Origin: Ruegeria atlantica
GTDB lineage: Bacteria > Pseudomonadota > Alphaproteobacteria > Rhodobacterales > Rhodobacteraceae
Direction: 5' to 3'
Assembly (NCBI RefSeq): GCF_013032505.1
Contig: NZ_WQCG01000003.1
Span: forward strand, 1-64,000
DNA length: 64,000 nucleotides
Of the stretch, positions 1 to 64,000 are shown piece by piece. The position numbers were made by a program, and so were the translations under genes. Every line of letters begins with the position of its first letter. Position 1 is the stretch's first letter. Below the pieces are notes generated by a model. It worked only from the letters and a program-made list of their open reading frames with translations, did not search any database and was not told where the DNA came from.

Positions 1-16
1 GCAGCACAAAAAGAAA

Positions 17-38
17 GGGCAGGTCTTTCGACCTGCCC
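17..38 (-). terminator. Rho-independent terminator of phaP (left copy)
   Basis: On the minus strand this is a perfect 9-bp stem (GGGCAGGTC / GACCTGCCC) with a GAAA tetraloop, followed by TTTCTTTTT. It lies about 50 bases past the phasin stop codon and is identical in the right copy. Confidence 0.9.
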
Positions 39-87
39 AGCGCGATAGCACCGATTGGGAGGAGTGGGTGCGCCTCGCGGCGTTTGC

Positions 88-534
88 TTACTTGGCAGCA
101 GCAGCTTTCTTGGCAGCTGCAGTCACGTCGTTGGTGGCTTTTTTGACGGCCGCGGTTGCGTCTTCGGCTGCGTCTTTGCCAGCCGCCATCAGCAGCTCAA
201 CGGTTTCGGACTGAACTTTTTTCGCGATCTCAGCGAAGGCCGCCATGTTTTCAGCTGCAACTTCAGCCGATGCGCTGGCGAAGTCGGTTGCTGCCTTGGC
301 GTAGTCAGCAGGCTCTGCCTTGGCTTTCGACATCTCGGTCAGCTTGGCCAGGGTGTCCTTGGTCCATTTATTCGAGATCTCAGCCGACTTTTCAGCCGCT
401 TCCAGTGCAACACCCGACAGCTTTTCGTTCAGCGTCGCGGTCGATTTGAAAGCACCTTCCAGAGCGGCGGTGTCAACAGGGAACGCGCCCATAACGTCTT
501 TCAGGGTCGCGGTGAAATCTTGCGTCTTTGCCAT
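88..534 (-). CDS. phaP: Phasin (PHB granule-associated protein), copy 1
   Basis: Encodes a 148-residue phasin starting MAKTQDF. Phasins coat poly-3-hydroxybutyrate granules in the cytoplasm and limit coalescence. The protein is mostly amphipathic helix, with an Ala/Lys-rich C-terminal tail (KKATNDVTAAAKKAAAAK). The start at 534 is chosen over an upstream in-frame ATG because an AAGGAT Shine-Dalgarno precedes it and the upstream 34 residues overlap the promoter. The protein is identical to copy 2 (28213-28659); the DNA differs only at synonymous sites. The promoter region, including the PhaR-type box, and the terminator are both retained, so the copy is probably expressed. Confidence 0.9.
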   Translation of the reverse strand: MAKTQDFTATLKDVMGAFPVDTAALEGAFKSTATLNEKLSGVALEAAEKSAEISNKWTKDTLAKLTEMSKAKAEPADYAKAATDFASASAEVAAENMAAFAEIAKKVQSETVELLMAAGKDAAEDATAAVKKATNDVTAAAKKAAAAK

Positions 535-630
535 TGTCTTAAATCCTTTTGCCGAACCGGGCCCACCCCGGCTTTCATCAGCTTGAGGACAATATGGTTG
601 CCGCAGCGCAGCATTGCAAGATTTTTCTTG

Positions 631-641
631 CTGCACTGCAG
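631..641. promoter_or_regulatory. PhaR-type box CTGC-N3-GCAG upstream of phaP copy 1
   Basis: CTGCACTGCAG lies about 97 bases upstream of the phasin start and is followed by AATAAT. PhaR of Rhodobacter and Paracoccus is known to bind CTGC-N3/4-GCAG-like sites. The same element occurs at 28756 and, with a different spacer, at 30619 before phaC. Confidence 0.65.
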
Positions 642-666
642 AATAATTCTACGGGATGCATTGAAA

Positions 667-781
667 TCAAATACTTGCCTTGACCCGCACATAGGTCCCC
701 GGTGCCGGGGCCAGGGCGGGATGGGCCGAATCGCCGGTCGCTCGCGCGGGCACCTGTTTACCCGACCGCTTCTTCAGCCAG
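667..781 (-). pseudogene. phaC: 3' fragment of PHB synthase gene phaC
   Basis: Only the last 38 or so codons of phaC are present, ending in APGTYVRVKASI and stop. The encoded fragment is identical to the C-terminus of the full synthase at 28792-30594. Homology ends inside a codon near 781, and upstream the frame runs into unrelated sequence. No synthase domain, catalytic Cys or start codon is present, so it cannot make PHB synthase. The four differences from the intact gene are all silent, which suggests that the divergence predates the truncation or was constrained on the other copy. Confidence 0.9.
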
Positions 782-918
782 AACAAGATGAGACTGACTG
801 AGTGGACACCAACCTGCATACCCAGAAAGTTGTTTCTTGCCCTGTGGAACGTCATTTGATCTGCATCTTCAGGGGTGTTGTTCTGCTCCCGGGTGCAGAT
901 CCCAACCGAGCGCAGCAG

Positions 919-1038
919 TTACTCCGTCTCGAAGGTCAGACTGTCGCCCGAAACAATCACCACCACATTCTTGCCCATCCCCTTGGCACGCAGCAGCGTG
1001 GTCAGGATGCGAACATCGCACAAGAATATGCGCTTTGA
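919..1038 (-). pseudogene. Orphan C-terminal coding remnant downstream of dld
   Basis: Directly after the dld stop, and in the same frame, 39 codons read SKRIFLCDVRILTTLLRAK... and end ...DSLTFETE-stop at 919-921. The pattern (alternating hydrophobic strands, a helix, acidic end) looks like a genuine protein C-terminus but has no start codon or upstream domain. I do not recognise the family. The neighbouring 782-918 holds no gene; it contains an 8-bp inverted repeat GATCTGCA/TGCAGATC (858-865 and 894-901). The whole 782-1038 block looks like junction debris. Confidence 0.4.
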
Positions 1039-2736
1039 TTACCCGGGGATGTCGCCAGCGTAATTTCGGGTCTTCGACATTTTACCGATACCCGGATTAA
1101 AGGAATTGGTCGGATCGCAGCGCCTGTAATGTTCAGCCAGATCCGGCTTGGCCTTGTACAGATGTCCAACATTATGCTCGGCTGGGTATTCTGCCCCGCG
1201 CTCATCCAGGATCTTGAGCATCGCAGCCTTGATCGCCTTAGGATCGCACCCCTTTTTGACAATGTAATCCTGATGCATCACGTGACACATCAAGTGGCCA
1301 TAATAGACTTTGCCCACCAATTGATCGGCAATTTCAGGTGGCAGAGTTTCAAACCAATCTCGATCGTCGCGACGCAGCGCGATATCCAGCGCAAGTATTT
1401 CTTCGACTTCATCTGAATGGACGTGGCCGTATCGCACGGCAGCACCTGCAGCTGCAAAACGATGCAGCCCGGCGATCTTGGCATCACGCGGTGTACAGCT
1501 GACGAATTCAGCACTTCGGGAGCCGAAGAATTCCGGAAGAAATGCAGCCGCCTCTTCGATACCACCGTCATGCATTTTCAGGATGAGATGGTGTTCGTAC
1601 TTATCGCGGTACTCATACAAAAACCTCGGCAGATGCTCAGGCCAGAGTTTTGAGGCAACCTGCATGAACTTGTCGGTGAAACCGCGCGTCAGCGAAAACT
1701 TGTTCAGGCGCGAATCCACTGCCCCCTTCAAAGCAAAAAACATCGGCAGCCGGTCAGTCCCCAACTTGTCGATCATTACCAAGGTATCCTTGCCGTATTC
1801 CGCGGCGATGTCGAAGCATTCGCGATGCACATATTCAGCGGAAACAGGCAGGGTCTTAAAGCGCGTCAAGATATGGCGCCGCAAGTCGGTCAGGTCAGCA
1901 GGGTCGTTTGTACCGATGTAAAAGACCTGCTCACGCTCATAGATCGGGAATGTATCAAGCCGGACCGCAAAGACCGCTAGTTTACCCGCGCAACCTGACA
2001 CTTCGTACAGTAGTCGGTCGTCGTTGTTGTACCGCGACGGCGTGTCCGCGTCGACATCCCGCAGGATCGTGGTGTAGTCCGGGTCAGAGGCATGGCGGCC
2101 TTGCGGCGTCGGGGCATTCATCTCGAAATCGCCGGCTTCAACCCGGGTCAGAATTTCTTCGGGTGTGTCGCCCAGGTCCAGACCCAGATGGTTGACCAGC
2201 TTCAACTCCCCGTCTGCTGTGATCTGAGCGAACAAGGCCAGCTCGGTGTAACTGGGGCCACGCTCGCACAGCGAGCCGCCGGAGTTGTTGCAAACCCCAC
2301 CTAGGATTGAGGCACCGATACTGGATGAGCCAATCACCGAATGAGGTGTTCGCCCAAGCGGTCGCAGCCTCTTTTCCAGCTCAAACAACGACGCGCCGGG
2401 CAGGCTGAGAACCTGCTGCCCGTCCTGCAACAGATGCAGCCCTTTCATCCGACCAACGTTGATGAGAACTACATCGCGGTCGTACCCACTTTTTGGCGTG
2501 GATCCCTCGGTCAGGCCCGTATTTGATGCCTGCATGATGACGATCTTGTCAGCGGCGACGCAGGCCTGCAGGGCTTTCCACTGCTCCAGCAGAGTACCGG
2601 GTTGCACGACGCACAGTGCCCCGCCCTGCCCTGATCTGAACCCACGGCGGAACCGCTCAGTTGCGCGGTCGCCAGTCAAAACGTGGCGCGAGCCGACGAT
2701 GGCACGAAACTCGGAGACTAGGGCTTCGTTGTTCAT
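1039..2736 (-). CDS. dld: Quinone-dependent D-lactate dehydrogenase (FAD)
   Basis: A 565-residue protein resembling E. coli Dld. It has a PCMH-type FAD-binding domain in the first 220 residues (motifs FRSGQGGALCVVQPG, QASNTGLTEGSTP, GGVCNNSGGS) and then the membrane-association and cap domains typical of the Dld family. It oxidises D-lactate to pyruvate and passes electrons to the quinone pool at the inner membrane. The start MNNEAL at 2736 is chosen because its ATG overlaps the lldD stop (ATGA), implying translational coupling; an upstream in-frame start would lie inside lldD. It is the last gene of the dctP-dctQM-lldD-dld operon, so both lactate enantiomers can be used. Confidence 0.92.
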   Translation of the reverse strand: MNNEALVSEFRAIVGSRHVLTGDRATERFRRGFRSGQGGALCVVQPGTLLEQWKALQACVAADKIVIMQASNTGLTEGSTPKSGYDRDVVLINVGRMKGLHLLQDGQQVLSLPGASLFELEKRLRPLGRTPHSVIGSSSIGASILGGVCNNSGGSLCERGPSYTELALFAQITADGELKLVNHLGLDLGDTPEEILTRVEAGDFEMNAPTPQGRHASDPDYTTILRDVDADTPSRYNNDDRLLYEVSGCAGKLAVFAVRLDTFPIYEREQVFYIGTNDPADLTDLRRHILTRFKTLPVSAEYVHRECFDIAAEYGKDTLVMIDKLGTDRLPMFFALKGAVDSRLNKFSLTRGFTDKFMQVASKLWPEHLPRFLYEYRDKYEHHLILKMHDGGIEEAAAFLPEFFGSRSAEFVSCTPRDAKIAGLHRFAAAGAAVRYGHVHSDEVEEILALDIALRRDDRDWFETLPPEIADQLVGKVYYGHLMCHVMHQDYIVKKGCDPKAIKAAMLKILDERGAEYPAEHNVGHLYKAKPDLAEHYRRCDPTNSFNPGIGKMSKTRNYAGDIPG

Positions 2737-3920
2737 GCTGCGCTCCGATGCGGGTCGCCCAGTCCTGTCGCTGTATCGCGAAAGCGCAGGTTGCTGCACG
2801 ACAGCTGATCAATTCGCGTAACGCCCATCAGCTTCATGTCGCGCTCGATCTCGGCGCGCATCAGCCCAAGCGCTCGTTCGACACCCGGCTGGCCGGCAGC
2901 CGCCAACGGGTACAGATAATGTCGCCCTACCCCAACTGCCTTGGCCCCCAACGACAGCGCTTTGAGTACATGGGTCCCGCGCTGAATACCGCTGTCCATC
3001 ATAACATCCACGCGGTCGCCGACCGCATCCACGATCTCGGCCAGTTGGTCGAACGGCGTGCGCGAGCCGTCCAACTGGCGACCGCCGTGGTTTGAAAGGA
3101 TGATTCCGGTGCACCCGATTTCAGCCGCGCGGCGGGCATCCTCGACCGTCATGATCCCCTTAAGGCAGAATTGGCCGTCCCATTCGCGTACCATGGCGGC
3201 CACATCCTCCCAATCCATGGAAGGGTCCAGCATGTCGGTGAAATAGCCGCCGATCGAGCTGGCACTGCCACCCATATCCACATGCTCATCCAGTTGCGGC
3301 AGGCGGAACTTTTCATGCGTGACATAATTGATGCCCCACATCGGTTTGATCGCGAATTGGATCATCCCACCCAGTGTCAGGCGGAACGGGATCGAGAAAC
3401 CCGTTCGCAAGTCACGTTCACGATTGCCGCCGGTGATGCTGTCGACGGTCAGCATCATCACCTCGACGCCAGTCTCCTTGGCGCGTTGCATCATGGCAGA
3501 GTTCAGCCCGCGGTCTTTGTGAAAATAGAACTGATAGACTTGCGGGTTCTTGTGCTTTTGCCGCAGTTCTTCCATCGACACCGTGCCCAGAGACGACACA
3601 CCGAACATGGTGCCATATTTCTCGGCAGCCGCGGCCACGGCACGCTCCCCTTGATGGTGGAACAATCGTTGCAGCGCAGTCGGCGAGCAATAGATCGGCA
3701 TGTCCAACTTTTGCCCCATGACGGTGACGGACATGTCCACGTCTTTCACCCCGCGCAGAACAGAGGGCAACAGATCACACCGCTCAAACGTCCGGGTGTT
3801 TTCGCGATACGTCACTTCATCGTCCGCGCCGCCGTCGATGTAGTTAAAGATCGGCCCCGGCAGGCGGCGCTTGGCCAGCCTACGGAAGTCCTGGAAGTTA
3901 TGGCAATCTTTCAGACGCAT
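2733..3920 (-). CDS. lldD: L-lactate dehydrogenase, FMN-dependent
   Basis: A 395-residue FMN-dependent alpha-hydroxy-acid dehydrogenase. It is a TIM barrel with the active-site signature SNHGGRQLD (catalytic His about residue 278), the FMN-phosphate region DSGIQRGTHVLKALSLGA and an N-terminal FRRLAKRRLPGPIFNYIDGG segment typical of LldD. It oxidises L-lactate to pyruvate and reduces the respiratory chain. It starts 12 bases after the TRAP permease and overlaps dld by 4 bases. Glycolate or mandelate oxidase would share the fold; operon partnership with dld makes lactate the likely substrate. Confidence 0.9.
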   Translation of the reverse strand: MRLKDCHNFQDFRRLAKRRLPGPIFNYIDGGADDEVTYRENTRTFERCDLLPSVLRGVKDVDMSVTVMGQKLDMPIYCSPTALQRLFHHQGERAVAAAAEKYGTMFGVSSLGTVSMEELRQKHKNPQVYQFYFHKDRGLNSAMMQRAKETGVEVMMLTVDSITGGNRERDLRTGFSIPFRLTLGGMIQFAIKPMWGINYVTHEKFRLPQLDEHVDMGGSASSIGGYFTDMLDPSMDWEDVAAMVREWDGQFCLKGIMTVEDARRAAEIGCTGIILSNHGGRQLDGSRTPFDQLAEIVDAVGDRVDVMMDSGIQRGTHVLKALSLGAKAVGVGRHYLYPLAAAGQPGVERALGLMRAEIERDMKLMGVTRIDQLSCSNLRFRDTATGLGDPHRSAA

Positions 3921-3932
3921 GTCTCTTCCTCC

Positions 3933-5996
3933 TTAATAGGCGACGGATGGCAGCCAGGTGGCAAGCGTGGGCCACAGGAAAACAAGCGCCAGCCCGGTCA
4001 ATTGCAGTAAGACAAACGGAATAATGCCCTTGTAGATATGGGTCAGTTTTATCTCGGGCGGGCAGACGCCCTTGAGATAGAACAACGCGAAACCCACAGG
4101 CGGCGTCAGGAAGCTGGTCTGCAGCGTCACCGCCACCAGAATGACGAACCACACCAAGGCTGGTTCATCCAGAACACCGAAACCTGGGATGTCGATGCCC
4201 AGCCCATTTACGATGGGGCGCATCAGGGGCAGCACGATCAGCGTGATCTCGATCCAGTCCAGCACAAAGCCCAGCAGGAAGACAATGAACAGGATGAACA
4301 GGATCGTGCCATTGGCCCCAAACCCGGTGGACTGCACGACATGTTCAATCAACTCATCCCCACCGAGTTCCCGCAGGACATAAGAGAATACCGTCGCTCC
4401 CAGGAAGATCGCAAAGATGTAGGCGGTGGTGTTGAAAGTCGATACCAATACGTTCCAAAGTTTGGCGAACGTCAATTTGCGATACCCCAGCGCCAACAGC
4501 GTCGCGCCCAGCGCACCGATCCCCGAGGCTTCGGTTGGTGTGGTCAGGCCGGCAAAGATTGAACCCAGAACCGCAAGGATCAGCAATAGCGTCGGTATGA
4601 CTGCGATCAGAACGTCCTTCACGGCGGCCCAGTCTGGGGCCGTTGCCCCCTCGGGCACAGGAGCCGCATCGCGCTTCACCATTGCCAGGATGAAGATGTA
4701 AGTCAGGTACAGGCCACCGATGATGACGCCCGGGAAGACCGCAGCCATGAACAGATCGCCCACAGACAAAGCCATCTGGTCTGCCATGATCACCAGCATG
4801 ATTGACGGCGGGATCAGGATACCCAGCGTGCCAGAGGCTGAAACCACCCCAGCGGCCAAGGTGGGCTGATACTTCTGCTGCATCATCGACGGCAGTGACA
4901 GAACGCCCAGCAGCACAACGGAGGCACCGATGATGCCCGTAGAGGCTGCCAGAATGATCCCGATCAGCGTGACCGTGATCGCCAGACCGCCACGCACGGT
5001 GCCAAACAGGCGCTGCATCGAAGACATCAGACGTTCGGCTACCCCGCTTTCGTCCAGCATCAGCCCCATAAAGATGAACATCGGCAACGCCACCAGAACC
5101 GCGTTGGACATGGTCGCATAGACCCGGTTCACCACTGCGCCCAACGTCAGATAGTCGAGCCCGGTAAAGGTGCTCTCAAGCCCTGTCCACAGCATCAGGT
5201 CGTTGTCAAAAAGATAGGCCAGCCCGCAATAGGCGACGCCGACCCCGGCCAGCACCCAGGCCACAGGATATCCTGTAAAAAGCAGCGCAATGAATGTCAG
5301 GAACATTGCGATGACTAGTTTTTCCTCGGTCGTTTCGACCAAAAATGTCAGGCCAACGCAGACAGCTGCGAATACAGCAAGGACCAGCAGAATGCGACGC
5401 AGCGATGCGCCTTCGCGCTCCGATGCCGGTCCGTACATCAACGCGTGCCCATCATGGATCAGCCGCGCCAATGCGGCCAAACCCAGCAGAACGAAACTGA
5501 TCGGAATGACCGCCTTGAATGCCCAACGCGCAGGCAGACCAGTGGGGCTGTCCGAGCGCTCGCTTACGCGGAAGCTTTCGTAGAAATAATCATACCCTTG
5601 GTCGATCATCAGATAGATGAATGGAGTCAGCAGGGTCAGAATGCCGATCACTTCGATCACACGCTGCGCCCGGCGAGAAAGCTGCATGTGCAGGACATCG
5701 ACGCGAACATGGCTGTCCGTGATCAAGGCATAGGAAATGCCGATCATCGTGACGATGCCGTAAAAGTGCCACTGGATCTCGTCCAGTTTGGGATAGTTTT
5801 GGCTGAACAAATAGCGCAGCGAGACCTGACTGAAGATCGCGGCCATCAAAAGGACATTGGCCCACATCACCACGTGCCCGACGGTTTTTACACCAGTATC
5901 AATAGCAACGGCGATTTTTTGGCGGTCAGTTTCGGGGTGCTCCAGGATGCCTTCATAGGCTTCGACCGGATCATTGAGGTTCTTTTGCGTGGCCAT
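3933..5996 (-). CDS. dctQM: TRAP transporter, fused small and large permease (DctQM)
   Basis: A 687-residue integral membrane protein. Residues of about 30-190 are the four-helix DctQ small subunit; from about 205 onward follows the DctM large subunit with roughly 12 hydrophobic segments (for example LPMFIFMGLMLDESGVAERL and the GASVVLLGVLSLPSMM region). It uses an ion gradient to import an organic acid delivered by the periplasmic DctP protein. The start has a GAGGA site 6-7 bases upstream. Location between dctP and lldD-dld points to lactate or a related 2-hydroxy/2-oxo acid. The fusion of Q and M in one chain is a recognised variant. Confidence 0.92.
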   Translation of the reverse strand: MATQKNLNDPVEAYEGILEHPETDRQKIAVAIDTGVKTVGHVVMWANVLLMAAIFSQVSLRYLFSQNYPKLDEIQWHFYGIVTMIGISYALITDSHVRVDVLHMQLSRRAQRVIEVIGILTLLTPFIYLMIDQGYDYFYESFRVSERSDSPTGLPARWAFKAVIPISFVLLGLAALARLIHDGHALMYGPASEREGASLRRILLVLAVFAAVCVGLTFLVETTEEKLVIAMFLTFIALLFTGYPVAWVLAGVGVAYCGLAYLFDNDLMLWTGLESTFTGLDYLTLGAVVNRVYATMSNAVLVALPMFIFMGLMLDESGVAERLMSSMQRLFGTVRGGLAITVTLIGIILAASTGIIGASVVLLGVLSLPSMMQQKYQPTLAAGVVSASGTLGILIPPSIMLVIMADQMALSVGDLFMAAVFPGVIIGGLYLTYIFILAMVKRDAAPVPEGATAPDWAAVKDVLIAVIPTLLLILAVLGSIFAGLTTPTEASGIGALGATLLALGYRKLTFAKLWNVLVSTFNTTAYIFAIFLGATVFSYVLRELGGDELIEHVVQSTGFGANGTILFILFIVFLLGFVLDWIEITLIVLPLMRPIVNGLGIDIPGFGVLDEPALVWFVILVAVTLQTSFLTPPVGFALFYLKGVCPPEIKLTHIYKGIIPFVLLQLTGLALVFLWPTLATWLPSVAY

Positions 5997-6065
5997 GGGT
6001 AATCCTCGCTCAGTTGACCAGCGCGGGCGCGGTCAAGGGAATGCAGGTTCAAAATCCTGATAATG

Positions 6066-6093
6066 TCCGAGGCAGAGTTGTCCCTGCCCCGGA
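6066..6093 (-). promoter_or_regulatory. Intercistronic hairpin between dctP and dctQM
   Basis: Arms TCCGAGGCAG and CTGCCCCGGA pair over 9 of 10 positions around an 8-base loop, in the 114-base gap after dctP. There is no T-run. Such hairpins commonly stabilise the binding-protein message or dampen read-through into the permease gene. Confidence 0.5.
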
Positions 6094-6110
6094 CGCGTCA
6101 GCAAATCAGG

Positions 6111-7160
6111 TTACTGACGGGGGAGGAACGCGTTGGTTTTCCAAAGCACATATCCGTCGCGGAACTCATTCATGTCGGACAGAACCTTGGCAAAGAAGGC
6201 ATCGTTGGCGGCCTCTTCGGCGGCAACCTCATCCCAGGTGGCGCGAAAGGTATCCAGCATCTCGGGCGACCATTGTTTGATAGTGACACCGTTGTTTTCG
6301 ACGTTGTCGATCAGGGCTGCGTGCTGAATGGCCTCACCTTCGGCAAAGCTGTCAGCCATCGATGCCTTACAGGCGTTTTCGATGATCGCCTTGTGCTGCT
6401 CGCTGGTTTCGTTCCAGACATCCTTGTTGATCATCAACTCGAACACGGTCGCCTGCTGGTGCCAGCCGGGGAAATAGTTGAACTTGACCAGTTTATGAAA
6501 GCCCAGACGCGCGTCGATGGCTGGCATCGAAAACTCGGTTGCGTCGATAGCGCCTTTTTCAAGCGCGGGGAAAATCTCACCGCCTGGCAGCAACGAGGTT
6601 GCCACACCCAGTTTCTGCATAACCTTACCGCCCAAACCAAAGAAGCGCATTTTCAGGCCGTTCAGATCGTCGGGCGAATTGATCTCGGTCGCGAACCAGC
6701 CGGACGTTTCCGGGGCGATGACAGCGCAGGGGATGACGTGAACGTTATAGCCCGCTTGATCGTACATCTCTTGATACAGCGACATGCCGTTGCCGTAGTA
6801 AAGCCAAGCCATGTATTCGCCCGCCTCGGGTCCGAACGGAACGGCCGAGAACAGAGGTGCCGCGGGGATCTTGCCCGCCCAGTAACCTGCGGTGGTATAG
6901 CCTGAATTGATCTTGCCGGTAGACACTGCATCGAGAATTTCAAAAGGCGGGACCAGCTTACCCGGCTCATACACCTTCATCTTCAGCGTTCCGCCGGACA
7001 TCAGGTCAAGCTGTTCGGCAACACGTGGGATTGGTGAGCCAAGGCCCGGCAGTTCAGTCGAGAACGCGATCGGGGTTTTTAGCAGCAGCTTATCGGCGGC
7101 AACCGCAGGCGCCGCCATCAGGCTGGCCGCCACAGCAAGGCTCGTCAGGGTCTTTTTCAT
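6111..7160 (-). CDS. dctP: TRAP transporter solute-binding protein (DctP family)
   Basis: A 349-residue periplasmic binding protein. The start MKKTLTS at 7160 follows a GGAGATTTC ribosome site and gives a signal peptide of about 22 residues ending APAVAA. Family features include FGLGGKVMQKLGVATSLLPG, the central ATEFSMPAIDARLGFHK region and YFPGWHQQ, which resemble the TakP/LctP-type proteins that bind 2-oxo acids or lactate with a bound metal. It is the first gene of the lactate operon, transcribed away from the GntR-family regulator. The ligand is inferred from the operon rather than from binding-site residues alone. Confidence 0.9.
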   Translation of the reverse strand: MKKTLTSLAVAASLMAAPAVAADKLLLKTPIAFSTELPGLGSPIPRVAEQLDLMSGGTLKMKVYEPGKLVPPFEILDAVSTGKINSGYTTAGYWAGKIPAAPLFSAVPFGPEAGEYMAWLYYGNGMSLYQEMYDQAGYNVHVIPCAVIAPETSGWFATEINSPDDLNGLKMRFFGLGGKVMQKLGVATSLLPGGEIFPALEKGAIDATEFSMPAIDARLGFHKLVKFNYFPGWHQQATVFELMINKDVWNETSEQHKAIIENACKASMADSFAEGEAIQHAALIDNVENNGVTIKQWSPEMLDTFRATWDEVAAEEAANDAFFAKVLSDMNEFRDGYVLWKTNAFLPRQ

Positions 7161-7231
7161 GAAATCTCCTCCAGGGTCGGTCGGACGTGCTGTCCGATAA
7201 ATGTGTGGCGCCAGACGTTCAGCGCCCACAT

Positions 7232-7250
7232 TGGTAAATAAAGTTTACCA
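7232..7250. promoter_or_regulatory. FadR/LldR-type operator TGGTAAA-N5-TTTACCA
   Basis: A perfect 7-bp inverted repeat around 5 bases lies about 72 bases upstream of dctP. The 350-base divergent intergenic region (7161-7510) contains further matching half-sites: TTTACCA at 7273-7279, TGGTA at 7381-7385 and a weaker GGT...ACC palindrome at 7454-7470, about 40 bases before the regulator start. GntR/FadR-type proteins are known to bind TGGT-Nx-ACCA palindromes, so the neighbouring regulator probably controls both promoters. Confidence 0.65.
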
Positions 7251-7510
7251 GATATATCAGTCAACAACTTTGTTTACCAATGGATCGCACAATTTAAGCC
7301 TTGAATGGGAAAGTGACGTGTTTGCTCGAGAACCACGCAGCGAAGCGTTCTGGGCGGAAAAGATCTTCTTTATTGTTTATTGGTAGGCAGTTGCGCTTCA
7401 AAAACCCGTGGACCTAGGCAAGAAAGTCCGCTGTTGAAAAATATTCAATCAAAGGTTACTTTTATTTACCAAATAGGTTCTGAAATCTTCTTCAGAGAGG
7501 CAAAACCACG

Positions 7511-8293
7511 ATGAACACAACTGCGATTTTTGAACCAATCGGACACGAATCACTCTCAGACGCGGTGGTGGCTCAGATTGAAGATCTGATTGCCTCAGGG
7601 ATACTCAAACAGGGCCGAAAGCTGCCATCGGAACGCGATCTAGCGGAAACCTTGCGCGTCTCCCGCCCCAAACTACGTGAGGCGCTAGCGGTTCTCGAAG
7701 AGCGCGGTCTGGTGACAACACAGCATGGTGAAGGCACCTTTGTTGCAGCATTGACTGGCAGTGCCATGCTCCCTGCCCTTTTGGCGCTGTACGAACGCCA
7801 TGAACCTGCGTTTTTCGACTATCTCGAATATCGACGCGAGCAAGAGGGTTTTGCCGCCAAACTTGCCGCGCGGCGGGCGACCAAAGCGGATATAGAACGG
7901 ATTACCGAAATCCTGGCCGAGGATGAGCGTGCGTGGCGCGAAAAGGACGCATTGGCCTCACGAGAGGCTGACTTTGCCCTGCACGCCGCAATTGTAGACG
8001 CCAGTCAGAACGCGACCCTTATTCACATGATGGCTTCGATCTACGAGCTCACACGCCAAGGCGTATTCTACAACCGTGATTTCCTGAAAACCATCGACGG
8101 CACAGGCAAGCTTTTGATGGAGCAACATCGCGAACTTGGAATGGCGGTCATTGAAGGTGACGAAACCCGCGCGGTAAAGGCCGCCCATGACCACATCGAC
8201 TTTGTCGAGGAGTCATTCAAGCTGGGTATGGAAAGACGCCGCCGCGAAGCGATGGCTGAAAAGCGTCGCATTCTGTCTGATCCAAAAGCCTGA
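7511..8293 (+). CDS. lldR: GntR-family (FadR subfamily) regulator, probable lactate regulator
   Basis: A 260-residue regulator with an N-terminal winged helix (about residues 12-80; LPSERDLAETLRVSRPKLREAL and ERGLVTTQHGEGTFV) and a C-terminal all-helical FCD effector domain (about 100-235) carrying metal-ligand-type Asp/His positions. A strong GAGAGG site precedes the start. It is divergent from dctP, with TGGTAAA/TTTACCA operators between them. By analogy with LldR/PdhR relatives it probably represses the operon until lactate binds. PdhR- or GlcC-like regulators share the fold; the lactate assignment rests on position. Confidence 0.82.
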   Translation: MNTTAIFEPIGHESLSDAVVAQIEDLIASGILKQGRKLPSERDLAETLRVSRPKLREALAVLEERGLVTTQHGEGTFVAALTGSAMLPALLALYERHEPAFFDYLEYRREQEGFAAKLAARRATKADIERITEILAEDERAWREKDALASREADFALHAAIVDASQNATLIHMMASIYELTRQGVFYNRDFLKTIDGTGKLLMEQHRELGMAVIEGDETRAVKAAHDHIDFVEESFKLGMERRRREAMAEKRRILSDPKA

Positions 8294-8324
8294 TCCCGAA
8301 GTGGCACAGTCGCTCAGGCCGTGC

Positions 8325-9149
8325 CTATTTTCCGATGATCTCAATCATGTAGTCGCGACGGGCTGCGGCCGGAGGTGGCTGAAAAGGAGCTGCCGCGCGC
8401 ACCTGAGCAAGCGCCACCTGATCCAGACGTTTCGATCCCGAGCTGCGTTTGACTATGACACTGACCAGCGCACCATTGTCGCCGATCCGAAAGCTCACCA
8501 GCACCGCGCCGCGAATATTGACATTCTTGCGCCGGGCGCGAGTGATCTTGCGCATCACGTGCCCTCTGTAATTGCTGACTTCGGCATTACCCTGCCCGGC
8601 CGCCGTGGACGTTGACTTTTTGGCCGTCGCAGCACCTTCGCTGGTTTTTCCCGACGCATTGCCTTTCTTCGCGCTTTTTTCAGAGTTCCCCGCCTGCGAA
8701 GCGACCTGATCGACCTTTTGTTTCGTCGGCTCTGCCGGTTTTTGGTCTGGGGTCTGTGCGACCACCTCAGTCTTTGGCGGAACCTTCGCGGGTTCTGCTT
8801 TTTGCGCGTCGACAGGTTTTTGCACACGGGTCACCGGAACGACCGCCGTGCTGTTTGTGACGGTATGGTCGGTTTCTGTGGAAATTGCCACCTGGGCCTG
8901 AGATGTCGGACTAACTGCGGCGTGTTGCTGTGTCGGTGTCACTGCTGGTTGATGCGCAGTGGCGGGTGCCGAAGCGGTCGCCCCGGTCACATAGTCCTTG
9001 AAGGCATCCCCCAACGCAGCAACCTCGCCCGAGCCGCCGCCTTCGACAAGCACCGTTTCACCTACAGAAAAGTCGTTCAGGGCAAGAACATGGGTTGCTG
9101 CAGCCAATGCCAGGGCGGCAACGGCAACGGCGCGGGATCTGGGTATCAT
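8325..9149 (-). CDS. tonB: TonB family energy transducer
   Basis: A 274-residue protein with an N-terminal hydrophobic anchor (VAVAALALAAATHVLAL), a long Lys/Pro/Ala/Glu-rich periplasmic spacer (about 80-195) and a C-terminal TonB domain (VSFRIGDNGALVSVIVKRSSG... AAPFQPPPAAARRDYMIEI). It couples the proton motive force harvested by ExbBD to outer-membrane receptors. Its start overlaps the preceding exbD stop by ATGA, and it ends the hmuR-hypothetical-exbB-exbD-exbD-tonB transcript, so it is probably dedicated to haem uptake. Confidence 0.88.
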   Translation of the reverse strand: MIPRSRAVAVAALALAAATHVLALNDFSVGETVLVEGGGSGEVAALGDAFKDYVTGATASAPATAHQPAVTPTQQHAAVSPTSQAQVAISTETDHTVTNSTAVVPVTRVQKPVDAQKAEPAKVPPKTEVVAQTPDQKPAEPTKQKVDQVASQAGNSEKSAKKGNASGKTSEGAATAKKSTSTAAGQGNAEVSNYRGHVMRKITRARRKNVNIRGAVLVSFRIGDNGALVSVIVKRSSGSKRLDQVALAQVRAAAPFQPPPAAARRDYMIEIIGK

Positions 9150-9541
9150 TGCAAGCCCCTTTCGGCGACCACATAGACCCGTTTGGCGCCCAGAGCTCTC
9201 AATGCATCACTGACCTCTTTCAGCCGAACAGCAGGCAAAGCCCGATCCGGCACAACGCGAACGTCATCCAGCGGCAGATTGATCGATGCGCGTTCAACAT
9301 ACGCCTCAACACCGGTCAACTCGGCACCCCGGTATTCCAACGTACCGTTGCTCCGGATGACCAAAGCGTCGGGTGGCTCACGACCTTCCAGGTCACTTGT
9401 TTCCACCAGCTTCACCGATTGGCTCAACGGAGGCGCAAGTGTGCCGGCAATCATGAAGAAAATAAGCATCAAAAAGACGACATTGATCAGTGCGATCGTC
9501 GGCTCTCGGCCCTGTTTTGCTTTGGGCTTCAGCTGAATCAT
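9146..9541 (-). CDS. exbD: ExbD/TolR family protein (second of two)
   Basis: A 131-residue protein: a short basic cytoplasmic tail, one transmembrane helix (ALINVVFLMLIFFMIAGTL) and a periplasmic domain ending VYVVAERGL. In this copy the usual membrane Asp of ExbD (LIDVIFLLL in the neighbour) is replaced by Asn (LINVVFLML). ExbD forms the proton-conducting stator with ExbB. It overlaps its neighbours by 4 bases on both sides. Loss of the Asp suggests it may be a structural partner for the first ExbD rather than an independent proton carrier. Confidence 0.85.
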   Translation of the reverse strand: MIQLKPKAKQGREPTIALINVVFLMLIFFMIAGTLAPPLSQSVKLVETSDLEGREPPDALVIRSNGTLEYRGAELTGVEAYVERASINLPLDDVRVVPDRALPAVRLKEVSDALRALGAKRVYVVAERGLQ

Positions 9542-9909
9542 CCGATCACCTGTGCGCGCAACTGCTTTACACCGCTCAGAACTGAAAGCAGGTCGATCAA
9601 TTGTTGCGAAGTTGCGTCCTGTCCAAGACTGATCAGCGCGATTTGAGGCTTTCCAGCCGCCATAACCGCGGCCACATCTTCGAACGCGGCAGAAGAGCCA
9701 TCCACCAGAATGCGGTTGGCTTCGAGTTTGACAAAACGGATTGCCCGGTCTGTTTCTGTGCCTCCGGCGGCAGCGGTGGCGAATTCGATTTCGCCATACT
9801 TTGAAAACGTTGACGTAAGCATGAAGAACAAAAGCAGCAGGAAAATGACGTCGATCAGGGAAGTCATCGACAGGCGTCTGCGCCGTTTTCTGCGAACGTT
9901 AAGTGCCAT
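9538..9909 (-). CDS. exbD: ExbD/TolR family protein (first of two)
   Basis: A 123-residue ExbD with a strongly basic N-terminus (NVRRKRRRRLSMTSLID), a single membrane helix containing the conserved Asp (SLIDVIFLLLLFFMLTSTF) and a periplasmic domain. The start MALNV at 9909 is preferred to an upstream in-frame codon because it overlaps the end of exbB by 11 bases, as expected for coupled translation. It works with ExbB and TonB in energising outer-membrane haem transport. Confidence 0.88.
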   Translation of the reverse strand: MALNVRRKRRRRLSMTSLIDVIFLLLLFFMLTSTFSKYGEIEFATAAAGGTETDRAIRFVKLEANRILVDGSSAAFEDVAAVMAAGKPQIALISLGQDATSQQLIDLLSVLSGVKQLRAQVIG

Positions 9910-10567
9910 GAATGAACATCGGCTGCGGTGATTTCTCGTTTTCGGGCCCATCCTCGGCATACCCCGGTGCAAACACCGTTCTCAATGCACGGTTGGCAAA
10001 ACTACGCTCTCGGTTCATGCGCGCCTCGAACCACGTCAGAACCATCGAAGTCGGCATCGCGACCGCAAGTCCGGCAGCGGTTGTCAACAGGGCCACCCAA
10101 ATGCCACCGGCGAGCAGCGATGGATCAACGGAATTGCCCGCCCCCTGAAGGGTTTGGAACGCTTCGATCATACCCAGAACGGTCCCGAACAAGCCCAGAA
10201 GCGGCGCAAGTTGGGCCACCATATCCAATACGTTGAACCCTTGCTCAAGTTGAGCGAACCGCGCTTCGGCTTCAGCGTCGGTACGCTCGGACAGGGTGCG
10301 ATCCTCACCTGATAAGGCCATGGCGATCACCGGAGCCAGGTAGCTGCGGCTTTTGCCCAGATGCGCCCTGGTTTCAGCAAGGTCTTGACGATCCCAGGCC
10401 TGAATGGCGCGCGAAAGCTCAATATGACGACCGACCCCTGCGGCGCGGAACTGCCACAGTTTGTACAAAACCAATGAGAGCGTTGCGATTGAAGTCGCGA
10501 TCAAGATGGCGACAACCGGCCCACCTAAATCCAGAATTTCCGATATTTTTCTTATAACTGCGTCCAT
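9899..10567 (-). CDS. exbB: ExbB/MotA/TolQ family proton channel
   Basis: A 222-residue protein with three membrane segments: one near the N-terminus (GGPVVAILIATSIATLSLVLY) and two in the second half (LDMVAQLAPLLGLFGTVLGMI and the GGIWVALLTTAAGLAVAMPTS region). The last two carry the conserved ExbB/TolQ signature. It builds the pentameric channel around ExbD. The ATG at 10567 is 4 bases after the upstream stop; an alternative TTG at 10579 would add 4 residues and overlap that gene. Genetic context ties it to haem uptake rather than to the Tol-Pal system. Confidence 0.88.
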   Translation of the reverse strand: MDAVIRKISEILDLGGPVVAILIATSIATLSLVLYKLWQFRAAGVGRHIELSRAIQAWDRQDLAETRAHLGKSRSYLAPVIAMALSGEDRTLSERTDAEAEARFAQLEQGFNVLDMVAQLAPLLGLFGTVLGMIEAFQTLQGAGNSVDPSLLAGGIWVALLTTAAGLAVAMPTSMVLTWFEARMNRERSFANRALRTVFAPGYAEDGPENEKSPQPMFIHGT

Positions 10568-10571
10568 AAAT

Positions 10572-11018
10572 TCACCCAATCACTTCGGTTTCAAGACGGC
10601 TTGTGAGCGTCAACCCGGACATGCAGGCATCTGCCAGATCGGATTGGGTCTCGCATTCCTGCACACCGTTGATCAGAATTCGGCTGATCTGATCACACGC
10701 CATGTCGTTGAACTGGAATTGCCTTACGCGAGGTTTGCCTGAAGGTAGTTCCGCAAAGTCCAGCAATGTCATAAGGGTCACCTGACCTTCAGCGCCAAAA
10801 AGAACGGTCTCATAGACAGCGCCGTCGATATCGATTTCATAGGCGTTTTCAGCAACAAAGCTCAGCAGGCAATTTTCGCCCTTTGCCTCAGCGTTGCTGA
10901 GCTCAATCGTCACGCCGCCGGGCTTTTGCGTTTCGTCTGCGCTGACATACCCTGCCCCCAAAAATGGGAGCAGGGTCAGCAGGACCACCCGAGCATTTCT
11001 TTTTATGGATGTTTGCAT
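10572..11018 (-). CDS. Small exported protein of unknown function in the haem-uptake operon
   Basis: A 148-residue protein with an N-terminal signal peptide (VVLLTLLPFLGAGYVSA) and a mature domain of about 120 residues with four cysteines (NCLLSF, DMACDQI, ECETQ, DACMSG) that could form two disulfides. A segment with alternating hydrophobic residues suggests a beta-rich periplasmic fold. It lies 20 bases after hmuR and 4 bases before exbB, so it is almost certainly cotranscribed with them. I do not recognise a named domain. A role in haem or receptor handling in the periplasm is inferred only from position. Confidence 0.75.
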   Translation of the reverse strand: MQTSIKRNARVVLLTLLPFLGAGYVSADETQKPGGVTIELSNAEAKGENCLLSFVAENAYEIDIDGAVYETVLFGAEGQVTLMTLLDFAELPSGKPRVRQFQFNDMACDQISRILINGVQECETQSDLADACMSGLTLTSRLETEVIG

Positions 11019-11038
11019 GACTGGTCCTTTCGCTTGGA

Positions 11039-13069
11039 TCAGAAGGTTTTAGCCAGAGTCAGCTTGAAGTTCCGGCCTGGTGAGTTGCGGGTCGAAAGGT
11101 TCGGCAGATAGTTCTTGTCGAAGATGTTTTCGATACCTGCGCGGACCTCGAAGCCCTGGAATGCACCCTCTTGCGGCAGATAGGTCGCCCGCAGGGTATT
11201 CACGCCGTAGCCGGCAACTGGATCGCCGCTGGAATCGGTGCCGGATTTGGCTCCGAAAAGCTCCCAACTGACGTCCAGTGTTTCACCAAAGCGTTTGCCA
11301 ACGGTCACGCGTGCAGAGTCTGTCGGCTCATTCCGCCAAGGCGAATCCACGCCAAGCGAGCTGGTCTCGGTTCCTTTGACGATGTTTGCATTGAAGTCGA
11401 CATAGTAACCAGCCGCACTGGCATAGGACGCTTCGATTTCCACGCCTTTGGTTTCAACTTCCTGCAAGGGCCGCGAAGGGCTACCAGACACGTAAGACGT
11501 GATGTCCCACAGATCGGTTTTGTAAAAGTTGACCTTGGCCCGGACCACGTCGCCTGCGGCAAAAACATCGCCTCGGTTATACGAGAACCCTGCTTCCCAT
11601 GTGCGCGATTTTTCGGGCTGGGTCATGTACGCGGGTGTGCCCAGATCGTCGATAATCGGCAGGCTTTCCGTGTATGCACCGCCGCCGAACACAGCGAAAC
11701 CACTGGCAAATTCGTATCGCGCAGACAAACCGCTCATCAGGGCGTCGTTGTCATAGCTTTCGTTGCGCGGCGCAGGCGCATCGCCGTCACCTTTGATATC
11801 CTGCGTCTCGTACCGAATGGCCGGTGTAATGGTCAGCTGGTCGCCAATCTGGATGTCGTCAACAGCAAACAAGGCGACCCTGCGGTCGGTGCCACCAGGG
11901 GCCGACGGCGCGTCCAGACGCTCGCGATTGATGAACTCGATCCCGGCGCGCAGATCGTGCGAGGCGACTCCAGTCTGGAAGTAGGACGTATTTTTGATCG
12001 TCAGCTTCGTTGTTTCATAATTGTGGGTTGCATCGGCCAGCCCGCGAATGCTTGGGAAGAATGGCGTTCCTTCGAGGCTGGAAGACCCGGGAACATAAGA
12101 ACTGTCGATCTTCTGTTCCGAGTAGCTGAAATTCACATCCAGATCGATCAGGTCGTTGCCAGCCGGGCGGTACTGATATCGCAGAATGCCGATTTTCGTC
12201 TCGATATCACGGTCTACGTTACCAAATGAATCCGATGTCGTGCCGAACGAGTCATACGGCACATCCCGCTCTTCCGAGGTCGACTGGTTATATGACGCGG
12301 TGATCGAGTGCTCTAGGTCGTCACCAAAGCTGTATTTACCCTTTGCCAGAAGCGACGGCAGCGTAAAGGCACTGTTGCCGATCGTATCGCCATTGCCGTC
12401 CTTCTGATCGTCCTGGTCACGGTAGGTGTAGTTGAACAGGAATTCGGTCTGACGGTTGGGTTGCCAGGCCAGGATCGACGAGGACGCAAAGCCGTTACCA
12501 TTGGAATAGCCCTCCAGCGTTTGGCGGAACCGGAATCCCGGCTCACCACCGGTGAAATCTGACGCGTCTTTGGTTTCCAACTGAACCACGCCGCCAACGA
12601 CACCCGAACCGTATTCAAACGATCCCACTGTGCCGCGGATTACCGAAACGCTTTTGTACAACTGCGGGTCGGTGAACAACTGGTTGCCGATCCGATACAG
12701 CTCTTCTGCTCCGGTTGTCGCCCCATCGACCAGGATCAGCACTTTTTGGTCTGTCCCGAAGGTACTGTTAGCACCAAAGCCCCGAATGTTGATCCCCGAA
12801 CCCTGCGGTGTTGAACCGTTGACCAGCGTCACACCGGGCACCGTGTCGATCAGTTCTGCTACGGTGTTGGCCTGACGATCATTGATCTCTTCCTGATCAA
12901 TATTGGTAATCGGCACTGCTGTATCCGTCTGGATTTCCCGCTTACTTTCACCCAGCTCAAGCGTACCAAGGAAGCCGTCATCCTGCTCCTGCGCCGAAGC
13001 GCTTGCTGCGATCATGCTGAGGCACGACACCGTACCCAGCAACCCCATCTTTTGAATCCGCGAACGCAT
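11039..13069 (-). CDS. hmuR: TonB-dependent haem/haemoglobin receptor
   Basis: A 676-residue outer-membrane receptor. It has a signal peptide (residues 1-26, ending SASA), a plug domain (about 45-160: TVAELIDTVPGVTLVNG, INIRGFG, VLILVDGATTGAEEL, VSVIRGTVGSFEYGSGVVGGVV) and a 22-strand barrel ending in phenylalanine (FKLTLAKTF). The family brings haem across the outer membrane using TonB-ExbBD energy. The downstream exb/tonB genes and the divergent hmuSTUV genes support haem as the ligand. A TGA-N9-TCA iron box lies 117 bases upstream of the start. Confidence 0.9.
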   Translation of the reverse strand: MRSRIQKMGLLGTVSCLSMIAASASAQEQDDGFLGTLELGESKREIQTDTAVPITNIDQEEINDRQANTVAELIDTVPGVTLVNGSTPQGSGINIRGFGANSTFGTDQKVLILVDGATTGAEELYRIGNQLFTDPQLYKSVSVIRGTVGSFEYGSGVVGGVVQLETKDASDFTGGEPGFRFRQTLEGYSNGNGFASSSILAWQPNRQTEFLFNYTYRDQDDQKDGNGDTIGNSAFTLPSLLAKGKYSFGDDLEHSITASYNQSTSEERDVPYDSFGTTSDSFGNVDRDIETKIGILRYQYRPAGNDLIDLDVNFSYSEQKIDSSYVPGSSSLEGTPFFPSIRGLADATHNYETTKLTIKNTSYFQTGVASHDLRAGIEFINRERLDAPSAPGGTDRRVALFAVDDIQIGDQLTITPAIRYETQDIKGDGDAPAPRNESYDNDALMSGLSARYEFASGFAVFGGGAYTESLPIIDDLGTPAYMTQPEKSRTWEAGFSYNRGDVFAAGDVVRAKVNFYKTDLWDITSYVSGSPSRPLQEVETKGVEIEASYASAAGYYVDFNANIVKGTETSSLGVDSPWRNEPTDSARVTVGKRFGETLDVSWELFGAKSGTDSSGDPVAGYGVNTLRATYLPQEGAFQGFEVRAGIENIFDKNYLPNLSTRNSPGRNFKLTLAKTF

Positions 13070-13185
13070 TTCTGTCCCTTCGAAACTTTTAAGAGGACCG
13101 GAAATGCTTGCTCCGTGCTGGCTTGGTCAGTCTTTTTGATTTTTGGAATCGCCGTTGATTGGCGACTTGTGCTCGTTAATAAAGC

Positions 13186-13200
13186 TGACTAAAACAGTCA
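13186..13200. promoter_or_regulatory. RirA-type iron-responsive box TGA-N9-TCA
   Basis: TGACTAAAACAGTCA lies between the divergent hmuR and hmuS genes (gap 13070-13291). It is a 5-bp inverted repeat, extended by one more pair, and fits the IRO consensus TGA-N9-TCA recognised by RirA in rhizobia and Rhodobacterales. One site could govern both haem transcripts. No convincing Irr box (TTTAGAA..TTCTAAA) was seen. Confidence 0.65.
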
Positions 13201-13291
13201 ACATAAATTCTCGACCGTTTAAACGGCATCCGCCAGCGGGCCTCTGACTGAGTCAAAGGCAAAGCCAGCTTCCCAATCATGACACTCGAAG

Positions 13292-14359
13292 ATGGAAAAA
13301 ACCATGACGGAACAGGTGGTTCTGCCCCCCGAGCAAATACGTGCAGCTTATGCTGATAATACTGGAAAACGTGACCGCGACCTTGCGGAATCGCTGGGGA
13401 TTACCGAAGCGGTCCTGGTCGCTGCTTTTACCGGCATAGATGTGACGCGGTTAACGTCAAACCTGGATGACATCTTCCCAAAGCTTCACGGGCTGGGTGA
13501 AGTCATGGCGCTGACGCGCAACCCTTCTTGCGTCATTGAGAAGGTCGGGCAGTACGACAACTACCATTCCGGTGCACATGCTTCGATGGTGTTGACCGAA
13601 GATATCGACTTGCGCATGTTCCCCAGCCATTGGGTCCATGCCTTCGCGGTTGAGCGTGCAACAGCAAGTGGGACTAAGCGGTCCATTCAGGTTTTCGATG
13701 CGGCCGGGGATGCGGTACACAAAATCTTTCTGCGCCAGGGTTCTGACTTGAACCACTGGAAAGACCTTGTCCGCGAGTTGAAAGCAGATGACCAATCGCA
13801 ATCGCTAGAGGTTGAGGCGCGCAAGCCGACCGAGGTCGCCAAAGAAAACCTGGACAAAGTCGAACTATTGCGAAGCGAATGGGCCAAGATGACCGACACC
13901 CATCAGTTCATGCGGCTGACCTCAAAGCTTAAAATGAACCGCTTGGGAGCTTACCGCATCGCTGGCGAACCACTTGTTCGGGAACTGCGAACGGAAACCG
14001 TTTCCCAGTTGTTCGAACAGGTCCGGGACCAAGGTCTTGAAGTTATGGTGTTCGTCGGCAATCGCGGATGTATTGAAATTCACGGCGGACCGGTTGAGAC
14101 GCTCAAGCAGATGGGACCGTGGTTCAACGTGCTTGATCCGCGTTTCAACCTTCACCTGCGTTCCGACCATATTGCCGAGGTATGGGCGGTCTCCAAGCCC
14201 ACCCAACGAGGCCCCGCTGTTTCGGTTGAGGCATTCGATGCCGAGGGTGGCCTTATTCTGCAAGTCTTTGGCCGCCGTTCAGGCGAAAAGGATCATCGCC
14301 CGGCCTGGGATCAGCTTGTGGCAGGCCTACAATCCAAAATTGAAGCCGAGGTAGCGTGA
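13292..14359 (+). CDS. hmuS: Haemin-degrading factor / haem chaperone
   Basis: A 355-residue protein of the HmuS/HemS/ChuS family, built from two related halves of about 160 residues. Each half contains the pattern NPSCVIEKVGQYDNY / FVGNRGCIEIHGGPV, followed by a W-x-V-x-K/R-type ending. These cytoplasmic proteins bind imported haem and release its iron. It is the first gene of hmuSTUV; the stop overlaps the hmuT start. An alternative start MTEQ at 13304 has a slightly better ribosome site and cannot be excluded. Transcription is divergent from hmuR, probably from an iron-regulated promoter. Confidence 0.9.
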   Translation: MEKTMTEQVVLPPEQIRAAYADNTGKRDRDLAESLGITEAVLVAAFTGIDVTRLTSNLDDIFPKLHGLGEVMALTRNPSCVIEKVGQYDNYHSGAHASMVLTEDIDLRMFPSHWVHAFAVERATASGTKRSIQVFDAAGDAVHKIFLRQGSDLNHWKDLVRELKADDQSQSLEVEARKPTEVAKENLDKVELLRSEWAKMTDTHQFMRLTSKLKMNRLGAYRIAGEPLVRELRTETVSQLFEQVRDQGLEVMVFVGNRGCIEIHGGPVETLKQMGPWFNVLDPRFNLHLRSDHIAEVWAVSKPTQRGPAVSVEAFDAEGGLILQVFGRRSGEKDHRPAWDQLVAGLQSKIEAEVA

Positions 14360-15234
14360 TGAATTCCCTTCGCAAGTTCTCATCTGTCATCGCGCTGGTC
14401 GGTGGGACGTTCGGAACCTCAGCCATCGCAGCAGATGACGCCGAACCAAACCGCATCATCGCCATTGGCAGCTCCGTGACCGAGATCGTTTACGCCTTGA
14501 GTCAGCAGGATCGTCTTGTTGGTCGGGACCGGACATCGACCTATCCGACTGATGTGCTTGATCTGCCAGATGTCGGCTACATACGCGCGCTGTCTCCCGA
14601 AGGGGTCTTGTCGGTGAAACCCGATCTGATCGTGGCGCTGGAAGGATCCGGTCCGCCCGAAGCGGTAGAGGTTCTGAAAGAGGCTGGCGTGCCGTTCGTT
14701 TCGATCAGCGAAGATTATTCTCGCGACGGGGTTGTTGAGAAAATCCGGGCAGTCGGGGCCGCACTGGGTGTCGAAGAGGCCGCTGAAGAGCTTGCCGTTC
14801 AAACCGGCACCAAGATTGACGGGGCCCATTCAAGCGCAATCGACGCCTCGGTGGATGGCTCGTCCCGGGTCCTGTTTGTGCTATCGGCACAGGACAATCG
14901 CATCATGGTTGGCGGCGCAGATACACAGGCAGACAGTATCATCCGCTTGGCTGGCGGCGTGAACGCAGCTGGCAACGTATCGGGTTTCAAACCCATGACA
15001 CCCGAGGCGATTGCCACAACCGCGCCAGACGTAATCCTGATGATGGATCGGCAAGGCAACCACATCACCGCCAATGAAGAGCTGTTCGCCATGCCTGCCA
15101 TCAAACTGACGCCCGCAGGTCAAAACAAGCGGCTGATCCGCATGCCGGGGGCGTATCTGCTGGGCTTTGGCCCTCGTACTGCTGATGCGATTGCCGATCT
15201 GTCGGCAGAGTTGCAGAAAATGAGTGATTCATGA
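14359..15234 (+). CDS. hmuT: Haem ABC transporter periplasmic binding protein
   Basis: A 291-residue class III binding protein with a signal peptide (about 25 residues, ending TSAIAA) and a two-lobed fold. Characteristic segments are IIAIGSSVTEIVYAL, DRTSTYPTDVLDLPDVGYIRALSPEGVLSVKPDL and the C-terminal AMPAIKLTPAGQ. The usual haem-ligand Tyr is probably in the DRTSTYP loop. It delivers haem to HmuUV. The start ATG overlaps the hmuS stop (TGATG), and its own end overlaps hmuU (ATGA). Confidence 0.9.
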   Translation: MNSLRKFSSVIALVGGTFGTSAIAADDAEPNRIIAIGSSVTEIVYALSQQDRLVGRDRTSTYPTDVLDLPDVGYIRALSPEGVLSVKPDLIVALEGSGPPEAVEVLKEAGVPFVSISEDYSRDGVVEKIRAVGAALGVEEAAEELAVQTGTKIDGAHSSAIDASVDGSSRVLFVLSAQDNRIMVGGADTQADSIIRLAGGVNAAGNVSGFKPMTPEAIATTAPDVILMMDRQGNHITANEELFAMPAIKLTPAGQNKRLIRMPGAYLLGFGPRTADAIADLSAELQKMSDS

Positions 15235-16307
15235 CACTTGCAATGGACCACGAAGGGCTGAACGTGGCGGCGCACGACCGACGGATAGTGGCGCGCCGGG
15301 TCACCTTGGCCCTCATGGGGCTGTTGGTCATCACCAGTATTTTTAGCATCTCGGTTGGCGCGTCAGACGCTTCAGTCCGCACCGCATTTTCCGATCTGAT
15401 CGCCGGGCGCGAAATGTCGGACCTTGACCGGATCGTCTTGTGGGACATCCGGCTGCCCCGGTTGGCGTTGGGGATTATGGTTGGGGCCGCGCTGGCGGTT
15501 TCCGGCGTGGTGATGCAGGGTTTGTTCCGCAACCCCCTGGCCGACCCGGGAATTGTGGGCGTCAGTGCAGGTGCTGGTCTGGGAGCAATTTCCGCAATCA
15601 TTCTGGGTGGCTACCTGCCCGTCTCTATTCTGGCTTGGGTCGGCAACAGCCTGGTCGCTGTTGCGGCATTTCTGGGCGGGTGGACATCCGTCTTGCTGCT
15701 CTATCGCGTTTCAACGCGCGGCGGGCAGACGTCAGTTGCAACCATGCTGTTGGCCGGCATCGCGTTGGGAGCATTGTCAGGCGCAGTGTCCGGAGTTCTG
15801 GTCTATATGGCCGATGATCAACAGCTGCGCGATCTGACGTTCTGGGGCATGGGCTCGCTGGCTGGCGCGACATGGACCAAGGCGGCAACGGCTGCTCCGA
15901 TCATCTTGATTTCGGTATTTGTGGCGCAGTTCCTTGCTCGTGCGCTAAACGGCATGGCGATGGGCGAAGCCGTTGCGCATCACATGGGAATCCCGGTTCA
16001 GCGCAGCAAAAACATCGCCATTCTGGCGGTGGCGGGCGCAACCGGCGCTGCAGTCGCGGTGTCCGGAGGCATTGGTTTCATCGGCATCGTCGTTCCGCAT
16101 CTGCTGCGATTGGCGACCGGACCAGACCATCATCGCCTGCTGATTAACTCGGCCCTGTTGGGGGCCAGTCTGTTGCTGTGTGCCGATATGATCAGCCGCC
16201 TGATTGTTGCGCCGGCTGAGTTGCCGATTGGTATCGTAACCGCAATCCTAGGCGCTCCGGTATTCCTGTGGATCCTGCTGCGGCGCCACGGAACTATGGG
16301 AATGTAA
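15231..16307 (+). CDS. hmuU: Haem ABC transporter permease (FecCD family)
   Basis: A 358-residue inner-membrane permease with about ten transmembrane segments. It has FecCD-family signatures including RLPRLALGIMVGAALAVSGV, QGLFRNPLADPGIVGVSAGAG and the cytoplasmic GGIGFIGIVVPHLLR coupling region. It forms the haem channel with the HmuV ATPase. The ORF has a hydrophilic N-terminal tail of about 20 residues before the first helix. It overlaps hmuT by 4 bases, with hmuV directly after the stop. Confidence 0.92.
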   Translation: MTLAMDHEGLNVAAHDRRIVARRVTLALMGLLVITSIFSISVGASDASVRTAFSDLIAGREMSDLDRIVLWDIRLPRLALGIMVGAALAVSGVVMQGLFRNPLADPGIVGVSAGAGLGAISAIILGGYLPVSILAWVGNSLVAVAAFLGGWTSVLLLYRVSTRGGQTSVATMLLAGIALGALSGAVSGVLVYMADDQQLRDLTFWGMGSLAGATWTKAATAAPIILISVFVAQFLARALNGMAMGEAVAHHMGIPVQRSKNIAILAVAGATGAAVAVSGGIGFIGIVVPHLLRLATGPDHHRLLINSALLGASLLLCADMISRLIVAPAELPIGIVTAILGAPVFLWILLRRHGTMGM

Positions 16308-16310
16308 GTG

Positions 16311-17099
16311 ATGAAGGGCGAAAACATACACGTCAAACTTGGCCGGAAAGAGATTCTGCACGGGGTGGACTTTGAAGCGGAACCTGGAAAGGTCACGGCG
16401 ATCATTGGTCCGAACGGTTCGGGAAAATCAACTTTTCTCAAAGCCTTATCTGGCGAAATTCAATCCTCAGGCAAGGTTTCCCTGAACGGGCGCGACATTT
16501 CTGAACTGAAGCCTTGGCAACTGGCCGCAATGCGCGGTGTGCTGCCGCAATCGTCAACCGTTGCCTTCCCCTTCACTGTGCTCGAGATTGTCCGACTGGG
16601 TCTTGCGAACGGACTGGCCGCTGGAGATGACAGCCTTCCATCCCGTGCGCTGGCTCATGTCGACCTCAAGGGATTCGAACACCGTTCGTATCAGAACCTG
16701 TCAGGTGGCGAACAGCAACGCGTTCAACTTGCCCGCGTTCTGACACAGGTCTGGGACGCAACCTATCACGAGCAATCCAGATGGCTGTTGTTGGACGAAC
16801 CTGTTGCCAGCCTCGACATTGCGCATCAATTCACCGTGCTGGGTGTTGCCAGAAACTTTGCCACACAAGGCGGCGGCGTTGTTGTGGTAATGCACGATCT
16901 GAACCTGACAGCGCTGTTTGCAGATTATGTGTATGTCATGTCGGAAGGATCTGTTTGGGGATCGGGCACGCCAACTGCCATTCTAAATGACCAAACGATG
17001 CGGCAAGTCTATGGCATCGACCTACCGATTAGCACCCTGCCAAAAGGTCAGGTTCCGTTCATCCTGCCGCAAGCCATGCGGCAGAACGTGACGGCATAA
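16311..17099 (+). CDS. hmuV: Haem ABC transporter ATPase
   Basis: A 262-residue ABC ATPase. It has Walker A GPNGSGKST (about residues 35-43), the signature LSGGEQQRVQLARVL, Walker B WLLLDEPVASLD and the switch His in VVVMHDLN. It powers HmuU-mediated haem import. ATG at 16311 is preferred; GTG at 16308 lies directly against the hmuU stop. A GC-rich imperfect hairpin follows the gene at 17115-17147. Confidence 0.92.
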   Translation: MKGENIHVKLGRKEILHGVDFEAEPGKVTAIIGPNGSGKSTFLKALSGEIQSSGKVSLNGRDISELKPWQLAAMRGVLPQSSTVAFPFTVLEIVRLGLANGLAAGDDSLPSRALAHVDLKGFEHRSYQNLSGGEQQRVQLARVLTQVWDATYHEQSRWLLLDEPVASLDIAHQFTVLGVARNFATQGGGVVVVMHDLNLTALFADYVYVMSEGSVWGSGTPTAILNDQTMRQVYGIDLPISTLPKGQVPFILPQAMRQNVTA

Positions 17100-17114
17100 G
17101 AATCTTGTTTAGGG

Positions 17115-17147
17115 GGGCGGCATTTTTGCAAACTGAAATGCCCGCCT
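17115..17147. terminator. Possible bidirectional terminator between hmuV and tetR
   Basis: GGCGGCATTT pairs imperfectly with AAATGCCCGCC across a 10-base loop in the 64-base gap between the two convergent genes. A T-rich tract follows on the plus strand (TTCCTCTTG). No other structure is visible in the gap. Confidence 0.45.
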
Positions 17148-17163
17148 TCCTCTTGTGCTGAAA

Positions 17164-17766
17164 CTAGACGCCGTACCGGCTCAATATCATGTCAACGCTG
17201 CTTTCTATGGTCGCGGTCATCTCGGCTTCGTTCAGAACGTTGCCCGTAAAAACCATCGGCCAGAAAGCTCTGGACTTGATCAGCCCGATGAATTCCTGCC
17301 CTGCCTGTTCGGGGTTTTCGATCCGCAACTGCCCGTCCTCGGCGGCATCCTTCAGCATTTCGATAAAGATCGCCGTTTTATCGAGCTTACCCTGAGCAGC
17401 AGCAGCCAGATCGGGGTTGCGCAAAGTTTCGCTGATCACCATCCGTGCCATCGCCATCACTTCGGGAAGCATCAGAACGCGTCCTTCGGCCCAGGCCAGA
17501 TCGGTCAACTGTTCCCGGATATCACGCCCTTTTTCATAGCGGACATCCCGCACGGCTGCGAACCGGTTGGACAGCTCCAAAACGATGGATCGAAACAAGT
17601 TTTCTTTGCTTTCAAAGTACTTGTACAGAGTGCGCTTTGACACCTCAGCCTGCGCCGAGATGCGGTCCATGCTGGCAGCGGCGAACCCCTTTTCCTGGAA
17701 TTCAACTACGGCTGCCTCAATGATCTGAGCATGTTTGGACGCATTCGGCGTTGTGCATTCGTTCAT
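17164..17766 (-). CDS. TetR/AcrR family regulator
   Basis: A 200-residue regulator with an N-terminal helix-turn-helix (about residues 12-58: AAVVEFQEKGFAAASMDRISAQAEVSKRTLYKYFESKENLF) and a C-terminal ligand domain resembling the TetR_C AefR-like type. The ATG at 17766 is preferred to an upstream TTG. It is divergent from the molybdenum hydroxylase genes, and the 139-base gap holds two 18-bp palindromes that are the likely operators for both directions. The inducer is unknown; a nitrogen heterocycle or aldehyde used by the hydroxylase is a reasonable guess. Confidence 0.87.
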   Translation of the reverse strand: MNECTTPNASKHAQIIEAAVVEFQEKGFAAASMDRISAQAEVSKRTLYKYFESKENLFRSIVLELSNRFAAVRDVRYEKGRDIREQLTDLAWAEGRVLMLPEVMAMARMVISETLRNPDLAAAAQGKLDKTAIFIEMLKDAAEDGQLRIENPEQAGQEFIGLIKSRAFWPMVFTGNVLNEAEMTATIESSVDMILSRYGV

Positions 17767-17810
17767 ATCCAAAGCTATAGACGTATTGACAGATAAAGGT
17801 CAAACACTAC

Positions 17811-17828
17811 GTAAACTCTCCAGTTTAC
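17811..17828. promoter_or_regulatory. TetR operator 1 (GTAAAC-N6-GTTTAC)
   Basis: An 18-bp near-perfect palindrome (GTAAACTCTCCAGTTTAC) 45 bases upstream of the regulator start. Together with the second copy centred exactly 40 bp away, it forms a phased pair about four helical turns apart. Confidence 0.75.
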
Positions 17829-17850
17829 ACGCGTGGATTTCTCACTTAGT

Positions 17851-17868
17851 GTAAACCCGCCAGTTTAC
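17851..17868. promoter_or_regulatory. TetR operator 2 (GTAAAC-N6-GTTTAC)
   Basis: The second copy of the palindrome (GTAAACCCGCCAGTTTAC) lies 37 bases upstream of the hydroxylase small subunit, where it would cover the promoter. It differs from operator 1 only in two spacer bases. Confidence 0.75.
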
Positions 17869-17905
17869 CGACTCAGGTAACCAGCCCAACACGGAGAGCC
17901 CCCTC

Positions 17906-18370
17906 ATGGCACTGACATTAAAACTGAACGGCGAAACCCACACGGTCGACGCCGAACCCGGCACGCCCCTGCTATGGGTGATACGGGACGAACTTAAGCT
18001 GACCGGCACCAAATTCGGCTGCGGCGTCGCATCCTGCGGCGCGTGCACCGTGCACCTGAATGGCGAACCTGTTCGCTCATGCCAGACCTATATCGAAGAC
18101 GTCGAAGATGCTGAGATCACCACAATCGAGGCTGTCGGAGACGACAAAATCGGCGCAGCCATACAGCAGGCCTGGGTGGAACTGGATGTGGTCCAGTGCG
18201 GCTATTGCCAGTCCGGCCAGGTGATGTCGGCGGTTGGACTATTGTCCGAAAACCCCAAGCCCAGCGTCGAAGAGATTGATGACTACATGGCCGGCAACGC
18301 CTGCCGCTGCGCCACTTACCAACGTATTCGCGCCGGTATTCAGCGCGCATCTGAAATTTTGGAGGCCTGA
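17906..18370 (+). CDS. iorA: Molybdenum hydroxylase small subunit, 2x[2Fe-2S] (isoquinoline 1-oxidoreductase alpha type)
   Basis: A 154-residue electron-transfer subunit. A plant-type ferredoxin domain carries the first [2Fe-2S] cluster (KFGCGVASCGACTVHLNG then RSC), and a helical [2Fe-2S]-binding domain the second (CGYCQSGQ and NACRCATYQRI). It passes electrons from the molybdopterin subunit encoded immediately downstream. Two-subunit enzymes without an FAD subunit are typical of the isoquinoline 1-oxidoreductase/aldehyde oxidase group. Transcription is probably controlled by the divergent TetR protein through two palindromes. Confidence 0.9.
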   Translation: MALTLKLNGETHTVDAEPGTPLLWVIRDELKLTGTKFGCGVASCGACTVHLNGEPVRSCQTYIEDVEDAEITTIEAVGDDKIGAAIQQAWVELDVVQCGYCQSGQVMSAVGLLSENPKPSVEEIDDYMAGNACRCATYQRIRAGIQRASEILEA

Positions 18371-18373
18371 TCC

Positions 18374-20560
18374 ATGACCATCAACACCTCCCGCCGTGGA
18401 TTTCTGAAAGGTGCCGCTGCTGCCGGTGCCGTCCTGTTGGTTGGCGCACGCCCTGATGGGGCGCTGGCGGCTGCTTCGTCAGAGACCGCTCAATTCAATC
18501 CATTCGTAAAGATCGATGCAGATGGCACTGTAACAGCCGTCGTAAAACACTTTGAAAAGGGCCAAGGTCCGGCAACCGGCCTGCCGACGCTGATCGCAGA
18601 GGAAATCGGCCTGACCATGGACCAGATCGAATACGAATTCGCCCCGTCCAACCCGCAGGTCTACAACAACCTGTTGTTCGGCCCCTTCCAAGGCACCGGT
18701 GGCTCGACTGCAATGGCGAACTCGTGGATGCAATACCGTCAGGCTGGTGCGGCCGCGCGCGAAATGCTGATCAATGCCGCGGCGCAAAGTTGGGGTGTCG
18801 ACGCATCGGGCATCACGATAGAGGAAGGCATCGTTAAAGCGGGCGATAAGTCGGCGCCAATCGCTGAGTTTGTTGCCGCTGCCGCTCAACTCGAAGCACC
18901 GGCCGAGCCGCGCCTTAAAGACCCGTCAGAATTCCGTCTGATTGGCAATGAAACGGTGCGCCGTAAGGACTCGGCCATCAAAGGCAACGGTCAGGCGATG
19001 TACGCGATGGACGTCCACCTGCCGAACCAGATGGTCGCCATGATCAAGCGGCCTGAAGCGAAAGGCGGTATCGCCAACGGCTTTGACGACAGCGCGTCGA
19101 AAGAGGTCAAAGGATACATCAGTGCTGCAGTTCTTCCCAATCAGGCAGGGGTCGCGGTTTATGCCGAAAACACCTGGGCCGCCATTCAGGCACGCGACGC
19201 GCTTGAAGTCGACTGGGACATGTCAGCGGCTGAAACCCGCGACTCGGACCAGATTAAGGCCGAGATCATGGCCGCTCTGGATGCTGAGCCCACCTATAAC
19301 GTGAATAAGGCAGACGCGGCGGCGGTGTCTGCGGCCATTGAAGGGGCGGACAAGGTTATTGAGAAGACCTTCTACTTCCCTCTGCTGGCACATGCCCCGA
19401 TGGAACCACTGAACTGCACCATCGAACAGACTGCAGACGGCACCATTGTCCTGCATGACGGAGCGCAAATGCCGACTGGCCCGCACATGGCCTATCAGCA
19501 GATCTTCCAGCTGCCGCCCGAGAAAATCCAGATCAAAACGATGCTGGCAGGCGGTTCATTCGGACGCCGCGCAACACCAGATGCGGACTATCAGGTCGAG
19601 GCAGCGTTGGCCTTTGTCGTCACCGACCGCTCGCGCCCGGTCAAGCTGGTCTGGACGCGTGAGGATGACATCCGCAGCGGCTATTATCGCCCGGCCTTTG
19701 GTCACAAAGCGCGTGTTGGCCTCGATGCCGATGGAAACATCGTGGGATGGCAGCATCAGGTTGCGGGTCAGTCGATCATGAAAGGGACACCGTTCGAATC
19801 CTTCTCAGTCCAAGACGGAGTCGACCACAGCTCGGTTGAGGGGATCGGTGACAGCCCCTACGCTATCCCCGGTATGGCTGTCGGCCTGACTGATACCCCC
19901 AAGGCAACCTCGGTTCTGTGGTGGCGTTCCGTGGGGCACACTCACACGGCCTATGCGATGGAAGTGATGATGGATCTTGCGGCAAAGGCCGCTGGGCGTG
20001 ATCCGGTGGAATTCCGGCTGGCCTATCTGGCCGATACCAGCGATCCGGATCAGGTCCGCAAAGCGGGTGTCCTGAAACTGGCCGCCGAAAAGGCAGGTTG
20101 GGGCAAAGCTCCGGCAGGTCGGGCACAGGGTATCGCGGTGCATAAGTCTTTTGGGTCTTATGCGGCTGAAGTCGTCGAAATCTCGGGCGATCCGGAGAAC
20201 GGGATTAAGATCGAAAAGGTCACCTGTGCGGTAGATTGCGGGATTGCCGTGAACCCTGACGTGGTACGCGCCCAGATGGAAGGCGGTATCGGTTACGGCA
20301 TTGGTCACGTCATGCGAGACCAGATCACGCTGACCGATGGGGCCGTGGATCAGTTCAACTTCCCGGACTACGAGCCGCTGCGGATCGGTGATATCGCCGC
20401 AATCGACGTACACATCGTGCCGTCCGCCGAAGCACCAACCGGTGTGGGTGAGCCCGGGACTCCTCCGTCTGCCCCGGCGCTGGCCAATGCGATAAACACG
20501 ATGTCTGGCATTCATGTGGCCGCACATCCGATGGCCGAGAACGGCGTCAGCTTCGTTTAA
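18374..20560 (+). CDS. iorB: Molybdenum hydroxylase large subunit (isoquinoline 1-oxidoreductase beta type)
   Basis: A 728-residue molybdopterin-binding subunit beginning with a Tat signal (SRRGFLKG, then a hydrophobic stretch to about residue 32), so the folded enzyme is exported to the periplasm. Xanthine-oxidase-family segments are visible: GGSTAMANSW, AHAPMEPLNCT, the GGSFGRR loop and, near the C-terminus, GVGEPGTPPSAPALANAI with the catalytic Glu. It hydroxylates N-heterocycles or oxidises aldehydes with water as oxygen source. The exact substrate cannot be read from sequence. It starts 3 bases after iorA and is closed by a strong terminator. No cytochrome or XdhC-like maturation gene lies next to it. 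Confidence 0.88.
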   Translation: MTINTSRRGFLKGAAAAGAVLLVGARPDGALAAASSETAQFNPFVKIDADGTVTAVVKHFEKGQGPATGLPTLIAEEIGLTMDQIEYEFAPSNPQVYNNLLFGPFQGTGGSTAMANSWMQYRQAGAAAREMLINAAAQSWGVDASGITIEEGIVKAGDKSAPIAEFVAAAAQLEAPAEPRLKDPSEFRLIGNETVRRKDSAIKGNGQAMYAMDVHLPNQMVAMIKRPEAKGGIANGFDDSASKEVKGYISAAVLPNQAGVAVYAENTWAAIQARDALEVDWDMSAAETRDSDQIKAEIMAALDAEPTYNVNKADAAAVSAAIEGADKVIEKTFYFPLLAHAPMEPLNCTIEQTADGTIVLHDGAQMPTGPHMAYQQIFQLPPEKIQIKTMLAGGSFGRRATPDADYQVEAALAFVVTDRSRPVKLVWTREDDIRSGYYRPAFGHKARVGLDADGNIVGWQHQVAGQSIMKGTPFESFSVQDGVDHSSVEGIGDSPYAIPGMAVGLTDTPKATSVLWWRSVGHTHTAYAMEVMMDLAAKAAGRDPVEFRLAYLADTSDPDQVRKAGVLKLAAEKAGWGKAPAGRAQGIAVHKSFGSYAAEVVEISGDPENGIKIEKVTCAVDCGIAVNPDVVRAQMEGGIGYGIGHVMRDQITLTDGAVDQFNFPDYEPLRIGDIAAIDVHIVPSAEAPTGVGEPGTPPSAPALANAINTMSGIHVAAHPMAENGVSFV

Positions 20561-20568
20561 ACGCATCA

Positions 20569-20605
20569 CCCCGCGCCATTTCCACCGAATTGGCGCGGGG
20601 TTTTT
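20569..20605 (+). terminator. Rho-independent terminator of iorAB
   Basis: A perfect 10-bp stem (CCCCGCGCCA / TGGCGCGGGG) with a 12-base loop, followed directly by TTTTT, 9 bases after the iorB stop. Confidence 0.92.
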
Positions 20606-20616
20606 CTTTGCGATTA

Positions 20617-20634
20617 GAAATTTGATCAAATTTC
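20617..20634. promoter_or_regulatory. Shared palindrome copy 1 (AAATTTGATCAAATTT core)
   Basis: An 18-bp perfect palindrome 58 bases upstream of the first glutamine-synthetase-like gene. Its 16-bp core is repeated exactly at 22047-22062, before the next transcription unit, and both copies are followed by GGTGAC/CGTGAC. It is probably the operator of an unlinked regulator of polyamine catabolism. Confidence 0.75.
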
Positions 20635-20691
20635 GTGACAACAGGCCGTGCCTCTATTAAACCTCGGGTAGCCAGAGTAATGGAGTCTCCG

Positions 20692-22011
20692 ATGGATCTG
20701 AGCGCCCTGCACAATTTTCGCGTTGCTGCATGTGACCTGAATGGTCAGATGCGGGGCAAGCGAGTGCCGCCCTCTTATGCTGACAAGCTGGACAAAGGCA
20801 CGCTGCGCATGCCGTTTTCTGCGCTGAATGTTGATCTATGGGGCGCAGATATTGATGGCAGCCCGCTGGTCTTCGAATCCGGCGACGCAGATGGCGTCTT
20901 GCTTCCGACAGATCGCGGTCCGGTGCATGTGCCTTGGCTGGCAACAGAAACCGCCCTTGTCCCCATGTGCCTGCATGACGACGAAGGCACCCCGTTTGCT
21001 GGGGACCCGAGGCATGCGCTTGCGTCTGTCGTAGATCGCTATGCCCAGCGCGGATGGTCGGTCGTAGCGGCGACCGAACTGGAATTCACCTTGTTGGACA
21101 CCTCGGGCGCGCATCCGCAACCGCCAATAAACCCTGTGACCCAGCGGCGGTTGCAGGATGAAGCAGTTTTGTCGATGGCCGAAATGGATGCCTTCGATGC
21201 GTTCTTTACCGATCTCTATGATGGGTGCGCCGCGATGGGAATTCCCGCACAAACCGCTATCTCAGAAAGCGGAGTCGGGCAGTTCGAAATCAACCTGAAC
21301 CACCAAGACGCTATGCGCTGCGCCGATGATACATGGCTTTTCAAGACCTTGGCGCGTGGTCTTGCCCGCAAACACGGGTTCACCGCCACCTTCATGGCGA
21401 AACCCTATGCCGATGACGCTGGCAACGGGATGCATGTGCATTTCTCGGTCGTGGATCAACAGGGACGCAACGTTTTCGACAATGGCGGCCCCGAAGGCAC
21501 CGATTTGCTGCGCTGGGCCGTTGCCGGATGCCTGACTGCGATGCCCGGTTGCACGCTTGTCTTTGCACCGCATGGAAACTCTTACACACGCCTAGTTCCG
21601 GGCGCGCACGCCCCAACCGGTGCAAGTTGGGCGTATGAAAACCGCACTGCTGCTGTGCGCATTCCCGGTGGCGCTCCGGCTGCGCGACGGATCGAGCATC
21701 GCGTCGCCGGTGGGGACATTAACCCTTATCTGATGCTGGCCGCTGTATTGGGGGCCGCCATGAACGGTATTCAGGATCAGACGGAACCGCCCGCCCCGAT
21801 TTCAGGAAATGCCTACGAGATCGGCGGGCTGCCACACTTGGCTGCCGACTGGGCACAGGCAATCGCGGCCTTCGAAACAGACGCAAGCGTCGCGCGTATC
21901 TTTCCAGCTGACCTGATCCGCTATTTCGCCATGACCAAGCGTCAAGAAATCAAACGGTTCTCTGAGCGTCCATCCGAAACCCATTGGCTGAGTTACATCG
22001 AAGCCGTATGA
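20692..22011 (+). CDS. Glutamine synthetase family protein, gamma-glutamylpolyamine synthetase-like
   Basis: A 439-residue member of the GlnA/PuuA superfamily. It has the N-terminal beta-grasp segment (VAACDLNGQMRGKRVPP) and catalytic-barrel motifs ATELEFTLLD, GVGQFEINLNHQD, FMAKPYADDAGNGMHVHFS, NSYTRLVPG and NRTAAVRIPG. Such enzymes ligate glutamate to an amine using ATP. The start at 20692 has GGAG six bases upstream; an ATG at 20680 has none. It is followed by an amidotransferase, a second synthetase and a PuuB-like oxidase, so putrescine or a similar amine is the likely substrate rather than ammonia. Exact substrate unknown. Confidence 0.82.
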   Translation: MDLSALHNFRVAACDLNGQMRGKRVPPSYADKLDKGTLRMPFSALNVDLWGADIDGSPLVFESGDADGVLLPTDRGPVHVPWLATETALVPMCLHDDEGTPFAGDPRHALASVVDRYAQRGWSVVAATELEFTLLDTSGAHPQPPINPVTQRRLQDEAVLSMAEMDAFDAFFTDLYDGCAAMGIPAQTAISESGVGQFEINLNHQDAMRCADDTWLFKTLARGLARKHGFTATFMAKPYADDAGNGMHVHFSVVDQQGRNVFDNGGPEGTDLLRWAVAGCLTAMPGCTLVFAPHGNSYTRLVPGAHAPTGASWAYENRTAAVRIPGGAPAARRIEHRVAGGDINPYLMLAAVLGAAMNGIQDQTEPPAPISGNAYEIGGLPHLAADWAQAIAAFETDASVARIFPADLIRYFAMTKRQEIKRFSERPSETHWLSYIEAV

Positions 22012-22046
22012 GCCCCCTTGCCCGCCCGCATTCGCTGGGCTAGAAT

Positions 22047-22062
22047 AAATTTGATCAAATTT
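22047..22062. promoter_or_regulatory. Shared palindrome copy 2 (AAATTTGATCAAATTT)
   Basis: An exact 16-bp repeat of the 20618-20633 palindrome, 8 bases before the amidotransferase ATG. It would overlap the 5' end of the message or the ribosome site. It implies that the amidotransferase-synthetase-oxidase unit has its own regulated promoter within the 59-base gap. Confidence 0.75.
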
Positions 22063-22070
22063 GGTGACCC

Positions 22071-22751
22071 ATGAAAATCGGCATCCTCCTGACCGGCCAT
22101 CCTCCTGACGAACTTCAGGACCAGTTTAGCGAATACGACGCGATGTTTGCCGCGCTGCTGGACGGCAACGGATTTACATACGAAACCTTCGCCGTTGTTG
22201 ACGGTTGCTTCCCCAAAGATGCTTTTCAGGCCGATGGCTGGATCATCACGGGCTCGCGCCATGGCGCGTATGAGGATCATGCTTGGATCCCACCGCTTGA
22301 GGAGTTGATCCGCGCCATTCAACAAACCGGTCGCCCCCTGATAGGCGTTTGCTTTGGCCACCAGATCATCGCACAGGCGCTAGGGGGCAAGGTTGAAAAA
22401 TTCAACGGCGGTTGGTCCGTCGGGCGCACTGATTACGATTTCGAAGGCGAAACCGTCACCTTAAATGCCTGGCATCAGGATCAGGTGGTTGAACTGCCCG
22501 AAGGGGCACGTGTGACCGGAACCAACGACTTTTGCCGCAATGCGATGGTCAGCTACGGCGACAACATCTGGACCGTGCAGGCCCACCCAGAATACGGCGA
22601 TGCCTTTATTCAGGGCCTGATGGAAACGCGCGGTAAGGGTGTTGTTCCCGATACGCTGATGGAAGCTGCCGCTAACCGCCTGCCCGGCCCAGATGACAAC
22701 GCGACAATCGGGCGTCAAATGGCTGAATTTCTGAAGAAAGAGAGGGCCTGA
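22071..22751 (+). CDS. Class I glutamine amidotransferase-like hydrolase
   Basis: A 226-residue type 1 GATase domain protein with nucleophile Cys94 in GVCFGHQII, His172 and Glu174 in AHPEYG, and an oxyanion-type loop ITGSRHG. It is of the stand-alone GMP-synthase-like kind rather than the PuuD C26 peptidase proper. By position it probably hydrolyses a gamma-glutamyl intermediate, taking the PuuD role, or supplies ammonia to its neighbour. Its stop overlaps the start of the second synthetase (TGATG). Confidence 0.8.
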   Translation: MKIGILLTGHPPDELQDQFSEYDAMFAALLDGNGFTYETFAVVDGCFPKDAFQADGWIITGSRHGAYEDHAWIPPLEELIRAIQQTGRPLIGVCFGHQIIAQALGGKVEKFNGGWSVGRTDYDFEGETVTLNAWHQDQVVELPEGARVTGTNDFCRNAMVSYGDNIWTVQAHPEYGDAFIQGLMETRGKGVVPDTLMEAAANRLPGPDDNATIGRQMAEFLKKERA

Positions 22752-24109
22752 TGGCCGACTGGAAAGACCAGCTGCCAGAAGCAGCAAGAACCTATATCAC
22801 CGGTCAAAGGCTGGATGAAGTCGAATGCATCATCTCGGATTTGCCGGGCATTGCGCGGGGCAAAGCTGTGCCAGCCAGCAAGTTCGCGCGGCAAACGTAT
22901 TTTCACCTGCCCGACAGTATCTTTTATCAGACCATCACCGGCGACTGGGGCGAAGCGGCAGGCGATGACGGCTTTATCGAACGGGACATGATCCTGAAGC
23001 CTGACTTTTCGACGGCCTCGGCAGCGCCCTGGACCGGCGATTGGACGCTACAGGTTATCCACGACGCTTATGACCGCGATGGTGAGCCGATCCCGTTTAG
23101 CCCGCGCAACGTGCTGAAACGCGTGGTGCAGCTGTACCACGACAAAGGTTGGGACCCGATCGTCGCGCCTGAGATGGAGTTCTTTCTGGTCGCGCCAAAC
23201 GTCGACCCGGCGCATGGGATCAAACCCATGATGGGCCGTTCGGGCCGTCCGGCGGCCGCGCGGCAGGCCTATTCGATGACCGCGGTAGATGAATTCGGGC
23301 CGGTGATCGACGACATTTATGATTTCGCCGAACATCAGGGGTTCGAAATCGACGGCATCACACAAGAAGGCGGCGCAGGTCAGTTAGAGATCAATCTGCG
23401 CCACGGCGACCCCGTCAAGCTGGCCGACGAAGTATTCTACTTCAAACGCCTGATCCGCGAGGCCGCGCTGCGCCACAACTGCTTTGCTACCTTCATGGCA
23501 AAACCGATCGAGGATGAGCCTGGCTCGGCCATGCATATCCACCACTCGATCATCGATATAGAGACAGGGCAGAACATCTTCTCGGGCCCTCAAGGCGGTG
23601 AAACGGACGCGTTCTACAACTTCATTGCCGGGTTGCAGAACCACCTGCCGGCAGGTCTGGCAGTGATGGCGCCTTACGTGAATTCTTACCGTCGTTACGT
23701 GAAAGACCACGCCGCACCTATCAATCTGGAATGGGCGCGCGACAACCGTACCACCGGTATTCGCGTTCCCCTGTCCGGCCCCGAGGCGCGCCGCGTGGAA
23801 AACCGGATTGCCGGGATGGATTGCAACCCGTATCTGGGCATCGCGCTTTCCCTCGCTTGTGGCTATTTGGGCCTGACCCGGCAAGAACGCCCTCGTCGCC
23901 AGTTCTACGGCGATGCCTATGAGGGCGAAGGTGACATCCCACAGGTTATGGGCAACGCGCTGGACCTGTTTGATGAGGCCGCCGCCCTGCACGAGGTTCT
24001 GGGTCCCGAATTCGCCCGCGTTTATGGCATCGTAAAACGCGCCGAGTACGAGGAATTCCTGCAGGTCATCTCTCCGTGGGAGCGCGAGCATCTGCTGATG
24101 AACGTCTGA
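22751..24109 (+). CDS. puuA: Glutamine synthetase family protein, probable gamma-glutamylputrescine synthetase
   Basis: A 452-residue PuuA-like ligase. It has an N-terminal segment with IISDLPGIARGKAVPASKF and barrel motifs APEMEFFLVAP, GGAGQLEINLRHGDP, FMAKPIEDEPGSAMHIHHSI, NSYRRYVKDHAAP and NRTTGIRVPLSGPEARRVENRIAG. The family ligates L-glutamate to putrescine or related amines with ATP. It is coupled to the upstream amidotransferase and followed 8 bases later by the oxidase gene. It shares only modest similarity with the synthetase at 20692, suggesting distinct amine specificities rather than recent duplication. Confidence 0.85.
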   Translation: MADWKDQLPEAARTYITGQRLDEVECIISDLPGIARGKAVPASKFARQTYFHLPDSIFYQTITGDWGEAAGDDGFIERDMILKPDFSTASAAPWTGDWTLQVIHDAYDRDGEPIPFSPRNVLKRVVQLYHDKGWDPIVAPEMEFFLVAPNVDPAHGIKPMMGRSGRPAAARQAYSMTAVDEFGPVIDDIYDFAEHQGFEIDGITQEGGAGQLEINLRHGDPVKLADEVFYFKRLIREAALRHNCFATFMAKPIEDEPGSAMHIHHSIIDIETGQNIFSGPQGGETDAFYNFIAGLQNHLPAGLAVMAPYVNSYRRYVKDHAAPINLEWARDNRTTGIRVPLSGPEARRVENRIAGMDCNPYLGIALSLACGYLGLTRQERPRRQFYGDAYEGEGDIPQVMGNALDLFDEAAALHEVLGPEFARVYGIVKRAEYEEFLQVISPWEREHLLMNV

Positions 24110-24117
24110 GGCGTGCG

Positions 24118-25422
24118 ATGAATCTGCTTTATTCCAACGACCGCAAGGCCGAGTACCCGGCCAGCTGGTACGCTGCGACAGCTAATCCGATCGACCGGTT
24201 CCCGGCGCTGACTAGCGATGGGAAAGCCGATGTTTGCATCGTGGGCGGCGGCTATACCGGCTTGTCCGCTGCATTGCATCTGGCCGAGGCCGGGTTCGAC
24301 GTTGTCCTGCTTGAAGCACATCGCGTGGGGTTTGGGGCCTCTGGCCGCAACGGCGGTCAGTTGGGCAGCGCGCAGCGGATGGATCAGGAAGACCTTGAGC
24401 GTCTGGTCGGTAACGACGATGCCGCCAAACTGTGGGATCTGGCCGAGGACGCCAAGGATCTGGTCAAATCCCTGATCGCGAAACATCAGATCGACTGTGA
24501 CCTGAAACCAGGCGTGGCTGTTCTGGGGCTCAGCAGCGGTGAGCAGCAAGAGCTTCATGACCACGCTGAGCACCTGTCGGATCGCTACAACTATGATCAG
24601 ATAGAGGTTCTGAACGAAGACGCAGGCCATGCGCTGTGCCCCTCGCCCACATATCGTGGGGGATATCTGGATATGGGTGCCGCGCATCTGCACCCTTTGA
24701 ATTTTGCGCTGGGTCTGGCTCAAGCTGCGGCAAACGCAGGCGTGCGGATCTTTGAAGGCACCGAGGTTTTGGGCGTCGAAGAAACCGCCCCGGCAGTGGT
24801 GCGAACCTCACAGGGCTCGGTAACGGCTGACCACGTTATTCTGGCCTGCAACGGATACCTCGGTGATCTGAACCGCAAAGTGGCCGCAAAGGTCATGCCT
24901 ATCAACAATTTCATCGCTGCGACCGAACCGTTGGGCGCGGATGCCGCGTGTGTTCTGACCCGCGACGTCGCCGTAGCCGACACCAAGTTCGTCGTGAACT
25001 ATTTCCGCCTCAGCGCCGATGGGCGGTTGCTGTTTGGTGGTGGCGAAAGCTATGGCTACCGTTTCCCCAGCGACATTGCCGCGACGGTGCGAAAGCCAAT
25101 GACCGAAATATTCCCCCACTTACAAGATGTTAAAATCGATTACGCATGGGGCGGAACACTGGCGATCACCATGCGCCGGATGCCGTATCTGGCGCGAACC
25201 GCGCCGAATGTCCTGTCCGCCTCGGGCTATTCGGGGCACGGCGTCGGCACGGCCACGCATGCCGGACAATTGATGGCGCTGGCCATTCAGGGGCAAGCCG
25301 AAGGCTTTGACACTATGGCTCGCGTCCCAGCCCTGCCTTTCCCCGGTGGCCCCGCCCTGCGCAGCCCCCTGCTGGCGCTGGCAATGACGTGGTACGCGCT
25401 GCGAGATCGTCTTGGTTTCTGA
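24118..25422 (+). CDS. puuB: FAD-dependent gamma-glutamylputrescine oxidase-like protein
   Basis: A 434-residue DAO-family flavoenzyme. It has an N-terminal dinucleotide fold DVCIVGGGYTGLSAALHLAEAG (about residues 36-57), GFGASGRNGGQLGSA, a mid-domain GGYLDMGAAHLHPLNFALGL and the C-terminal FAD-closing segment SASGYSGHGVGTATHAGQL. The family oxidises the free amine of gamma-glutamylputrescine to an aldehyde with H2O2 release. The start at 24118 lies 8 bases after the synthetase stop; an earlier in-frame start would overlap it. A matching PuuC aldehyde dehydrogenase is not adjacent. Confidence 0.85.
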   Translation: MNLLYSNDRKAEYPASWYAATANPIDRFPALTSDGKADVCIVGGGYTGLSAALHLAEAGFDVVLLEAHRVGFGASGRNGGQLGSAQRMDQEDLERLVGNDDAAKLWDLAEDAKDLVKSLIAKHQIDCDLKPGVAVLGLSSGEQQELHDHAEHLSDRYNYDQIEVLNEDAGHALCPSPTYRGGYLDMGAAHLHPLNFALGLAQAAANAGVRIFEGTEVLGVEETAPAVVRTSQGSVTADHVILACNGYLGDLNRKVAAKVMPINNFIAATEPLGADAACVLTRDVAVADTKFVVNYFRLSADGRLLFGGGESYGYRFPSDIAATVRKPMTEIFPHLQDVKIDYAWGGTLAITMRRMPYLARTAPNVLSASGYSGHGVGTATHAGQLMALAIQGQAEGFDTMARVPALPFPGGPALRSPLLALAMTWYALRDRLGF

Positions 25423-25501
25423 CTACTAGGGTTTCAAGGATCGGTGAAATTTCGCCTTTTGGGCGAATGAGGGCTTGGCTTGCATTTCGTTTAGCTTTAA
25501 C

Positions 25502-25526
25502 TTTCCCAAAGATAGAATTTGGGAAA
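25502..25526. promoter_or_regulatory. Perfect inverted repeat TTTCCCAAA-N7-TTTGGGAAA
   Basis: Nine-base arms flank a 7-base AT-rich spacer and end 7 bases before the DegT-family start codon. It could be a protein operator or an RNA hairpin sequestering the ribosome site. Upstream, a short hairpin TTCGCC/GGCGAA (25451-25467) may end the puu transcript. Confidence 0.65.
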
Positions 25527-25533
25527 ATCAAAT

Positions 25534-26748
25534 ATGACGCTTCCTCCTAACGTTCATGACGCCGAACCCATCCCCCCAGCAGCCAAGGAAGCCATCGACG
25601 CTTTGATGCAGTCTGGCGACCTGTTTCGCTATACTGCACCGCAGGACGCGCCGGTTGCGTTGCTTGAGGCCGAATTCGCCGAACTGCTGGGCAGCAAATA
25701 CGCGCTGGCGGTATCCTCTTGCTCGGCGGCTCTGTTCCTGTCGCTCAAGGCCCTCGGCCTGCCGCGGGACGCGCGGGTGTTGATCCCAGGCTTTACGTTT
25801 GCCGCCGTTCCGTCCTCGGTCGTGCATGCGGACTGCATTCCGGTACTGTGCGAAGTGGGTGAAAACTATCGCATCGACATTGCGGATTTCGAGGCCAAGC
25901 TGGACGGTGTTCAGGCCGTGATCATCAGCCACATGCGCGGCCACACCTCAGATATGGACGCCATCATGACGTTGTGCGACGCGCGCGACATCCCGGTGAT
26001 CGAAGACGCGGCTCATTCGCTGGGCACAACCTGGCATGGCCGCAATATCGGAACGATCGGTAAGATCGGCTGCTTCTCGTTTCAGTCCTACAAGATGATC
26101 AACGCGGGCGAAGGCGGCATTCTGATCACCGACGATGCGGATCTGGTGGCCCAAGCCGTGATCATGTCGGGCGCATACGAACATAACTGGAAAAAACACA
26201 AAGGACCGCAAGGCGACAACTCACCCGAGTTGGAGCAAGCGTTTGCCCGCTGGCAGAACCAATTGCCGCTGTATAACTTGCGGATGAGCAACCTCAGCGC
26301 TGCCGTAATCCGGCCACAAATCCCGGAACTTGCGCGTCGCGTGAGTGATGGCCTGTCCAACCACGACTATGTTGCAGACCGGCTGAATACATCACCCCAT
26401 ATCAACGTCCCTGCCCCACTGGCACCAGAACGCCGGGCACCGGATTCCATTCAGTTCAACCTTGTGGGCATGGACGACAACGAAATTCGCGCCTTCGCTG
26501 CTGCGGCCGAGGCCCGAGGTGTCAAGGTTCAGGTCTTTGGCCTGAGTCAGGACAATGCGCGCGCGTTCTGGAACTGGCAATTCCTGCCGGAAAAATTCGA
26601 ACTGCCGAAAACCCGTGCAATGCTCATGAAAGCCTGCGACGTCCGGCTGCCGGTCCGGCTAACAAAAGACGAGCTGGACGTGATCGCGGATATCTTGCTG
26701 GCGTCTGTGGGCGAGGTCACAGGCCCCGTTCCGATCTACGGAACCTGA
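25534..26748 (+). CDS. DegT/DnrJ/EryC1/StrS family PLP aminotransferase
   Basis: A 404-residue fold-type I PLP enzyme. It has an AVSSCSAALFLSLKALGL cofactor-phosphate region, the VIEDAAHSLG Asp motif and the Schiff-base Lys at about residue 187 in FSFQSYKMINAGEGG. Family members transaminate oxo-sugars or cyclitols using Glu or Gln, but no nucleotide-sugar genes lie nearby. The segment after Lys187 contains an unusual basic-acidic stretch (HNWKKHKGPQGDN). The start MTLPP at 25534 is chosen because an earlier in-frame start lies within the inverted repeat. Role unknown; its place after puuB hints at nitrogen or amine metabolism. Confidence 0.82.
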   Translation: MTLPPNVHDAEPIPPAAKEAIDALMQSGDLFRYTAPQDAPVALLEAEFAELLGSKYALAVSSCSAALFLSLKALGLPRDARVLIPGFTFAAVPSSVVHADCIPVLCEVGENYRIDIADFEAKLDGVQAVIISHMRGHTSDMDAIMTLCDARDIPVIEDAAHSLGTTWHGRNIGTIGKIGCFSFQSYKMINAGEGGILITDDADLVAQAVIMSGAYEHNWKKHKGPQGDNSPELEQAFARWQNQLPLYNLRMSNLSAAVIRPQIPELARRVSDGLSNHDYVADRLNTSPHINVPAPLAPERRAPDSIQFNLVGMDDNEIRAFAAAAEARGVKVQVFGLSQDNARAFWNWQFLPEKFELPKTRAMLMKACDVRLPVRLTKDELDVIADILLASVGEVTGPVPIYGT

Positions 26749-26752
26749 ACGA

Positions 26753-27514
26753 CTAAGGCCCAAGCCCGAAAAGATCGATCGGCAGAAACAGCGCTGTGAC
26801 CCCATTAGGGGTCGCAGCCACGCGGGACAAGGTTCCCACAACTTGCAAACCGGTTTCCGTCTCGGCCAACAGAGGCGCGCCGGAATCCCCCATCATGACA
26901 GGACAAGCCGCCAATAGAACACCGCTTGAATGGCGGCGCGGCTGACAGGTCTTTGTTCTGCTCAGCACATGGGGGCGGATACCGGGATAGCCCGCAACAA
27001 ATGCACCAGCCGCGCCATCATCCGCCAGGGGCAGAAAGCCAACCTGTCGCCCTATTGGCTCGCTGAGTTCCAGAATGGCCCAATCCAATCCAGCGCTGTC
27101 AACAAACCGGCCCTCAATGCCCTGTTCGGGATGGACCTGATATCCTTTTACGTCTGAAACTGCAGCGGCTTCTCCGCGCTGATAGCCAGCGGCAAAGCGG
27201 ATGCTTGCGGGCGGAATCCATCGCTGACGCGGTGTATTGAAAAGACAATGCGCGGCGGTCAGGACAAGGCTGTCTGAAACAAGAACACCGGTGCAATGAG
27301 ACTTTTGACTCCGACTGGCGAAATTGACACGCCCAATTGCGCGCCAAGGGGGCTGATCGGCAGCAAGTATCTCGCGTGCACGAATAGTTTCACAGCCGAC
27401 ATCCGACTGCGTCCCCAGCGTACATATCTGAGACCACTTGTCTGAGAAAACGCCCTGCGACAGCGCGGGATGCATCCAAAGTAGCGTGATACTCAGGATC
27501 AACCAGCGCATCAT
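26753..27514 (-). CDS. Secreted trypsin-like serine protease
   Basis: A 253-residue S1-family protein with a signal peptide (residues 1-19, ending HPALS) and a complete triad: His89 in LTAAHC, Asp144 in LDWAILEL, Ser211 in MMGDSGAPLL. Six or so cysteines (CTLG, GCET, SHC, AAHC, TKTCQ, AACPV) could make the usual disulfides. It acts in the periplasm or outside the cell. It is convergent with the aminotransferase gene (4-base gap) and sits 8 bases after phaR on the same strand, so it may be read through from phaR. Substrate unknown. Confidence 0.85.
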   Translation of the reverse strand: MMRWLILSITLLWMHPALSQGVFSDKWSQICTLGTQSDVGCETIRAREILAADQPPWRAIGRVNFASRSQKSHCTGVLVSDSLVLTAAHCLFNTPRQRWIPPASIRFAAGYQRGEAAAVSDVKGYQVHPEQGIEGRFVDSAGLDWAILELSEPIGRQVGFLPLADDGAAGAFVAGYPGIRPHVLSRTKTCQPRRHSSGVLLAACPVMMGDSGAPLLAETETGLQVVGTLSRVAATPNGVTALFLPIDLFGLGP

Positions 27515-27522
27515 CTATCGTG

Positions 27523-28077
27523 TCAGTTCAGCTTGGACAGCTTTTGCTGTAAATCGGCCAACTGCTTTTTTATGTCGTCCAGATCTTCATTGGACTCGGG
27601 CTTAGCATCGTCGTCTTTGTCAGGACCGGACCAGCCGCTGGAAAGACCACCTGTCATAGCTTTAAGGAACGCCTGCTGCTGCGCTTGCAACGCATCGAAT
27701 CCCGGCATCTGAGACATCGGGTTCATCGCGTTCATGTTTTCCATCATCTTGTTCTGATTTTCGCGCAACATTTCGAACGAACTCTGCAGGAATTGCGGCA
27801 TCACACCGCCACCCGGCAACATGTAGCTGCGCACCAGATCGTTCAGCACATTGACCGGCAGCACGTTTTCGCCGCGGCTTTCGTGTTCAGCAATAATTTG
27901 CAGCAGATATTGCCGCGTCAGATCATCACCTGACTTTAGGTCAATGATCTGCACTTCGCGCCCGTCCCGAATAAATGACGCGATGTCTTCAAGCGTGACG
28001 TAGTCGCTGGTCTCGGTGTTATACAGCCGACGGCTGGCATAACGTTTGATCAACAGTGGTTTTTCTTGTTCCGACAC
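27523..28077 (-). CDS. phaR: Polyhydroxyalkanoate synthesis repressor PhaR
   Basis: A 184-residue DNA-binding regulator. The N-terminal PHB_acc_N domain (about residues 8-68: IKRYASRRLYNTETSDYVTLEDIASFIRDG) is followed by the PHB_acc domain (about 70-112), and a Met/Gln-rich linker leads to an acidic tail with a short coiled coil (LDDIKKQLADLQQKLSKL). PhaR binds both PHB and DNA and represses phasin and synthase genes until polymer forms. It starts with GTG behind a strong GGAGG site. CTGC-N3-GCAG boxes before phaP and phaC are the likely targets. Confidence 0.93.
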   Translation of the reverse strand: MSEQEKPLLIKRYASRRLYNTETSDYVTLEDIASFIRDGREVQIIDLKSGDDLTRQYLLQIIAEHESRGENVLPVNVLNDLVRSYMLPGGGVMPQFLQSSFEMLRENQNKMMENMNAMNPMSQMPGFDALQAQQQAFLKAMTGGLSSGWSGPDKDDDAKPESNEDLDDIKKQLADLQQKLSKLN

Positions 28078-28141
28078 CGTTTACCCTCCCCAAGGATGAT
28101 GCATTGCAGCAGAGATTATGCGAGCGCAGCACAAAAAGAAA

Positions 28142-28163
28142 GGGCAGGTCTTTCGACCTGCCC
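28142..28163 (-). terminator. Rho-independent terminator of phaP (right copy)
   Basis: A 9-bp GGGCAGGTC/GACCTGCCC stem, GAAA loop and T-rich tail on the minus strand. It separates phaP from phaR, so phaR probably has its own promoter in 28078-28141. Confidence 0.9.
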
Positions 28164-28212
28164 AGCGCGATAGCACCGATTGGGAGGAGTGGGTGCGCCT
28201 CGCGGCGTTTGC

Positions 28213-28659
28213 TTACTTGGCAGCAGCAGCTTTCTTGGCAGCTGCAGTCACGTCGTTGGTGGCTTTTTTGACGGCCGCGGTTGCGTCTTCGGCTGCGTCT
28301 TTGCCAGCCGCCATCAGCAGCTCAACGGTTTCGGACTGAACTTTTTTCGCGATCTCAGCGAAGGCCGCCATGTTTTCAGCTGCAACTTCAGCCGATGCGC
28401 TGGCGAAGTCGGTTGCTGCCTTGGCGTAGTCAGCAGGCTCTGCCTTGGCTTTCGACATCTCGGTCAGCTTGGCCAGGGTGTCCTTGGTCCATTTGTTCGA
28501 GATCTCAGCCGACTTTTCAGCCGCTTCCAGTGCAACACCCGACAGCTTTTCGTTCAGCGTCGCGGTCGACTTGAAAGCACCTTCCAGAGCGGCGGTGTCA
28601 ACAGGGAACGCGCCCATAACGTCTTTCAGGGTCGCGGTGAAATCTTGCGTCTTTGCCAT
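28213..28659 (-). CDS. phaP: Phasin (PHB granule-associated protein), copy 2
   Basis: A 148-residue phasin, identical in sequence to the product of 88-534. It has a predominantly helical body (ALEGAFKSTATLNEKLSG, AAEKSAEISNKWTKDTLAK) and an Ala/Lys-rich tail. It coats PHB granules together with PhaC and PhaZ. It lies between phaC and phaR in the usual alphaproteobacterial order, with a PhaR box upstream and a terminator downstream. Having two identical phasin genes could raise phasin dosage. Confidence 0.93.
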   Translation of the reverse strand: MAKTQDFTATLKDVMGAFPVDTAALEGAFKSTATLNEKLSGVALEAAEKSAEISNKWTKDTLAKLTEMSKAKAEPADYAKAATDFASASAEVAAENMAAFAEIAKKVQSETVELLMAAGKDAAEDATAAVKKATNDVTAAAKKAAAAK

Positions 28660-28755
28660 TGTCTTAAATCCTTTTGCCGAACCGGGCCCACCCCGGCTTT
28701 CATCAGCTTGAGGACAATATGGTTGCCGCAGCGCAGCATTGCAAGATTTTTCTTG

Positions 28756-28766
28756 CTGCACTGCAG
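28756..28766. promoter_or_regulatory. PhaR-type box upstream of phaP copy 2
   Basis: CTGCACTGCAG followed by AATAAT, identical to 631-641. Nearby TGC/GCA-rich sequence (CCGCAGCGCAGCATTGCAA around 28728-28745) may provide extra half-sites. Confidence 0.65.
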
Positions 28767-28791
28767 AATAATTCTACGGGATGCATTAAAA

Positions 28792-30594
28792 TCAAATACT
28801 TGCCTTGACCCGCACATAGGTCCCCGGCGCCGGAGCCAGGGCAGGATGGGCCGAATCGCCGGTCGCTCGCGCGGGCACCTGTTTACCCGACCGCTTCTTC
28901 AACCAGGCTTCCCACCGGGGCCACCAGGACCCTTCGTGATACGTGGCCTCTTTCAACCAGGTTTCGGGATCCGCCTTCAGATCGGTGTTGGTGTAGTGGC
29001 CGTATTTCTTCTTGCTAGGCGGGTTCACGATGCCCGCAATATGCCCCGATTCCGAGACGATAAACGTCTTCGATCGCGACCCCATCTGTTGCACCCCGCG
29101 ATAGCACGCCTTCCACGCCGCGATGTGATCCGTCTCGCAGGTGATCGCCATTAGGGGAACGTCCACGTCGTGCACATGCAGCTTGTGCCCCAGCAGCTCG
29201 AACCCGTCGGTGACGAAGTCATTGCGCTGGCAAAGGCCGCGCAGGTACTGCACCGCCATGCGGCCGGGCAGATTGGCCCCGTCCCCGTTCCAAAACAGCA
29301 GATCAAACGCGGGCGGCGTTTCGCCCATCATGTAACTGCGGATCGCAGGCCCGTAGATCAGATCCTTGGAGCGCAGAAATGACATCGTGCGCCCGATGAT
29401 CCACGCTTTTAGAACGCCGTCCTCCGAGATCTGATCCTCGATCCCATCCACAAAGTCGTTCTGCAGAAAGGGCGTGAACTCTCCCTGGTCGCCAAAGTCG
29501 GTCAGGGCCGTGAAGAACGTAGCCGATTTGATCGACTTGTCGCCGCGCTGCTTGAGTAGCGACAGCGTCAAGCTGAGCGTGGTGCCCGCGATGCAATAGC
29601 CGACCGCATTGACCTGCTTGACCTTGCAGATCGCCTTGACCTCTTCGATCGCGGTCAGGAACCCTTCCTGGATATAATCCTCCATACCGATATCGGCGTG
29701 AGATTCATTGGCGTTCACCCAGCTGACCACGAACAGGGTATAGCCCTGCTCGGTCACCCATTTGATCAGGCTGTTCTGCGCCTTGAGGTCCAGAATGTAG
29801 AACTTGTTGATCCAGGGCGGGAACAGCACCAGCGGTGTTTCGTGCACCGTCTCGGTCGCCGGTTTGTACTGGATCAGCTCCATCAGCCGGTTGCGATAGA
29901 TCACATCGCCGGGCGTTGTCGCGATATTGCCGCCAACCTCAAAGGCGCTGTCATCGGCCAACTTCACCACCATCTCACCGTCATTGGCCTCAAGATCGGC
30001 CACGAGGTTTTCCAACCCCTGGATCAGTGACTGGCCTTCCGTTTCGACCGCCTTTTCCAGCGCATCGGGATTGGTCGCCAGAAAGTTCGTCGGCGACATC
30101 ATGTCGATGATCTGCTGCGAGAAGAACGCCAGCCGCTGCTTATCCTTCACATCCAGGTCGTCAACCGAAGCCACGGCTTGCGAGATTGCCTGCGCGTTGG
30201 TCTCGTATTGCTGGCGAATAAATTTGAAATACGGATTGGTGTCCCACAGAGGGTTGGAAAACCGCTTGTCCCGGGGGGCGGACGCAGCGTCGTCCGCCTC
30301 ACCACCTACCAGCGCCTGCTGCGCCTCGGCGAAGTTCAGAACAGACTGACCCCAGAACTCAATCTGCTGCTCCAACAGCTTGGCGGGGTTCTGCATAGCC
30401 TCAGCCCAATACGCCGATGCTGCCTTTGCATAAAGGTCTTGATTCGGACCGTCCAAAGCCGGGTTATGACCCTTCTTTCCTGACATCGCCTCAATAAGGC
30501 GTTTGGAAAGCTCCTCGACCCGATCCATATTTTCCTTAAGTCTCTCAAGGCGTTCCGGGGTGAGTTCCGGTGTCTGGTGTTCAGTTGTTGTCAT
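28792..30594 (-). CDS. phaC: Class I poly(3-hydroxyalkanoate) synthase
   Basis: A 600-residue class I PHA synthase that polymerises 3-hydroxybutyryl-CoA at the granule surface. A variable N-terminal half (about 1-240) precedes an alpha/beta-hydrolase core with the lipase-like box VGYCIAG (catalytic Cys about residue 334), the conserved PPWINKFYILDL and W-x-N-P-like region, a downstream CETDHIAAW Asp and the SGHIAGIVNPP His. Length fits the class. It is divergent from phaZ across a 110-base region with a PhaR box 25 bases upstream of the start. Its last 115 coding bases are duplicated at 667-781. Confidence 0.95.
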   Translation of the reverse strand: MTTTEHQTPELTPERLERLKENMDRVEELSKRLIEAMSGKKGHNPALDGPNQDLYAKAASAYWAEAMQNPAKLLEQQIEFWGQSVLNFAEAQQALVGGEADDAASAPRDKRFSNPLWDTNPYFKFIRQQYETNAQAISQAVASVDDLDVKDKQRLAFFSQQIIDMMSPTNFLATNPDALEKAVETEGQSLIQGLENLVADLEANDGEMVVKLADDSAFEVGGNIATTPGDVIYRNRLMELIQYKPATETVHETPLVLFPPWINKFYILDLKAQNSLIKWVTEQGYTLFVVSWVNANESHADIGMEDYIQEGFLTAIEEVKAICKVKQVNAVGYCIAGTTLSLTLSLLKQRGDKSIKSATFFTALTDFGDQGEFTPFLQNDFVDGIEDQISEDGVLKAWIIGRTMSFLRSKDLIYGPAIRSYMMGETPPAFDLLFWNGDGANLPGRMAVQYLRGLCQRNDFVTDGFELLGHKLHVHDVDVPLMAITCETDHIAAWKACYRGVQQMGSRSKTFIVSESGHIAGIVNPPSKKKYGHYTNTDLKADPETWLKEATYHEGSWWPRWEAWLKKRSGKQVPARATGDSAHPALAPAPGTYVRVKASI

Positions 30595-30618
30595 TTTAAC
30601 AATTCCCCCCTAACCTCG

Positions 30619-30629
30619 CTGCTATGCAG
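30619..30629. promoter_or_regulatory. PhaR-type box between phaC and phaZ
   Basis: CTGCTATGCAG followed by AATAAT, the same 17-base pattern as at the phaP promoters apart from the spacer. It lies 25 bases before phaC and 76 before phaZ, so one PhaR site could control synthesis and mobilisation. Confidence 0.65.
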
Positions 30630-30704
30630 AATAATCGTCGTGGGCCTGGGGAGCAAAGCGACGAATGGTCCGACACTCACACCGGCAGCCAGGAGGCCCC
30701 CTAA

Positions 30705-31976
30705 ATGCGCTACATGATGACCTACGATCTGATGGAAACCATGCGCAATACGAACCAATGGATGGGGGCAACAGCCAGCGCGATGGCGTCTTACCCGCTG
30801 TTTTCCATGATCCCCAACCCGGCGTTCAGCATGATGGCTGCATGGGGCGAAGTGACCGAGCGCACTTTTCAGCGCATGATCGCAAAGCCGGACTGGGGCA
30901 TTCGAACGTTTACGTGTGAGGATGGCAAAGACCACCTTGTTGATATTGTTCCCGTAATGGAGCGCCCATTTGGCGACCTGATCCATATTCGCGTCAATGG
31001 ACGCGAAGAACAACCCCGTAAGGTGCTGCTGGTGGCACCAATGTCCGGGCACTACGCGACTTTGTTGCGTTCGACCGTGAAAAGCCTGCTGGTCAATTGT
31101 GAAGTTTACGTAACCGACTGGCATAATGCGCGTGATATCCCCGTTTCCGAAGGCAAGTTCGATGTCGAGGATTACACGCTGTACCTTGTCGATTTTATGA
31201 AGGAGCTGGGCCCGGATACGCATGTCGTCGCCGTATGCCAGCCTGCCCCGTTAACCCTTGCCGCAACGGCCTATCTGGCCGAGGTTGAACCTAAGGCCCA
31301 GCCAAGCACGCTGACCCTGATTGGTGGGCCGGTTGATCCTGATGCCACCCCGACCGATGTGACCGATTTCGGCCGCCGCGTGACCATGGGCCAACTGGAA
31401 GAAACCATGATCCAGCGCGTTGGCTTCAAATATAAGGGCGTCGGCCGCATGGTTTACCCCGGCCTGCTGCAGCTGGCGTCGTTCATGTCGATGAATGGTG
31501 ACCGCCACTCCAAAGCGTTCTCGGATCAGATCCAGCGCGTGATGCGCGGCGAGGCGTCCGATCACGATGCGCACAACCGGTTCTACGATGAATATCTGGC
31601 CGTCATGGATATGACCGCCGAGTTTTATCTTTCCACGGTCGAGCGCGTGTTCAAAAACCGCGAGATTGCCCGCAATGAGTTCGTTGTTGCAGGTCACAAG
31701 GTCGATATAGGCAAAATCACGGATGTTGCGGTCAAATCGGTCGAAGGTGCAAACGACGATATCTCCGCACCCGGCCAATGCATTGCCGCGCTGGACCTGT
31801 GCACCGGTCTGCCGGATGCGAAAAAGGCAAGCCATGTTGAACCCGGCGCGGGTCACTACGGTATTTTCGCGGGTCGCAGCTGGAGGGACAACATCCGGCC
31901 GCTTGTGATTGATTTCATGAATGCAAATGCGCGCAAACCACAGCGCCGCGCCGCAAACAAAAACAAAGTGGCGTAA
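30705..31976 (+). CDS. phaZ: Intracellular PHB depolymerase
   Basis: A 423-residue PhaZ of the Cupriavidus/alphaproteobacterial type with a catalytic Cys in place of Ser (VVAVCQPAPL, Cys about 178), a DWHNARDIP segment and a C-terminal catalytic His in EPGAGHYGIFAGRSW. It releases 3-hydroxybutyrate units from native granules in the cytoplasm. It is transcribed divergently from phaC with a shared PhaR-type box. The DUF6151 gene follows 5 bases downstream and is probably cotranscribed. Confidence 0.93.
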   Translation: MRYMMTYDLMETMRNTNQWMGATASAMASYPLFSMIPNPAFSMMAAWGEVTERTFQRMIAKPDWGIRTFTCEDGKDHLVDIVPVMERPFGDLIHIRVNGREEQPRKVLLVAPMSGHYATLLRSTVKSLLVNCEVYVTDWHNARDIPVSEGKFDVEDYTLYLVDFMKELGPDTHVVAVCQPAPLTLAATAYLAEVEPKAQPSTLTLIGGPVDPDATPTDVTDFGRRVTMGQLEETMIQRVGFKYKGVGRMVYPGLLQLASFMSMNGDRHSKAFSDQIQRVMRGEASDHDAHNRFYDEYLAVMDMTAEFYLSTVERVFKNREIARNEFVVAGHKVDIGKITDVAVKSVEGANDDISAPGQCIAALDLCTGLPDAKKASHVEPGAGHYGIFAGRSWRDNIRPLVIDFMNANARKPQRRAANKNKVA

Positions 31977-31981
31977 GATTG

Positions 31982-32566
31982 ATGGGTAGGAAAGTGGCGA
32001 AAGATACCCCATTTTCCTGCTCTTGCGGTTCCCTGCACGGGCGGATCACCGCCGCAGGCGTGAGACATGGCACGCATGTCGTCTGCTACTGTCATGATTG
32101 CCGCGCAGCCCAATTGTATTTCGGGCAGCCAGACCCCGCCCCCGGCCCCGTTGAGATTCTGCAGATGCTACCGGAAGAGATCGTTTTTGACGGTGGCTTA
32201 GAGCATCTTGCCCTGATGCAGCTAAGCCCAAAGGGGATGTTGCGGTGGTATGCCAGTTGCTGCAACGCCCCGCTGGCGACCACACCGCAGACACCCAAAT
32301 TCCCGTTTGCAGGCTTTATCGTCAAACGCATCCCCGACCCAAGCGGTCTGGGCCCGATCACGACGCGCGGTTTCATACCCAAAGGTAACGGCAAACAGAC
32401 CCATCAGAAAATCGGGGCCGCTGTTTACGGGCTGCTGACACGTGTTGCGAAATCACGTATGTCGGGCAGTTGGAAAAACACACCGTTCTTCGACCGTGCC
32501 ACATCTTCGCCTGTTGCCGAGCCCGTGATCCTCAGCAAGTCCGAGCGCGCAGCGCTTTACCCGTAA
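31982..32566 (+). CDS. DUF6151 family (GFA/CENP-V-like) protein
   Basis: A 194-residue protein with putative zinc ligands in an arrangement like glutathione-dependent formaldehyde-activating (GFA/CENP-V) domains: FSCSCGSLHG, VVCYCHDCRAAQ and, later, WYASCCNAPLATT. It matches the DUF6151 group as I know it. The ATG at 31982 is used; a TTG one codon earlier is possible. It lies 5 bases after phaZ and overlaps the convergent hydrolase gene by 10 bases. Catalytic function is not established; linkage to phaZ may be incidental. Confidence 0.72.
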   Translation: MGRKVAKDTPFSCSCGSLHGRITAAGVRHGTHVVCYCHDCRAAQLYFGQPDPAPGPVEILQMLPEEIVFDGGLEHLALMQLSPKGMLRWYASCCNAPLATTPQTPKFPFAGFIVKRIPDPSGLGPITTRGFIPKGNGKQTHQKIGAAVYGLLTRVAKSRMSGSWKNTPFFDRATSSPVAEPVILSKSERAALYP

Positions 32567-33273
32567 GTGGCCTTTACCGGCGTGCTTAGCCAGTTTTCAA
32601 TTGCCTCATTGACGACCTGAGGGGTTTCCAGCGTCGGCAGATGCCCCGCGTCCTCAACCACTTTGAGTTCGGCGTCCGGGATCAGATCTGCCATGAAAGC
32701 GTGTTTTCGCGTCGGCGTCAAAAGGTCGTGCGCCCCACACAACACCAATGTGGGAACCTTGATCATCCTCAGCGCACCTTGCTGATCCGGACGCCGCTGC
32801 AAAGCACGCATTTGACGTTCAAAAACACCTGCCCCCTGATCCAATGCCATCGCTGTCACGTCATTCAGAATGGGAACGCGCTTTGGCCCCGGGGCCAGCG
32901 TGTCTGACCCAAGAATTTTACGCATAACCTCCTCTAGCCGTCCGGCCTTGGCACCGACCATGTGCTCTTCTCTTGCCGCCGCGATCTGAGGTGTGTCGGC
33001 CTGCGCATCTGTGGATATCAGGCACAAGCGCGATACCCGATCGGGCGCTCGGCGAATGAGCTCCAGCGCCACCACGCCACCCATACTAAATCCCGCAAGC
33101 GCGAAACGATGTGGCAACTGATCCAAAAGGCCTGATGCGATCTCTTCTATCCGCTCGCCCAACGTGACCGGTGCAACCGTGACCGCGCGTTGACGGGAAA
33201 AGTAGGCGATCTGTGGGGCAAACACCCTGGAATCGCACATCAATCCAGGCAATAGAACCAGCGGCTCGATCAA
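32557..33273 (-). CDS. Alpha/beta hydrolase
   Basis: A 238-residue alpha/beta hydrolase: oxyanion LLPGLMCDSRVF, nucleophile Ser63 in AGFSMGGV, Asp in CGAHDLLTP and His in DAGHLPTLE. It starts with TTG; an AAGGAGG ribosome site six bases upstream decides this start. The family resembles small esterases/3-oxoadipate enol-lactonase relatives; the substrate is unknown. The 3' end overlaps the DUF6151 gene by 10 bases, so the transcripts converge. Confidence 0.82.
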   Translation of the reverse strand: MIEPLVLLPGLMCDSRVFAPQIAYFSRQRAVTVAPVTLGERIEEIASGLLDQLPHRFALAGFSMGGVVALELIRRAPDRVSRLCLISTDAQADTPQIAAAREEHMVGAKAGRLEEVMRKILGSDTLAPGPKRVPILNDVTAMALDQGAGVFERQMRALQRRPDQQGALRMIKVPTLVLCGAHDLLTPTRKHAFMADLIPDAELKVVEDAGHLPTLETPQVVNEAIENWLSTPVKATYG

Positions 33274-33357
33274 TCGCGGCCTCCTTCATCTCAGCTTCTT
33301 CGGCGGCTTCGTTTTATAGCAGGATGAGAGGTTTTATCAGCGTCGGCAAGTTAAACT

Positions 33358-33990
33358 TCACGGATAGGCAATCCCGCGAAACTTGGGAAAGTCCGCATAG
33401 CGCCTCTGGCGGGTTTTCGGGTCTTCGTCCGGGTTTTCGCCCGCACGCAACAGGCACCCGCGCGGGCCGATGTAGCTGTCGATACGCTGAAGGGGAATTG
33501 GTCGCCACACCAGATTGAAGGCGCAGAGCTTTGGAAAGAACCAAATCTCCGAATACTCCAGATGGTCGTGCATCCACCACGCAAGATCGCGCCAATCCCG
33601 GCCTTCCGCATAACGATCCGCGAACCAAGGAATGACAATCGACGCCCCAGCAACCCGATAATCGCCGGTACCCCAATCCCATATGTGGCACTCCAGCGGA
33701 TTATCATTTCGAGCACAGTTCAGCCGGTTTTCATTGCCAAATTGGTTTAGAGACGGCGACCGGTAGCCCGAGCGCACGGCAACACGTCCGAACGTTTCCT
33801 CTAACGGGTCCAGCAACGTCTGGCAAAAGGCCCGACCAGTCTCTATGGCAAGATCGGGATTGTCGGGAAGATTTTGTTTTTCATGGAAATTTCCGATCTC
33901 GGAATAAAGAAAATCCCGCATAAAAAAGTGCTTGGACAGGCGCACGCGGCCAAGGGTTTCAAGGCTCCACATGCTGCCCGGCTTGCGCAT
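33358..33990 (-). CDS. Peptidase M15-like (Hedgehog/DD-peptidase fold) protein
   Basis: A 210-residue protein with a motif order suggestive of M15A/LAS-type DD-peptidases: VRSGYRSPSLNQFG, then NPLECHIWDWGTGD and DHLEYSEIWFFPKLCAFNLVW. The usual Zn ligands (SxHxxGxAxD and a later WxH) are altered: the HIWDWG stretch replaces SxHxxG, so activity is uncertain. No signal peptide is visible. The start overlaps the VOC gene (ATGA), and it ends the four-gene minus-strand operon beginning at 36159. Confidence 0.65.
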   Translation of the reverse strand: MRKPGSMWSLETLGRVRLSKHFFMRDFLYSEIGNFHEKQNLPDNPDLAIETGRAFCQTLLDPLEETFGRVAVRSGYRSPSLNQFGNENRLNCARNDNPLECHIWDWGTGDYRVAGASIVIPWFADRYAEGRDWRDLAWWMHDHLEYSEIWFFPKLCAFNLVWRPIPLQRIDSYIGPRGCLLRAGENPDEDPKTRQRRYADFPKFRGIAYP

Positions 33991-34421
33991 CACCGGTATC
34001 CGTTCCAACGAAACGCACCATCCGAGGCCAGTGGCGAGAATGGGTTGAATGCCACCTCCCAGATCGTGCCCTCGGGCGCGCGGAAATAACCGTGATGCCC
34101 ACCCCAGAACACGTCAGACGCAGATTTCAAAACCTCGGCGCCGGCGTCTTCGACCTTGCTCAGGACCTGCGCGACCTCTTCTTTCGACCGGCAATTATAG
34201 CTGAGCGTAAGTGCTCCGCTACCCAAGGTGCCGACATCGACACCAATCTCATCGGCCAGCGCAGGCAATGGGTAAAGCCCCAAGGTCTGCCCGATCAAGT
34301 CAAAGGCAATCACACCATCCGGGCTCTCGACACGTTGCCAGCCGATCTTTTCATAAAACACGGCTGCGGCTTCTGGGTCTTCCACTCCGACTGTTATTAA
34401 GCTGACGCGCTGTTCCATCAT
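33990..34421 (-). CDS. VOC superfamily (glyoxalase-like) protein
   Basis: A 143-residue vicinal-oxygen-chelate protein with two beta-alpha-beta-beta-beta modules. ITVGVEDPEAAAVFYEKIGW is the first; LSYNCRSKEEVAQVLSKVEDAGAEVL and FRAPEGTIWEVAFNP form the second, with the usual terminal metal-ligand Glu. Enzyme type cannot be assigned. The chosen start overlaps the upstream hydrolase stop by one base, and the stop overlaps the M15-like gene. Confidence 0.8.
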   Translation of the reverse strand: MMEQRVSLITVGVEDPEAAAVFYEKIGWQRVESPDGVIAFDLIGQTLGLYPLPALADEIGVDVGTLGSGALTLSYNCRSKEEVAQVLSKVEDAGAEVLKSASDVFWGGHHGYFRAPEGTIWEVAFNPFSPLASDGAFRWNGYR

Positions 34422-35413
34422 TAGATCCCCTGCTCCTTCAGCCATGTCAGAATTCCAGCCACCGCGGCATCGGTCTGTCCCGGAGACATCAAGCGCCCCG
34501 CAATGACATGGGATGATGGGTCATCCCCCGGCCCCATCGTAACCGTCTGAACACTTGCAGGCCCGCCCCAAGCTTCGGCCACCTTGTGGGTCAGGTCCGG
34601 GCGCACAACCTGATCATCGTCAGAGAACCAGAACAGCGCCGGGACACGCGCCTGCGAGAAGTCCAGGGCATAAACCGTCTCGACCAAAGCGGTCATAGGC
34701 ACAACTGCTTCCCACGGATAGACCGACGACCAGTACTTGTTCTTTTCCGGGTCCGGGCCAGAGACGTCCCGTTCTTCTCCCATGATCAATGGCAGCCAGC
34801 TGCGCGCCCATGGAAGGCCGGGTATCCAGGCACCAGGCGTGTTCACACCGAAATTCGGAGAGACAAAGACCAGCCCCGCAACGTTTTCCATCAGCGCGTC
34901 GTCCAAAGCCGCTGCTGCAGCCAATGTTCCTCCGGTCGAGGTTGAAATCACGACAACCTGACCGCCCACTGCCCGAGCGGCGGCCAGCCCTTCGGCCATA
35001 TCCTGCATCCACCCCGAGGCGGTGCCGTCGGCCATTGCATCCCCACCGCGCCCATGGCCCTGCAAGCGGGTGTAGACCAGATTGGCCCCCAAAGCCTCTG
35101 CGACCATATCGGGGACCGGGCGAATTTCTTCGGACGAGGCGGAAAACCCGTGCACATACAGGATGGAAACCGGCGTGCGCTGTTCTTTGAACCCGTCGTG
35201 CCAGATAACCCGTTTCTCAACACCCGGAGTAATGTCATCGAAAGTGGACTCTACGCTTTCGAAATAGACCTGCACCCCTTCGCCAAACTTGCGGGGTTCA
35301 AATGTCGGATTCAGGTTCACCTCTTCGCGGGGGCCGAACCAATAGATCAAAGCGCCAGCCGCAACCAGCACTAGAAGAAAACGACCTATAATTTTGCCGA
35401 ATGCCTGGATCAT
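34421..35413 (-). CDS. Membrane-anchored alpha/beta hydrolase
   Basis: A 330-residue protein with an N-terminal hydrophobic helix (about residues 10-26: GRFLLVLVAAGALIYWF) that probably anchors it in the inner membrane with the hydrolase domain outside. Domain features are LYVHGFSASSEE, a nucleophile Ser at about 159 in the variant elbow ISTSTGG (Ser in place of the first Gly), Asp in FSDDDQVV and His in SSHVIAG. It resembles monoglyceride-lipase/carboxylesterase-like enzymes. It overlaps the preceding hydrolase by ATGA. Confidence 0.8.
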   Translation of the reverse strand: MIQAFGKIIGRFLLVLVAAGALIYWFGPREEVNLNPTFEPRKFGEGVQVYFESVESTFDDITPGVEKRVIWHDGFKEQRTPVSILYVHGFSASSEEIRPVPDMVAEALGANLVYTRLQGHGRGGDAMADGTASGWMQDMAEGLAAARAVGGQVVVISTSTGGTLAAAAALDDALMENVAGLVFVSPNFGVNTPGAWIPGLPWARSWLPLIMGEERDVSGPDPEKNKYWSSVYPWEAVVPMTALVETVYALDFSQARVPALFWFSDDDQVVRPDLTHKVAEAWGGPASVQTVTMGPGDDPSSHVIAGRLMSPGQTDAAVAGILTWLKEQGI

Positions 35414-36159
35414 TGCACGCCCATCACTTCAAGCACGGCGTTTTCGATGATCTCAAGGCATGGCCCGTCCGAAAACCTGTGGTCAGCGTCCTTGACCAAA
35501 AGCAGGCGCATGTCAGGTCCCGTGGCGTGGTCCAATAGACGCATTGCGGTCGCACTGGAAACCGCCGTATCTGCAGTCCCCTGCAGAAAACGAACCGGAA
35601 AAGGAAGGTTCATTCCATCCCGCAAAACCAGCTGTTGTCTTCCATCCTCGATCATACGCTTTGTGATGATGTAGGGCTCCATATAGTCCGAGGGTAACTC
35701 GACATAGCCTTCAGTCTCCAACACCTGTTTTTGCGTGTCAGTGAATGATGCCCAATACCCATCCTCGGTAAAATCCGGGGCCGCGGCGATTGTAACCATG
35801 CCCGCAATCCGATCCGGTATCGCTTTTGCCAGCAAAAGCGCCTGCCAGCCGCCCATCGACGATCCGACAACAAGCAGCGGCCCCAAAGTCAGTTCCTCCA
35901 CGGCCGCCAAGGTATCCTCATGCCAGTCACCGATGCAGCCGCCTTCGAACTTGCCAGAACTTTCGCCGTGGCCGGAATAGTCGAACCGCAGGAACGCCTG
36001 ACCACGCGCCTTGGCCCAGGCCTCAAGATGGACGGCCTTGGTACCCTCCATGTCAGACTTGAGCCCGCCGAGAAACACAATGGTCGGCCCAGTGCCCTCA
36101 CTCTTGTGATACGCCAACCGCCGCCCCTGCGCGGTGCTCAGAAAATCCGTCGCTGCCAT
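35410..36159 (-). CDS. Alpha/beta hydrolase
   Basis: A 249-residue hydrolase with VFLGGLKSDMEGTKA, FDYSGHGESSG, nucleophile Ser101 in VVGSSMGGWQ, Asp in LQGTADTAV and His in DADHRFSD. It resembles the bacterial palmitoyl-thioesterase/ABHD10-like group. The start at 36159 follows an AGAGGG site; longer in-frame starts reach back into the thrS promoter region. It is the first gene of the coupled minus-strand set and divergent from thrS (195-base gap containing a TTGACA at 36262 but no clear -10). Confidence 0.82.
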   Translation of the reverse strand: MAATDFLSTAQGRRLAYHKSEGTGPTIVFLGGLKSDMEGTKAVHLEAWAKARGQAFLRFDYSGHGESSGKFEGGCIGDWHEDTLAAVEELTLGPLLVVGSSMGGWQALLLAKAIPDRIAGMVTIAAAPDFTEDGYWASFTDTQKQVLETEGYVELPSDYMEPYIITKRMIEDGRQQLVLRDGMNLPFPVRFLQGTADTAVSSATAMRLLDHATGPDMRLLLVKDADHRFSDGPCLEIIENAVLEVMGVQ

Positions 36160-36354
36160 GTCGCCCTCTTTCTCTTTGCCGATCATCATGCACGGCTGTC
36201 TGCGGGCCGCAATTGCCGAATTTCGACCTCTCGCTGCGTCAGGTCGGGTACAGTTCCGCGCTTGACAGGTCATGCTGCACCTGCCAAATGGATCGAACAA
36301 ACATAACCCGCAACCGGGCGTTCAGTGGGCGCCAAACCGACGAGGAGAGCCGAT

Positions 36355-38313
36355 ATGGCCCTGGACTCACAGTCAGTCTCCCTTACTTTTCCCGACGGCA
36401 ATTCCCGATCCTTTGACGCAGGCGTGACGCCCGCGCAGGTCGCTGCCGATATTTCGACTTCATTGGCCAAAAAGGCGATTTCAGCCACGGTGAACGGCCA
36501 GCACTGGGACCTGCAGTGGCCCATCGATTCTGACGCGCAGATCGCCATCCACACCATGAAGGATGAGGAACAAGCCAACGAACTGATCCGTCACGATCTA
36601 GCCCATGTGATGGCGCGCGCGGTTCAGGAAATCTGGCCCGCAACCAAGGTCACCATCGGCCCCGTTATCGACAACGGCTGGTATTATGATTTCGACCGAG
36701 AGGAACCGTTTACGCCTGAAGATCTCGGCCTCATCGAAAAAAAGATGAAAGAGATCATCAACAAGCGTGATCCTGTCACCACTGAGATCTGGGATCGTCA
36801 GCGGGCGATCGAGTTCTACAAGGCCAATAACGAGCCCTACAAGGTCGAGCTGATCGAGTCCATTCCAGGTGATGAACCGCTGCGGATGTACTGGCACGGC
36901 CACTGGCAGGATCTGTGCCGCGGTCCGCACCTGCAACACACCGGCCAACTGCCGGGCGACGCCTTCAAGCTGATGAGCATTGCTGGCGCCTATTGGCGTG
37001 GCGACAGTTCGCGTGCGATGCTGCAGCGTATTTATGGCGTGGCTTTCACCGGCAAGGAAAAGCTGAAAGCGCACCTGCATATGCTGGAAGAGGCCGCCAA
37101 GCGCGACCACCGAAAGCTGGGCAAGGAAATGGACCTGTTCCACATGCAGGAAGAGGCCCCTGGTCAGATCTTCTGGCATCCGAACGGCTGGAAAATCTAC
37201 ACCACGCTGCAGGACTATATGCGTCGCATGCAGGAGCGGGACGGCTATGTCGAGGTGAACACCCCTCAAGTCGTCGACCGCAAATTGTGGGAAGCCTCCG
37301 GCCATTGGGACAAGTACCAAGAGAACATGTTCATCGTCGAAGTGGACGAGGAGCATGCTCGCGAAAAGGCGATCAACGCACTGAAGCCGATGAACTGCCC
37401 CTGCCACGTGCAGGTGTTCAATCAGGGCCTGAAGTCCTATCGCGACCTGCCCCTGCGCATGGCGGAATTCGGTTCTTGTAACCGCTATGAACCCTCGGGT
37501 GCCCTGCACGGGATCATGCGGGTACGCGGCTTTACTCAGGACGATGGCCACATCTTCTGTGCAGAGGAACAGATCGAATCCGAGACCGCGAAGTTTATTG
37601 CCTTTCTGTCCAAGGTCTATGCAGATTTGGGTTTCCACAATTGGACCATCAAGCTTTCCACCCGTCCAGAGAAACGCATCGGGTCGGACGAAAGCTGGGA
37701 TCTGGTCGAAAAAGCTCTGGGAGATGCCTGCAAAGCTGCTGGGTATGACTACGAGACTCTCGAAGGTGAAGGCGCATTCTATGGTCCAAAGCTGGAGTTT
37801 ACCCTGACCGACGCAATCGGCCGGGACTGGCAGTGCGGCACCCTGCAGGTTGACCCCAACCTTCCCGAGCGTCTGGACGCCAGCTTTATCGGTGCCGATG
37901 GTGCGAAGCACCGTCCGTTCATGCTGCACCGGGCGACCCTGGGCTCGTTCGAACGCTTCATCGGTATCCTGATCGAAGAGCACGCTGGCAAGCTGCCGTT
38001 CTGGCTGGCACCGCGTCAGGTCGTGGTTGCCTCAATTACGTCAGAGGCGGATGATTATGTGCTGGAAGTGGTTGAGACACTCAAAGCTGCAGGCGTGCGC
38101 GCTGAGGCGGATATCCGTAACGAGAAGATCAACTACAAAGTCCGCGAACATTCGGTCGGCAAGGTTCCGGTCATTTTGGCCGTGGGTCATCGCGAAGTAG
38201 ACGAACGTACCGTAAGTGTGCGCCGGCTCGGTGAAAAACAGACGCAGGTTCAATCGCTTGAGGCTGTAACAAAAGAGCTGTCTTTGGCCGCGACCCCACC
38301 CGACCTTCTGTAA
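36355..38313 (+). CDS. thrS: Threonyl-tRNA synthetase
   Basis: A 652-residue class II synthetase. It has an N-terminal TGS domain (about 1-65), an editing domain ([21 protein letters not shown] and later), and a catalytic core with motif 2 [31 protein letters not shown], the zinc Cys in [10 protein letters not shown] and motif 3 [17 protein letters not shown]. The C-terminal anticodon-binding domain starts near 550 ([15 protein letters not shown]). The start MALDSQ follows GAGGAGA; an upstream in-frame start is not favoured. A single essential gene with no partner. Confidence 0.97.
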
Positions 38314-38337
38314 CATTCGGCGACAAATCGCCCGAAG

Positions 38338-38361
38338 TCCGGCCCCATTTTCGGGGCCGGA
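38338..38361 (+). terminator. Probable thrS terminator
   Basis: The arms TCCGGCCCC and GGGGCCGGA form a 9-bp stem around a 6-base loop (ATTTTC), 25 bases after the thrS stop. The T-rich tail begins only after TTGAAACA, so termination strength is uncertain. Confidence 0.6.
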
Positions 38362-38534
38362 TTGAAACATTTTCCATTTTTCATTTCAAAAACAGTCTGT
38401 TAACCTTCAAGGGGGCATTACGCTCTTTGACGGGGTTGTGAGACACGGGCTCGTGAATTCACCTGCCCCGATTAAGCTACTACTTTGTCATTGTCACAAG
38501 AAGACATACGCAGTCATCAAAAGGGATTACCGAG

Positions 38535-38822
38535 ATGTCGAACACAGCAAAAACCCTGGTTATCGCAACCGCAGTTGCCGCAGCCGTTTCTGGTGCAGCG
38601 ACAACCGCTACCGCACAAGCCAAAGAGAAATGCTATGGCGTGTCTAAGGCCGGTCAGAACGACTGTGCCGCAGGCCCCGGCACAACCTGCGCCGGCACCT
38701 CAACCGTTGACTACCAGGGCAACGCCTGGACCTTAGTCGACGCGGGCACCTGCGCCGATATCGAACTGCCGGATAACCGTAAAGGTTCGCTGGAGCCGCT
38801 GGAGCGCGACCTGCCGGCATAA
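38535..38822 (+). CDS. bufA1: DUF2282 bufferin-type RiPP precursor (BufA1)
   Basis: A 95-residue secreted precursor with an N-terminal signal peptide (about residues 1-28, ending TTATAQA) and a core with four cysteines (33, 44, 52, 73) in the DUF2282 pattern [24 protein letters not shown] and AGTCADIEL. In characterised bufferins, core cysteines are converted to thiooxazoles by a DUF692 (MNIO) enzyme and the peptide binds copper in the periplasm. The neighbours bufB, bufC and a DoxX gene give the complete set. A hairpin between bufA and bufB likely makes the precursor message more abundant. Function as copper buffer is inferred from the family. Confidence 0.9.
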
Positions 38823-38847
38823 GCCCAAGCATCTGAGACTCGGAGGG

Positions 38848-38873
38848 GCGGGCCCTATCGCCCGCCTCTTTTC
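38848..38873 (+). terminator. Attenuating hairpin between bufA1 and bufB
   Basis: The 7-bp GGCGGGC/GCCCGCC stem is extended imperfectly outward, has a 6-base loop and is followed by TCTTTTC. Located 25 bases after bufA1 and just before the bufB ribosome site, it fits partial termination that favours precursor over enzymes. Confidence 0.65.
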
Positions 38874-38892
38874 GTGACCGGAGGATTTGTAC

Positions 38893-39750
38893 ATGCTGGA
38901 TAGTTCACTTCGATCAAACAGGCTGCCCGCCGTGCCCGGTGTCGGGTACAAACCCCAGCATTATGACCAGATTCTGGACCATGCCCATCCTGTCGGCTGG
39001 CTTGAGATTCACGCAGAAAACTACATGGGTGATGGCGGCAGGCCGCTTGCGCAATTGCGCCACCTCTCTGAAAAATTTCCCATTTCGGTCCACGGCGTCG
39101 GCCTTTCTATCGGTGGCGAAGGCCCCCTGGATGCCGATCATCTGGCGCGGCTGAAACACCTTGTTGGTTGGTTGAACCCCGCCAGCTTTTCCGAACACTT
39201 GGCATGGTCGACCCACGACAGTCACTTCCTGAACGACCTTCTGCCCCTGCCCTATACAGACGAAACACTGGCCCGCGTCTGTGCGCATATCGACAAGATT
39301 CAGGATACTGTCGGGCGGCAAATGCTGCTGGAAAACCCTTCCAGCTATTTGGCATTTGAGGAAAGCACTTGGTCCGAGCCTGAATTCCTGCGGGAAATCG
39401 CTCGTCGAACAGGATGTGGGCTTTTGCTGGACGTGAACAACGTCTTTGTATCAGCTACAAATCTGAATTTTTCCCCGCAGAGCTATATCGATGCCTACCC
39501 GCTGGACAACGTCCATGAGATCCACCTTGGCGGCCATGACGAGGACGAAGACGACCACGGCCGTCCGTTGCTGATCGACAGCCACGGTCGAGAGGTCGTC
39601 GATCCGGTTTGGGCGTTGCTGGACTACGTGTTAGAGCGTTCCGGCCCAAAACCCGTTCTGATCGAATGGGATACGGATGTACCCGAATGGCACGTTCTTC
39701 GGACCGAAGCTGACCGGGCGCAAGCGGCACTGGACCGCATTCCCGCATGA
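38893..39750 (+). CDS. bufB: DUF692 multinuclear non-haem iron oxidative enzyme (BufB)
   Basis: A 285-residue MNIO (DUF692) enzyme with a TIM-barrel fold and the expected metal ligands: His67 in SVHGVGLSIG, Glu101-His102 in SEHLAW, Glu147/Asn148 in LENPSSY, Asp180 in LLLDVNNV, the His residues in EIHLGGHD, and Glu258 in LIEWD. Family members use two or three iron ions and O2 to rearrange Cys residues of peptides. Its substrate is very probably the DUF2282 peptide upstream. The ATG at 38893 has GGAGGA upstream; a TTG two codons earlier is possible. It overlaps bufC by ATGA. Confidence 0.92.
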   Translation: MLDSSLRSNRLPAVPGVGYKPQHYDQILDHAHPVGWLEIHAENYMGDGGRPLAQLRHLSEKFPISVHGVGLSIGGEGPLDADHLARLKHLVGWLNPASFSEHLAWSTHDSHFLNDLLPLPYTDETLARVCAHIDKIQDTVGRQMLLENPSSYLAFEESTWSEPEFLREIARRTGCGLLLDVNNVFVSATNLNFSPQSYIDAYPLDNVHEIHLGGHDEDEDDHGRPLLIDSHGREVVDPVWALLDYVLERSGPKPVLIEWDTDVPEWHVLRTEADRAQAALDRIPA

Positions 39751-40508
39751 GCGTTTCGCAAACAACATTCCGCGCAGCCCTGCTAGACCCGTCGGCGGTT
39801 GTTCCGGAAGGACTGTGGGATGCCGAGGAACGCCCCGCCGGGCGGCGGTTCAGCGTCTATCGCAACAACGTGGCGGTTTCATTGACCGAAGCGATGCATC
39901 AGGCCTTCCCTGTGATCGCAAAGCTCTTGGGACCGCAAAACATGGACGGGCTTGCCGGGCTTTTCCTGCGCAAACACCCCCCTTCTTCACCATTGATGAT
40001 GTTCTATGGTGAGGAATTTCCCGAGTTTCTTGCAGGGATGGAGCAGCTGTCTCATCTCGGCTACCTCGCTGACGTTGCACATCTGGAACTGGCTTTGCGC
40101 CGATCTTATCACGCGGCGGACAGTCAGGCTGCACCGCCGGATGCGCTGGCCGTCCCACCAGAAGAAATCGTTTTGGCCAAACTGGAGTTTGCGCCCTCCA
40201 TGACGGTTCTTCGTTCGGAATGGCCGCTGTATTCGATCTGGCGATTCAATACCGAAGATGGTGCGCCTAAACCCGCGCCCGGGGCCGAAGACGTCCTGAT
40301 CACCCGGCCCGAATTCGATCCTGCCCCGCATTTGCTGCCAAAAGGCGGAGCGGACTGGATCGCTCGAGTTCAAGCCGGGCTTACCATTGGCGAGGCGTTC
40401 GAAAAAACCTCTGCCGACTTCCCCGAATTTGACCTTGGGGCCACTCTGGCGCTGCTTTTGCAGGGCGGCGCAATAACTTCTGTGACTATCGAAAGGCTGG
40501 CAACATGA
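39747..40508 (+). CDS. bufC: DUF2063 partner protein (BufC)
   Basis: A 253-residue protein with the N-terminal DUF2063 putative DNA-binding-like domain (FRAALLDPSAVVPEGL through FSVYRNNVAVSLTEAMHQAFPVIAKLLG) and a C-terminal domain of about 100 residues. In bufferin and related MNIO clusters this partner recognises the precursor and presents it to the DUF692 enzyme. It overlaps bufB and the DoxX gene by 4 bases on each side, implying a fixed stoichiometry. Confidence 0.9.
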   Translation: MSVSQTTFRAALLDPSAVVPEGLWDAEERPAGRRFSVYRNNVAVSLTEAMHQAFPVIAKLLGPQNMDGLAGLFLRKHPPSSPLMMFYGEEFPEFLAGMEQLSHLGYLADVAHLELALRRSYHAADSQAAPPDALAVPPEEIVLAKLEFAPSMTVLRSEWPLYSIWRFNTEDGAPKPAPGAEDVLITRPEFDPAPHLLPKGGADWIARVQAGLTIGEAFEKTSADFPEFDLGATLALLLQGGAITSVTIERLAT

Positions 40509-41032
40509 CTGCCCTGATCTCATTGCACAACAATACGCTGGGAAGGTTGGAAATGACCTCTGGCTGGTTGACGCCGACCCTGGCGCGACTGGTATTTGCG
40601 GCAACCCTGTTGGTTTACTACTGGAATTCGGCCACGACCAAACTTGGAAGCGGCTTTTTCGGTTTTCTTTTCCCGTCGGACGGGGCTTATGTGCAGATCT
40701 TTCCTAAAGCAATGGAAGCGGTCAGCTATGACAGTTCGCAACTGGGCATCTTCCATTGGGCTATTGCCGTCGCAGGAACATGGGCAGAATTTCTGCTTCC
40801 TGCGTTGATCCTGATCGGGCTTCTGTCGCGGTTTGCCGCATTGGGCATGATCGGTTTCGTCTGGGTCCAGACGATCGTCGACGTCACTGGCCACGGGGCG
40901 GCGCTGGGCAGCTTCTTCACGGCTGCACCCAACGTGCTGGACCAGCGTACGCTTTGGACATTCGTCTTGCTTGTGATCGTCATCAATGGCGCAGGTCCGC
41001 TCTCACTCGACCGAATCCTGCGTATCAAGTGA
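40505..41032 (+). CDS. bufD: DoxX family membrane protein (BufD)
   Basis: A 175-residue membrane protein with four hydrophobic segments (ARLVFAATLLVYYWNS, WAIAVAGTWAEFLLPALILIGL, FAALGMIGFVWVQTIV, TLWTFVLLVIVINGAG) typical of DoxX. DoxX proteins accompany many DUF2282-DUF692-DUF2063 clusters; proposed roles include quinone or thiol redox at the membrane. The TTKLGSGFFGF and HGAALGSFF loops face opposite sides of the membrane in the simplest model. It is last in the operon, with a convergent gene 2 bases away. Confidence 0.87.
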   Translation: MTALISLHNNTLGRLEMTSGWLTPTLARLVFAATLLVYYWNSATTKLGSGFFGFLFPSDGAYVQIFPKAMEAVSYDSSQLGIFHWAIAVAGTWAEFLLPALILIGLLSRFAALGMIGFVWVQTIVDVTGHGAALGSFFTAAPNVLDQRTLWTFVLLVIVINGAGPLSLDRILRIK

Positions 41033-41033
41033 C

Positions 41034-41402
41034 CTAGAAATGTGCCTTGGGCTCGTCCGGTTTTCCCGCGGCCAGCCCAAGGATGCCAGCCACAGCTGCA
41101 AAGGCCACCGGGAACATCGTAAAGACATTGAAACCAAACGCGAAATACATCCCGACCGCTGAAATCAGCAGCAATATCCCACCGATCAGAGCACGCGAAT
41201 GCGCCATTGCGCCGCCTGCGATAGCAAGCAGAGGCGCGATAATGGAAGCGGCCTGAATGAACTGAGCATTGTCCACCTGTTCAGCTAGCCCTTCAATCTC
41301 ACCGTAGTGGTCTATGAATGCGACATAGCCATAGCCAAAAAAACCGACAATCATCCCGATCAGTCCGGCAATGACGCCCAAAATCATTGATGCGTTGCGC
41401 AT
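41034..41402 (-). CDS. Small integral membrane protein of unknown function
   Basis: A 122-residue protein with four predicted membrane helices (ILGVIAGLIGMIVGFFGYGYV, AASIIAPLLAIAGGAMA, LIGGILLLISAVGMYFAFG, MFPVAFAAVAGILGLAAG) and a short soluble loop DHYGEIEGLAEQVDNAQ between the first two. It resembles DUF4064-like small proteins. It is convergent with the DoxX gene and has no partner on its strand. No function can be assigned. Confidence 0.75.
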   Translation of the reverse strand: MRNASMILGVIAGLIGMIVGFFGYGYVAFIDHYGEIEGLAEQVDNAQFIQAASIIAPLLAIAGGAMAHSRALIGGILLLISAVGMYFAFGFNVFTMFPVAFAAVAGILGLAAGKPDEPKAHF

Positions 41403-41441
41403 TTATACCCTCATCTTTACGTCAGACACATAAGTGCCCGA

Positions 41442-41759
41442 TCACGCAACACCAAGGCTTTCCTTTGTGTCCGCGGTCCACCCCAACAACAACGTGCCGT
41501 CATTTTCGATCAAGGGGCGCTTCATCAAAGTCGGGTGTTCCTTCAACAACTCCAAAGGTGGCCGCGCGCGTTCATCCGCGTCCAATCCACGCCAAGTTGT
41601 GGAGCGGGTATTGAGCAAAGCTTCGCCGAACACATCAAACGCCTTCGCCAGCACAAAATCGGGAACTCCTTGCACCCGAACGTCCACGAACTCGATATCG
41701 TCAATTGATTTCAATGCCTTACGGCACGTATCGCAGTTTTTCAGACCATAAAGACGCAT
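41442..41759 (-). CDS. ArsC/Spx/YffB family thioredoxin-fold protein
   Basis: A 105-residue protein with an N-terminal LKNCDTCRKAL (Cys9, Cys12 in a CxxC arrangement), TTWRGLDADERARPP and the C-terminal KRPLIENDGTLLLGW typical of ArsC/Spx/YffB proteins. The family includes glutaredoxin-linked arsenate reductases, but no ars genes are near, so a YffB-like thiol role is as likely. A much longer upstream in-frame reading continues through the cspA leader and is rejected as a start. Confidence 0.82.
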   Translation of the reverse strand: MRLYGLKNCDTCRKALKSIDDIEFVDVRVQGVPDFVLAKAFDVFGEALLNTRSTTWRGLDADERARPPLELLKEHPTLMKRPLIENDGTLLLGWTADTKESLGVA

Positions 41760-41907
41760 TTTGGGGCTGCTCCTGTACTTGTATGAATTCTTAGCATTTT
41801 TGCCTGTTTCATTCGGTAATTCTTGATTTTTTACTTCACCGTGCAATGTTGAAAAAGACGAAACACACAATTCGGGCCGCGTCGTGTGGGCGAAGCGGTG
41901 ATGCGTT

Positions 41908-41945
41908 GTGGTTACGTCAACCACTGCCCCCACCAATTTTGTGGG
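41908..41945 (+). promoter_or_regulatory. Structured leader of cspA
   Basis: Two small hairpins precede the cold-shock gene: GTGGTT/AACCAC (41908-41924) and CCCAC/GTGGG (41929-41945). A strong AAGGAGA ribosome site follows. Cold-shock mRNAs are often controlled by temperature-sensitive leaders, which this arrangement would allow. The rest of 41760-41975 shows nothing recognisable. Confidence 0.4.
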
Positions 41946-41975
41946 ACAACGTGTAAGTAGAAGGAGACACGGGAA

Positions 41976-42182
41976 ATGCCAACTGGCACCGTGAAATGGT
42001 TTAATACCACGAAAGGCTATGGGTTTATTGCCCCTGACGAAGGTGGCAAGGACGTTTTTGTTCATATCTCGGCCGTAGAACGGTCCGGTCTGACCGGACT
42101 CGCTGACAATCAGAAAGTCTCGTACGAGCTGCAAGACGGACGTGACGGCCGCCAAATGGCCTCTGATTTGAAGCCGTTATAA
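41976..42182 (+). CDS. cspA: Cold-shock protein (CspA family)
   Basis: A 68-residue single cold-shock domain with RNP1 (KGYGFIAP, residues about 13-20) and RNP2 (DVFVHISA). It binds single-stranded RNA/DNA and acts as an RNA chaperone. The length and the opening MPTGTVKWFNTTKG fit the family. A leader with small hairpins and a GC-rich hairpin downstream (42217-42239) define a monocistronic unit. Confidence 0.95.
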   Translation: MPTGTVKWFNTTKGYGFIAPDEGGKDVFVHISAVERSGLTGLADNQKVSYELQDGRDGRQMASDLKPL

Positions 42183-42216
42183 AACACCCCGTCATCTGCG
42201 GGTACTAAAAGCAGGC

Positions 42217-42239
42217 CAACGGCCAATTTCCGGCCGTTG
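42217..42239 (+). terminator. Probable cspA terminator
   Basis: An 8-bp perfect stem CAACGGCC/GGCCGTTG with a 7-base loop, 35 bases past the cspA stop. Only a weak T tract follows (TCCATTCTGG). Confidence 0.55.
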
Positions 42240-42353
42240 TCCATTCTGGAAGGTTGGAAACCTTATCCTCGTGCCGGTTTGGTATCGGCATGAATTGTTG
42301 TGTTTTCGCCGAACTCTACAACTTTGGAACGCTCCCAAATCATGCAGAAGATC

Positions 42354-42388
42354 GATGCCATGCGACCTTTGAAAGTCGTCATGGCATC
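42354..42388. ncRNA. Strong inverted repeat near the 3' end of thyX, possible small RNA or stability element
   Basis: GATGCCATG-CGAC pairs with GTCG-T-CATGGCATC: 13 base pairs with a single bulged T and an 8-base loop. It lies 23 bases past the thyX stop on that strand and about 170 bases past cspA on the other. No T-run follows on either strand, so it is not a standard terminator. The interval 42240-42410 holds no supported gene. Confidence 0.35.
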
Positions 42389-42410
42389 AGAGGTTAGGGC
42401 TATGTCGGCG

Positions 42411-43322
42411 TTAACCCTCGCGGATCACCGCCTCGAACTCGCGCCACTCGCGCGCAGTCATGCCCGAGTTTTCCTGTGTCACAGTTTCGCCCGCCAGCAT
42501 CCGTCGTAGGCTATCGACCATCTGTGCCGACAGATTGACAGCACCCAAACGATAGTCTTCGAACGCCTTGTATGCGAATGGCACCCAATCCGCGACGATC
42601 TTGCACATCATGTCGGCATAAACCCGGATTTCGTACTGAGCGTGCGGGTCCGCCCTCAGACGCAGGAAGTGGAACAGGTTGTGCAGGTCGACCTTCCAGT
42701 ACCACTGCGTGTAGATATTCGCAGGCAGGTTCATCCGCGCCAGTTCACGTGCCAGCCCCTGTTGACCATCCTGGTTGATCATCGCTTCGTAATTGTCGTA
42801 GCACCGCGCGCTATCGGCCTTGAGCATCTCAAGAACGCGGGCCGCCTCTTCCCCTTGCAAGGCGTCGCCCCGGCCTTGATTGTTCACTTCGGATTGTGCG
42901 GCCACATGGTCCGGCGCGGGGATATAGAACTCTCGGTCCAGAATCGAATAGCGCGCGGAATACTCGTTCACGTTCGCTGTCCGGTGACGAATCCACTGTC
43001 GGGCGACAAAGACCGGCAGTTTGACATGCAACTTGATCTCGCACATTTCGAATGGGGTCGAATGCCAGTGCCGCATGAGATAGCGGATCAGACCCTCATC
43101 GTTCTGCACCGATTTGGTACCCTTGCCGTAAGACACACGTGCCGCCTGACAAATTGCTGCGTCATCCCCCATGTAATCAATCACGCGTACAAAGCCGTGG
43201 TCTAGCACCTGATGCGCGGTATAGAGGTGGTCTTCCATCCCCTCGGCTACAACGCGGCGTGTTGGATGCGATTGCGCCCGTTGCGCTTCGATCTCGGCCA
43301 GTTGGTCAGAGGACAGCGGCAT
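42411..43322 (-). CDS. thyX: FAD-dependent thymidylate synthase
   Basis: A 303-residue ThyX with the signature [15 protein letters not shown] (from about residue 112), the flanking FVARQWI and a C-terminal [18 protein letters not shown] region with the dUMP/FAD-binding Arg residues. It makes dTMP from dUMP using methylene-tetrahydrofolate, FAD and NADPH. It is at the longer end of the family because of an N-terminal extension of about 40 residues. It is monocistronic, with a strong inverted repeat downstream. The 175-base gap to gloA contains no further gene. Confidence 0.94.
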
Positions 43323-43497
43323 GAAAGTTCCTTTCCAGCAATGAGTCGCCCACCACTATATCTCGACAATTCGCTGACCGGAACCGCGACATGTGCACCC
43401 AGCGTCGCAATTTCCAAATTGTGTCCGCCCTGCCCCTCGACACGGTTGGTCCGCGCGCTAAGCTGCAGCGCATCACCTGAATAGAAAGGAAGCCACA

Positions 43498-43926
43498 ATG
43501 GGGCTGACATATCTTCACACCATGGTCCGCGTGAAGGATCTGGAGAAGTCGATCGCGTTCTATGAACTGCTGGGCCTGAAGGAAACCCGCCGGTATGACA
43601 GCGAACAGGGCCGGTTTTCGCTGATCTTCATGGCGCCCCCGGGGCAAGAGGATCGGCCTATCGAACTGACGCACAACTGGGACGGCGACGATAGTCTGCC
43701 CAGCGACAGCCGCCATTTCGGGCACTTAGCCTACGGTGTGGATAACATCTACGAAGTTTGTCAGCACCTGCAGGACAACGGCGTCGTTATCAACCGCCCA
43801 CCGCGCGATGGTCGTATGGCGTTTGTTCGGTCTCCGGACAATATCTCAGTCGAACTGCTGCAAAACGGCGAAGCGCTGGCACCAGCTGAACCCTGGGCCA
43901 GCATGGAAAGCACCGGCACCTGGTGA
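43498..43926 (+). CDS. gloA: Lactoylglutathione lyase (glyoxalase I)
   Basis: A 142-residue VOC-fold glyoxalase I: LHTMVRVKDLEKSIAFYELLGLK with the first metal His, PIELTHNWD, FGHLAYGVDNIYEVCQHL with the second His, and SPDNISVELLQ with the terminal metal Glu. It isomerises the methylglyoxal-glutathione hemithioacetal. A GGAAG site precedes the start. The stop overlaps the GTG of the first DUF1194 gene (GTGA), an unusual partner for gloA. Confidence 0.92.
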   Translation: MGLTYLHTMVRVKDLEKSIAFYELLGLKETRRYDSEQGRFSLIFMAPPGQEDRPIELTHNWDGDDSLPSDSRHFGHLAYGVDNIYEVCQHLQDNGVVINRPPRDGRMAFVRSPDNISVELLQNGEALAPAEPWASMESTGTW

Positions 43927-44627
43927 TCCGCTGGCTGATAGCACTGGGTCTGGCCGTTCTGGCCAGCCCCCTACGGGCCGAGACTTGCCGGCTTGCACTA
44001 GCGCTCGCCATGGATATCTCGACCTCCGTGGACGAGAACGAAGACGTTTTGCAGCGGCAGGGTCTGGCGGCTGCATTGATCGCGCCGGAAGTGGTCGAGG
44101 CGTTTTTTTCCTCGCCCGCACCGGTTGCGCTGGCCGTGTATGAGTGGAGCGGTCGCACCACCCAACGCGTTATTCTGAACTGGACTATGATCAACACTGA
44201 GACCGATCTGTTGGTCGCAGCCTCAACAGTGCAACAATCTGTTCGTTCGGATAGCGGCTCGGCCACGGCAATGGGCTATGCCTTGGCATTTGGCGCGACC
44301 TTGATGCAGCAAGCACCGCCCTGCCTGTTCAACACCATTGATCTGTCAGGGGATGGCTCAAACAATGATGGCTACGGGCCGGACTCGGCGTACCGGCACT
44401 TTCCCTTCCAAAACGTCGTCGTCAACGGGTTGGTAATCAATGCTGCTGATTTTGAAGGCGAACTGTTCCTTATCCCGTTTTTCGAAAACAACGTTCTCCA
44501 CGGCCCAGGCGCGTTTCTCGAGATTGCGCAAGGGTTCGATGATTTTGAACGCGCGATGCGTCGCAAGCTGGAACGGGAATTGAAAGGTCTGCAGATCGGC
44601 GTTTTGCAGGATGATGCGCACCGATGA
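43923..44627 (+). CDS. DUF1194 (VWA-like) exported protein, copy A
   Basis: A 234-residue exported protein: signal peptide (residues 1-19, ending PLRA) and a von Willebrand A-like domain with a MIDAS-type DISTSVD (DxSxS), GSATAMGYALAFGATLM and DLSGDGSNN. DUF1194 proteins are frequent in Rhodobacterales and have no established function; metal-dependent protein binding in the periplasm is likely. It starts with GTG overlapping gloA and ends overlapping its paralogue (ATGA), so the three genes are coupled. Confidence 0.8.
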   Translation: MIRWLIALGLAVLASPLRAETCRLALALAMDISTSVDENEDVLQRQGLAAALIAPEVVEAFFSSPAPVALAVYEWSGRTTQRVILNWTMINTETDLLVAASTVQQSVRSDSGSATAMGYALAFGATLMQQAPPCLFNTIDLSGDGSNNDGYGPDSAYRHFPFQNVVVNGLVINAADFEGELFLIPFFENNVLHGPGAFLEIAQGFDDFERAMRRKLERELKGLQIGVLQDDAHR

Positions 44628-45346
44628 TCCGTCTCCTGTCTACCGTTTTTACCCTACTGGCCTGCCCTGTCGCATCGGAATGCAGGCAAGCGCTAGCTTT
44701 GGGCCTGGATGTGTCCGGTTCCGTCGACAGCCGCGAGTATAGGCTGCAAACCGGCGGTCTGGCTGCCGCACTACGACGCCCCGAGGTTGTTCAATTGATC
44801 CTGTCAGACGTTGGCGCGCCCATACGGCTGGCGATCTTCGAATGGAGCGAAACCCGCCATCAGCGAATGTTGGTTAACTGGACCGAGATTCGCAGGAACC
44901 AAGACCTCGAAGAGATCAGCGGCCTTTTGAAAAAGGCCGAGCGCAGTAACGCACCACAAGGCACGGCCGTCGGTTCGGCAATGCAGTTCGGAGCAGATCT
45001 GCTGTCGCAGCAACCGAATTGCTGGAAACGCACACTGGATCTGTCCGGGGACGGGAAGCACAATCTGGGTCCGCACCCGCGCCGCGTGAAGGCGGAGCTT
45101 CTGGGTACCGGCATCACGATCAACGGGCTGGTGATCGGGGCCGACGATCCCAGCCATGGCGACAAACGGTATGTCCAGGTTGGTGAGCTTTCCGCCTACT
45201 ACAACACTTGGGTGATCCTGGGGCCCGGTGCATTCGTCGAAGTGGCTTTGGGCTTTGAAGCCTATGAAGACGCGATGACCCGAAAACTGGTACGCGAGTT
45301 GGAGGGCTTAACCCTATCCGACGCCACAGATATCCTGCACCCATGA
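44624..45346 (+). CDS. DUF1194 (VWA-like) exported protein, copy B
   Basis: A 240-residue paralogue of the preceding gene: signal peptide (ending PVASE), MIDAS-type DVSGSVD, APIRLAIFEWSETRHQRMLVNWTEI (the counterpart of the YEWSGRTTQRVILNWTMI region in copy A), GTAVGSAMQFGADLL and DLSGDGKHNLG. The two share the same motif order at moderate identity, so the tandem duplication is old. They may form a heterodimer. The gene ends directly against the convergent marR-family gene. Confidence 0.8.
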   Translation: MIRLLSTVFTLLACPVASECRQALALGLDVSGSVDSREYRLQTGGLAAALRRPEVVQLILSDVGAPIRLAIFEWSETRHQRMLVNWTEIRRNQDLEEISGLLKKAERSNAPQGTAVGSAMQFGADLLSQQPNCWKRTLDLSGDGKHNLGPHPRRVKAELLGTGITINGLVIGADDPSHGDKRYVQVGELSAYYNTWVILGPGAFVEVALGFEAYEDAMTRKLVRELEGLTLSDATDILHP

Positions 45347-45844
45347 TCAATAAATGTAGCGGATCTGGTCCGTCCAATACCGCTCGACCCGTCGCAGGGA
45401 TGTGGTGATGTCATCGATGCCTTCCAGCCCCAACACGCCGCGATTTTGCAGCCCCTCAGCGTGACGCAAAAATAGCTCGGATACCACATCGCGTATTTCA
45501 CGACCGCGCGGGGTCAATCGAACCCTTACGGATCGGCGGTCGATCTCGCATCTTTGGTGGTGCATATACCCCATTTCGACCAGCTTTTTCAGGTTATAGC
45601 TGACATTGCTGCCCTGATAATACCCGCGGCTTTTCAATTCGCCCGCGGTAACCTCGTGGTCACCGATATTGAACAAAAGCAGGGCCTGCACGGCGTTGAT
45701 TTCCAATACGCCAACACGCTCAAACTCATCCTTAATGACGTCCAAAAGCAGCCGGTGCAGCCGTTCCACCAAGGCAAGTGCCTCAAGATAGCTGGTCATG
45801 AACCCTTTGGTTCCCAGTGCGGAGACCTGCATTTCCATACTCAT
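45347..45844 (-). CDS. MarR family regulator (LdtR-like)
   Basis: A 165-residue winged-helix regulator: NAVQALLLFNIGDHEVTAGELKSRGYYQGSNVSYNLKKLVEMGYMHHQRCEIDRRSVRVRLTPRGREI spans the DNA-binding domain (about 45-125). The sequence around the recognition helix resembles LdtR-type regulators of alphaproteobacteria, known to control L,D-transpeptidase and envelope genes. I hold that subfamily assignment loosely. It is monocistronic and convergent with the DUF1194 pair. Confidence 0.8.
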   Translation of the reverse strand: MSMEMQVSALGTKGFMTSYLEALALVERLHRLLLDVIKDEFERVGVLEINAVQALLLFNIGDHEVTAGELKSRGYYQGSNVSYNLKKLVEMGYMHHQRCEIDRRSVRVRLTPRGREIRDVVSELFLRHAEGLQNRGVLGLEGIDDITTSLRRVERYWTDQIRYIY

Positions 45845-45922
45845 CCGACCCTCCGATTCAGTCGCGCTGTTTCAGGCAGGATGAATGCAAATCCCGAAAA
45901 ATCGGTTAAGCTGGATTTTCTT

Positions 45923-46180
45923 TTATTTTTGAAAGGTCTGCGCGATGTCCGATATCAATTCGGAATAAGTTTCGGGCGGTTGCACCTGCCCTGTGACCCA
46001 CTGATAAAGGTCCTGATCATTTTCGTGCAGCAACGCATCATAGTTATCCAGACCTGACGAATCCATATCCATAAGGTTTCGGTCAGCATAGGCTGACAGG
46101 ATCAGGTCCATTTCCTTGATCCCACGCCGCATAGATCGCATCTTCAGGCGTTTAATTCTAACGTCCCGAGGTTCGTTCAC
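45923..46180 (-). CDS. sdhE: Succinate dehydrogenase assembly factor SdhE (FAD assembly)
   Basis: An 85-residue all-helical protein with the conserved RGIKEMD motif (from residue 19), LSAYADRNL and DQDLYQWVTGQVQPP. SdhE/Sdh5 promotes covalent FAD attachment to SdhA and FrdA. The canonical length is about 85-95 residues. The start overlaps the upstream XRE regulator stop by ATGA, so the two are coupled. No sdh genes are in the window. Confidence 0.9.
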   Translation of the reverse strand: MNEPRDVRIKRLKMRSMRRGIKEMDLILSAYADRNLMDMDSSGLDNYDALLHENDQDLYQWVTGQVQPPETYSELISDIAQTFQK

Positions 46181-46569
46181 CGGCTTTGCTCCAGCATCAG
46201 GCGCAGCCGTTTTTCCAGCTTCGCTGCCCGTTCTGCACTGGCGCGCATCTCACCCCGGATCGAACGCAGCTCGGCCACGACATCTGCCAATTCGGGCGCG
46301 CCCTCTTCCGCTTCCATCGGGGCATCCATCCCCTCGCCTTCGCCGGTCAGCAGCCACATGATCGACACGTTGACCATGCCCGCCATCATCGACAGGCGGT
46401 TTGCGCGCGGCTCGGACAGATCGTTTTCCCAAGCTGCAATTGTCGCCTTTTTGACCCCAAGCCTCCGGGCCATCTGGGCTTGCGTCATACCGGCCGCTTC
46501 GCGTGCCCCGGCCAGCCTGTCCCCGAATGTCGCTGAGTCCGGTCCATACCAGTCGTTCTCGTCGTTCAT
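46177..46569 (-). CDS. XRE family helix-turn-helix regulator
   Basis: A 130-residue protein with an N-terminal HTH_3 domain (about 15-70: RLAGAREAAGMTQAQMARRLGVKKATIAAWENDLSEPRANRLSMMAGMVNVSIMWLLTGEG), an acidic linker and a C-terminal coiled coil (VVAELRSIRGEMRASAERAAKLEKRL). The ATG at 46569 with GGAG upstream is preferred to a TTG at 46581. It is translationally coupled to sdhE downstream and divergent from the aspartate aminotransferase. Target genes are unknown. Confidence 0.85.
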   Translation of the reverse strand: MNDENDWYGPDSATFGDRLAGAREAAGMTQAQMARRLGVKKATIAAWENDLSEPRANRLSMMAGMVNVSIMWLLTGEGEGMDAPMEAEEGAPELADVVAELRSIRGEMRASAERAAKLEKRLRLMLEQSR

Positions 46570-46639
46570 CGGGGTCTCCAATTCCTTAATTCATATCGCT
46601 TGATCGTCATTCCGGCGCACCCTATGACAGTCAGGCTGA

Positions 46640-47863
<1,224 letters not shown>

Positions 47864-47873
47864 GTATCCGGAC

Positions 47874-48275
47874 ATGGCTTCAGAATTGCCCGAATACTAT
47901 TTCCGCGTTCGCGAAAACGGCGCCGCGGTTTTCAAGATCGACACTGAAAACCGCCAGCGCCGGATCGAGATGGATCAGATTGCAGTCATCAACATCCGAA
48001 ACGGCGAAGTGAAACCGCAGGGCCAGCGCACCCTGACCGATGCGGATAAGGCCGAGATTGCCCGTTGGATGGAAGCGCGCAAAGCGTTGCTTGCCCAGCG
48101 CGATATCGACGATATCCATCGCGCGGTCGACTATCTGAACCTGACCACGCAATGGGCACAATCCAAGGCTACACCCGAGCAGTTGGAAGAGGTAACCGAC
48201 CGGCTGCTGCTTGCCATGCATGATCTGCGCACCGTGCTGGTGCGAAAAAAGGCAGACAGGTTCAGCAAAGAGTGA
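47874..48275 (+). CDS. Conserved hypothetical protein downstream of aatA
   Basis: A 133-residue soluble protein without signal peptide or membrane segment. The first half is beta-rich (YYFRVRENGAAVFKIDTENRQRRIEMDQIAVINIRNGEVKP); the second half is helical (DADKAEIARWMEARKALLAQRDIDDIHRAVDYLNLTTQWAQ...). I recognise no named domain. Codon use and spacing match the neighbours, and it follows aatA by 10 bases. Function unknown. Confidence 0.75.
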   Translation: MASELPEYYFRVRENGAAVFKIDTENRQRRIEMDQIAVINIRNGEVKPQGQRTLTDADKAEIARWMEARKALLAQRDIDDIHRAVDYLNLTTQWAQSKATPEQLEEVTDRLLLAMHDLRTVLVRKKADRFSKE

Positions 48276-48286
48276 TTAGCCGCAGT

Positions 48287-49663
48287 TTACTCGGCTGGCA
48301 CGCCGACTTCACGGACTGACCGCATCCAGAATCGCGCCATCAGCAGAACGGCCGCGCAGGCAAGGCCAAGGACAAGGCCCAACCAGATACCGATCCCGTC
48401 CATCCCCTGCACGAAGCCAAAGAAATAAGACGCTGGGATCCCGACGACCCAATAGCTGAGTGCGGCCATCACCATTGGCACCTTGGCATCCTGCAATCCG
48501 CGCAACAGCCCCAGCGCAATCACCTGCGCCCCATCGACCAACTGGAACAGAGCAGCCATGGCCAAAAGGCCCGTGCCGATAGCCAGAATCTGGGGGCGCT
48601 GCGGATCGTCAGGCTCCAAGAATATGGAAATCAATGGCTCTGCGCATGTCAAAAACAAGGTAACCGTCAGAACGGAGACCAGCAGAGACATCACCGTCAC
48701 CGCAATTGCACCTTTTTCAAGATGCGCGCGGTCTCTTCGACCCAGAGCGTTCCCGGCGCGGATCGTGGCCGCATTGGATAGGCCTAAATGCACCATGAAT
48801 GTGGCCGAGGCTAGGTTCAGTGCAATCCCATGAGCCGCCAATGGCACCTGACCGATCCACCCCATCATGAAGGCGGACATGGCGAAAAGCGACACCTCGG
48901 CAAGCAATGTAAACCCAATGGGAATGCCCAACCGCAGCACCCTGAACAGCATCTCCCAGTCAGGGCGCCAGAACCTTTGGAACAAATTGTGCTCTGGCAA
49001 GACTCGCACTGCGTAGAATATGACAGCGACCAGAGACACAGTCTGCGTCACGACCGAAGCAATCGCTGCACCCATCACGCCCAGTTCCGGCGCGCCCCAA
49101 TTGCCAAAGATCAGCGCATAATTGGTCACACCGTTAACCACTGCCGCGGCGACAGTGATCCAAAGAACGATCTGGGTCCGTTCCAATGCTGCCAGGTAGG
49201 ATTTCAACACCATGACGACGAGCGCTGGAAACAACCCCCATCCAGCAACTCGCAGGTATTCTGACGCAGTTTCGGCAACTTGCGGGTCCTGTTTTGCCGC
49301 GATCAGAATAGGGTATGACCACCATAGCAAAGGCATCACCAGCATCCCGTAAAGCAACGAAAGCCACAGCCCCATGCGGGTCGACCGGCGAATGCTGGTT
49401 TCATCTTCTTCAGCAGCGGCAGTAGCCACCATGGGCATGACCGCCAAACCAAAGCCACCACCCAACAGGAACAGTACAAAGTAATAGCTGCTGGCCAGCG
49501 TGACCGCGGCCAATGCCTCGACTCCGTACCAACCCAGCATGACTGTATCGGTCAGTCCAATAGCGAATTGGGCCAAGTGCCCGCCGATTAGCGGCACGCC
49601 CAGGACTGCGATAGCCCGAAAGTGGGCACGATATGTCATCACCTTGTTCATCGCATCAGCCAT
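48287..49663 (-). CDS. norM: MATE family efflux transporter (NorM type)
   Basis: A 458-residue membrane protein with about twelve helices in two MatE halves (GLTDTVMLGWYGVEALAAVTLASS near the start; FMVHLGLSNAATIRAGNALGRRD at the opening of the second half). MATE pumps expel cationic drugs or flavonoid-like compounds with Na+ or H+. The start at 49663 is used; ATGs at 49651 and 49639 are possible, and none has a good ribosome site. A CCCGGCC/GGCCGGG hairpin lies just upstream. Confidence 0.88.
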   Translation of the reverse strand: MADAMNKVMTYRAHFRAIAVLGVPLIGGHLAQFAIGLTDTVMLGWYGVEALAAVTLASSYYFVLFLLGGGFGLAVMPMVATAAAEEDETSIRRSTRMGLWLSLLYGMLVMPLLWWSYPILIAAKQDPQVAETASEYLRVAGWGLFPALVVMVLKSYLAALERTQIVLWITVAAAVVNGVTNYALIFGNWGAPELGVMGAAIASVVTQTVSLVAVIFYAVRVLPEHNLFQRFWRPDWEMLFRVLRLGIPIGFTLLAEVSLFAMSAFMMGWIGQVPLAAHGIALNLASATFMVHLGLSNAATIRAGNALGRRDRAHLEKGAIAVTVMSLLVSVLTVTLFLTCAEPLISIFLEPDDPQRPQILAIGTGLLAMAALFQLVDGAQVIALGLLRGLQDAKVPMVMAALSYWVVGIPASYFFGFVQGMDGIGIWLGLVLGLACAAVLLMARFWMRSVREVGVPAE

Positions 49664-49666
49664 ATG

Positions 49667-49683
49667 CCCGGCCTGAGGCCGGG
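49667..49683 (-). promoter_or_regulatory. Hairpin in the norM translation-initiation region
   Basis: A perfect 7-bp GC stem (CCCGGCC/GGCCGGG) with a 3-base loop sits 3 bases upstream of the norM start, where the ribosome site would be. It could hold translation down until the leader refolds. Confidence 0.45.
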
Positions 49684-49763
49684 ACAAGAGGCGAACGACG
49701 AAATTTCACCTTGAGACTAGATCCTTCGGTTCAATTTTCTGCTCATGAGCCAAGGGCCTCGGC

Positions 49764-50687
49764 TCAAACCGTTTCCGGATGCAGTGAACTGCCCAGAATA
49801 TGTTCCGAGTGCTGGATCACGTGATGCGCTTGCCCGACGATCAAAGGATCGGGGCTATCGACGACATCAGCGTTCTTGTCCGGATAGTCTAGCGTTGACA
49901 GAAAGTGGCGCATGCAATTCAGGCGCGCACGCTTTTTGTCGTTCGACTTGACAATGGTCCATGGTGCATCGGCAGTGTCGGTATAGAAAAACATCGCCTC
50001 CTTGGCCTCGGTATAGTCGTCCCATTTATTTAGGCTGGCTTTATCGATCGGCGACAGCTTCCACTGTTTCAACGGATCGGTTTCGCGGCTTTTGAACCGG
50101 CGTTGTTGTTCGGATTGTGTGACCGAGAACCAGTATTTGTACAGCTGGATGCCAGAGCGTACCAACATCCGCTCCAACTCGGGCGTTTGACGCATGAACT
50201 CGAGATATTCGTTCGGAGAACAAAACCCCATCACCCTTTCAACCCCGGCGCGGTTGTACCAGGACCGGTCGTAGAAAACCATCTCACCAACCGTTGGCAG
50301 TTCCTGTACATAGCGCTGATAGTACCACTGCCCTTTCTCTTCCCATGTGGGTTTATTCAAGGCAACGACACGTGCTTGCCGTGGGTTCAAATGCTCCATG
50401 AAACGTTTGATCGTTCCGCCTTTGCCGGCGGCGTCTCTGCCCTCGAAAAGCAAAACAAACCGCTGGCCAGTTTCCTGCGCCCACAGCTGCACCTTTAGCA
50501 ACTCTGCCTGCAGCTGCGCCTTTTCCGCCTCATAGGCTTTACGTGCCATCTTGCGGCCATAAGGATACTTGCCGCTTTCAAAGGCCTGACGAATCTTCTC
50601 GGGGCTAGGTTCTGTCGGTGCGGTATTGACCACCGCTGACAGGTTGGCAGGTTCTTGGATTTTCTCGATCTGCGGAACTATTTCCAT
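49764..50687 (-). CDS. ppk2: Polyphosphate kinase 2 (class I PPK2)
   Basis: A 307-residue PPK2: a Walker A-like FEGRDAAGKGGTIKRF (about 82-96), NKPTWEEKGQWYYQRYVQELP, the Walker B-like MVFYDRSWYNRAGVERVMGFC and the lid region RRFKSRETDPLKQWKLS. It transfers phosphate between polyphosphate and nucleoside diphosphates, usually favouring NTP formation. A single domain of about 300 residues is the class I size. An AAGGAGA site precedes the start. Monocistronic. Confidence 0.94.
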   Translation of the reverse strand: MEIVPQIEKIQEPANLSAVVNTAPTEPSPEKIRQAFESGKYPYGRKMARKAYEAEKAQLQAELLKVQLWAQETGQRFVLLFEGRDAAGKGGTIKRFMEHLNPRQARVVALNKPTWEEKGQWYYQRYVQELPTVGEMVFYDRSWYNRAGVERVMGFCSPNEYLEFMRQTPELERMLVRSGIQLYKYWFSVTQSEQQRRFKSRETDPLKQWKLSPIDKASLNKWDDYTEAKEAMFFYTDTADAPWTIVKSNDKKRARLNCMRHFLSTLDYPDKNADVVDSPDPLIVGQAHHVIQHSEHILGSSLHPETV

Positions 50688-50813
50688 TCAGGGTCTCCTT
50701 ATCTCACTGTCCGGAAAACGCCTAGCAGATGGGTGAAAAATCCGCTTTGATTGGCATCAAGGTTTTGCATCTTTCTGGTCGTGTTTAATCGGTCGCAACA
50801 AAGGGCTTAGGTT

Positions 50814-51689
50814 GTGGAAAACAAGTTCGTTGATCTTACTGGCCATAGCTTTCATCTGCACAGTTGGGGGGACCCCGATCTTCCGCCCTTGTTGATGCTA
50901 CACGGGTTTCCCGAATATGGCGGCGCGTGGCGGGATCTGGCCCCACATCTGTCTTCGAACTTCTATTGTATCGCCCCCGATCAACGCGGTTACGGCCAAA
51001 GCTGGGCGCCAGAAGGCGTCGGCCACTATGCCCTGTCGAAACTGGTCTCGGACATGGCGACACTGATTGAGGGTTTCGCTCGCCCGATTTGTGTGCTCGG
51101 CCATGATTGGGGCGCGTCCGTCGCTTATGGGCTGGCCATGTTCCGTCCCGAATTGGTGAGCCGGTTAATCATCGCAAACGGTGTCCATCCTGTGCCGTTC
51201 CAACGGGCCATGGCCGCTGGAGGCGCACAGTCTGAGGCTTCGCAATACATTAATGCCCTGCGCAAACCAAACGCCGCAGAGCACTTGTCGGCGGACAATT
51301 TCGCCAAGCTCGAACAGTTCTTTCGTTTCGGGATGGGCACAGACTGGCTTTCGGACGCGGAAATGCAGGACTATCGCACTGAATGGGCGCGCCCCGGACG
51401 ACTGGAGACCATGTTAAACTGGTACCGGGCTTCGCCGCTGGTGGTCGCGAAACCCGGTGCCCCGCGCACAGACTTGCCAGAACTGCCCAAGGACCGCTTG
51501 ATCGTGCGCTGCCCCCACCTGCTGCTGTGGGGGTGCGAAGATAAGGCGTTGTTGCCTGAATCGACTGAAGGGCTGGAAGAGTTCGTTCCGGAACTTACGC
51601 GTATCGACATTCCAAACGCGGATCATTGGCTGCACCATCAGCAACCCGAGGCAGTGGCGCAGGCAATCATAGGCTGGATAGCGCGTTAA
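50814..51689 (+). CDS. Alpha/beta hydrolase, epoxide-hydrolase-like
   Basis: A 291-residue hydrolase with LMLHGFPEYGGAWRDL (HGxP oxyanion motif), the nucleophile Asp98 in LGHDWGASVAYG, and His in NADHWLHHQQPE. An Asp nucleophile and the HGFP motif place it with epoxide hydrolases/haloalkane dehalogenases; MLNWYRASP belongs to the cap. It begins with GTG and only a weak AGG upstream. It converges with the CMD-family gene. Substrate unknown. Confidence 0.85.
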   Translation: MENKFVDLTGHSFHLHSWGDPDLPPLLMLHGFPEYGGAWRDLAPHLSSNFYCIAPDQRGYGQSWAPEGVGHYALSKLVSDMATLIEGFARPICVLGHDWGASVAYGLAMFRPELVSRLIIANGVHPVPFQRAMAAGGAQSEASQYINALRKPNAAEHLSADNFAKLEQFFRFGMGTDWLSDAEMQDYRTEWARPGRLETMLNWYRASPLVVAKPGAPRTDLPELPKDRLIVRCPHLLLWGCEDKALLPESTEGLEEFVPELTRIDIPNADHWLHHQQPEAVAQAIIGWIAR

Positions 51690-51695
51690 GTCCGA

Positions 51696-52304
51696 TTACC
51701 GGTGCCCCCAATCCGTTGGATCATCTGAGTTGTTGGGGGACAGGCCCAATATGTCGCCGTCTGTGGAACACCCCAGCCCCAATACGGTTCGGTTCGCATA
51801 AGAGAAATACGAACAGACCTGATTGATTTCGAGTATCTCGCCATCGTCCCATCCAGCCGCACGCAAAGCTTCCACGTCTTGCTGTTTCATCTCCGCCGGG
51901 GTCTCGGTCAATTTGCGTGCATAGTGCATGGCCTCGATCTGGGCCGCATCCAACGGAGCACCCTCTGGTTTACCTGCCTCAATCGCCTCACGAATGGCCT
52001 GGCTGCGCGCAGGATCGTCCAACAGACGCTGCAGACCGCCATAATGGTGCTCGACACAATAGCTGCATTTGTTCAGCGCGCTGACCCAAACGCCCAGAAC
52101 CTCAAGAAACCATTTCGGGATCGTGTTGGCCGAATGATGCAGAACATTCTTGTACAACGCCATGTGGCCTTCCATCGAATGTGGTCGCAACGAGTGCACC
52201 ATCATGATGTTGTCGACATTGTTGCCCGGGCCGGTAACACGGTCATACAGTTTCCTGAGTTTTCCTGTTGCCTCATCAAAAGGGATTGTTCTGATCCAGC
52301 TCAT
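51696..52304 (-). CDS. Peroxidase-related / carboxymuconolactone decarboxylase family protein
   Basis: A 202-residue AhpD-like protein with the CxxC-x3-H-like centre NKCSYCVEHHYGGLQRL (about residues 79-95), found in alkylhydroperoxidase AhpD-core proteins of the uncharacterised-peroxidase-related type. It probably reduces peroxides through the two cysteines. A clear GGAGG site lies upstream of the ATG. It converges with the epoxide-hydrolase-like gene, 6 bases apart. Confidence 0.85.
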   Translation of the reverse strand: MSWIRTIPFDEATGKLRKLYDRVTGPGNNVDNIMMVHSLRPHSMEGHMALYKNVLHHSANTIPKWFLEVLGVWVSALNKCSYCVEHHYGGLQRLLDDPARSQAIREAIEAGKPEGAPLDAAQIEAMHYARKLTETPAEMKQQDVEALRAAGWDDGEILEINQVCSYFSYANRTVLGLGCSTDGDILGLSPNNSDDPTDWGHR

Positions 52305-52488
52305 CTTGTTGCCTCCCGTATCTATCTGCTTTTGCGGCCAAATCTAAACAGAATGCAGCAACATTGCGAGCCCTCGGCAGACACGCCTGCCAAAGAAAAA
52401 ACTTGCCTGAGCCGACATGCTCTGGGCATTGCCCCCGGCCACCTGATACAGGTCGGCGAACACACCATTTCAATAATGAATTGCAGCT

Positions 52489-53043
52489 ATGCGCTTTCTT
52501 CTGTTCTTTTTCGGCCTGTCTGTCTGCGGCCTGATCGCGACCCTGTCCTATCCTACGTTTGCTGATTGGGTTCTGGTCGCAGGCCCTTGCGTGGTTGCGA
52601 GCGCGATACTACTGCTCGGGAAATGGTTGCGCACGGCCAAGGATCCAAAGAATTGGGCTGTGGTCGATGGATCAAATGTTCTGCATTGGCGAGATGGCGT
52701 TCCGGACATCGCCACCGTGCGCGAGGTTGTAGACGCTCTGATCGCGACCGGCCTGACACCCGGCGTCGTGTTCGACGCAAATGTCGGCTACAAAATTTCG
52801 GATCGTTACATGAAGGACAAAACTCTTGCGGCTCTGCTTGGATTGCCCGTTGATCGCGTAATGGTCGCGCCCAAGGGAACGCCCGCCGATACGCTGGTTC
52901 TGCAGGTCGCGCGCGATCTTGGCGCGACCATCGTTACAAACGACCGTTTTCGTGATTGGGCCGACGACTATCCGGATGTACTGCAGGCCAAAGAGCTTGT
53001 TCGGGGTGGTTATCGGAACGGGGCTGTTTGGCTGTCGCTGTGA
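52489..53043 (+). CDS. Membrane-anchored NYN-domain ribonuclease (Zc3h12a-like)
   Basis: A 184-residue protein: two N-terminal membrane helices (LFFFGLSVCGLIATLSYP and WVLVAGPCVVASAILLLGKW), then an NYN/PIN-type nuclease domain from about residue 55 with acidic positions in VVDGSNVLHW, VVFDANVGY and VTNDRFRDWADDYP. It matches the Zc3h12a-like family known from eukaryotic Regnase. It would degrade RNA at the cytoplasmic face of the membrane. The ribosome site is weak. It is followed by parE after a 158-base gap. Confidence 0.78.
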   Translation: MRFLLFFFGLSVCGLIATLSYPTFADWVLVAGPCVVASAILLLGKWLRTAKDPKNWAVVDGSNVLHWRDGVPDIATVREVVDALIATGLTPGVVFDANVGYKISDRYMKDKTLAALLGLPVDRVMVAPKGTPADTLVLQVARDLGATIVTNDRFRDWADDYPDVLQAKELVRGGYRNGAVWLSL

Positions 53044-53201
53044 ACATGGCTTCAACCAAGACAATCACATAACGCTCTACCTCAGCCCCCAATCAGGGCG
53101 CATTGCCCTCGACAAACCGCACACAACACTTCGCGCGCCTCTTCCCCCGGACCACATCACCTGCCATAATGGGACCAAACCCAAAAACAAGAGCAGCACC
53201 C

Positions 53202-55160
53202 ATGCCCGACGATCTGTTGACGCCAGAAGCGACCACAACTTATGACGCCTCCTCGATCGAGGTGCTTGAAGGTCTGGAACCGGTCCGCAAACGCCCCGGC
53301 ATGTATATCGGCGGCACAGACGAACGCGCTCTGCACCATATGGTGGCCGAAATCCTCGATAACTCGATGGACGAAGCCGTCGCAGGCCATGCCAACCGGA
53401 TTGAGGTTGAACTGCACGCAGATTACGCCCTGACCGTGCGCGACAACGGCCGCGGCATTCCGATCGATCCGCATCCGAAATTCCCAGACAAATCGGCGCT
53501 AGAGGTCATTCTATGCACCCTCCACGCGGGCGGTAAATTCTCGGGTAAAGCCTATCAGACTTCAGGTGGTCTTCATGGCGTGGGTGCGTCGGTTGTGAAC
53601 GCCTTGTCGGATTCAATGGTCGTTCAGGTGGCGCGAGACAAACAACTGTTCGAACAGCGCTTTTCACGCGGCATCCCACTTGGCCCCGTGGAAAAGGTCG
53701 GCGCAGCGCCCAACCGGCGTGGCACAACCGTGACATTCCACGCTGACGAAGAGATCTTTGGTCACCACAAGTTCAAACCGGCGCGGCTGTTCAAATCCAT
53801 CCGTTCCAAGGCCTACCTGTTCTCGGGCGTCGAAATCCGCTGGAAATCTGCCATCGACGATGGCGAAACCCCGACCGAGGCCACGTTTCACTTCCCCGGC
53901 GGCCTGTCTGATTACCTCAAAGAAACGATGAACGGCTCGTCCACCTATGCCGAGCAACCCTTTGCCGGCACCGTGGACTTTCGGGAAAAGTTCGGCACCC
54001 CCGGCAAGGTCGAATGGGCGATCAACTGGACGCCCTCGCGCGACGGGTTCATCCAGTCCTACTGTAACACCGTCCCTACGCCTGAAGGCGGCACACATGT
54101 GGCCGGGTTCTGGGCTGCGGTCCTCAAAGGCATCAAGGCTTACGGCGAGCTGATCAACAATAAGAAGGCCACACAAATCACCCGCGATGACCTTATCGCC
54201 GGTGGCTGCGCACTGGTGTCCTGTTTCATCAGTGAGCCGGAATTCGTGGGCCAGACCAAAGATCGCCTAGCGACGGTCGAGGCCCAGCGGCTGGTGGAAA
54301 ATTCGGTCCGCGACCATTTCGATAACTGGCTGGCCGCGGACACGAAATCCGCCGGAGCGATTTTGGACTTCCTCATCCTGCGGGCTGAGGAGCGTCTGCG
54401 CCGACGCGCCGAGAAGGAAACACAACGAAAGTCCGCCACTAAAAAACTTCGTCTCCCCGGCAAGTTGGTGGACTGTTCTAGTTCAACACGCGACGGCACG
54501 GAATTATTCATCGTCGAAGGCGATTCTGCGGGCGGTTCAGCCAAGATGGGTCGCAACCGCAAAACGCAGGCCCTTTTGCCTCTGCGCGGCAAGATCCTGA
54601 ACGTGCTGGGCGCGGCAAGTTCGAAACTGGGCACCAATGCCGAGATCAACGATCTGACCCAAGCTCTGGGTGTGGGGCTTGGCACCAAGTTCAACGTCGA
54701 CGATCTGCGCTATGACAAGATTATTATCATGACCGACGCGGACGTGGACGGGGCGCATATCGCGGCGCTGCTGATGACGTTCTTCTTCACCCAGATGCGC
54801 CCGATGATCGACGCGGGTCACCTGTACCTCGCCTGCCCGCCCCTCTATCGCCTGACCCAGGGCGCCAAGCGCGTCTATTGTCTGGACGAGGTCGAGCGGG
54901 ACGAATGGCTTGAGAAAGGTCTGGGCGGCAAGGGCAAGATCGACGTATCCCGCTTCAAGGGTCTGGGTGAGATGGATGCCAAGGACTTGAAAGAGACCAC
55001 GATGGACCCGGCATCCCGGAAACTGATCCGGGTCACCATCGACGAGGATGAACCCGGCGAGACCGGCGACCTGGTCGAACGCCTGATGGGCAAAAAACCG
55101 GAACTGCGGTTCCAGTACATTCAGGAGAACGCGCGGTTTGTGGAGGAGTTGGATGTTTGA
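53202..55160 (+). CDS. parE: DNA topoisomerase IV subunit B
   Basis: A 652-residue type IIA topoisomerase B subunit. A GHKL ATPase (about 20-230: VRKRPGMYIGGTDERAL, ILDNSMDEAVAG, VRDNGRGIP, GGLHGVGASVVNAL) is followed by the transducer and a TOPRIM domain (FIVEGDSAGGSAKMGRNR ... IIMTDADVDGAHIAALL). It decatenates chromosomes together with ParC. The short TOPRIM tail favours ParE over GyrB. The start MPDDLL at 53202 is chosen; longer in-frame starts lack support. A 10-bp inverted repeat overlaps its stop. Confidence 0.95.
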   Translation: MPDDLLTPEATTTYDASSIEVLEGLEPVRKRPGMYIGGTDERALHHMVAEILDNSMDEAVAGHANRIEVELHADYALTVRDNGRGIPIDPHPKFPDKSALEVILCTLHAGGKFSGKAYQTSGGLHGVGASVVNALSDSMVVQVARDKQLFEQRFSRGIPLGPVEKVGAAPNRRGTTVTFHADEEIFGHHKFKPARLFKSIRSKAYLFSGVEIRWKSAIDDGETPTEATFHFPGGLSDYLKETMNGSSTYAEQPFAGTVDFREKFGTPGKVEWAINWTPSRDGFIQSYCNTVPTPEGGTHVAGFWAAVLKGIKAYGELINNKKATQITRDDLIAGGCALVSCFISEPEFVGQTKDRLATVEAQRLVENSVRDHFDNWLAADTKSAGAILDFLILRAEERLRRRAEKETQRKSATKKLRLPGKLVDCSSSTRDGTELFIVEGDSAGGSAKMGRNRKTQALLPLRGKILNVLGAASSKLGTNAEINDLTQALGVGLGTKFNVDDLRYDKIIIMTDADVDGAHIAALLMTFFFTQMRPMIDAGHLYLACPPLYRLTQGAKRVYCLDEVERDEWLEKGLGGKGKIDVSRFKGLGEMDAKDLKETTMDPASRKLIRVTIDEDEPGETGDLVERLMGKKPELRFQYIQENARFVEELDV

Positions 55161-55188
55161 TCAACGGGCATCATGCTTCGTTGATCAA
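55157..55188 (+). terminator. Inverted repeat overlapping the parE stop, possible terminator
   Basis: TTGATCAACG and CGTTGATCAA form a perfect 10-bp stem with a 12-base loop; the parE stop codon lies inside the left arm. Downstream TTACTTGCGTTTTG is only moderately T-rich. Confidence 0.55.
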
Positions 55189-55318
55189 TTACTTGCGTTT
55201 TGAACAATATAGATAGCACTTATAGCTGGTAGGGTATTTCTGACTGGCATCAACTTTTCGGACTTTTACGTTGGTAGCAGAGCTTCCAAATACTCTTTGC
55301 TATGTTTCGGTAAGGTCA

Positions 55319-55978
55319 ATGATAACTAAGCGCGCTCAGATCTTGGCAATAGCATCTTCAGTCGTGTGGGTTTGTAGCGGGTTTACTGTTCTTGCAGAAA
55401 AAAACCCCGTTGATTTCTGGGAAAGTTGCCGCTCCGACGATAGCTGCACTATTGAATATAATCACTTAGCCAATCAAGAAACCGATCCCTTTCTATTTTT
55501 GGGAAAAGTTGTGGATAAATTGCACCCCCGATGGATGAGATACTGGCTAGCTCTGTGGCAATATCCAAACGTTAAAAGTTGTTTGGAAAAGAGCGAGCGC
55601 GAGAAAAAAGAGCCAAACTTACTTAAATTGGATTGGGATAGAGTTGGCACAGGCTCAGGTGCAGAAGTGTGCGTGTTTCGCCTCGCAAGTAGCCTAGGGA
55701 GCGCTGACCGTACATTGACATGGTTGCAGTATCAAAAGTTTCGCTTTCGTGGTCTGAATAGGCGAGGGTCCCAAAATTTTCAGCCGCGCTTCGACACTGA
55801 GCCGATTTACCAAGTAACCGCGCGCTGGTCTATCGAGCAGTATAGAGAAGTTAATCCATCCTGGCTCTCGTCGCTAACTGGCTACGAATTGATAAACGAA
55901 TACCGGCTGATATTAAGCTTTGACCAATACTCGAAAATCTCCGGAGTAAGCGTCAGTACGCCTACCAAGTTAAACTGA
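55319..55978 (+). CDS. Exported protein of unknown function, AT-rich orphan
   Basis: A 219-residue protein starting MITKRAQIL (GGTAAGG site upstream) with a signal peptide (about residues 1-27, ending TVLA) and a mature domain with four or five cysteines (ESCRSDDSCTIEY, VKSCLEK, EVCVFRL). It is Trp/Tyr/Arg-rich and recognisably more AT-rich, with codons (TTA, ATA, AGA) rare in the surrounding genes, which suggests transfer. I recognise no family. A longer start at 55271 is possible but adds no signal-like segment. Confidence 0.7.
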   Translation: MITKRAQILAIASSVVWVCSGFTVLAEKNPVDFWESCRSDDSCTIEYNHLANQETDPFLFLGKVVDKLHPRWMRYWLALWQYPNVKSCLEKSEREKKEPNLLKLDWDRVGTGSGAEVCVFRLASSLGSADRTLTWLQYQKFRFRGLNRRGSQNFQPRFDTEPIYQVTARWSIEQYREVNPSWLSSLTGYELINEYRLILSFDQYSKISGVSVSTPTKLN

Positions 55979-56297
55979 CGGACATCCAATCAATGTAAGG
56001 CGCGGGAATGATGCTCGCTCCCATCGCTTGGTTGATTCCAAGTGGTCTTAAACACCAATTCAACAGAGCCACAGTCGTAGTACTCGCGGTGTGGGTCGGG
56101 CGCGTGCTTGATGCTTTGCATTAAGCATTGGCCGGACAGCGCAGGAGGTCCCTACAACAAGCCCGTAAACACCCCCCTTGCCTAACCCGTTGATCCCGTT
56201 CACACTTGCGCGCAATTGTCATCAAAGAACAAATTTTGAGGATCCGAGCGTCCAAGACCCAATTTGAACGAACAAATATTTCGAACGGGAGGACAAC
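55979..56297. other. 319-base intergenic region
   Basis: No recognisable gene. A 38-codon reading frame at 56008-56124 (MMLAPIAWLIPSGL..., ending VLDALH) has an AAGG site 8 bases upstream and a hydrophobic centre, but nothing else supports it. The last 30 bases carry the strong GGGAGGA ribosome site of the next gene. Confidence 0.5.
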
Positions 56298-56579
56298 ATG
56301 AAAGCACTAACCCTCGGGCTGGCCCTTGCTTTGCTGGCCAGTCAGGCAAGCGCGCAGCAGTCGCTGATCGGCGCATCGCCTATTCCGGTCGGGGCAGAGT
56401 TACGGTTCTGCTATTACAACGGGCTCGCTTTTTCGGTGGACGCCTATGTTGTGATCACTGGCAACAACACCGTGACCGAAACGTCCAACGCGCGAGAAGA
56501 ACACCTGTTGCGCTGCATCAAGGGCGGCGACGGTGCCATGAAGTGGAAGCCGGAGAGCGGTATTCAGGTCAATCGCTGA
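56298..56579 (+). CDS. Small secreted protein of unknown function
   Basis: A 93-residue protein with a signal peptide (1-19, ending ASAQ) and a compact mature domain containing two cysteines (ELRFCYYNGLAFSVDAYV and HLLRCIKGG) in an arrangement reminiscent of DUF1496-like periplasmic proteins. A strong GGAGGA site precedes it. It is convergent with the hydrolase-fold gene. No function can be assigned. Confidence 0.72.
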   Translation: MKALTLGLALALLASQASAQQSLIGASPIPVGAELRFCYYNGLAFSVDAYVVITGNNTVTETSNAREEHLLRCIKGGDGAMKWKPESGIQVNR

Positions 56580-56597
56580 CCTGAAAAGGCGGGTGGT

Positions 56598-57368
56598 CTA
56601 ACCCACCTTCGTCTCCAGCCAATCCGCGATCTGCCCGGCGGGATGTTCCCAGCCGGGTTCCATGAACAAAAAATGCGCGTGGTTTTCCACGGGCAAGAAA
56701 GTTGCGCGGTCTCCGTATAGCTTGGCCAGCGCACGGCAGGTGTCGGGATTGACCGCCCGATCCTCGGTTCCCGACACGATCAGCACCGGACAATCGACTT
56801 TGTCGATATCGACTTTCATCGCGTGGTGATCGTCGAACATCCAGAAGAACATCTCGAACATGACCCGGCCGCTTTCGGCCCCCAACTGGTCGAACACCTC
56901 ATGCTGCTGCGCCTCGGGCATCTTGTTCAATGCGAAGGGTGCCATCAGGTCGAACTCGACCCGCATGGGTTGTTTCCAGAACGCCCCACCCTCCATCAGC
57001 GCGCGCGGAATAGCGCGTTCATCGTCGGTTTCTGGCAACGTTCCCCACGGCGCGTTTGGGTTTATCAGGACAATGGCACTGGCCAGTCCGCGTGACGCAA
57101 CCTGCTGCGCCACCACGCCTGCGATAGCGTGGCCAAGGATGACCGGCTTGCTGTCCAGCCCCTGCACGAAATCCGCAATGTCGTTTGCGTAGTCCATGAC
57201 GCTGGTATCTGTCAGACCCGGATCAGGTTCGGCCTTTGGGTCCCCACCATGATAGCGCAGCGCAGGCGTATGTACCGTCCAGCCATGCGTGCGAAAAAAC
57301 TCAGCATAATCCGTCATGCACCACGGTCCGGCAAATGCACCGTGGATCAGAACAATCTCTTTGGTCAT
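56598..57368 (-). CDS. Alpha/beta-hydrolase-fold protein lacking the nucleophile serine
   Basis: A 256-residue alpha/beta-hydrolase fold: VLIHGAFAGPWCMTDY at the start, Asp in VSGTEDRAVN and His in ENHAHFLFMEPGWE. The nucleophile elbow reads ILGHAIAGVVAQQ, so position 81 has Ala instead of Ser. Loss of the nucleophile implies a non-hydrolytic role (lyase, cofactor-free dioxygenase or binding protein). The start MTKEIV at 57368 follows GAGGG. It shares its strand with the DMT permease, 69 bases away. Confidence 0.82.
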   Translation of the reverse strand: MTKEIVLIHGAFAGPWCMTDYAEFFRTHGWTVHTPALRYHGGDPKAEPDPGLTDTSVMDYANDIADFVQGLDSKPVILGHAIAGVVAQQVASRGLASAIVLINPNAPWGTLPETDDERAIPRALMEGGAFWKQPMRVEFDLMAPFALNKMPEAQQHEVFDQLGAESGRVMFEMFFWMFDDHHAMKVDIDKVDCPVLIVSGTEDRAVNPDTCRALAKLYGDRATFLPVENHAHFLFMEPGWEHPAGQIADWLETKVG

Positions 57369-57437
57369 GAAAAACGCCCTCTCGTCAGTCACATCCACTA
57401 TGCGAGACGAAAGGCATAAGCGGCAAGGCCGTCGGTG

Positions 57438-58277
57438 TCAGACGGACATGCCGATCAAGGCGACGCCAACCGCCATCAAAATCGCCGCACCCAGTCGCCG
57501 CATCCAATTGCCCTCATGTAGGAAGACAAACCCGATCAACGCCGCGAAGATAACTGAGGTTTCGCGCAGTGCCGAAACCGCGCCCAGCGGCGCGAAATTC
57601 TTGGCGTAAAGCACCAGTCCATAGGCCGTCATTGACACCAGCCCGCCGAGGATTCCGATCATCCAGACCTTGGTCGGAAGCTGTGCCAACGTATCCCTTT
57701 TTTTGATGCCGACAAAGCCCGCAATGAACAGATGCAGGAACGCACCCCATGCCCAATAGCTGAGAGTATTCCCCGACAATCGCACCCCGATGCCATCCAC
57801 GACCGAATAAATCGAGATGCAAAACCCTGTACCCAGAGCAAACCCCAGCGCCCAGCGTCCGACACCGGACCGCAAGGCCGTCCAACTGCTGAGCTGGATA
57901 CCAAGCGCGATCAGAGCGATCCCGCCCCACGCCTGCACCGGCAGCACCTCGCCCACCAGGATCATAGCCCAAAGCGAGACCAGCGCGGGCACGATACCCC
58001 GCGCGATGGGATAAACGACGCTCAGGTCCCCGTGCTGGTAGGCTTTTCCCAGCATGTAGTAATAGCCGAAATGCACGACTGTCGAGATCAGGATATATGG
58101 AAAGCTTTCGGCACTGGGCAGCGGCAGCAGCATGATCATGGCTGTCGCCGGGATAACATGGCCAAAAGCGACTAGCCCCAAAGTGGTCGTACGATCGGCA
58201 GCCGTTTTGACGATGGCGTTCCAAACCGCATGCAACAACGCTGCCGTCAAAATGATGGCGATGACAAACAGGGTCAC
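57438..58277 (-). CDS. DMT superfamily (EamA) transporter
   Basis: A 279-residue permease with ten hydrophobic helices in two EamA repeats (AALLHAVWNAIVKTAADRTT in repeat 1; GLVLYAKNFAPLGAVSALRETSVIFAALIGFVFLHEG in repeat 2). It exports or imports a small metabolite; the substrate is not predictable. It starts with GTG behind AAAGG and lies between the hydrolase-fold protein and the alcohol dehydrogenase on the same strand. Confidence 0.87.
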   Translation of the reverse strand: MTLFVIAIILTAALLHAVWNAIVKTAADRTTTLGLVAFGHVIPATAMIMLLPLPSAESFPYILISTVVHFGYYYMLGKAYQHGDLSVVYPIARGIVPALVSLWAMILVGEVLPVQAWGGIALIALGIQLSSWTALRSGVGRWALGFALGTGFCISIYSVVDGIGVRLSGNTLSYWAWGAFLHLFIAGFVGIKKRDTLAQLPTKVWMIGILGGLVSMTAYGLVLYAKNFAPLGAVSALRETSVIFAALIGFVFLHEGNWMRRLGAAILMAVGVALIGMSV

Positions 58278-58348
58278 ATCCGAACCTTTCGCACTAAAAC
58301 CAGCCCGGAATATGGGCTGGTTTCGTCATTTGCACAGCAAGAGACGGA

Positions 58349-59494
58349 TCACAATGCGGTTTTGAACAACGTGGTCAGGTTCTCTTCGGTCAGTTCGATT
58401 GGGTTCCCACCACAGGAAGGGTCAATGATCGCGCCGTTGACAAGTTCGGGGATCGCGGTCTCGGTCACACCCAGATCGGACAGTTTCCGAGGGATGCCCA
58501 GCGTATCGTTGAACTCTTGCACAAAGGCGCGGAAGCCATCAAAGCCACCATCGATACCCAAATACGCGGCAGCAGCCTGGAACCGGTCGGCAACAGCGGG
58601 CGCGTTGAATTCCAGGACAGTGGGCATGCAAACCGCATTGGTGGTGCCGTGGTGCGTATTGAACACAGCGCCGATAGGATGGCTCATGGCGTGGATTGCG
58701 CCCAGACCTTTCTGAAAGGCGGTCGCCCCCATGGCCGCAGCACACATCATCTGTGCCCGGGCCTCTATGTCGGTGCCATCTGCGTAAGCGCGCGGCAGGT
58801 ACTCCTTGACCAACCGCATGCCCTCCAGCGCAATGCCCTGACTCATCGGATGGTGGTGCGGGCTTGAATAGGCCTCAACGCAGTGTGCGAACGCATCCAG
58901 CCCCGTACCCGCCGTGATGAATTTGGGCATTCCCACTGTCAATTCAGGGTCACAGATCACTACCGTAGGCAGAACCTTGGGGTGAAAGATGATCTTTTTT
59001 GCATGGGTTTCAGAATTGGTGATGACGCTGGCTCGGCCAACTTCAGATCCGGTTCCGGCGGTGGTGGGCACAGCAATGATTGGCGCGATCACATCCGCGT
59101 CGGCACGAGTCCACCAGTCGCCGATATCCTCGAAATCCCAAACGGGGCGTTTCTGCCCCGCCATAAAGGCAACCATCTTGCCCAAATCCAGCCCGGACCC
59201 GCCGCCAAAGGCGATCACACCATCATGGCCGCCAGCGTTATAGGCCTCGACACCTGCCTCAAGGTTCTTTTCGTTCGGGTTGGGATCCACGTCGCTGAAT
59301 AGCCCGCGACCCAGCCCTGCGGCCTCCATAATATCCAACGTTGCCGAAGTTATCGGCAGATCGGCCAGCCCTTTATCGGTGACCAATAACGGCCTTTTCA
59401 TACCAGCGGCAGCACATGCCTCGGGCAGTTCCTTGATGCGGCCTGCGCCGAATTTGATAGCGGTCGGATAGGACCAGTTTCCAACAAGTGACAT
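58349..59494 (-). CDS. Iron-containing alcohol dehydrogenase
   Basis: A 381-residue group III alcohol dehydrogenase. It has the NAD-binding FGGGSGLDLGKMV and PTTAGTGSEVGRASVI, and metal ligands in TAGTGLDAFAHCVEAY (Asp, His) and the later AMSHPIGAVFNTHHGTTNAV (His). It oxidises a primary alcohol or semialdehyde, or reduces it. It is on the same strand as aldehyde dehydrogenase and glutamine-synthetase-like genes, which suggests stepwise oxidation of an amino alcohol or alcohol. A hairpin lies in the 67-base gap upstream. Confidence 0.9.
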   Translation of the reverse strand: MSLVGNWSYPTAIKFGAGRIKELPEACAAAGMKRPLLVTDKGLADLPITSATLDIMEAAGLGRGLFSDVDPNPNEKNLEAGVEAYNAGGHDGVIAFGGGSGLDLGKMVAFMAGQKRPVWDFEDIGDWWTRADADVIAPIIAVPTTAGTGSEVGRASVITNSETHAKKIIFHPKVLPTVVICDPELTVGMPKFITAGTGLDAFAHCVEAYSSPHHHPMSQGIALEGMRLVKEYLPRAYADGTDIEARAQMMCAAAMGATAFQKGLGAIHAMSHPIGAVFNTHHGTTNAVCMPTVLEFNAPAVADRFQAAAAYLGIDGGFDGFRAFVQEFNDTLGIPRKLSDLGVTETAIPELVNGAIIDPSCGGNPIELTEENLTTLFKTAL

Positions 59495-59519
59495 GTCAGG
59501 TTTCCTTTGTAATTTGAGA

Positions 59520-59552
59520 CCTGCCCGGCCGAGGGGGTCTGAACCGGGCAGG
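59520..59552 (-). promoter_or_regulatory. Inverted repeat between aldehyde and alcohol dehydrogenase genes
   Basis: A perfect 9-bp CCTGCCCGG/CCGGGCAGG stem with a 15-base loop in the gap after the aldehyde dehydrogenase stop. It has no T-run; probably an intercistronic stabiliser or partial terminator. Confidence 0.5.
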
Positions 59553-59561
59553 CCGTTGCCC

Positions 59562-60944
59562 TTAGCCCGTGACCTTTTTCAGGTGGTAGGATTTAGGACG
59601 TGTCAGGTTGTGATAACCGATTATGGATAGCCCGCCGCCGCGCCCGGTGTTCTTGCAACCGGTCCAGCACAGGCCCGGATCCAAATAATCCGCGCGGTTC
59701 ATGAACACAGTTCCGGTTTCGATTGCATCGCCCACCCGTGCGGCCCGGTCTACCTCTCGGGTCCACAGGCTGGCTGTCAGACCAAATTCACTGTCATTCA
59801 TCAAAGCGATGGCTTCGTCATCCGAGGACACTTTCATGATGCCGACCACAGGACCGAAACTCTCGTCCCGCATTACCCGCATGTCGTGCGTGACGTCGGT
59901 CAGGATTTGTGGTGTCAGGTAAGCGCCCCCATCATCCTCAGCAAATGTATCGATATGGGCCACGGCCCCCGCTTCGACAGCCTCGGCGATCTGCGCGCGT
60001 ACTTCGTCGGCGAAACGTACATTGGCCATCGGACCAATTGTCGTCTCAGTATCCAGCGGGTTGCCCAGCTTATAGCCCTTCACAACCTCAACCGCCTTGG
60101 CGACGAAGGCATCATACAGGCTTTCGTGGACGTAAATCCGTTCGATCCCGCAGCAGCATTGGCCCGAGTTGAACATTGCGCCGTCAATCAACGTCTCCAC
60201 GGCAGCATCCAGATCGGCATCGTCCATGACATAGCCCGGATCTTTGCCACCCAACTCGGTCCCAACGCCGGTGAAGGTTCCCGCTGCCGCGCGCTCCATC
60301 GCTTGGCCGCCACCGACCGATCCGGTGAAATTTACAAAGTCAAAGGCGTTGCCCGCAATCAGGTCGCTGGTCACATCATGGTTTAGGAAAACGTTTTGAA
60401 ACACGTCCTCCGGTACACCAGCCGCATGGAAAGCCCGCGCCATGCGCTCGCCCACCAACAGAGTCTGTGTTGCGTGTTTGAGGACAACGGTATTCCCCGC
60501 AATCAGCGCCGGCGCCACAGTGTTGATCGCCGTCATATAGGGATAGTTCCACGGTGCTACCACAAAGACCACACCGTGCGGGATGCGTTTGATGTACCTT
60601 TTGAAGGTCTCATCCTCGCCCACCGCGATATCGGCCAGGGATGCCTCGGCGATCTCCGCCATGTGGCTTGCGCGCTCGTTAAAGCCGCCAAACTCTCCGC
60701 CATAGCGTACCGGACGCCCCATCATATGCGCCAACTCAGGCACAATCTCGTCGTTCATCGCCCCAACAGCGGCCACACCGGCCATGACAAGATCAATACG
60801 CTCCTGCAAAGGACGCGCGGCCCAATCGACCTGTGCGGCCCGCGCCCGAGCCGCGACCTCAAAGGCCGCTTCTTGCGACAGGACCTCACGTTCAGCAAAA
60901 ACCGACCCATCAATCGGCGAGACACATTTCAACATCTGCCCCAT
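59562..60944 (-). CDS. Aldehyde dehydrogenase family protein
   Basis: A 460-residue NAD(P)-dependent aldehyde dehydrogenase: WNYPYMTAINTVAPALIAGNTVVLK, FTGSVGGGQAMERAAAG, TELGGKDPGYV with the catalytic Glu, and the nucleophile Cys in MFNSGQCCCGIERIYV. It acts on an aldehyde such as a gamma-glutamylaminoaldehyde or a product of the neighbouring alcohol dehydrogenase. The ATG at 60944 with GGAG is used; a GTG two codons earlier is possible. It could supply the PuuC step missing near 24118, though it is 34 kb away. Confidence 0.9.
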   Translation of the reverse strand: MGQMLKCVSPIDGSVFAEREVLSQEAAFEVAARARAAQVDWAARPLQERIDLVMAGVAAVGAMNDEIVPELAHMMGRPVRYGGEFGGFNERASHMAEIAEASLADIAVGEDETFKRYIKRIPHGVVFVVAPWNYPYMTAINTVAPALIAGNTVVLKHATQTLLVGERMARAFHAAGVPEDVFQNVFLNHDVTSDLIAGNAFDFVNFTGSVGGGQAMERAAAGTFTGVGTELGGKDPGYVMDDADLDAAVETLIDGAMFNSGQCCCGIERIYVHESLYDAFVAKAVEVVKGYKLGNPLDTETTIGPMANVRFADEVRAQIAEAVEAGAVAHIDTFAEDDGGAYLTPQILTDVTHDMRVMRDESFGPVVGIMKVSSDDEAIALMNDSEFGLTASLWTREVDRAARVGDAIETGTVFMNRADYLDPGLCWTGCKNTGRGGGLSIIGYHNLTRPKSYHLKKVTG

Positions 60945-61037
60945 AACCACTCCATTTCCGAAAGAAACAGGATCACTGTTTCGTCTGGCTAAAAATATCC
61001 CGGGGGCGTGGGGGCAGCGCCCCAGCCTGACCCGATC

Positions 61038-62402
61038 TCAAGCCCGCTCAAACCCGCGGGCAACTTCCCAATCGGTCACAACGCGCTCGAATTCCTCGAT
61101 CTCAACTTCCGCTGCACGGGCATAGTGTTCGACCACATCATCACCCATAGCCGCGCGCAGCATTGCCGATCCGTGCAGCGCATCCCGCGCCGTGCGCAGG
61201 TTGCCTGGGATCATGCCTGTGTCACCCTGATAGACATCGCCCTTGGTCGGCGGCTGCAATTCCAGACCTTCTTCGATTCCGGCTATCCCGGCGGCAAGCA
61301 TACCCGCCATCGCCAAATAGGGGTTCATATCTGATCCCGGAATTCGACATTCGACCCGCACAGACTTCGTCCCATCCCCACACAGACGGAACCCCGCCGT
61401 GCGGTTGTCTACCGACCAGATAATCCTCGTCGGCGCAAAGGTTCCCTTCATGAAGCGTTTGTAGCTGTTGATGTAAGGCGCCATGAAATAGGTGTAATCA
61501 CCGGCGTATTTCAACAAACCAGCCATATAGTTTTTCATCAGCGCCGACATGCCCAACGCATCATCAACGTCATAAAAGGCAGGCTTGCCGTCCGCCCATA
61601 GCGATTGGTGTACGTGGCTGGAGCTGCCGACCTTGTCGTGATGCCATTTCGGCAGGAATGTCGCAGCGTGACCGTGTTGCCAGGCGATCTCTTTCACCGC
61701 GTTCTTAGCGATTGAATGGTACTCGGCCGTGTCCATGGCCGGGGCGTATTTGATGTTCAGTTCTTCTTGCCCAGTCTCGGCCTCACCTTTCGAATTCTCA
61801 ACCGGAATCCCCGCATTCCACAGATGGTTGCGGATCGGGCGCATCACGTGCTCCTCCTTTGTGGTCTGGAGGATGTGGTAATCTTCATTATAGCCCGAGA
61901 TCGGCTCCAGATCGCGGAAGCCTTCCTTGCGGATCTGGTCAAAGCTTTTTTCGAACAGGAAAAACTCTAGTTCGGTGGCGCACATCGCGTCATAACCCAT
62001 CGCTTTGAGGCGATTGACTTGTTTCTTCAGGATCGAGCGCGGCGCATGCGGCACTTCCTCATGCGTGTGATGATCAAGCACATCGCACATCACCATCGCA
62101 GTTCCTTCCAACCAGGGCACTGGCCGCAAGGTGCTGAGGTCGGGCTTCATGACATAGTCGCCATAACCCCGCTCCCAACTGGTCGAGGCATAGCCATCCG
62201 GCGTGCCCATCTCCAGATCCGTGGCCAGCAGGTAATTGCAACAATGGGTTTCTTCCCACGCTCCTGCCACGAAATGACCTGCGTGAAACCGCTTGCCCAT
62301 CAGCCGGCCCTGCATGTCCACCATGCAAACCAGTACCGTGTCGACCTCGCCCGCTTCGAATTTGGCTTTCAGATCGGCCAAAATCGCTTCATTGCCCATC
62401 AT
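61038..62402 (-). CDS. Glutamine synthetase family protein (gamma-glutamyl-amine ligase-like)
   Basis: A 454-residue GlnA-superfamily ligase: CMVDMQGRLMGKRF in the beta-grasp domain, ATELEFFLFEKS, ETGQEELNIKYAPA, FLPKWHHDKVGSSSHVHQSLW, NSYKRFMKGTFAP, NRTAGFRLCG and RVECRIPGSDMNPYLA. Context with an aldehyde and an alcohol dehydrogenase resembles amine-catabolic pathways that begin with gamma-glutamylation (for example of isopropylamine or ethanolamine). It is unlikely to be the primary nitrogen-assimilating enzyme. Third paralogue of this superfamily in the window. Confidence 0.85.
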   Translation of the reverse strand: MMGNEAILADLKAKFEAGEVDTVLVCMVDMQGRLMGKRFHAGHFVAGAWEETHCCNYLLATDLEMGTPDGYASTSWERGYGDYVMKPDLSTLRPVPWLEGTAMVMCDVLDHHTHEEVPHAPRSILKKQVNRLKAMGYDAMCATELEFFLFEKSFDQIRKEGFRDLEPISGYNEDYHILQTTKEEHVMRPIRNHLWNAGIPVENSKGEAETGQEELNIKYAPAMDTAEYHSIAKNAVKEIAWQHGHAATFLPKWHHDKVGSSSHVHQSLWADGKPAFYDVDDALGMSALMKNYMAGLLKYAGDYTYFMAPYINSYKRFMKGTFAPTRIIWSVDNRTAGFRLCGDGTKSVRVECRIPGSDMNPYLAMAGMLAAGIAGIEEGLELQPPTKGDVYQGDTGMIPGNLRTARDALHGSAMLRAAMGDDVVEHYARAAEVEIEEFERVVTDWEVARGFERA

Positions 62403-62449
62403 TGGTATCCTTTGTCACTCAGAGAGACCTCGGTTTCGATTACCTGCCT

Positions 62450-64000
62450 TCAGTCATCGTTGGCTTCTTTTTCCATTTCCATCACCAGGCGCGTTTCCAG
62501 AACCTGACCGCTTTTGTAGAGGATCGGATAGGCGACGGCGGCGATGTGCCCGTGCAAATCGCGCATTGATCGCAGGGTTTCCAAATGCAGATCGCTGGAC
62601 TGAAAACTCTCGGTCTGACCGCGCTCCAACCGTTTCAGGTGCGCCTTACGGCTATCGCGCGACATCCGCTTGACCTCGGCCTTATCCAGAACCAGTCGCC
62701 GCGCACAATCCATGTCGTCCACCAACAGCACGTGGCGTGCCAGCGAAAAACTCTCCAGAATGGCGGCGTGCAAATCCTTCAGCTCTTTCCAGCCCTGCGC
62801 CGAAAATTCCGAACGTTCCGTGTGTTTGATCTGCGCCGTCCGGGTCATCCGGTTTGAAACGACATCGCCGGCAGCCTCAAGACGAATGGCATATTCCACC
62901 AACGCCCGCGCGGCCTTTACCTGTGCCTTGCTCATGTTCTGACGCGGCATGCGGGCGACGAAACGACGTATTTCGGTAAGTTGCGTATTGACCCGCTCAT
63001 CCTGCTGCCAAAGCGCAGAAATCGCGTCGCTGTCATCCTTTTCGTATATATCCAGCACCGGGCGGAACATGCGTTCGACCTGCGTAATCATCTGCAACAG
63101 CTCGTGGCGCACCGAAGACATCGCAACGCTGGCCCTTTCGCCACTGGGATCGCCGAGCGGGGTCAGTGCATCCGAAAACTGATCCAGTGCATTGGTCTCG
63201 ACCTTGGGTTCTGCCAGAAGAACCGCCATTGGCTGTTCCAACTGGTTCACAAAGCCTGTGGCGAGCAAGAATACCGCCAGATTAAATCCGATATGTGCAA
63301 AAATCAGCGACTGCGCCGGGCCTGTCACCATCAGGGCGTCTTGCAATCCGCCGACATTGACAACGATCAGCATCACTAGCGCCGCACTGCCTCTCAATAG
63401 CAGGTTGGCCAGTGGGATACGCCGCGCGGTCACGGTCATATCGCGGGTCAGCCACATCGGAATAAAGGCCGAACCAAGATTTGCCCCCAGCACCAACGAC
63501 AACCCAGCCGCAAAGGGAATTGCGCCTATCTGGACCAGAGCAACGCACATCAGGATCGTCGCGACCGAGCTGTGCATCACAAAGGCCAGCACCGCACCGA
63601 CGATAAAGGCGCTGAAATAGTCAGTCTCCAAATACCCTGCGATTGCAGGCAGAAATGCGCTTTCGCGGATCGGCTCAACTGCTTCGCGCAGGAACTGCAA
63701 TGAGATCAGGATAAAGGCGACGCCCAGAACGATCCGTCCCATAAGCCGTACATTCGACCGCTCGGATTTGAGATACAGCCAGCCCCCCAATGCCAGCAAG
63801 GCGGGCTGAAGCCAGCCCAAATCATATGACAGAACCTGAATGACGAGCGCCGCGCCCAAATCCGCGCCCAAGACACCCGCCAGCGCCATCCCAAACGTTA
63901 CCATCCCCGCCGCAGCGAAACCAGTCAGCAAAACCGTAACGGCGGCCGAGCTTTGCAGGATAGTGGCCAGAACCATGCCAGCCCCCCCTGCAAAAAAGCT
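62450..64000 (-). CDS. Na/Pi cotransporter family protein, 5' end outside the window
   Basis: At least 517 codons without a stop; the frame stays open at the window edge (SFFAGGAGMVLATILQSSAAV), so the start is missing. The membrane part (two inverted repeats with QSSAAVTVLL and HSSVATILM motifs) is of the NptA/PNaS type, and the C-terminal 230 residues are a helical PhoU-like domain (from about YEKDDSDAISALWQQDERV). It probably exports or imports phosphate with sodium. The gap of 47 bases to the glutamine-synthetase-like gene may mean shared transcription. Confidence 0.9.
   Translation of the reverse strand, partial: SFFAGGAGMVLATILQSSAAVTVLLTGFAAAGMVTFGMALAGVLGADLGAALVIQVLSYDLGWLQPALLALGGWLYLKSERSNVRLMGRIVLGVAFILISLQFLREAVEPIRESAFLPAIAGYLETDYFSAFIVGAVLAFVMHSSVATILMCVALVQIGAIPFAAGLSLVLGANLGSAFIPMWLTRDMTVTARRIPLANLLLRGSAALVMLIVVNVGGLQDALMVTGPAQSLIFAHIGFNLAVFLLATGFVNQLEQPMAVLLAEPKVETNALDQFSDALTPLGDPSGERASVAMSSVRHELLQMITQVERMFRPVLDIYEKDDSDAISALWQQDERVNTQLTEIRRFVARMPRQNMSKAQVKAARALVEYAIRLEAAGDVVSNRMTRTAQIKHTERSEFSAQGWKELKDLHAAILESFSLARHVLLVDDMDCARRLVLDKAEVKRMSRDSRKAHLKRLERGQTESFQSSDLHLETLRSMRDLHGHIAAVAYPILYKSGQVLETRLVMEMEKEANDD

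Follow-up and report, generated by a model that had tools for sequence, protein, structure and literature searches.

What controls a bufferin operon in a lineage that does without the sigma-F/NrsF control of the Caulobacter counterpart? A cluster in a 64,000-nucleotide stretch of Ruegeria atlantica DNA (the window) raises this question. The organism is a marine, Ruegeria-like roseobacter. As a peptide system the operon is ordinary, and the unexpected part is its control region. We consider it probable that this is a Buf1 bufferin operon in which activator-type control through a doubled box replaces sigma-F/NrsF in this lineage. Among the literature matches listed, which cover few subscription papers, no paper deals with the control of bufferins in roseobacters.

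As the sequence-only reading had claimed, four genes, all with open frames, follow one another on the forward strand between 38535 and 41032 in the order bufA1-bufB-bufC-bufD (Table 1). The ATGA overlaps that it described are present between bufB and bufC (at 39747) and between bufC and bufD (at 40505), whereas bufA and bufB are 70 bp apart. The HMM searches it had proposed as a check recovered the DUF2282, DUF692 and DUF2063 families, with the DoxX match falling slightly short of its Pfam cut-off. The bufA-bufB-bufC order required of a Buf1 cluster is present, and the interpretation as a bufferin cluster is supported by the agreement of family membership, gene order, cysteine pattern and partner fold with Buf1. 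A DUF2282 gene occurs in 211 of the 295 genomes of the same bacterial family. The convergent neighbour at 41034–41402 matched no family in Pfam or NCBIfam profile searches.

Table 1 Features of the bufferin locus and its control region (window positions).
Feature	Position	Strand	Observation
thrS	36325–38313	+	Neighbour outside the system; precedes buf, with the same orientation, in 45/60 family loci fetched
Outer half-site TTACG	38418–38422	+	10 bp ahead of box 1
Box 1, T-N-ACG-N4-YGTGA	38428–38441	+	Operator first half; 0 mismatches to the family pattern
Box 2, CACG-N4-YGTGA	38443–38456	+	Operator second half; 15 bp beyond box 1; overlaps or abuts the expected -35 region
-10-like TACTTT	38481–38486	+	53 bp from operator start; inferred transcription start near 38493
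bufA1, DUF2282 bufferin precursor, 95 aa	38535–38822	+	Pfam PF10048, E 4.1e-25
G+C-rich hairpin, then TCTTTT	38841–38872	+	In the 70-bp bufA-bufB gap; possible partial terminator or 3' end stabiliser
bufB, MNIO enzyme, 285 aa from ATG 38893	38893–39750	+	Pfam PF05114 (MbnB_TglH_ChrH, formerly DUF692), E 5.2e-106
bufC, DUF2063 + RRE-like partner protein	39747–40508	+	Pfam PF09836, E 1.9e-24
bufD, DoxX-like membrane protein	40505–41032	+	Pfam PF07681, E 9.2e-5, 23.4 bits, just below cut-off 23.6
122-aa membrane-like protein	41034–41402	-	Convergent neighbour; recurs beside bufD

The four core cysteines claimed for the precursor lie at residues 33, 44, 52 and 73, with identical spacing in all 61 precursors compared (the window's own included), so that Cys44 and Cys52 are indeed the two central ones, as had been read. 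Read by eye, its putative signal peptide has a Lys near the start, an Ala-rich core and AQA preceding the mature part. The bufB gene likely starts at ATG 38893, with GGAGG ahead of it at 38880–38884, rather than at TTG 38887, the start given by the mechanical ORF list. BufB scored 381.9 bits against the NCBIfam family NF050167 MNIO_BufB (cut-off 310) and 233.5 bits against HvfB, below the cut-off of 360. Its metal ligands, described earlier as intact, are borne out at the level of sequence: H102, E147, D180, N183, H211, D229, H231 and E258 are invariant in all nine aligned MNIOs. Of these, N183, D229 and H231 match the site-3 residues of HvfB (partial text of PMC13419390), a correspondence that we drew through 3BWW. 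The AlphaFold model of BufC (mean pLDDT 94.3) matched 3dee at Z 13.8 over residues 35–248 and TglI (8hci_A) at Z 13.1, while the C-terminal part alone matched the RRE proteins 6jx3 and 5v1u at Z ~6, which is weak by itself. The predicted fold fits that of known MNIO partners (DUF2063 plus an RRE-type domain, PME1). For BufC and BufA, searching solved structures by sequence gave nothing useful. BufD scored only 22.3 bits against the NCBIfam HvfX family (cut-off 80); a DoxX protein is a frequent, not an obligatory, member of Buf1 clusters.

By analogy with relatives, BufC, as an RRE-type partner, would present the precursor to BufB, a putative multi-iron MNIO, which would convert Cys44 and Cys52 to thiooxazoles; Cys33 and Cys73 may close a disulphide. 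The putative Sec signal would take the product into the periplasm, there to bind excess copper; BufD may have an accessory role in the membrane. The hairpin between bufA and bufB may hold the precursor in excess over the enzyme. In the window alone the hairpin does not rise above shuffled sequence (1 found, shuffle mean 3.8); of 133 distinct loci, 123 have an uninterrupted stem of at least 8 bp in the 60 nt that follow bufA, where shuffling predicts 37.4.

The copper role of the operon likewise comes from relatives. In Caulobacter the counterpart operon is sigma-F-dependent (PMC3511200, partial text) and copper-induced, and a sigF mutant is copper-sensitive (PMC8224329, partial text). We think it unlikely that the peptide in this lineage serves another stress, such as gold, silver, other metals or oxidants, more than copper. 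Chromate and cadmium are also signals for the sigma-F regulon (PMC3511200, PMC8224329), gold is one for gig operons (PMC12452194, PMC8224329; all in the partial texts), and sigma-F control is missing in the window's genome; against this, Caulobacter Buf1 is reported to bind copper and to act in growth under copper stress (partial text of PMC12452194).

In the window's genome, a 5.1-Mb draft of 32 contigs, NrsF gave no match at E 0.001, and no close sigma-F homologue was found (four matches at 24–28% identity, the best at 27.8 bits). The promoter pattern GTAAC[CG]-N16-CGAA was not found before bufA; the best match sits at -225, agrees in 9 of 10 letters and has a 17-bp spacer. The thrS stop region supplies its GTAACATT, and of 10 Ruegeria loci 8 retain only 7–8 letters of the match. 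A sigma-F promoter was rejected as the common control of these operons; the pattern, properly scored, marks the genomes with NrsF. In this lineage the operon would lie outside the control of the ECF sigma-F/NrsF system; the sequence-only reading had raised neither this nor the other conserved operator.

A different element was found de novo upstream of bufA in 60 relatives and the window. This doubled-box motif reached a log-likelihood of 699, against 125, 137 and 142 in three shuffles (15 restarts for the shuffles, 40 for the real set). The full doubled pattern without mismatch occurs once in the window's genome, upstream of bufA, and with three mismatches it occurs twice, against five for a reversed control. 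Upstream sequence was available for 78 named loci, of which 65 score at least 14 for the doubled box; every match in that scan lies upstream of bufA, with none elsewhere in 1.65 Mb (both strands) and none in 1560 shuffled upstreams. A search of 18 genomes found the pattern with at most two mismatches upstream of bufA in 15, plus two further matches, one on the opposite strand at the same place (G106) and one two-mismatch site elsewhere (G187). Of 20 family genomes lacking a DUF2282 match, 3 had a two-mismatch doubled box and 2 matched the reversed control (3 matches), so that there the doubled box is at chance level. The single box, TCACG-N4-CGTGA, occurs at 2 places in the window's genome against 3 for the reversed control; at a count no higher than the control it is uninformative, and we rejected it as a regulon marker. 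An outer half-site, T-N-A-C at offsets -10 to -7, accompanies the 104 distinct doubled-box loci (T 76%, A 67%, C 78%). Downstream, 28 of 44 loci have TAnnnT at offset 53/54 (each other offset at most 1), as do 48 of 65 (each other offset at most 2).

The two tandem 14-bp boxes, with centres near -59 and -44, form a predicted transcription activator site, ahead of a putative promoter with a -10-like TAnnnT and without a good -35. We rejected the idea that the doubled box stems from linkage to thrS, because L060 (23.0) and L063 (16.1) have the box without a nearby thrS and because the thrS-linked L047, L049 and L074 have sigma-F promoters.

Across 110 other bufA1-bearing genomes, the doubled box and NrsF are inversely related. 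It was present in none of the 21 with NrsF above cut-off and in 81 of the 89 without; these 81 include L069 (G228) and L238 (G629), whose weak NrsF matches (E 3.8e-4 and 5.4e-4) are below cut-off. The remaining eight of the 89 have no scoring doubled box despite the lack of NrsF (L068, L077, L091, L194, L222, L225, L226 and L236). Common ancestry within a few clades could produce such a relation without any functional link: in the first set, 10 of its 14 NrsF rows belong to one clade, and independent switches are few, with only four pairs on well-supported branches, three of them informative (sign test p 0.25). Against this, all three informative contrasts are inverse, the NrsF rows L047, L049 and L074 are placed among the doubled-box rows L040, L043, L052 and L061, and an apparent exception, L233, turned out to carry NrsF. 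We regard shared descent alone as an improbable explanation.

The near-uniqueness of the doubled box shows a site, not its binder, and several readers of the site have to be weighed. The stretch is palindromic and lies 77–107 nt ahead of the start codon, as might a leader or riboswitch acting as RNA. However, base changes over the 104 distinct loci break the pairing (for example, one pair reads G-G in 50 of them); since pairing is not preserved, we read the operator as a DNA site rather than an RNA hairpin. The -10-like element also lies downstream of the operator, which would thus be untranscribed from that promoter. An RNA structure for the operator was rejected on these changes and is highly improbable. 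The fixed distance from box to TAnnnT would suit an alternative sigma factor, with the CGTGA-type element as -35 and TAnnnT as -10. Yet the box is palindromic and doubled, and in 12 of 14 NrsF loci, and likewise in L121 and L122 outside the family, at least one box lies upstream of a separate sigma-F -35/-10, where a sigma -35 would be unexpected; we judge a sigma site quite unlikely.

The reader could also be a metal-responsive response regulator of a known type, UzcR-like and with many targets, only the doubling being special to bufA. UzcR responds to uranium, zinc and copper, and its site has the pattern CATTAC-N6-TTAA (partial text of PMC8963506); the left part of the operator is a 10-bp direct repeat of T-N-A-C, which has that format, and CATTAC-N6-TGAC at 38416–38431 matches 8 of the 10 letters of the UzcR pattern and overlaps the operator. 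Matches of at least 8 letters, however, occur in 9 of the 104 doubled-box loci, against 6.4% of shuffles, and none reaches 9; the window holds 15 such matches, no more than chance (mean 23.5), and the palindromic right part of the operator has no counterpart in the UzcR site. The chance-level match in the window spans about -77 to -62 relative to the putative start, further upstream than the -43/-53 of UzcR sites. We hold a UzcR-like reader to be a minor possibility. By eye, with rough gene calls, no recurring linked regulator gene was seen at 13 family loci and 14 loci of other families.

We infer that the predicted activator of the doubled box serves mainly the bufferin operon. Tentatively, and as a serious possibility, we propose that roseobacters control bufferin through a new metal-responsive activator dedicated to this operon. 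Its box would have existed next to sigma-F promoters beforehand; on loss of sigma-F/NrsF the box would have been doubled and a housekeeping-type promoter would have taken over, more than once, leaving a regulon of about one operon per genome. The matter concerns 89 of the 110 bufA1-bearing genomes examined, plus the window's own, all without NrsF above cut-off. A defined 32-bp site with one full genomic match makes the regulator directly findable, and the mixed lineages are a natural case of a stress operon that changes its control while its peptide machinery stays unchanged.

Among known systems, the oxazolin/Hvf, fontiphorin and other captophorin systems share with the window an MNIO with a PME1 partner, 5-thiooxazoles and copper (PMC13097082, partial text), the chemistry and copper of the window being by analogy; their precursors are of the EGKCG type, whereas the window has a DUF2282 precursor with four cysteines and no EGKCG repeats. 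The UzcR sites of Caulobacter resemble the operator in an activator site near -43/-53, a 10-bp direct-repeat format and a copper-responsive system, the window's activator and copper response being predicted. Their pattern, CATTAC-N6-TTAA, is present in 44 of 57 UzcR regions (both from the partial text of PMC8963506), whereas it is not conserved in its letters among the 104 doubled-box loci, and the doubled box, unlike UzcR sites, has one full match in the window's genome. Within the same bacterial family, the sigma-F/NrsF-type loci have the same operon, and in examples such as L049, L201, L219 and L228 it occupies the same place behind thrS. Unlike the window, they carry sigF-nrsF divergently between thrS and bufA and a GTAAC-N16-CGAA promoter; 12 of the 14 NrsF loci examined have a box immediately ahead of that promoter. 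Another known system is the Caulobacter Buf1 operon CC3254-CC3257 (CCNA_03363-03366), which has DUF2282, DUF692/MNIO, DUF2063 and DoxX genes in the same order and which, in the partial texts of PMC3511200 and PMC8224329, is under sigma-F/NrsF with GTAACC-N16-CGAA; the window has the doubled box and no such promoter near the inferred start. The conserved doubled site seems to take the place of the regulator on which this better-studied relative relies.

The sequence-only reading had described a complete buf operon, and the HMM searches it proposed matched DUF2282 in bufA (E 4.1e-25), the DUF692-type MNIO family MbnB_TglH_ChrH in bufB (E 5.2e-106) and DUF2063 in bufC (E 1.9e-24) in Pfam. The bufD product resembles DoxX (E 9.2e-5), its 23.4 bits lying just under the Pfam cut-off of 23.6. 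In NCBIfam, bufB scored 381.9 bits with MNIO_BufB (cut-off 310), versus 233.5 with the HvfB model (cut-off 360). The four core cysteines claimed for the precursor are Cys 33, 44, 52 and 73, with identical spacing in all 61 precursors compared, the window's included, and the likely metal-site residues of BufB, said to be intact, are invariant in nine of nine aligned MNIOs. The N, D and H described as essential in HvfB (PMC13419390) correspond via 3BWW to N183, D229 and H231 of BufB, a numbering match of our own. A BufC model built from 42 sequences (mean pLDDT 94.3) found its best solved-structure matches in two partner-type proteins, NGO1945 (3dee, Z 13.8) and TglI (8hci, Z 13.1); towards the C-terminus the likeness is to RRE proteins from lasso-peptide pathways, at a Z of about 6 that is weak by itself. 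Bufferins are described with a PME1 partner (PMC12452194), which the predicted BufC fold fits. The earlier reading was correct on the cluster and its likely chemistry, and the peptide system is of a known kind.

The window's genome has one DUF2282 and one MNIO match, and DUF2282 is present in 211 of 295 Rhodobacteraceae genomes. Named loci from Ruegeria are the nearest, Ruegeria sp. Alg231-54 matching at 94% in BufB. Among 60 family loci taken from the 211 genomes, mostly high-scoring and with enough flanking sequence, 45 have thrS upstream of buf on the same strand, so this location of the operon is old. A large minus-strand gene, presumably glutamate synthase gltB by its look, adjoins buf upstream of bufA in 5 of 14 other-family loci (L145, L148, L149, L150, L155), a second recurring address. 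In L077 and L091 the operon is divergent from genes that look like nuo genes, in place of thrS. Two tandem bufA genes precede a single bufB in L068 (4903-5536) and L070 (reversed, 4976-5693). Convergent to bufD, a 122-residue membrane-like protein (41034-41402, minus strand) has no Pfam or NCBIfam match; it recurs at bufD in many relatives and lies between thrS and bufA in L078, L237 and L238. Two similar secreted-looking proteins are encoded in tandem at 43923-45346 (plus strand). A hairpin-like stretch 3' of thrS, CCGGCCCC...GGGGCCGG (38338-38359), seen by eye and absent from the terminator scan list, suggests the end of the thrS transcript.

The Caulobacter version of the same operon is reported to be sigma-F-dependent (PMC3511200), and since the system is also common in the family, the window's copy is, as a peptide system, an ordinary member. 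In the window's genome we found neither an NrsF match nor a close sigma-F homologue (four matches, 24-28% identity). A search without prior pattern of bufA upstream regions, the window's together with those of the 60 family genomes, returned a 32-bp motif, T-N-ACG-N4-CGTGA-NN-CACGG-N3-YGTGA-N-T, here called the doubled box, with a log-likelihood of 699 versus 125, 137 and 142 in three shuffles run with fewer restarts. At a threshold of 14 or more, 44 of 61 regions score, the window at 24.0 (23.7 under a slightly different background); in 28 of the 44, TAnnnT stands at precisely 53 or 54 bp counted from where the motif begins, any other distance occurring at most once. An additional half-site, T-N-A-C, precedes the motif by 10 bp; across 104 distinct loci its T is present in 76%, its A in 67% and its C in 78%.

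Features of the buf operon and its upstream region in the window
Feature	Position	Strand or location	Basis
Four genes of the buf operon	38535-41032	+	Open reading frames and family matches
Doubled box, window copy	38428-38458	Upstream of bufA	32-bp motif match
-10-like TACTTT	38481	Downstream of doubled box	TAnnnT spacing
Outer half-site TTACG	38418	Ahead of motif	T-N-A-C form

In a second set of 80 named loci, 78 with upstream sequence, 65 score at least 14, with TAnnnT at 53 or 54 in 48 of the 65 and at any other distance at most twice. L164, L190, L215 and L218 are also in the first set, and 61 of 74 score without them; many named loci are near relatives and so are not independent events. 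When the named loci were scanned, 1.65 Mb over both strands, matches fell only upstream of bufA, and none of 1560 shuffled upstreams matched. The window's own genome holds the pattern once at zero mismatches; at three it gives two matches, fewer than the five of a reversed control. Among 18 relatives, 15 match at two mismatches or fewer, in every case at bufA; two further matches are strays.

NrsF exceeds the cut-off in 14 of 60 genomes of the first set and in 7 of 50 genomes from the named set, and none of these 21 has a doubled box of at least 14, versus 81 of 89 without NrsF (43/46 and 38/43). Two of the 81, L069 (G228) and L238 (G629), were counted as lacking NrsF at 21.5 and 20.8 bits, below the cut-off of 26.8. 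Eight loci have neither NrsF nor a scoring box (L068, L077, L091, L194, L222, L225, L226, L236); by eye, L068, L091 and L236 carry box-like repeats at other spacings, and in L225, L226 and L236 no strong sigma-F promoter was found either. The 14 first-set NrsF loci instead carry GTAAC-N16-CGAA-type promoters (8 to 10 of 10 letters, spacers 15-17), scores of 7 to 9 also arising by chance in loci without NrsF. Twelve of the 14 have at least one TCAC-N6-GTGA box (7 or 8 of 8 letters) within 40 bp upstream, versus a mean of 0.26 and a maximum of 4 in 500 shuffles, and 10 of the 12 boxes begin 18-20 bp ahead of the sigma-F -35. Outside the family, boxes lie next to sigma-F promoters in L121 and L122, and L130, L134 and L143 have doubled-looking boxes, all by eye. 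Because sigF-nrsF sit between thrS and bufA in seven loci (L049 and the named L201, L213, L214, L219, L228 and L234), their loss could give rise to the window's arrangement. A 109-row BufB tree implies nine changes in NrsF and 12 in the doubled box; only four contrasts stand on well-supported branches, and the three informative ones all run in the inverse direction (p 0.25 by sign test). The inverse pattern is strong in counts and is not statistically secured against shared descent.

A separate element lies between bufA and bufB, where 123 of 133 distinct loci have an uninterrupted stem of at least 8 bp 3' of bufA (37.4 expected from shuffles), and a hairpin with a T-run follows bufA in 56 of 138, versus 5 in one shuffle. 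The terminator-like scan of the window alone gave 1 versus 3.8 in shuffles, not above expectation. This hairpin may act as a partial terminator, favouring precursor over enzyme.

The doubled box is palindromic, shows no pairing-preserving changes across the 104 distinct loci, and keeps a fixed distance to a -10-like element, while a -35 is missing; these features fit a putative activator binding the DNA around -59 and -44. By eye, no recurring regulator gene was seen beside the operons around the loci inspected. UzcR, the metal-responsive response regulator of Caulobacter, has the published site CATTAC-N6-TTAA (PMC8963506), which shares a 10-bp direct-repeat format with the left part of the operator, 8 of 10 letters being matched in the window at 38416-38431. 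The frequency of UzcR-like matches is nevertheless at chance level, both in the window (15 versus 23.5 expected) and in other loci (9/104 versus 6.4% of shuffles). Given the likeness, a dedicated new regulator becomes slightly less probable, moving from just short of even to a little further below. Copper sensing by the putative regulator is a guess drawn from what the operon does. The window's form of the buf operon, with the doubled box and no NrsF, is the prevailing one in the family. The Caulobacter operon is reported to belong to the core set induced by copper in either medium and either cell type, with doxX qualifying in one of these four conditions only once the fold-change cut-off was dropped, and a sigF mutant is copper-sensitive (PMC8224329); the variant seen here is in the control of the operon, not in its peptide.
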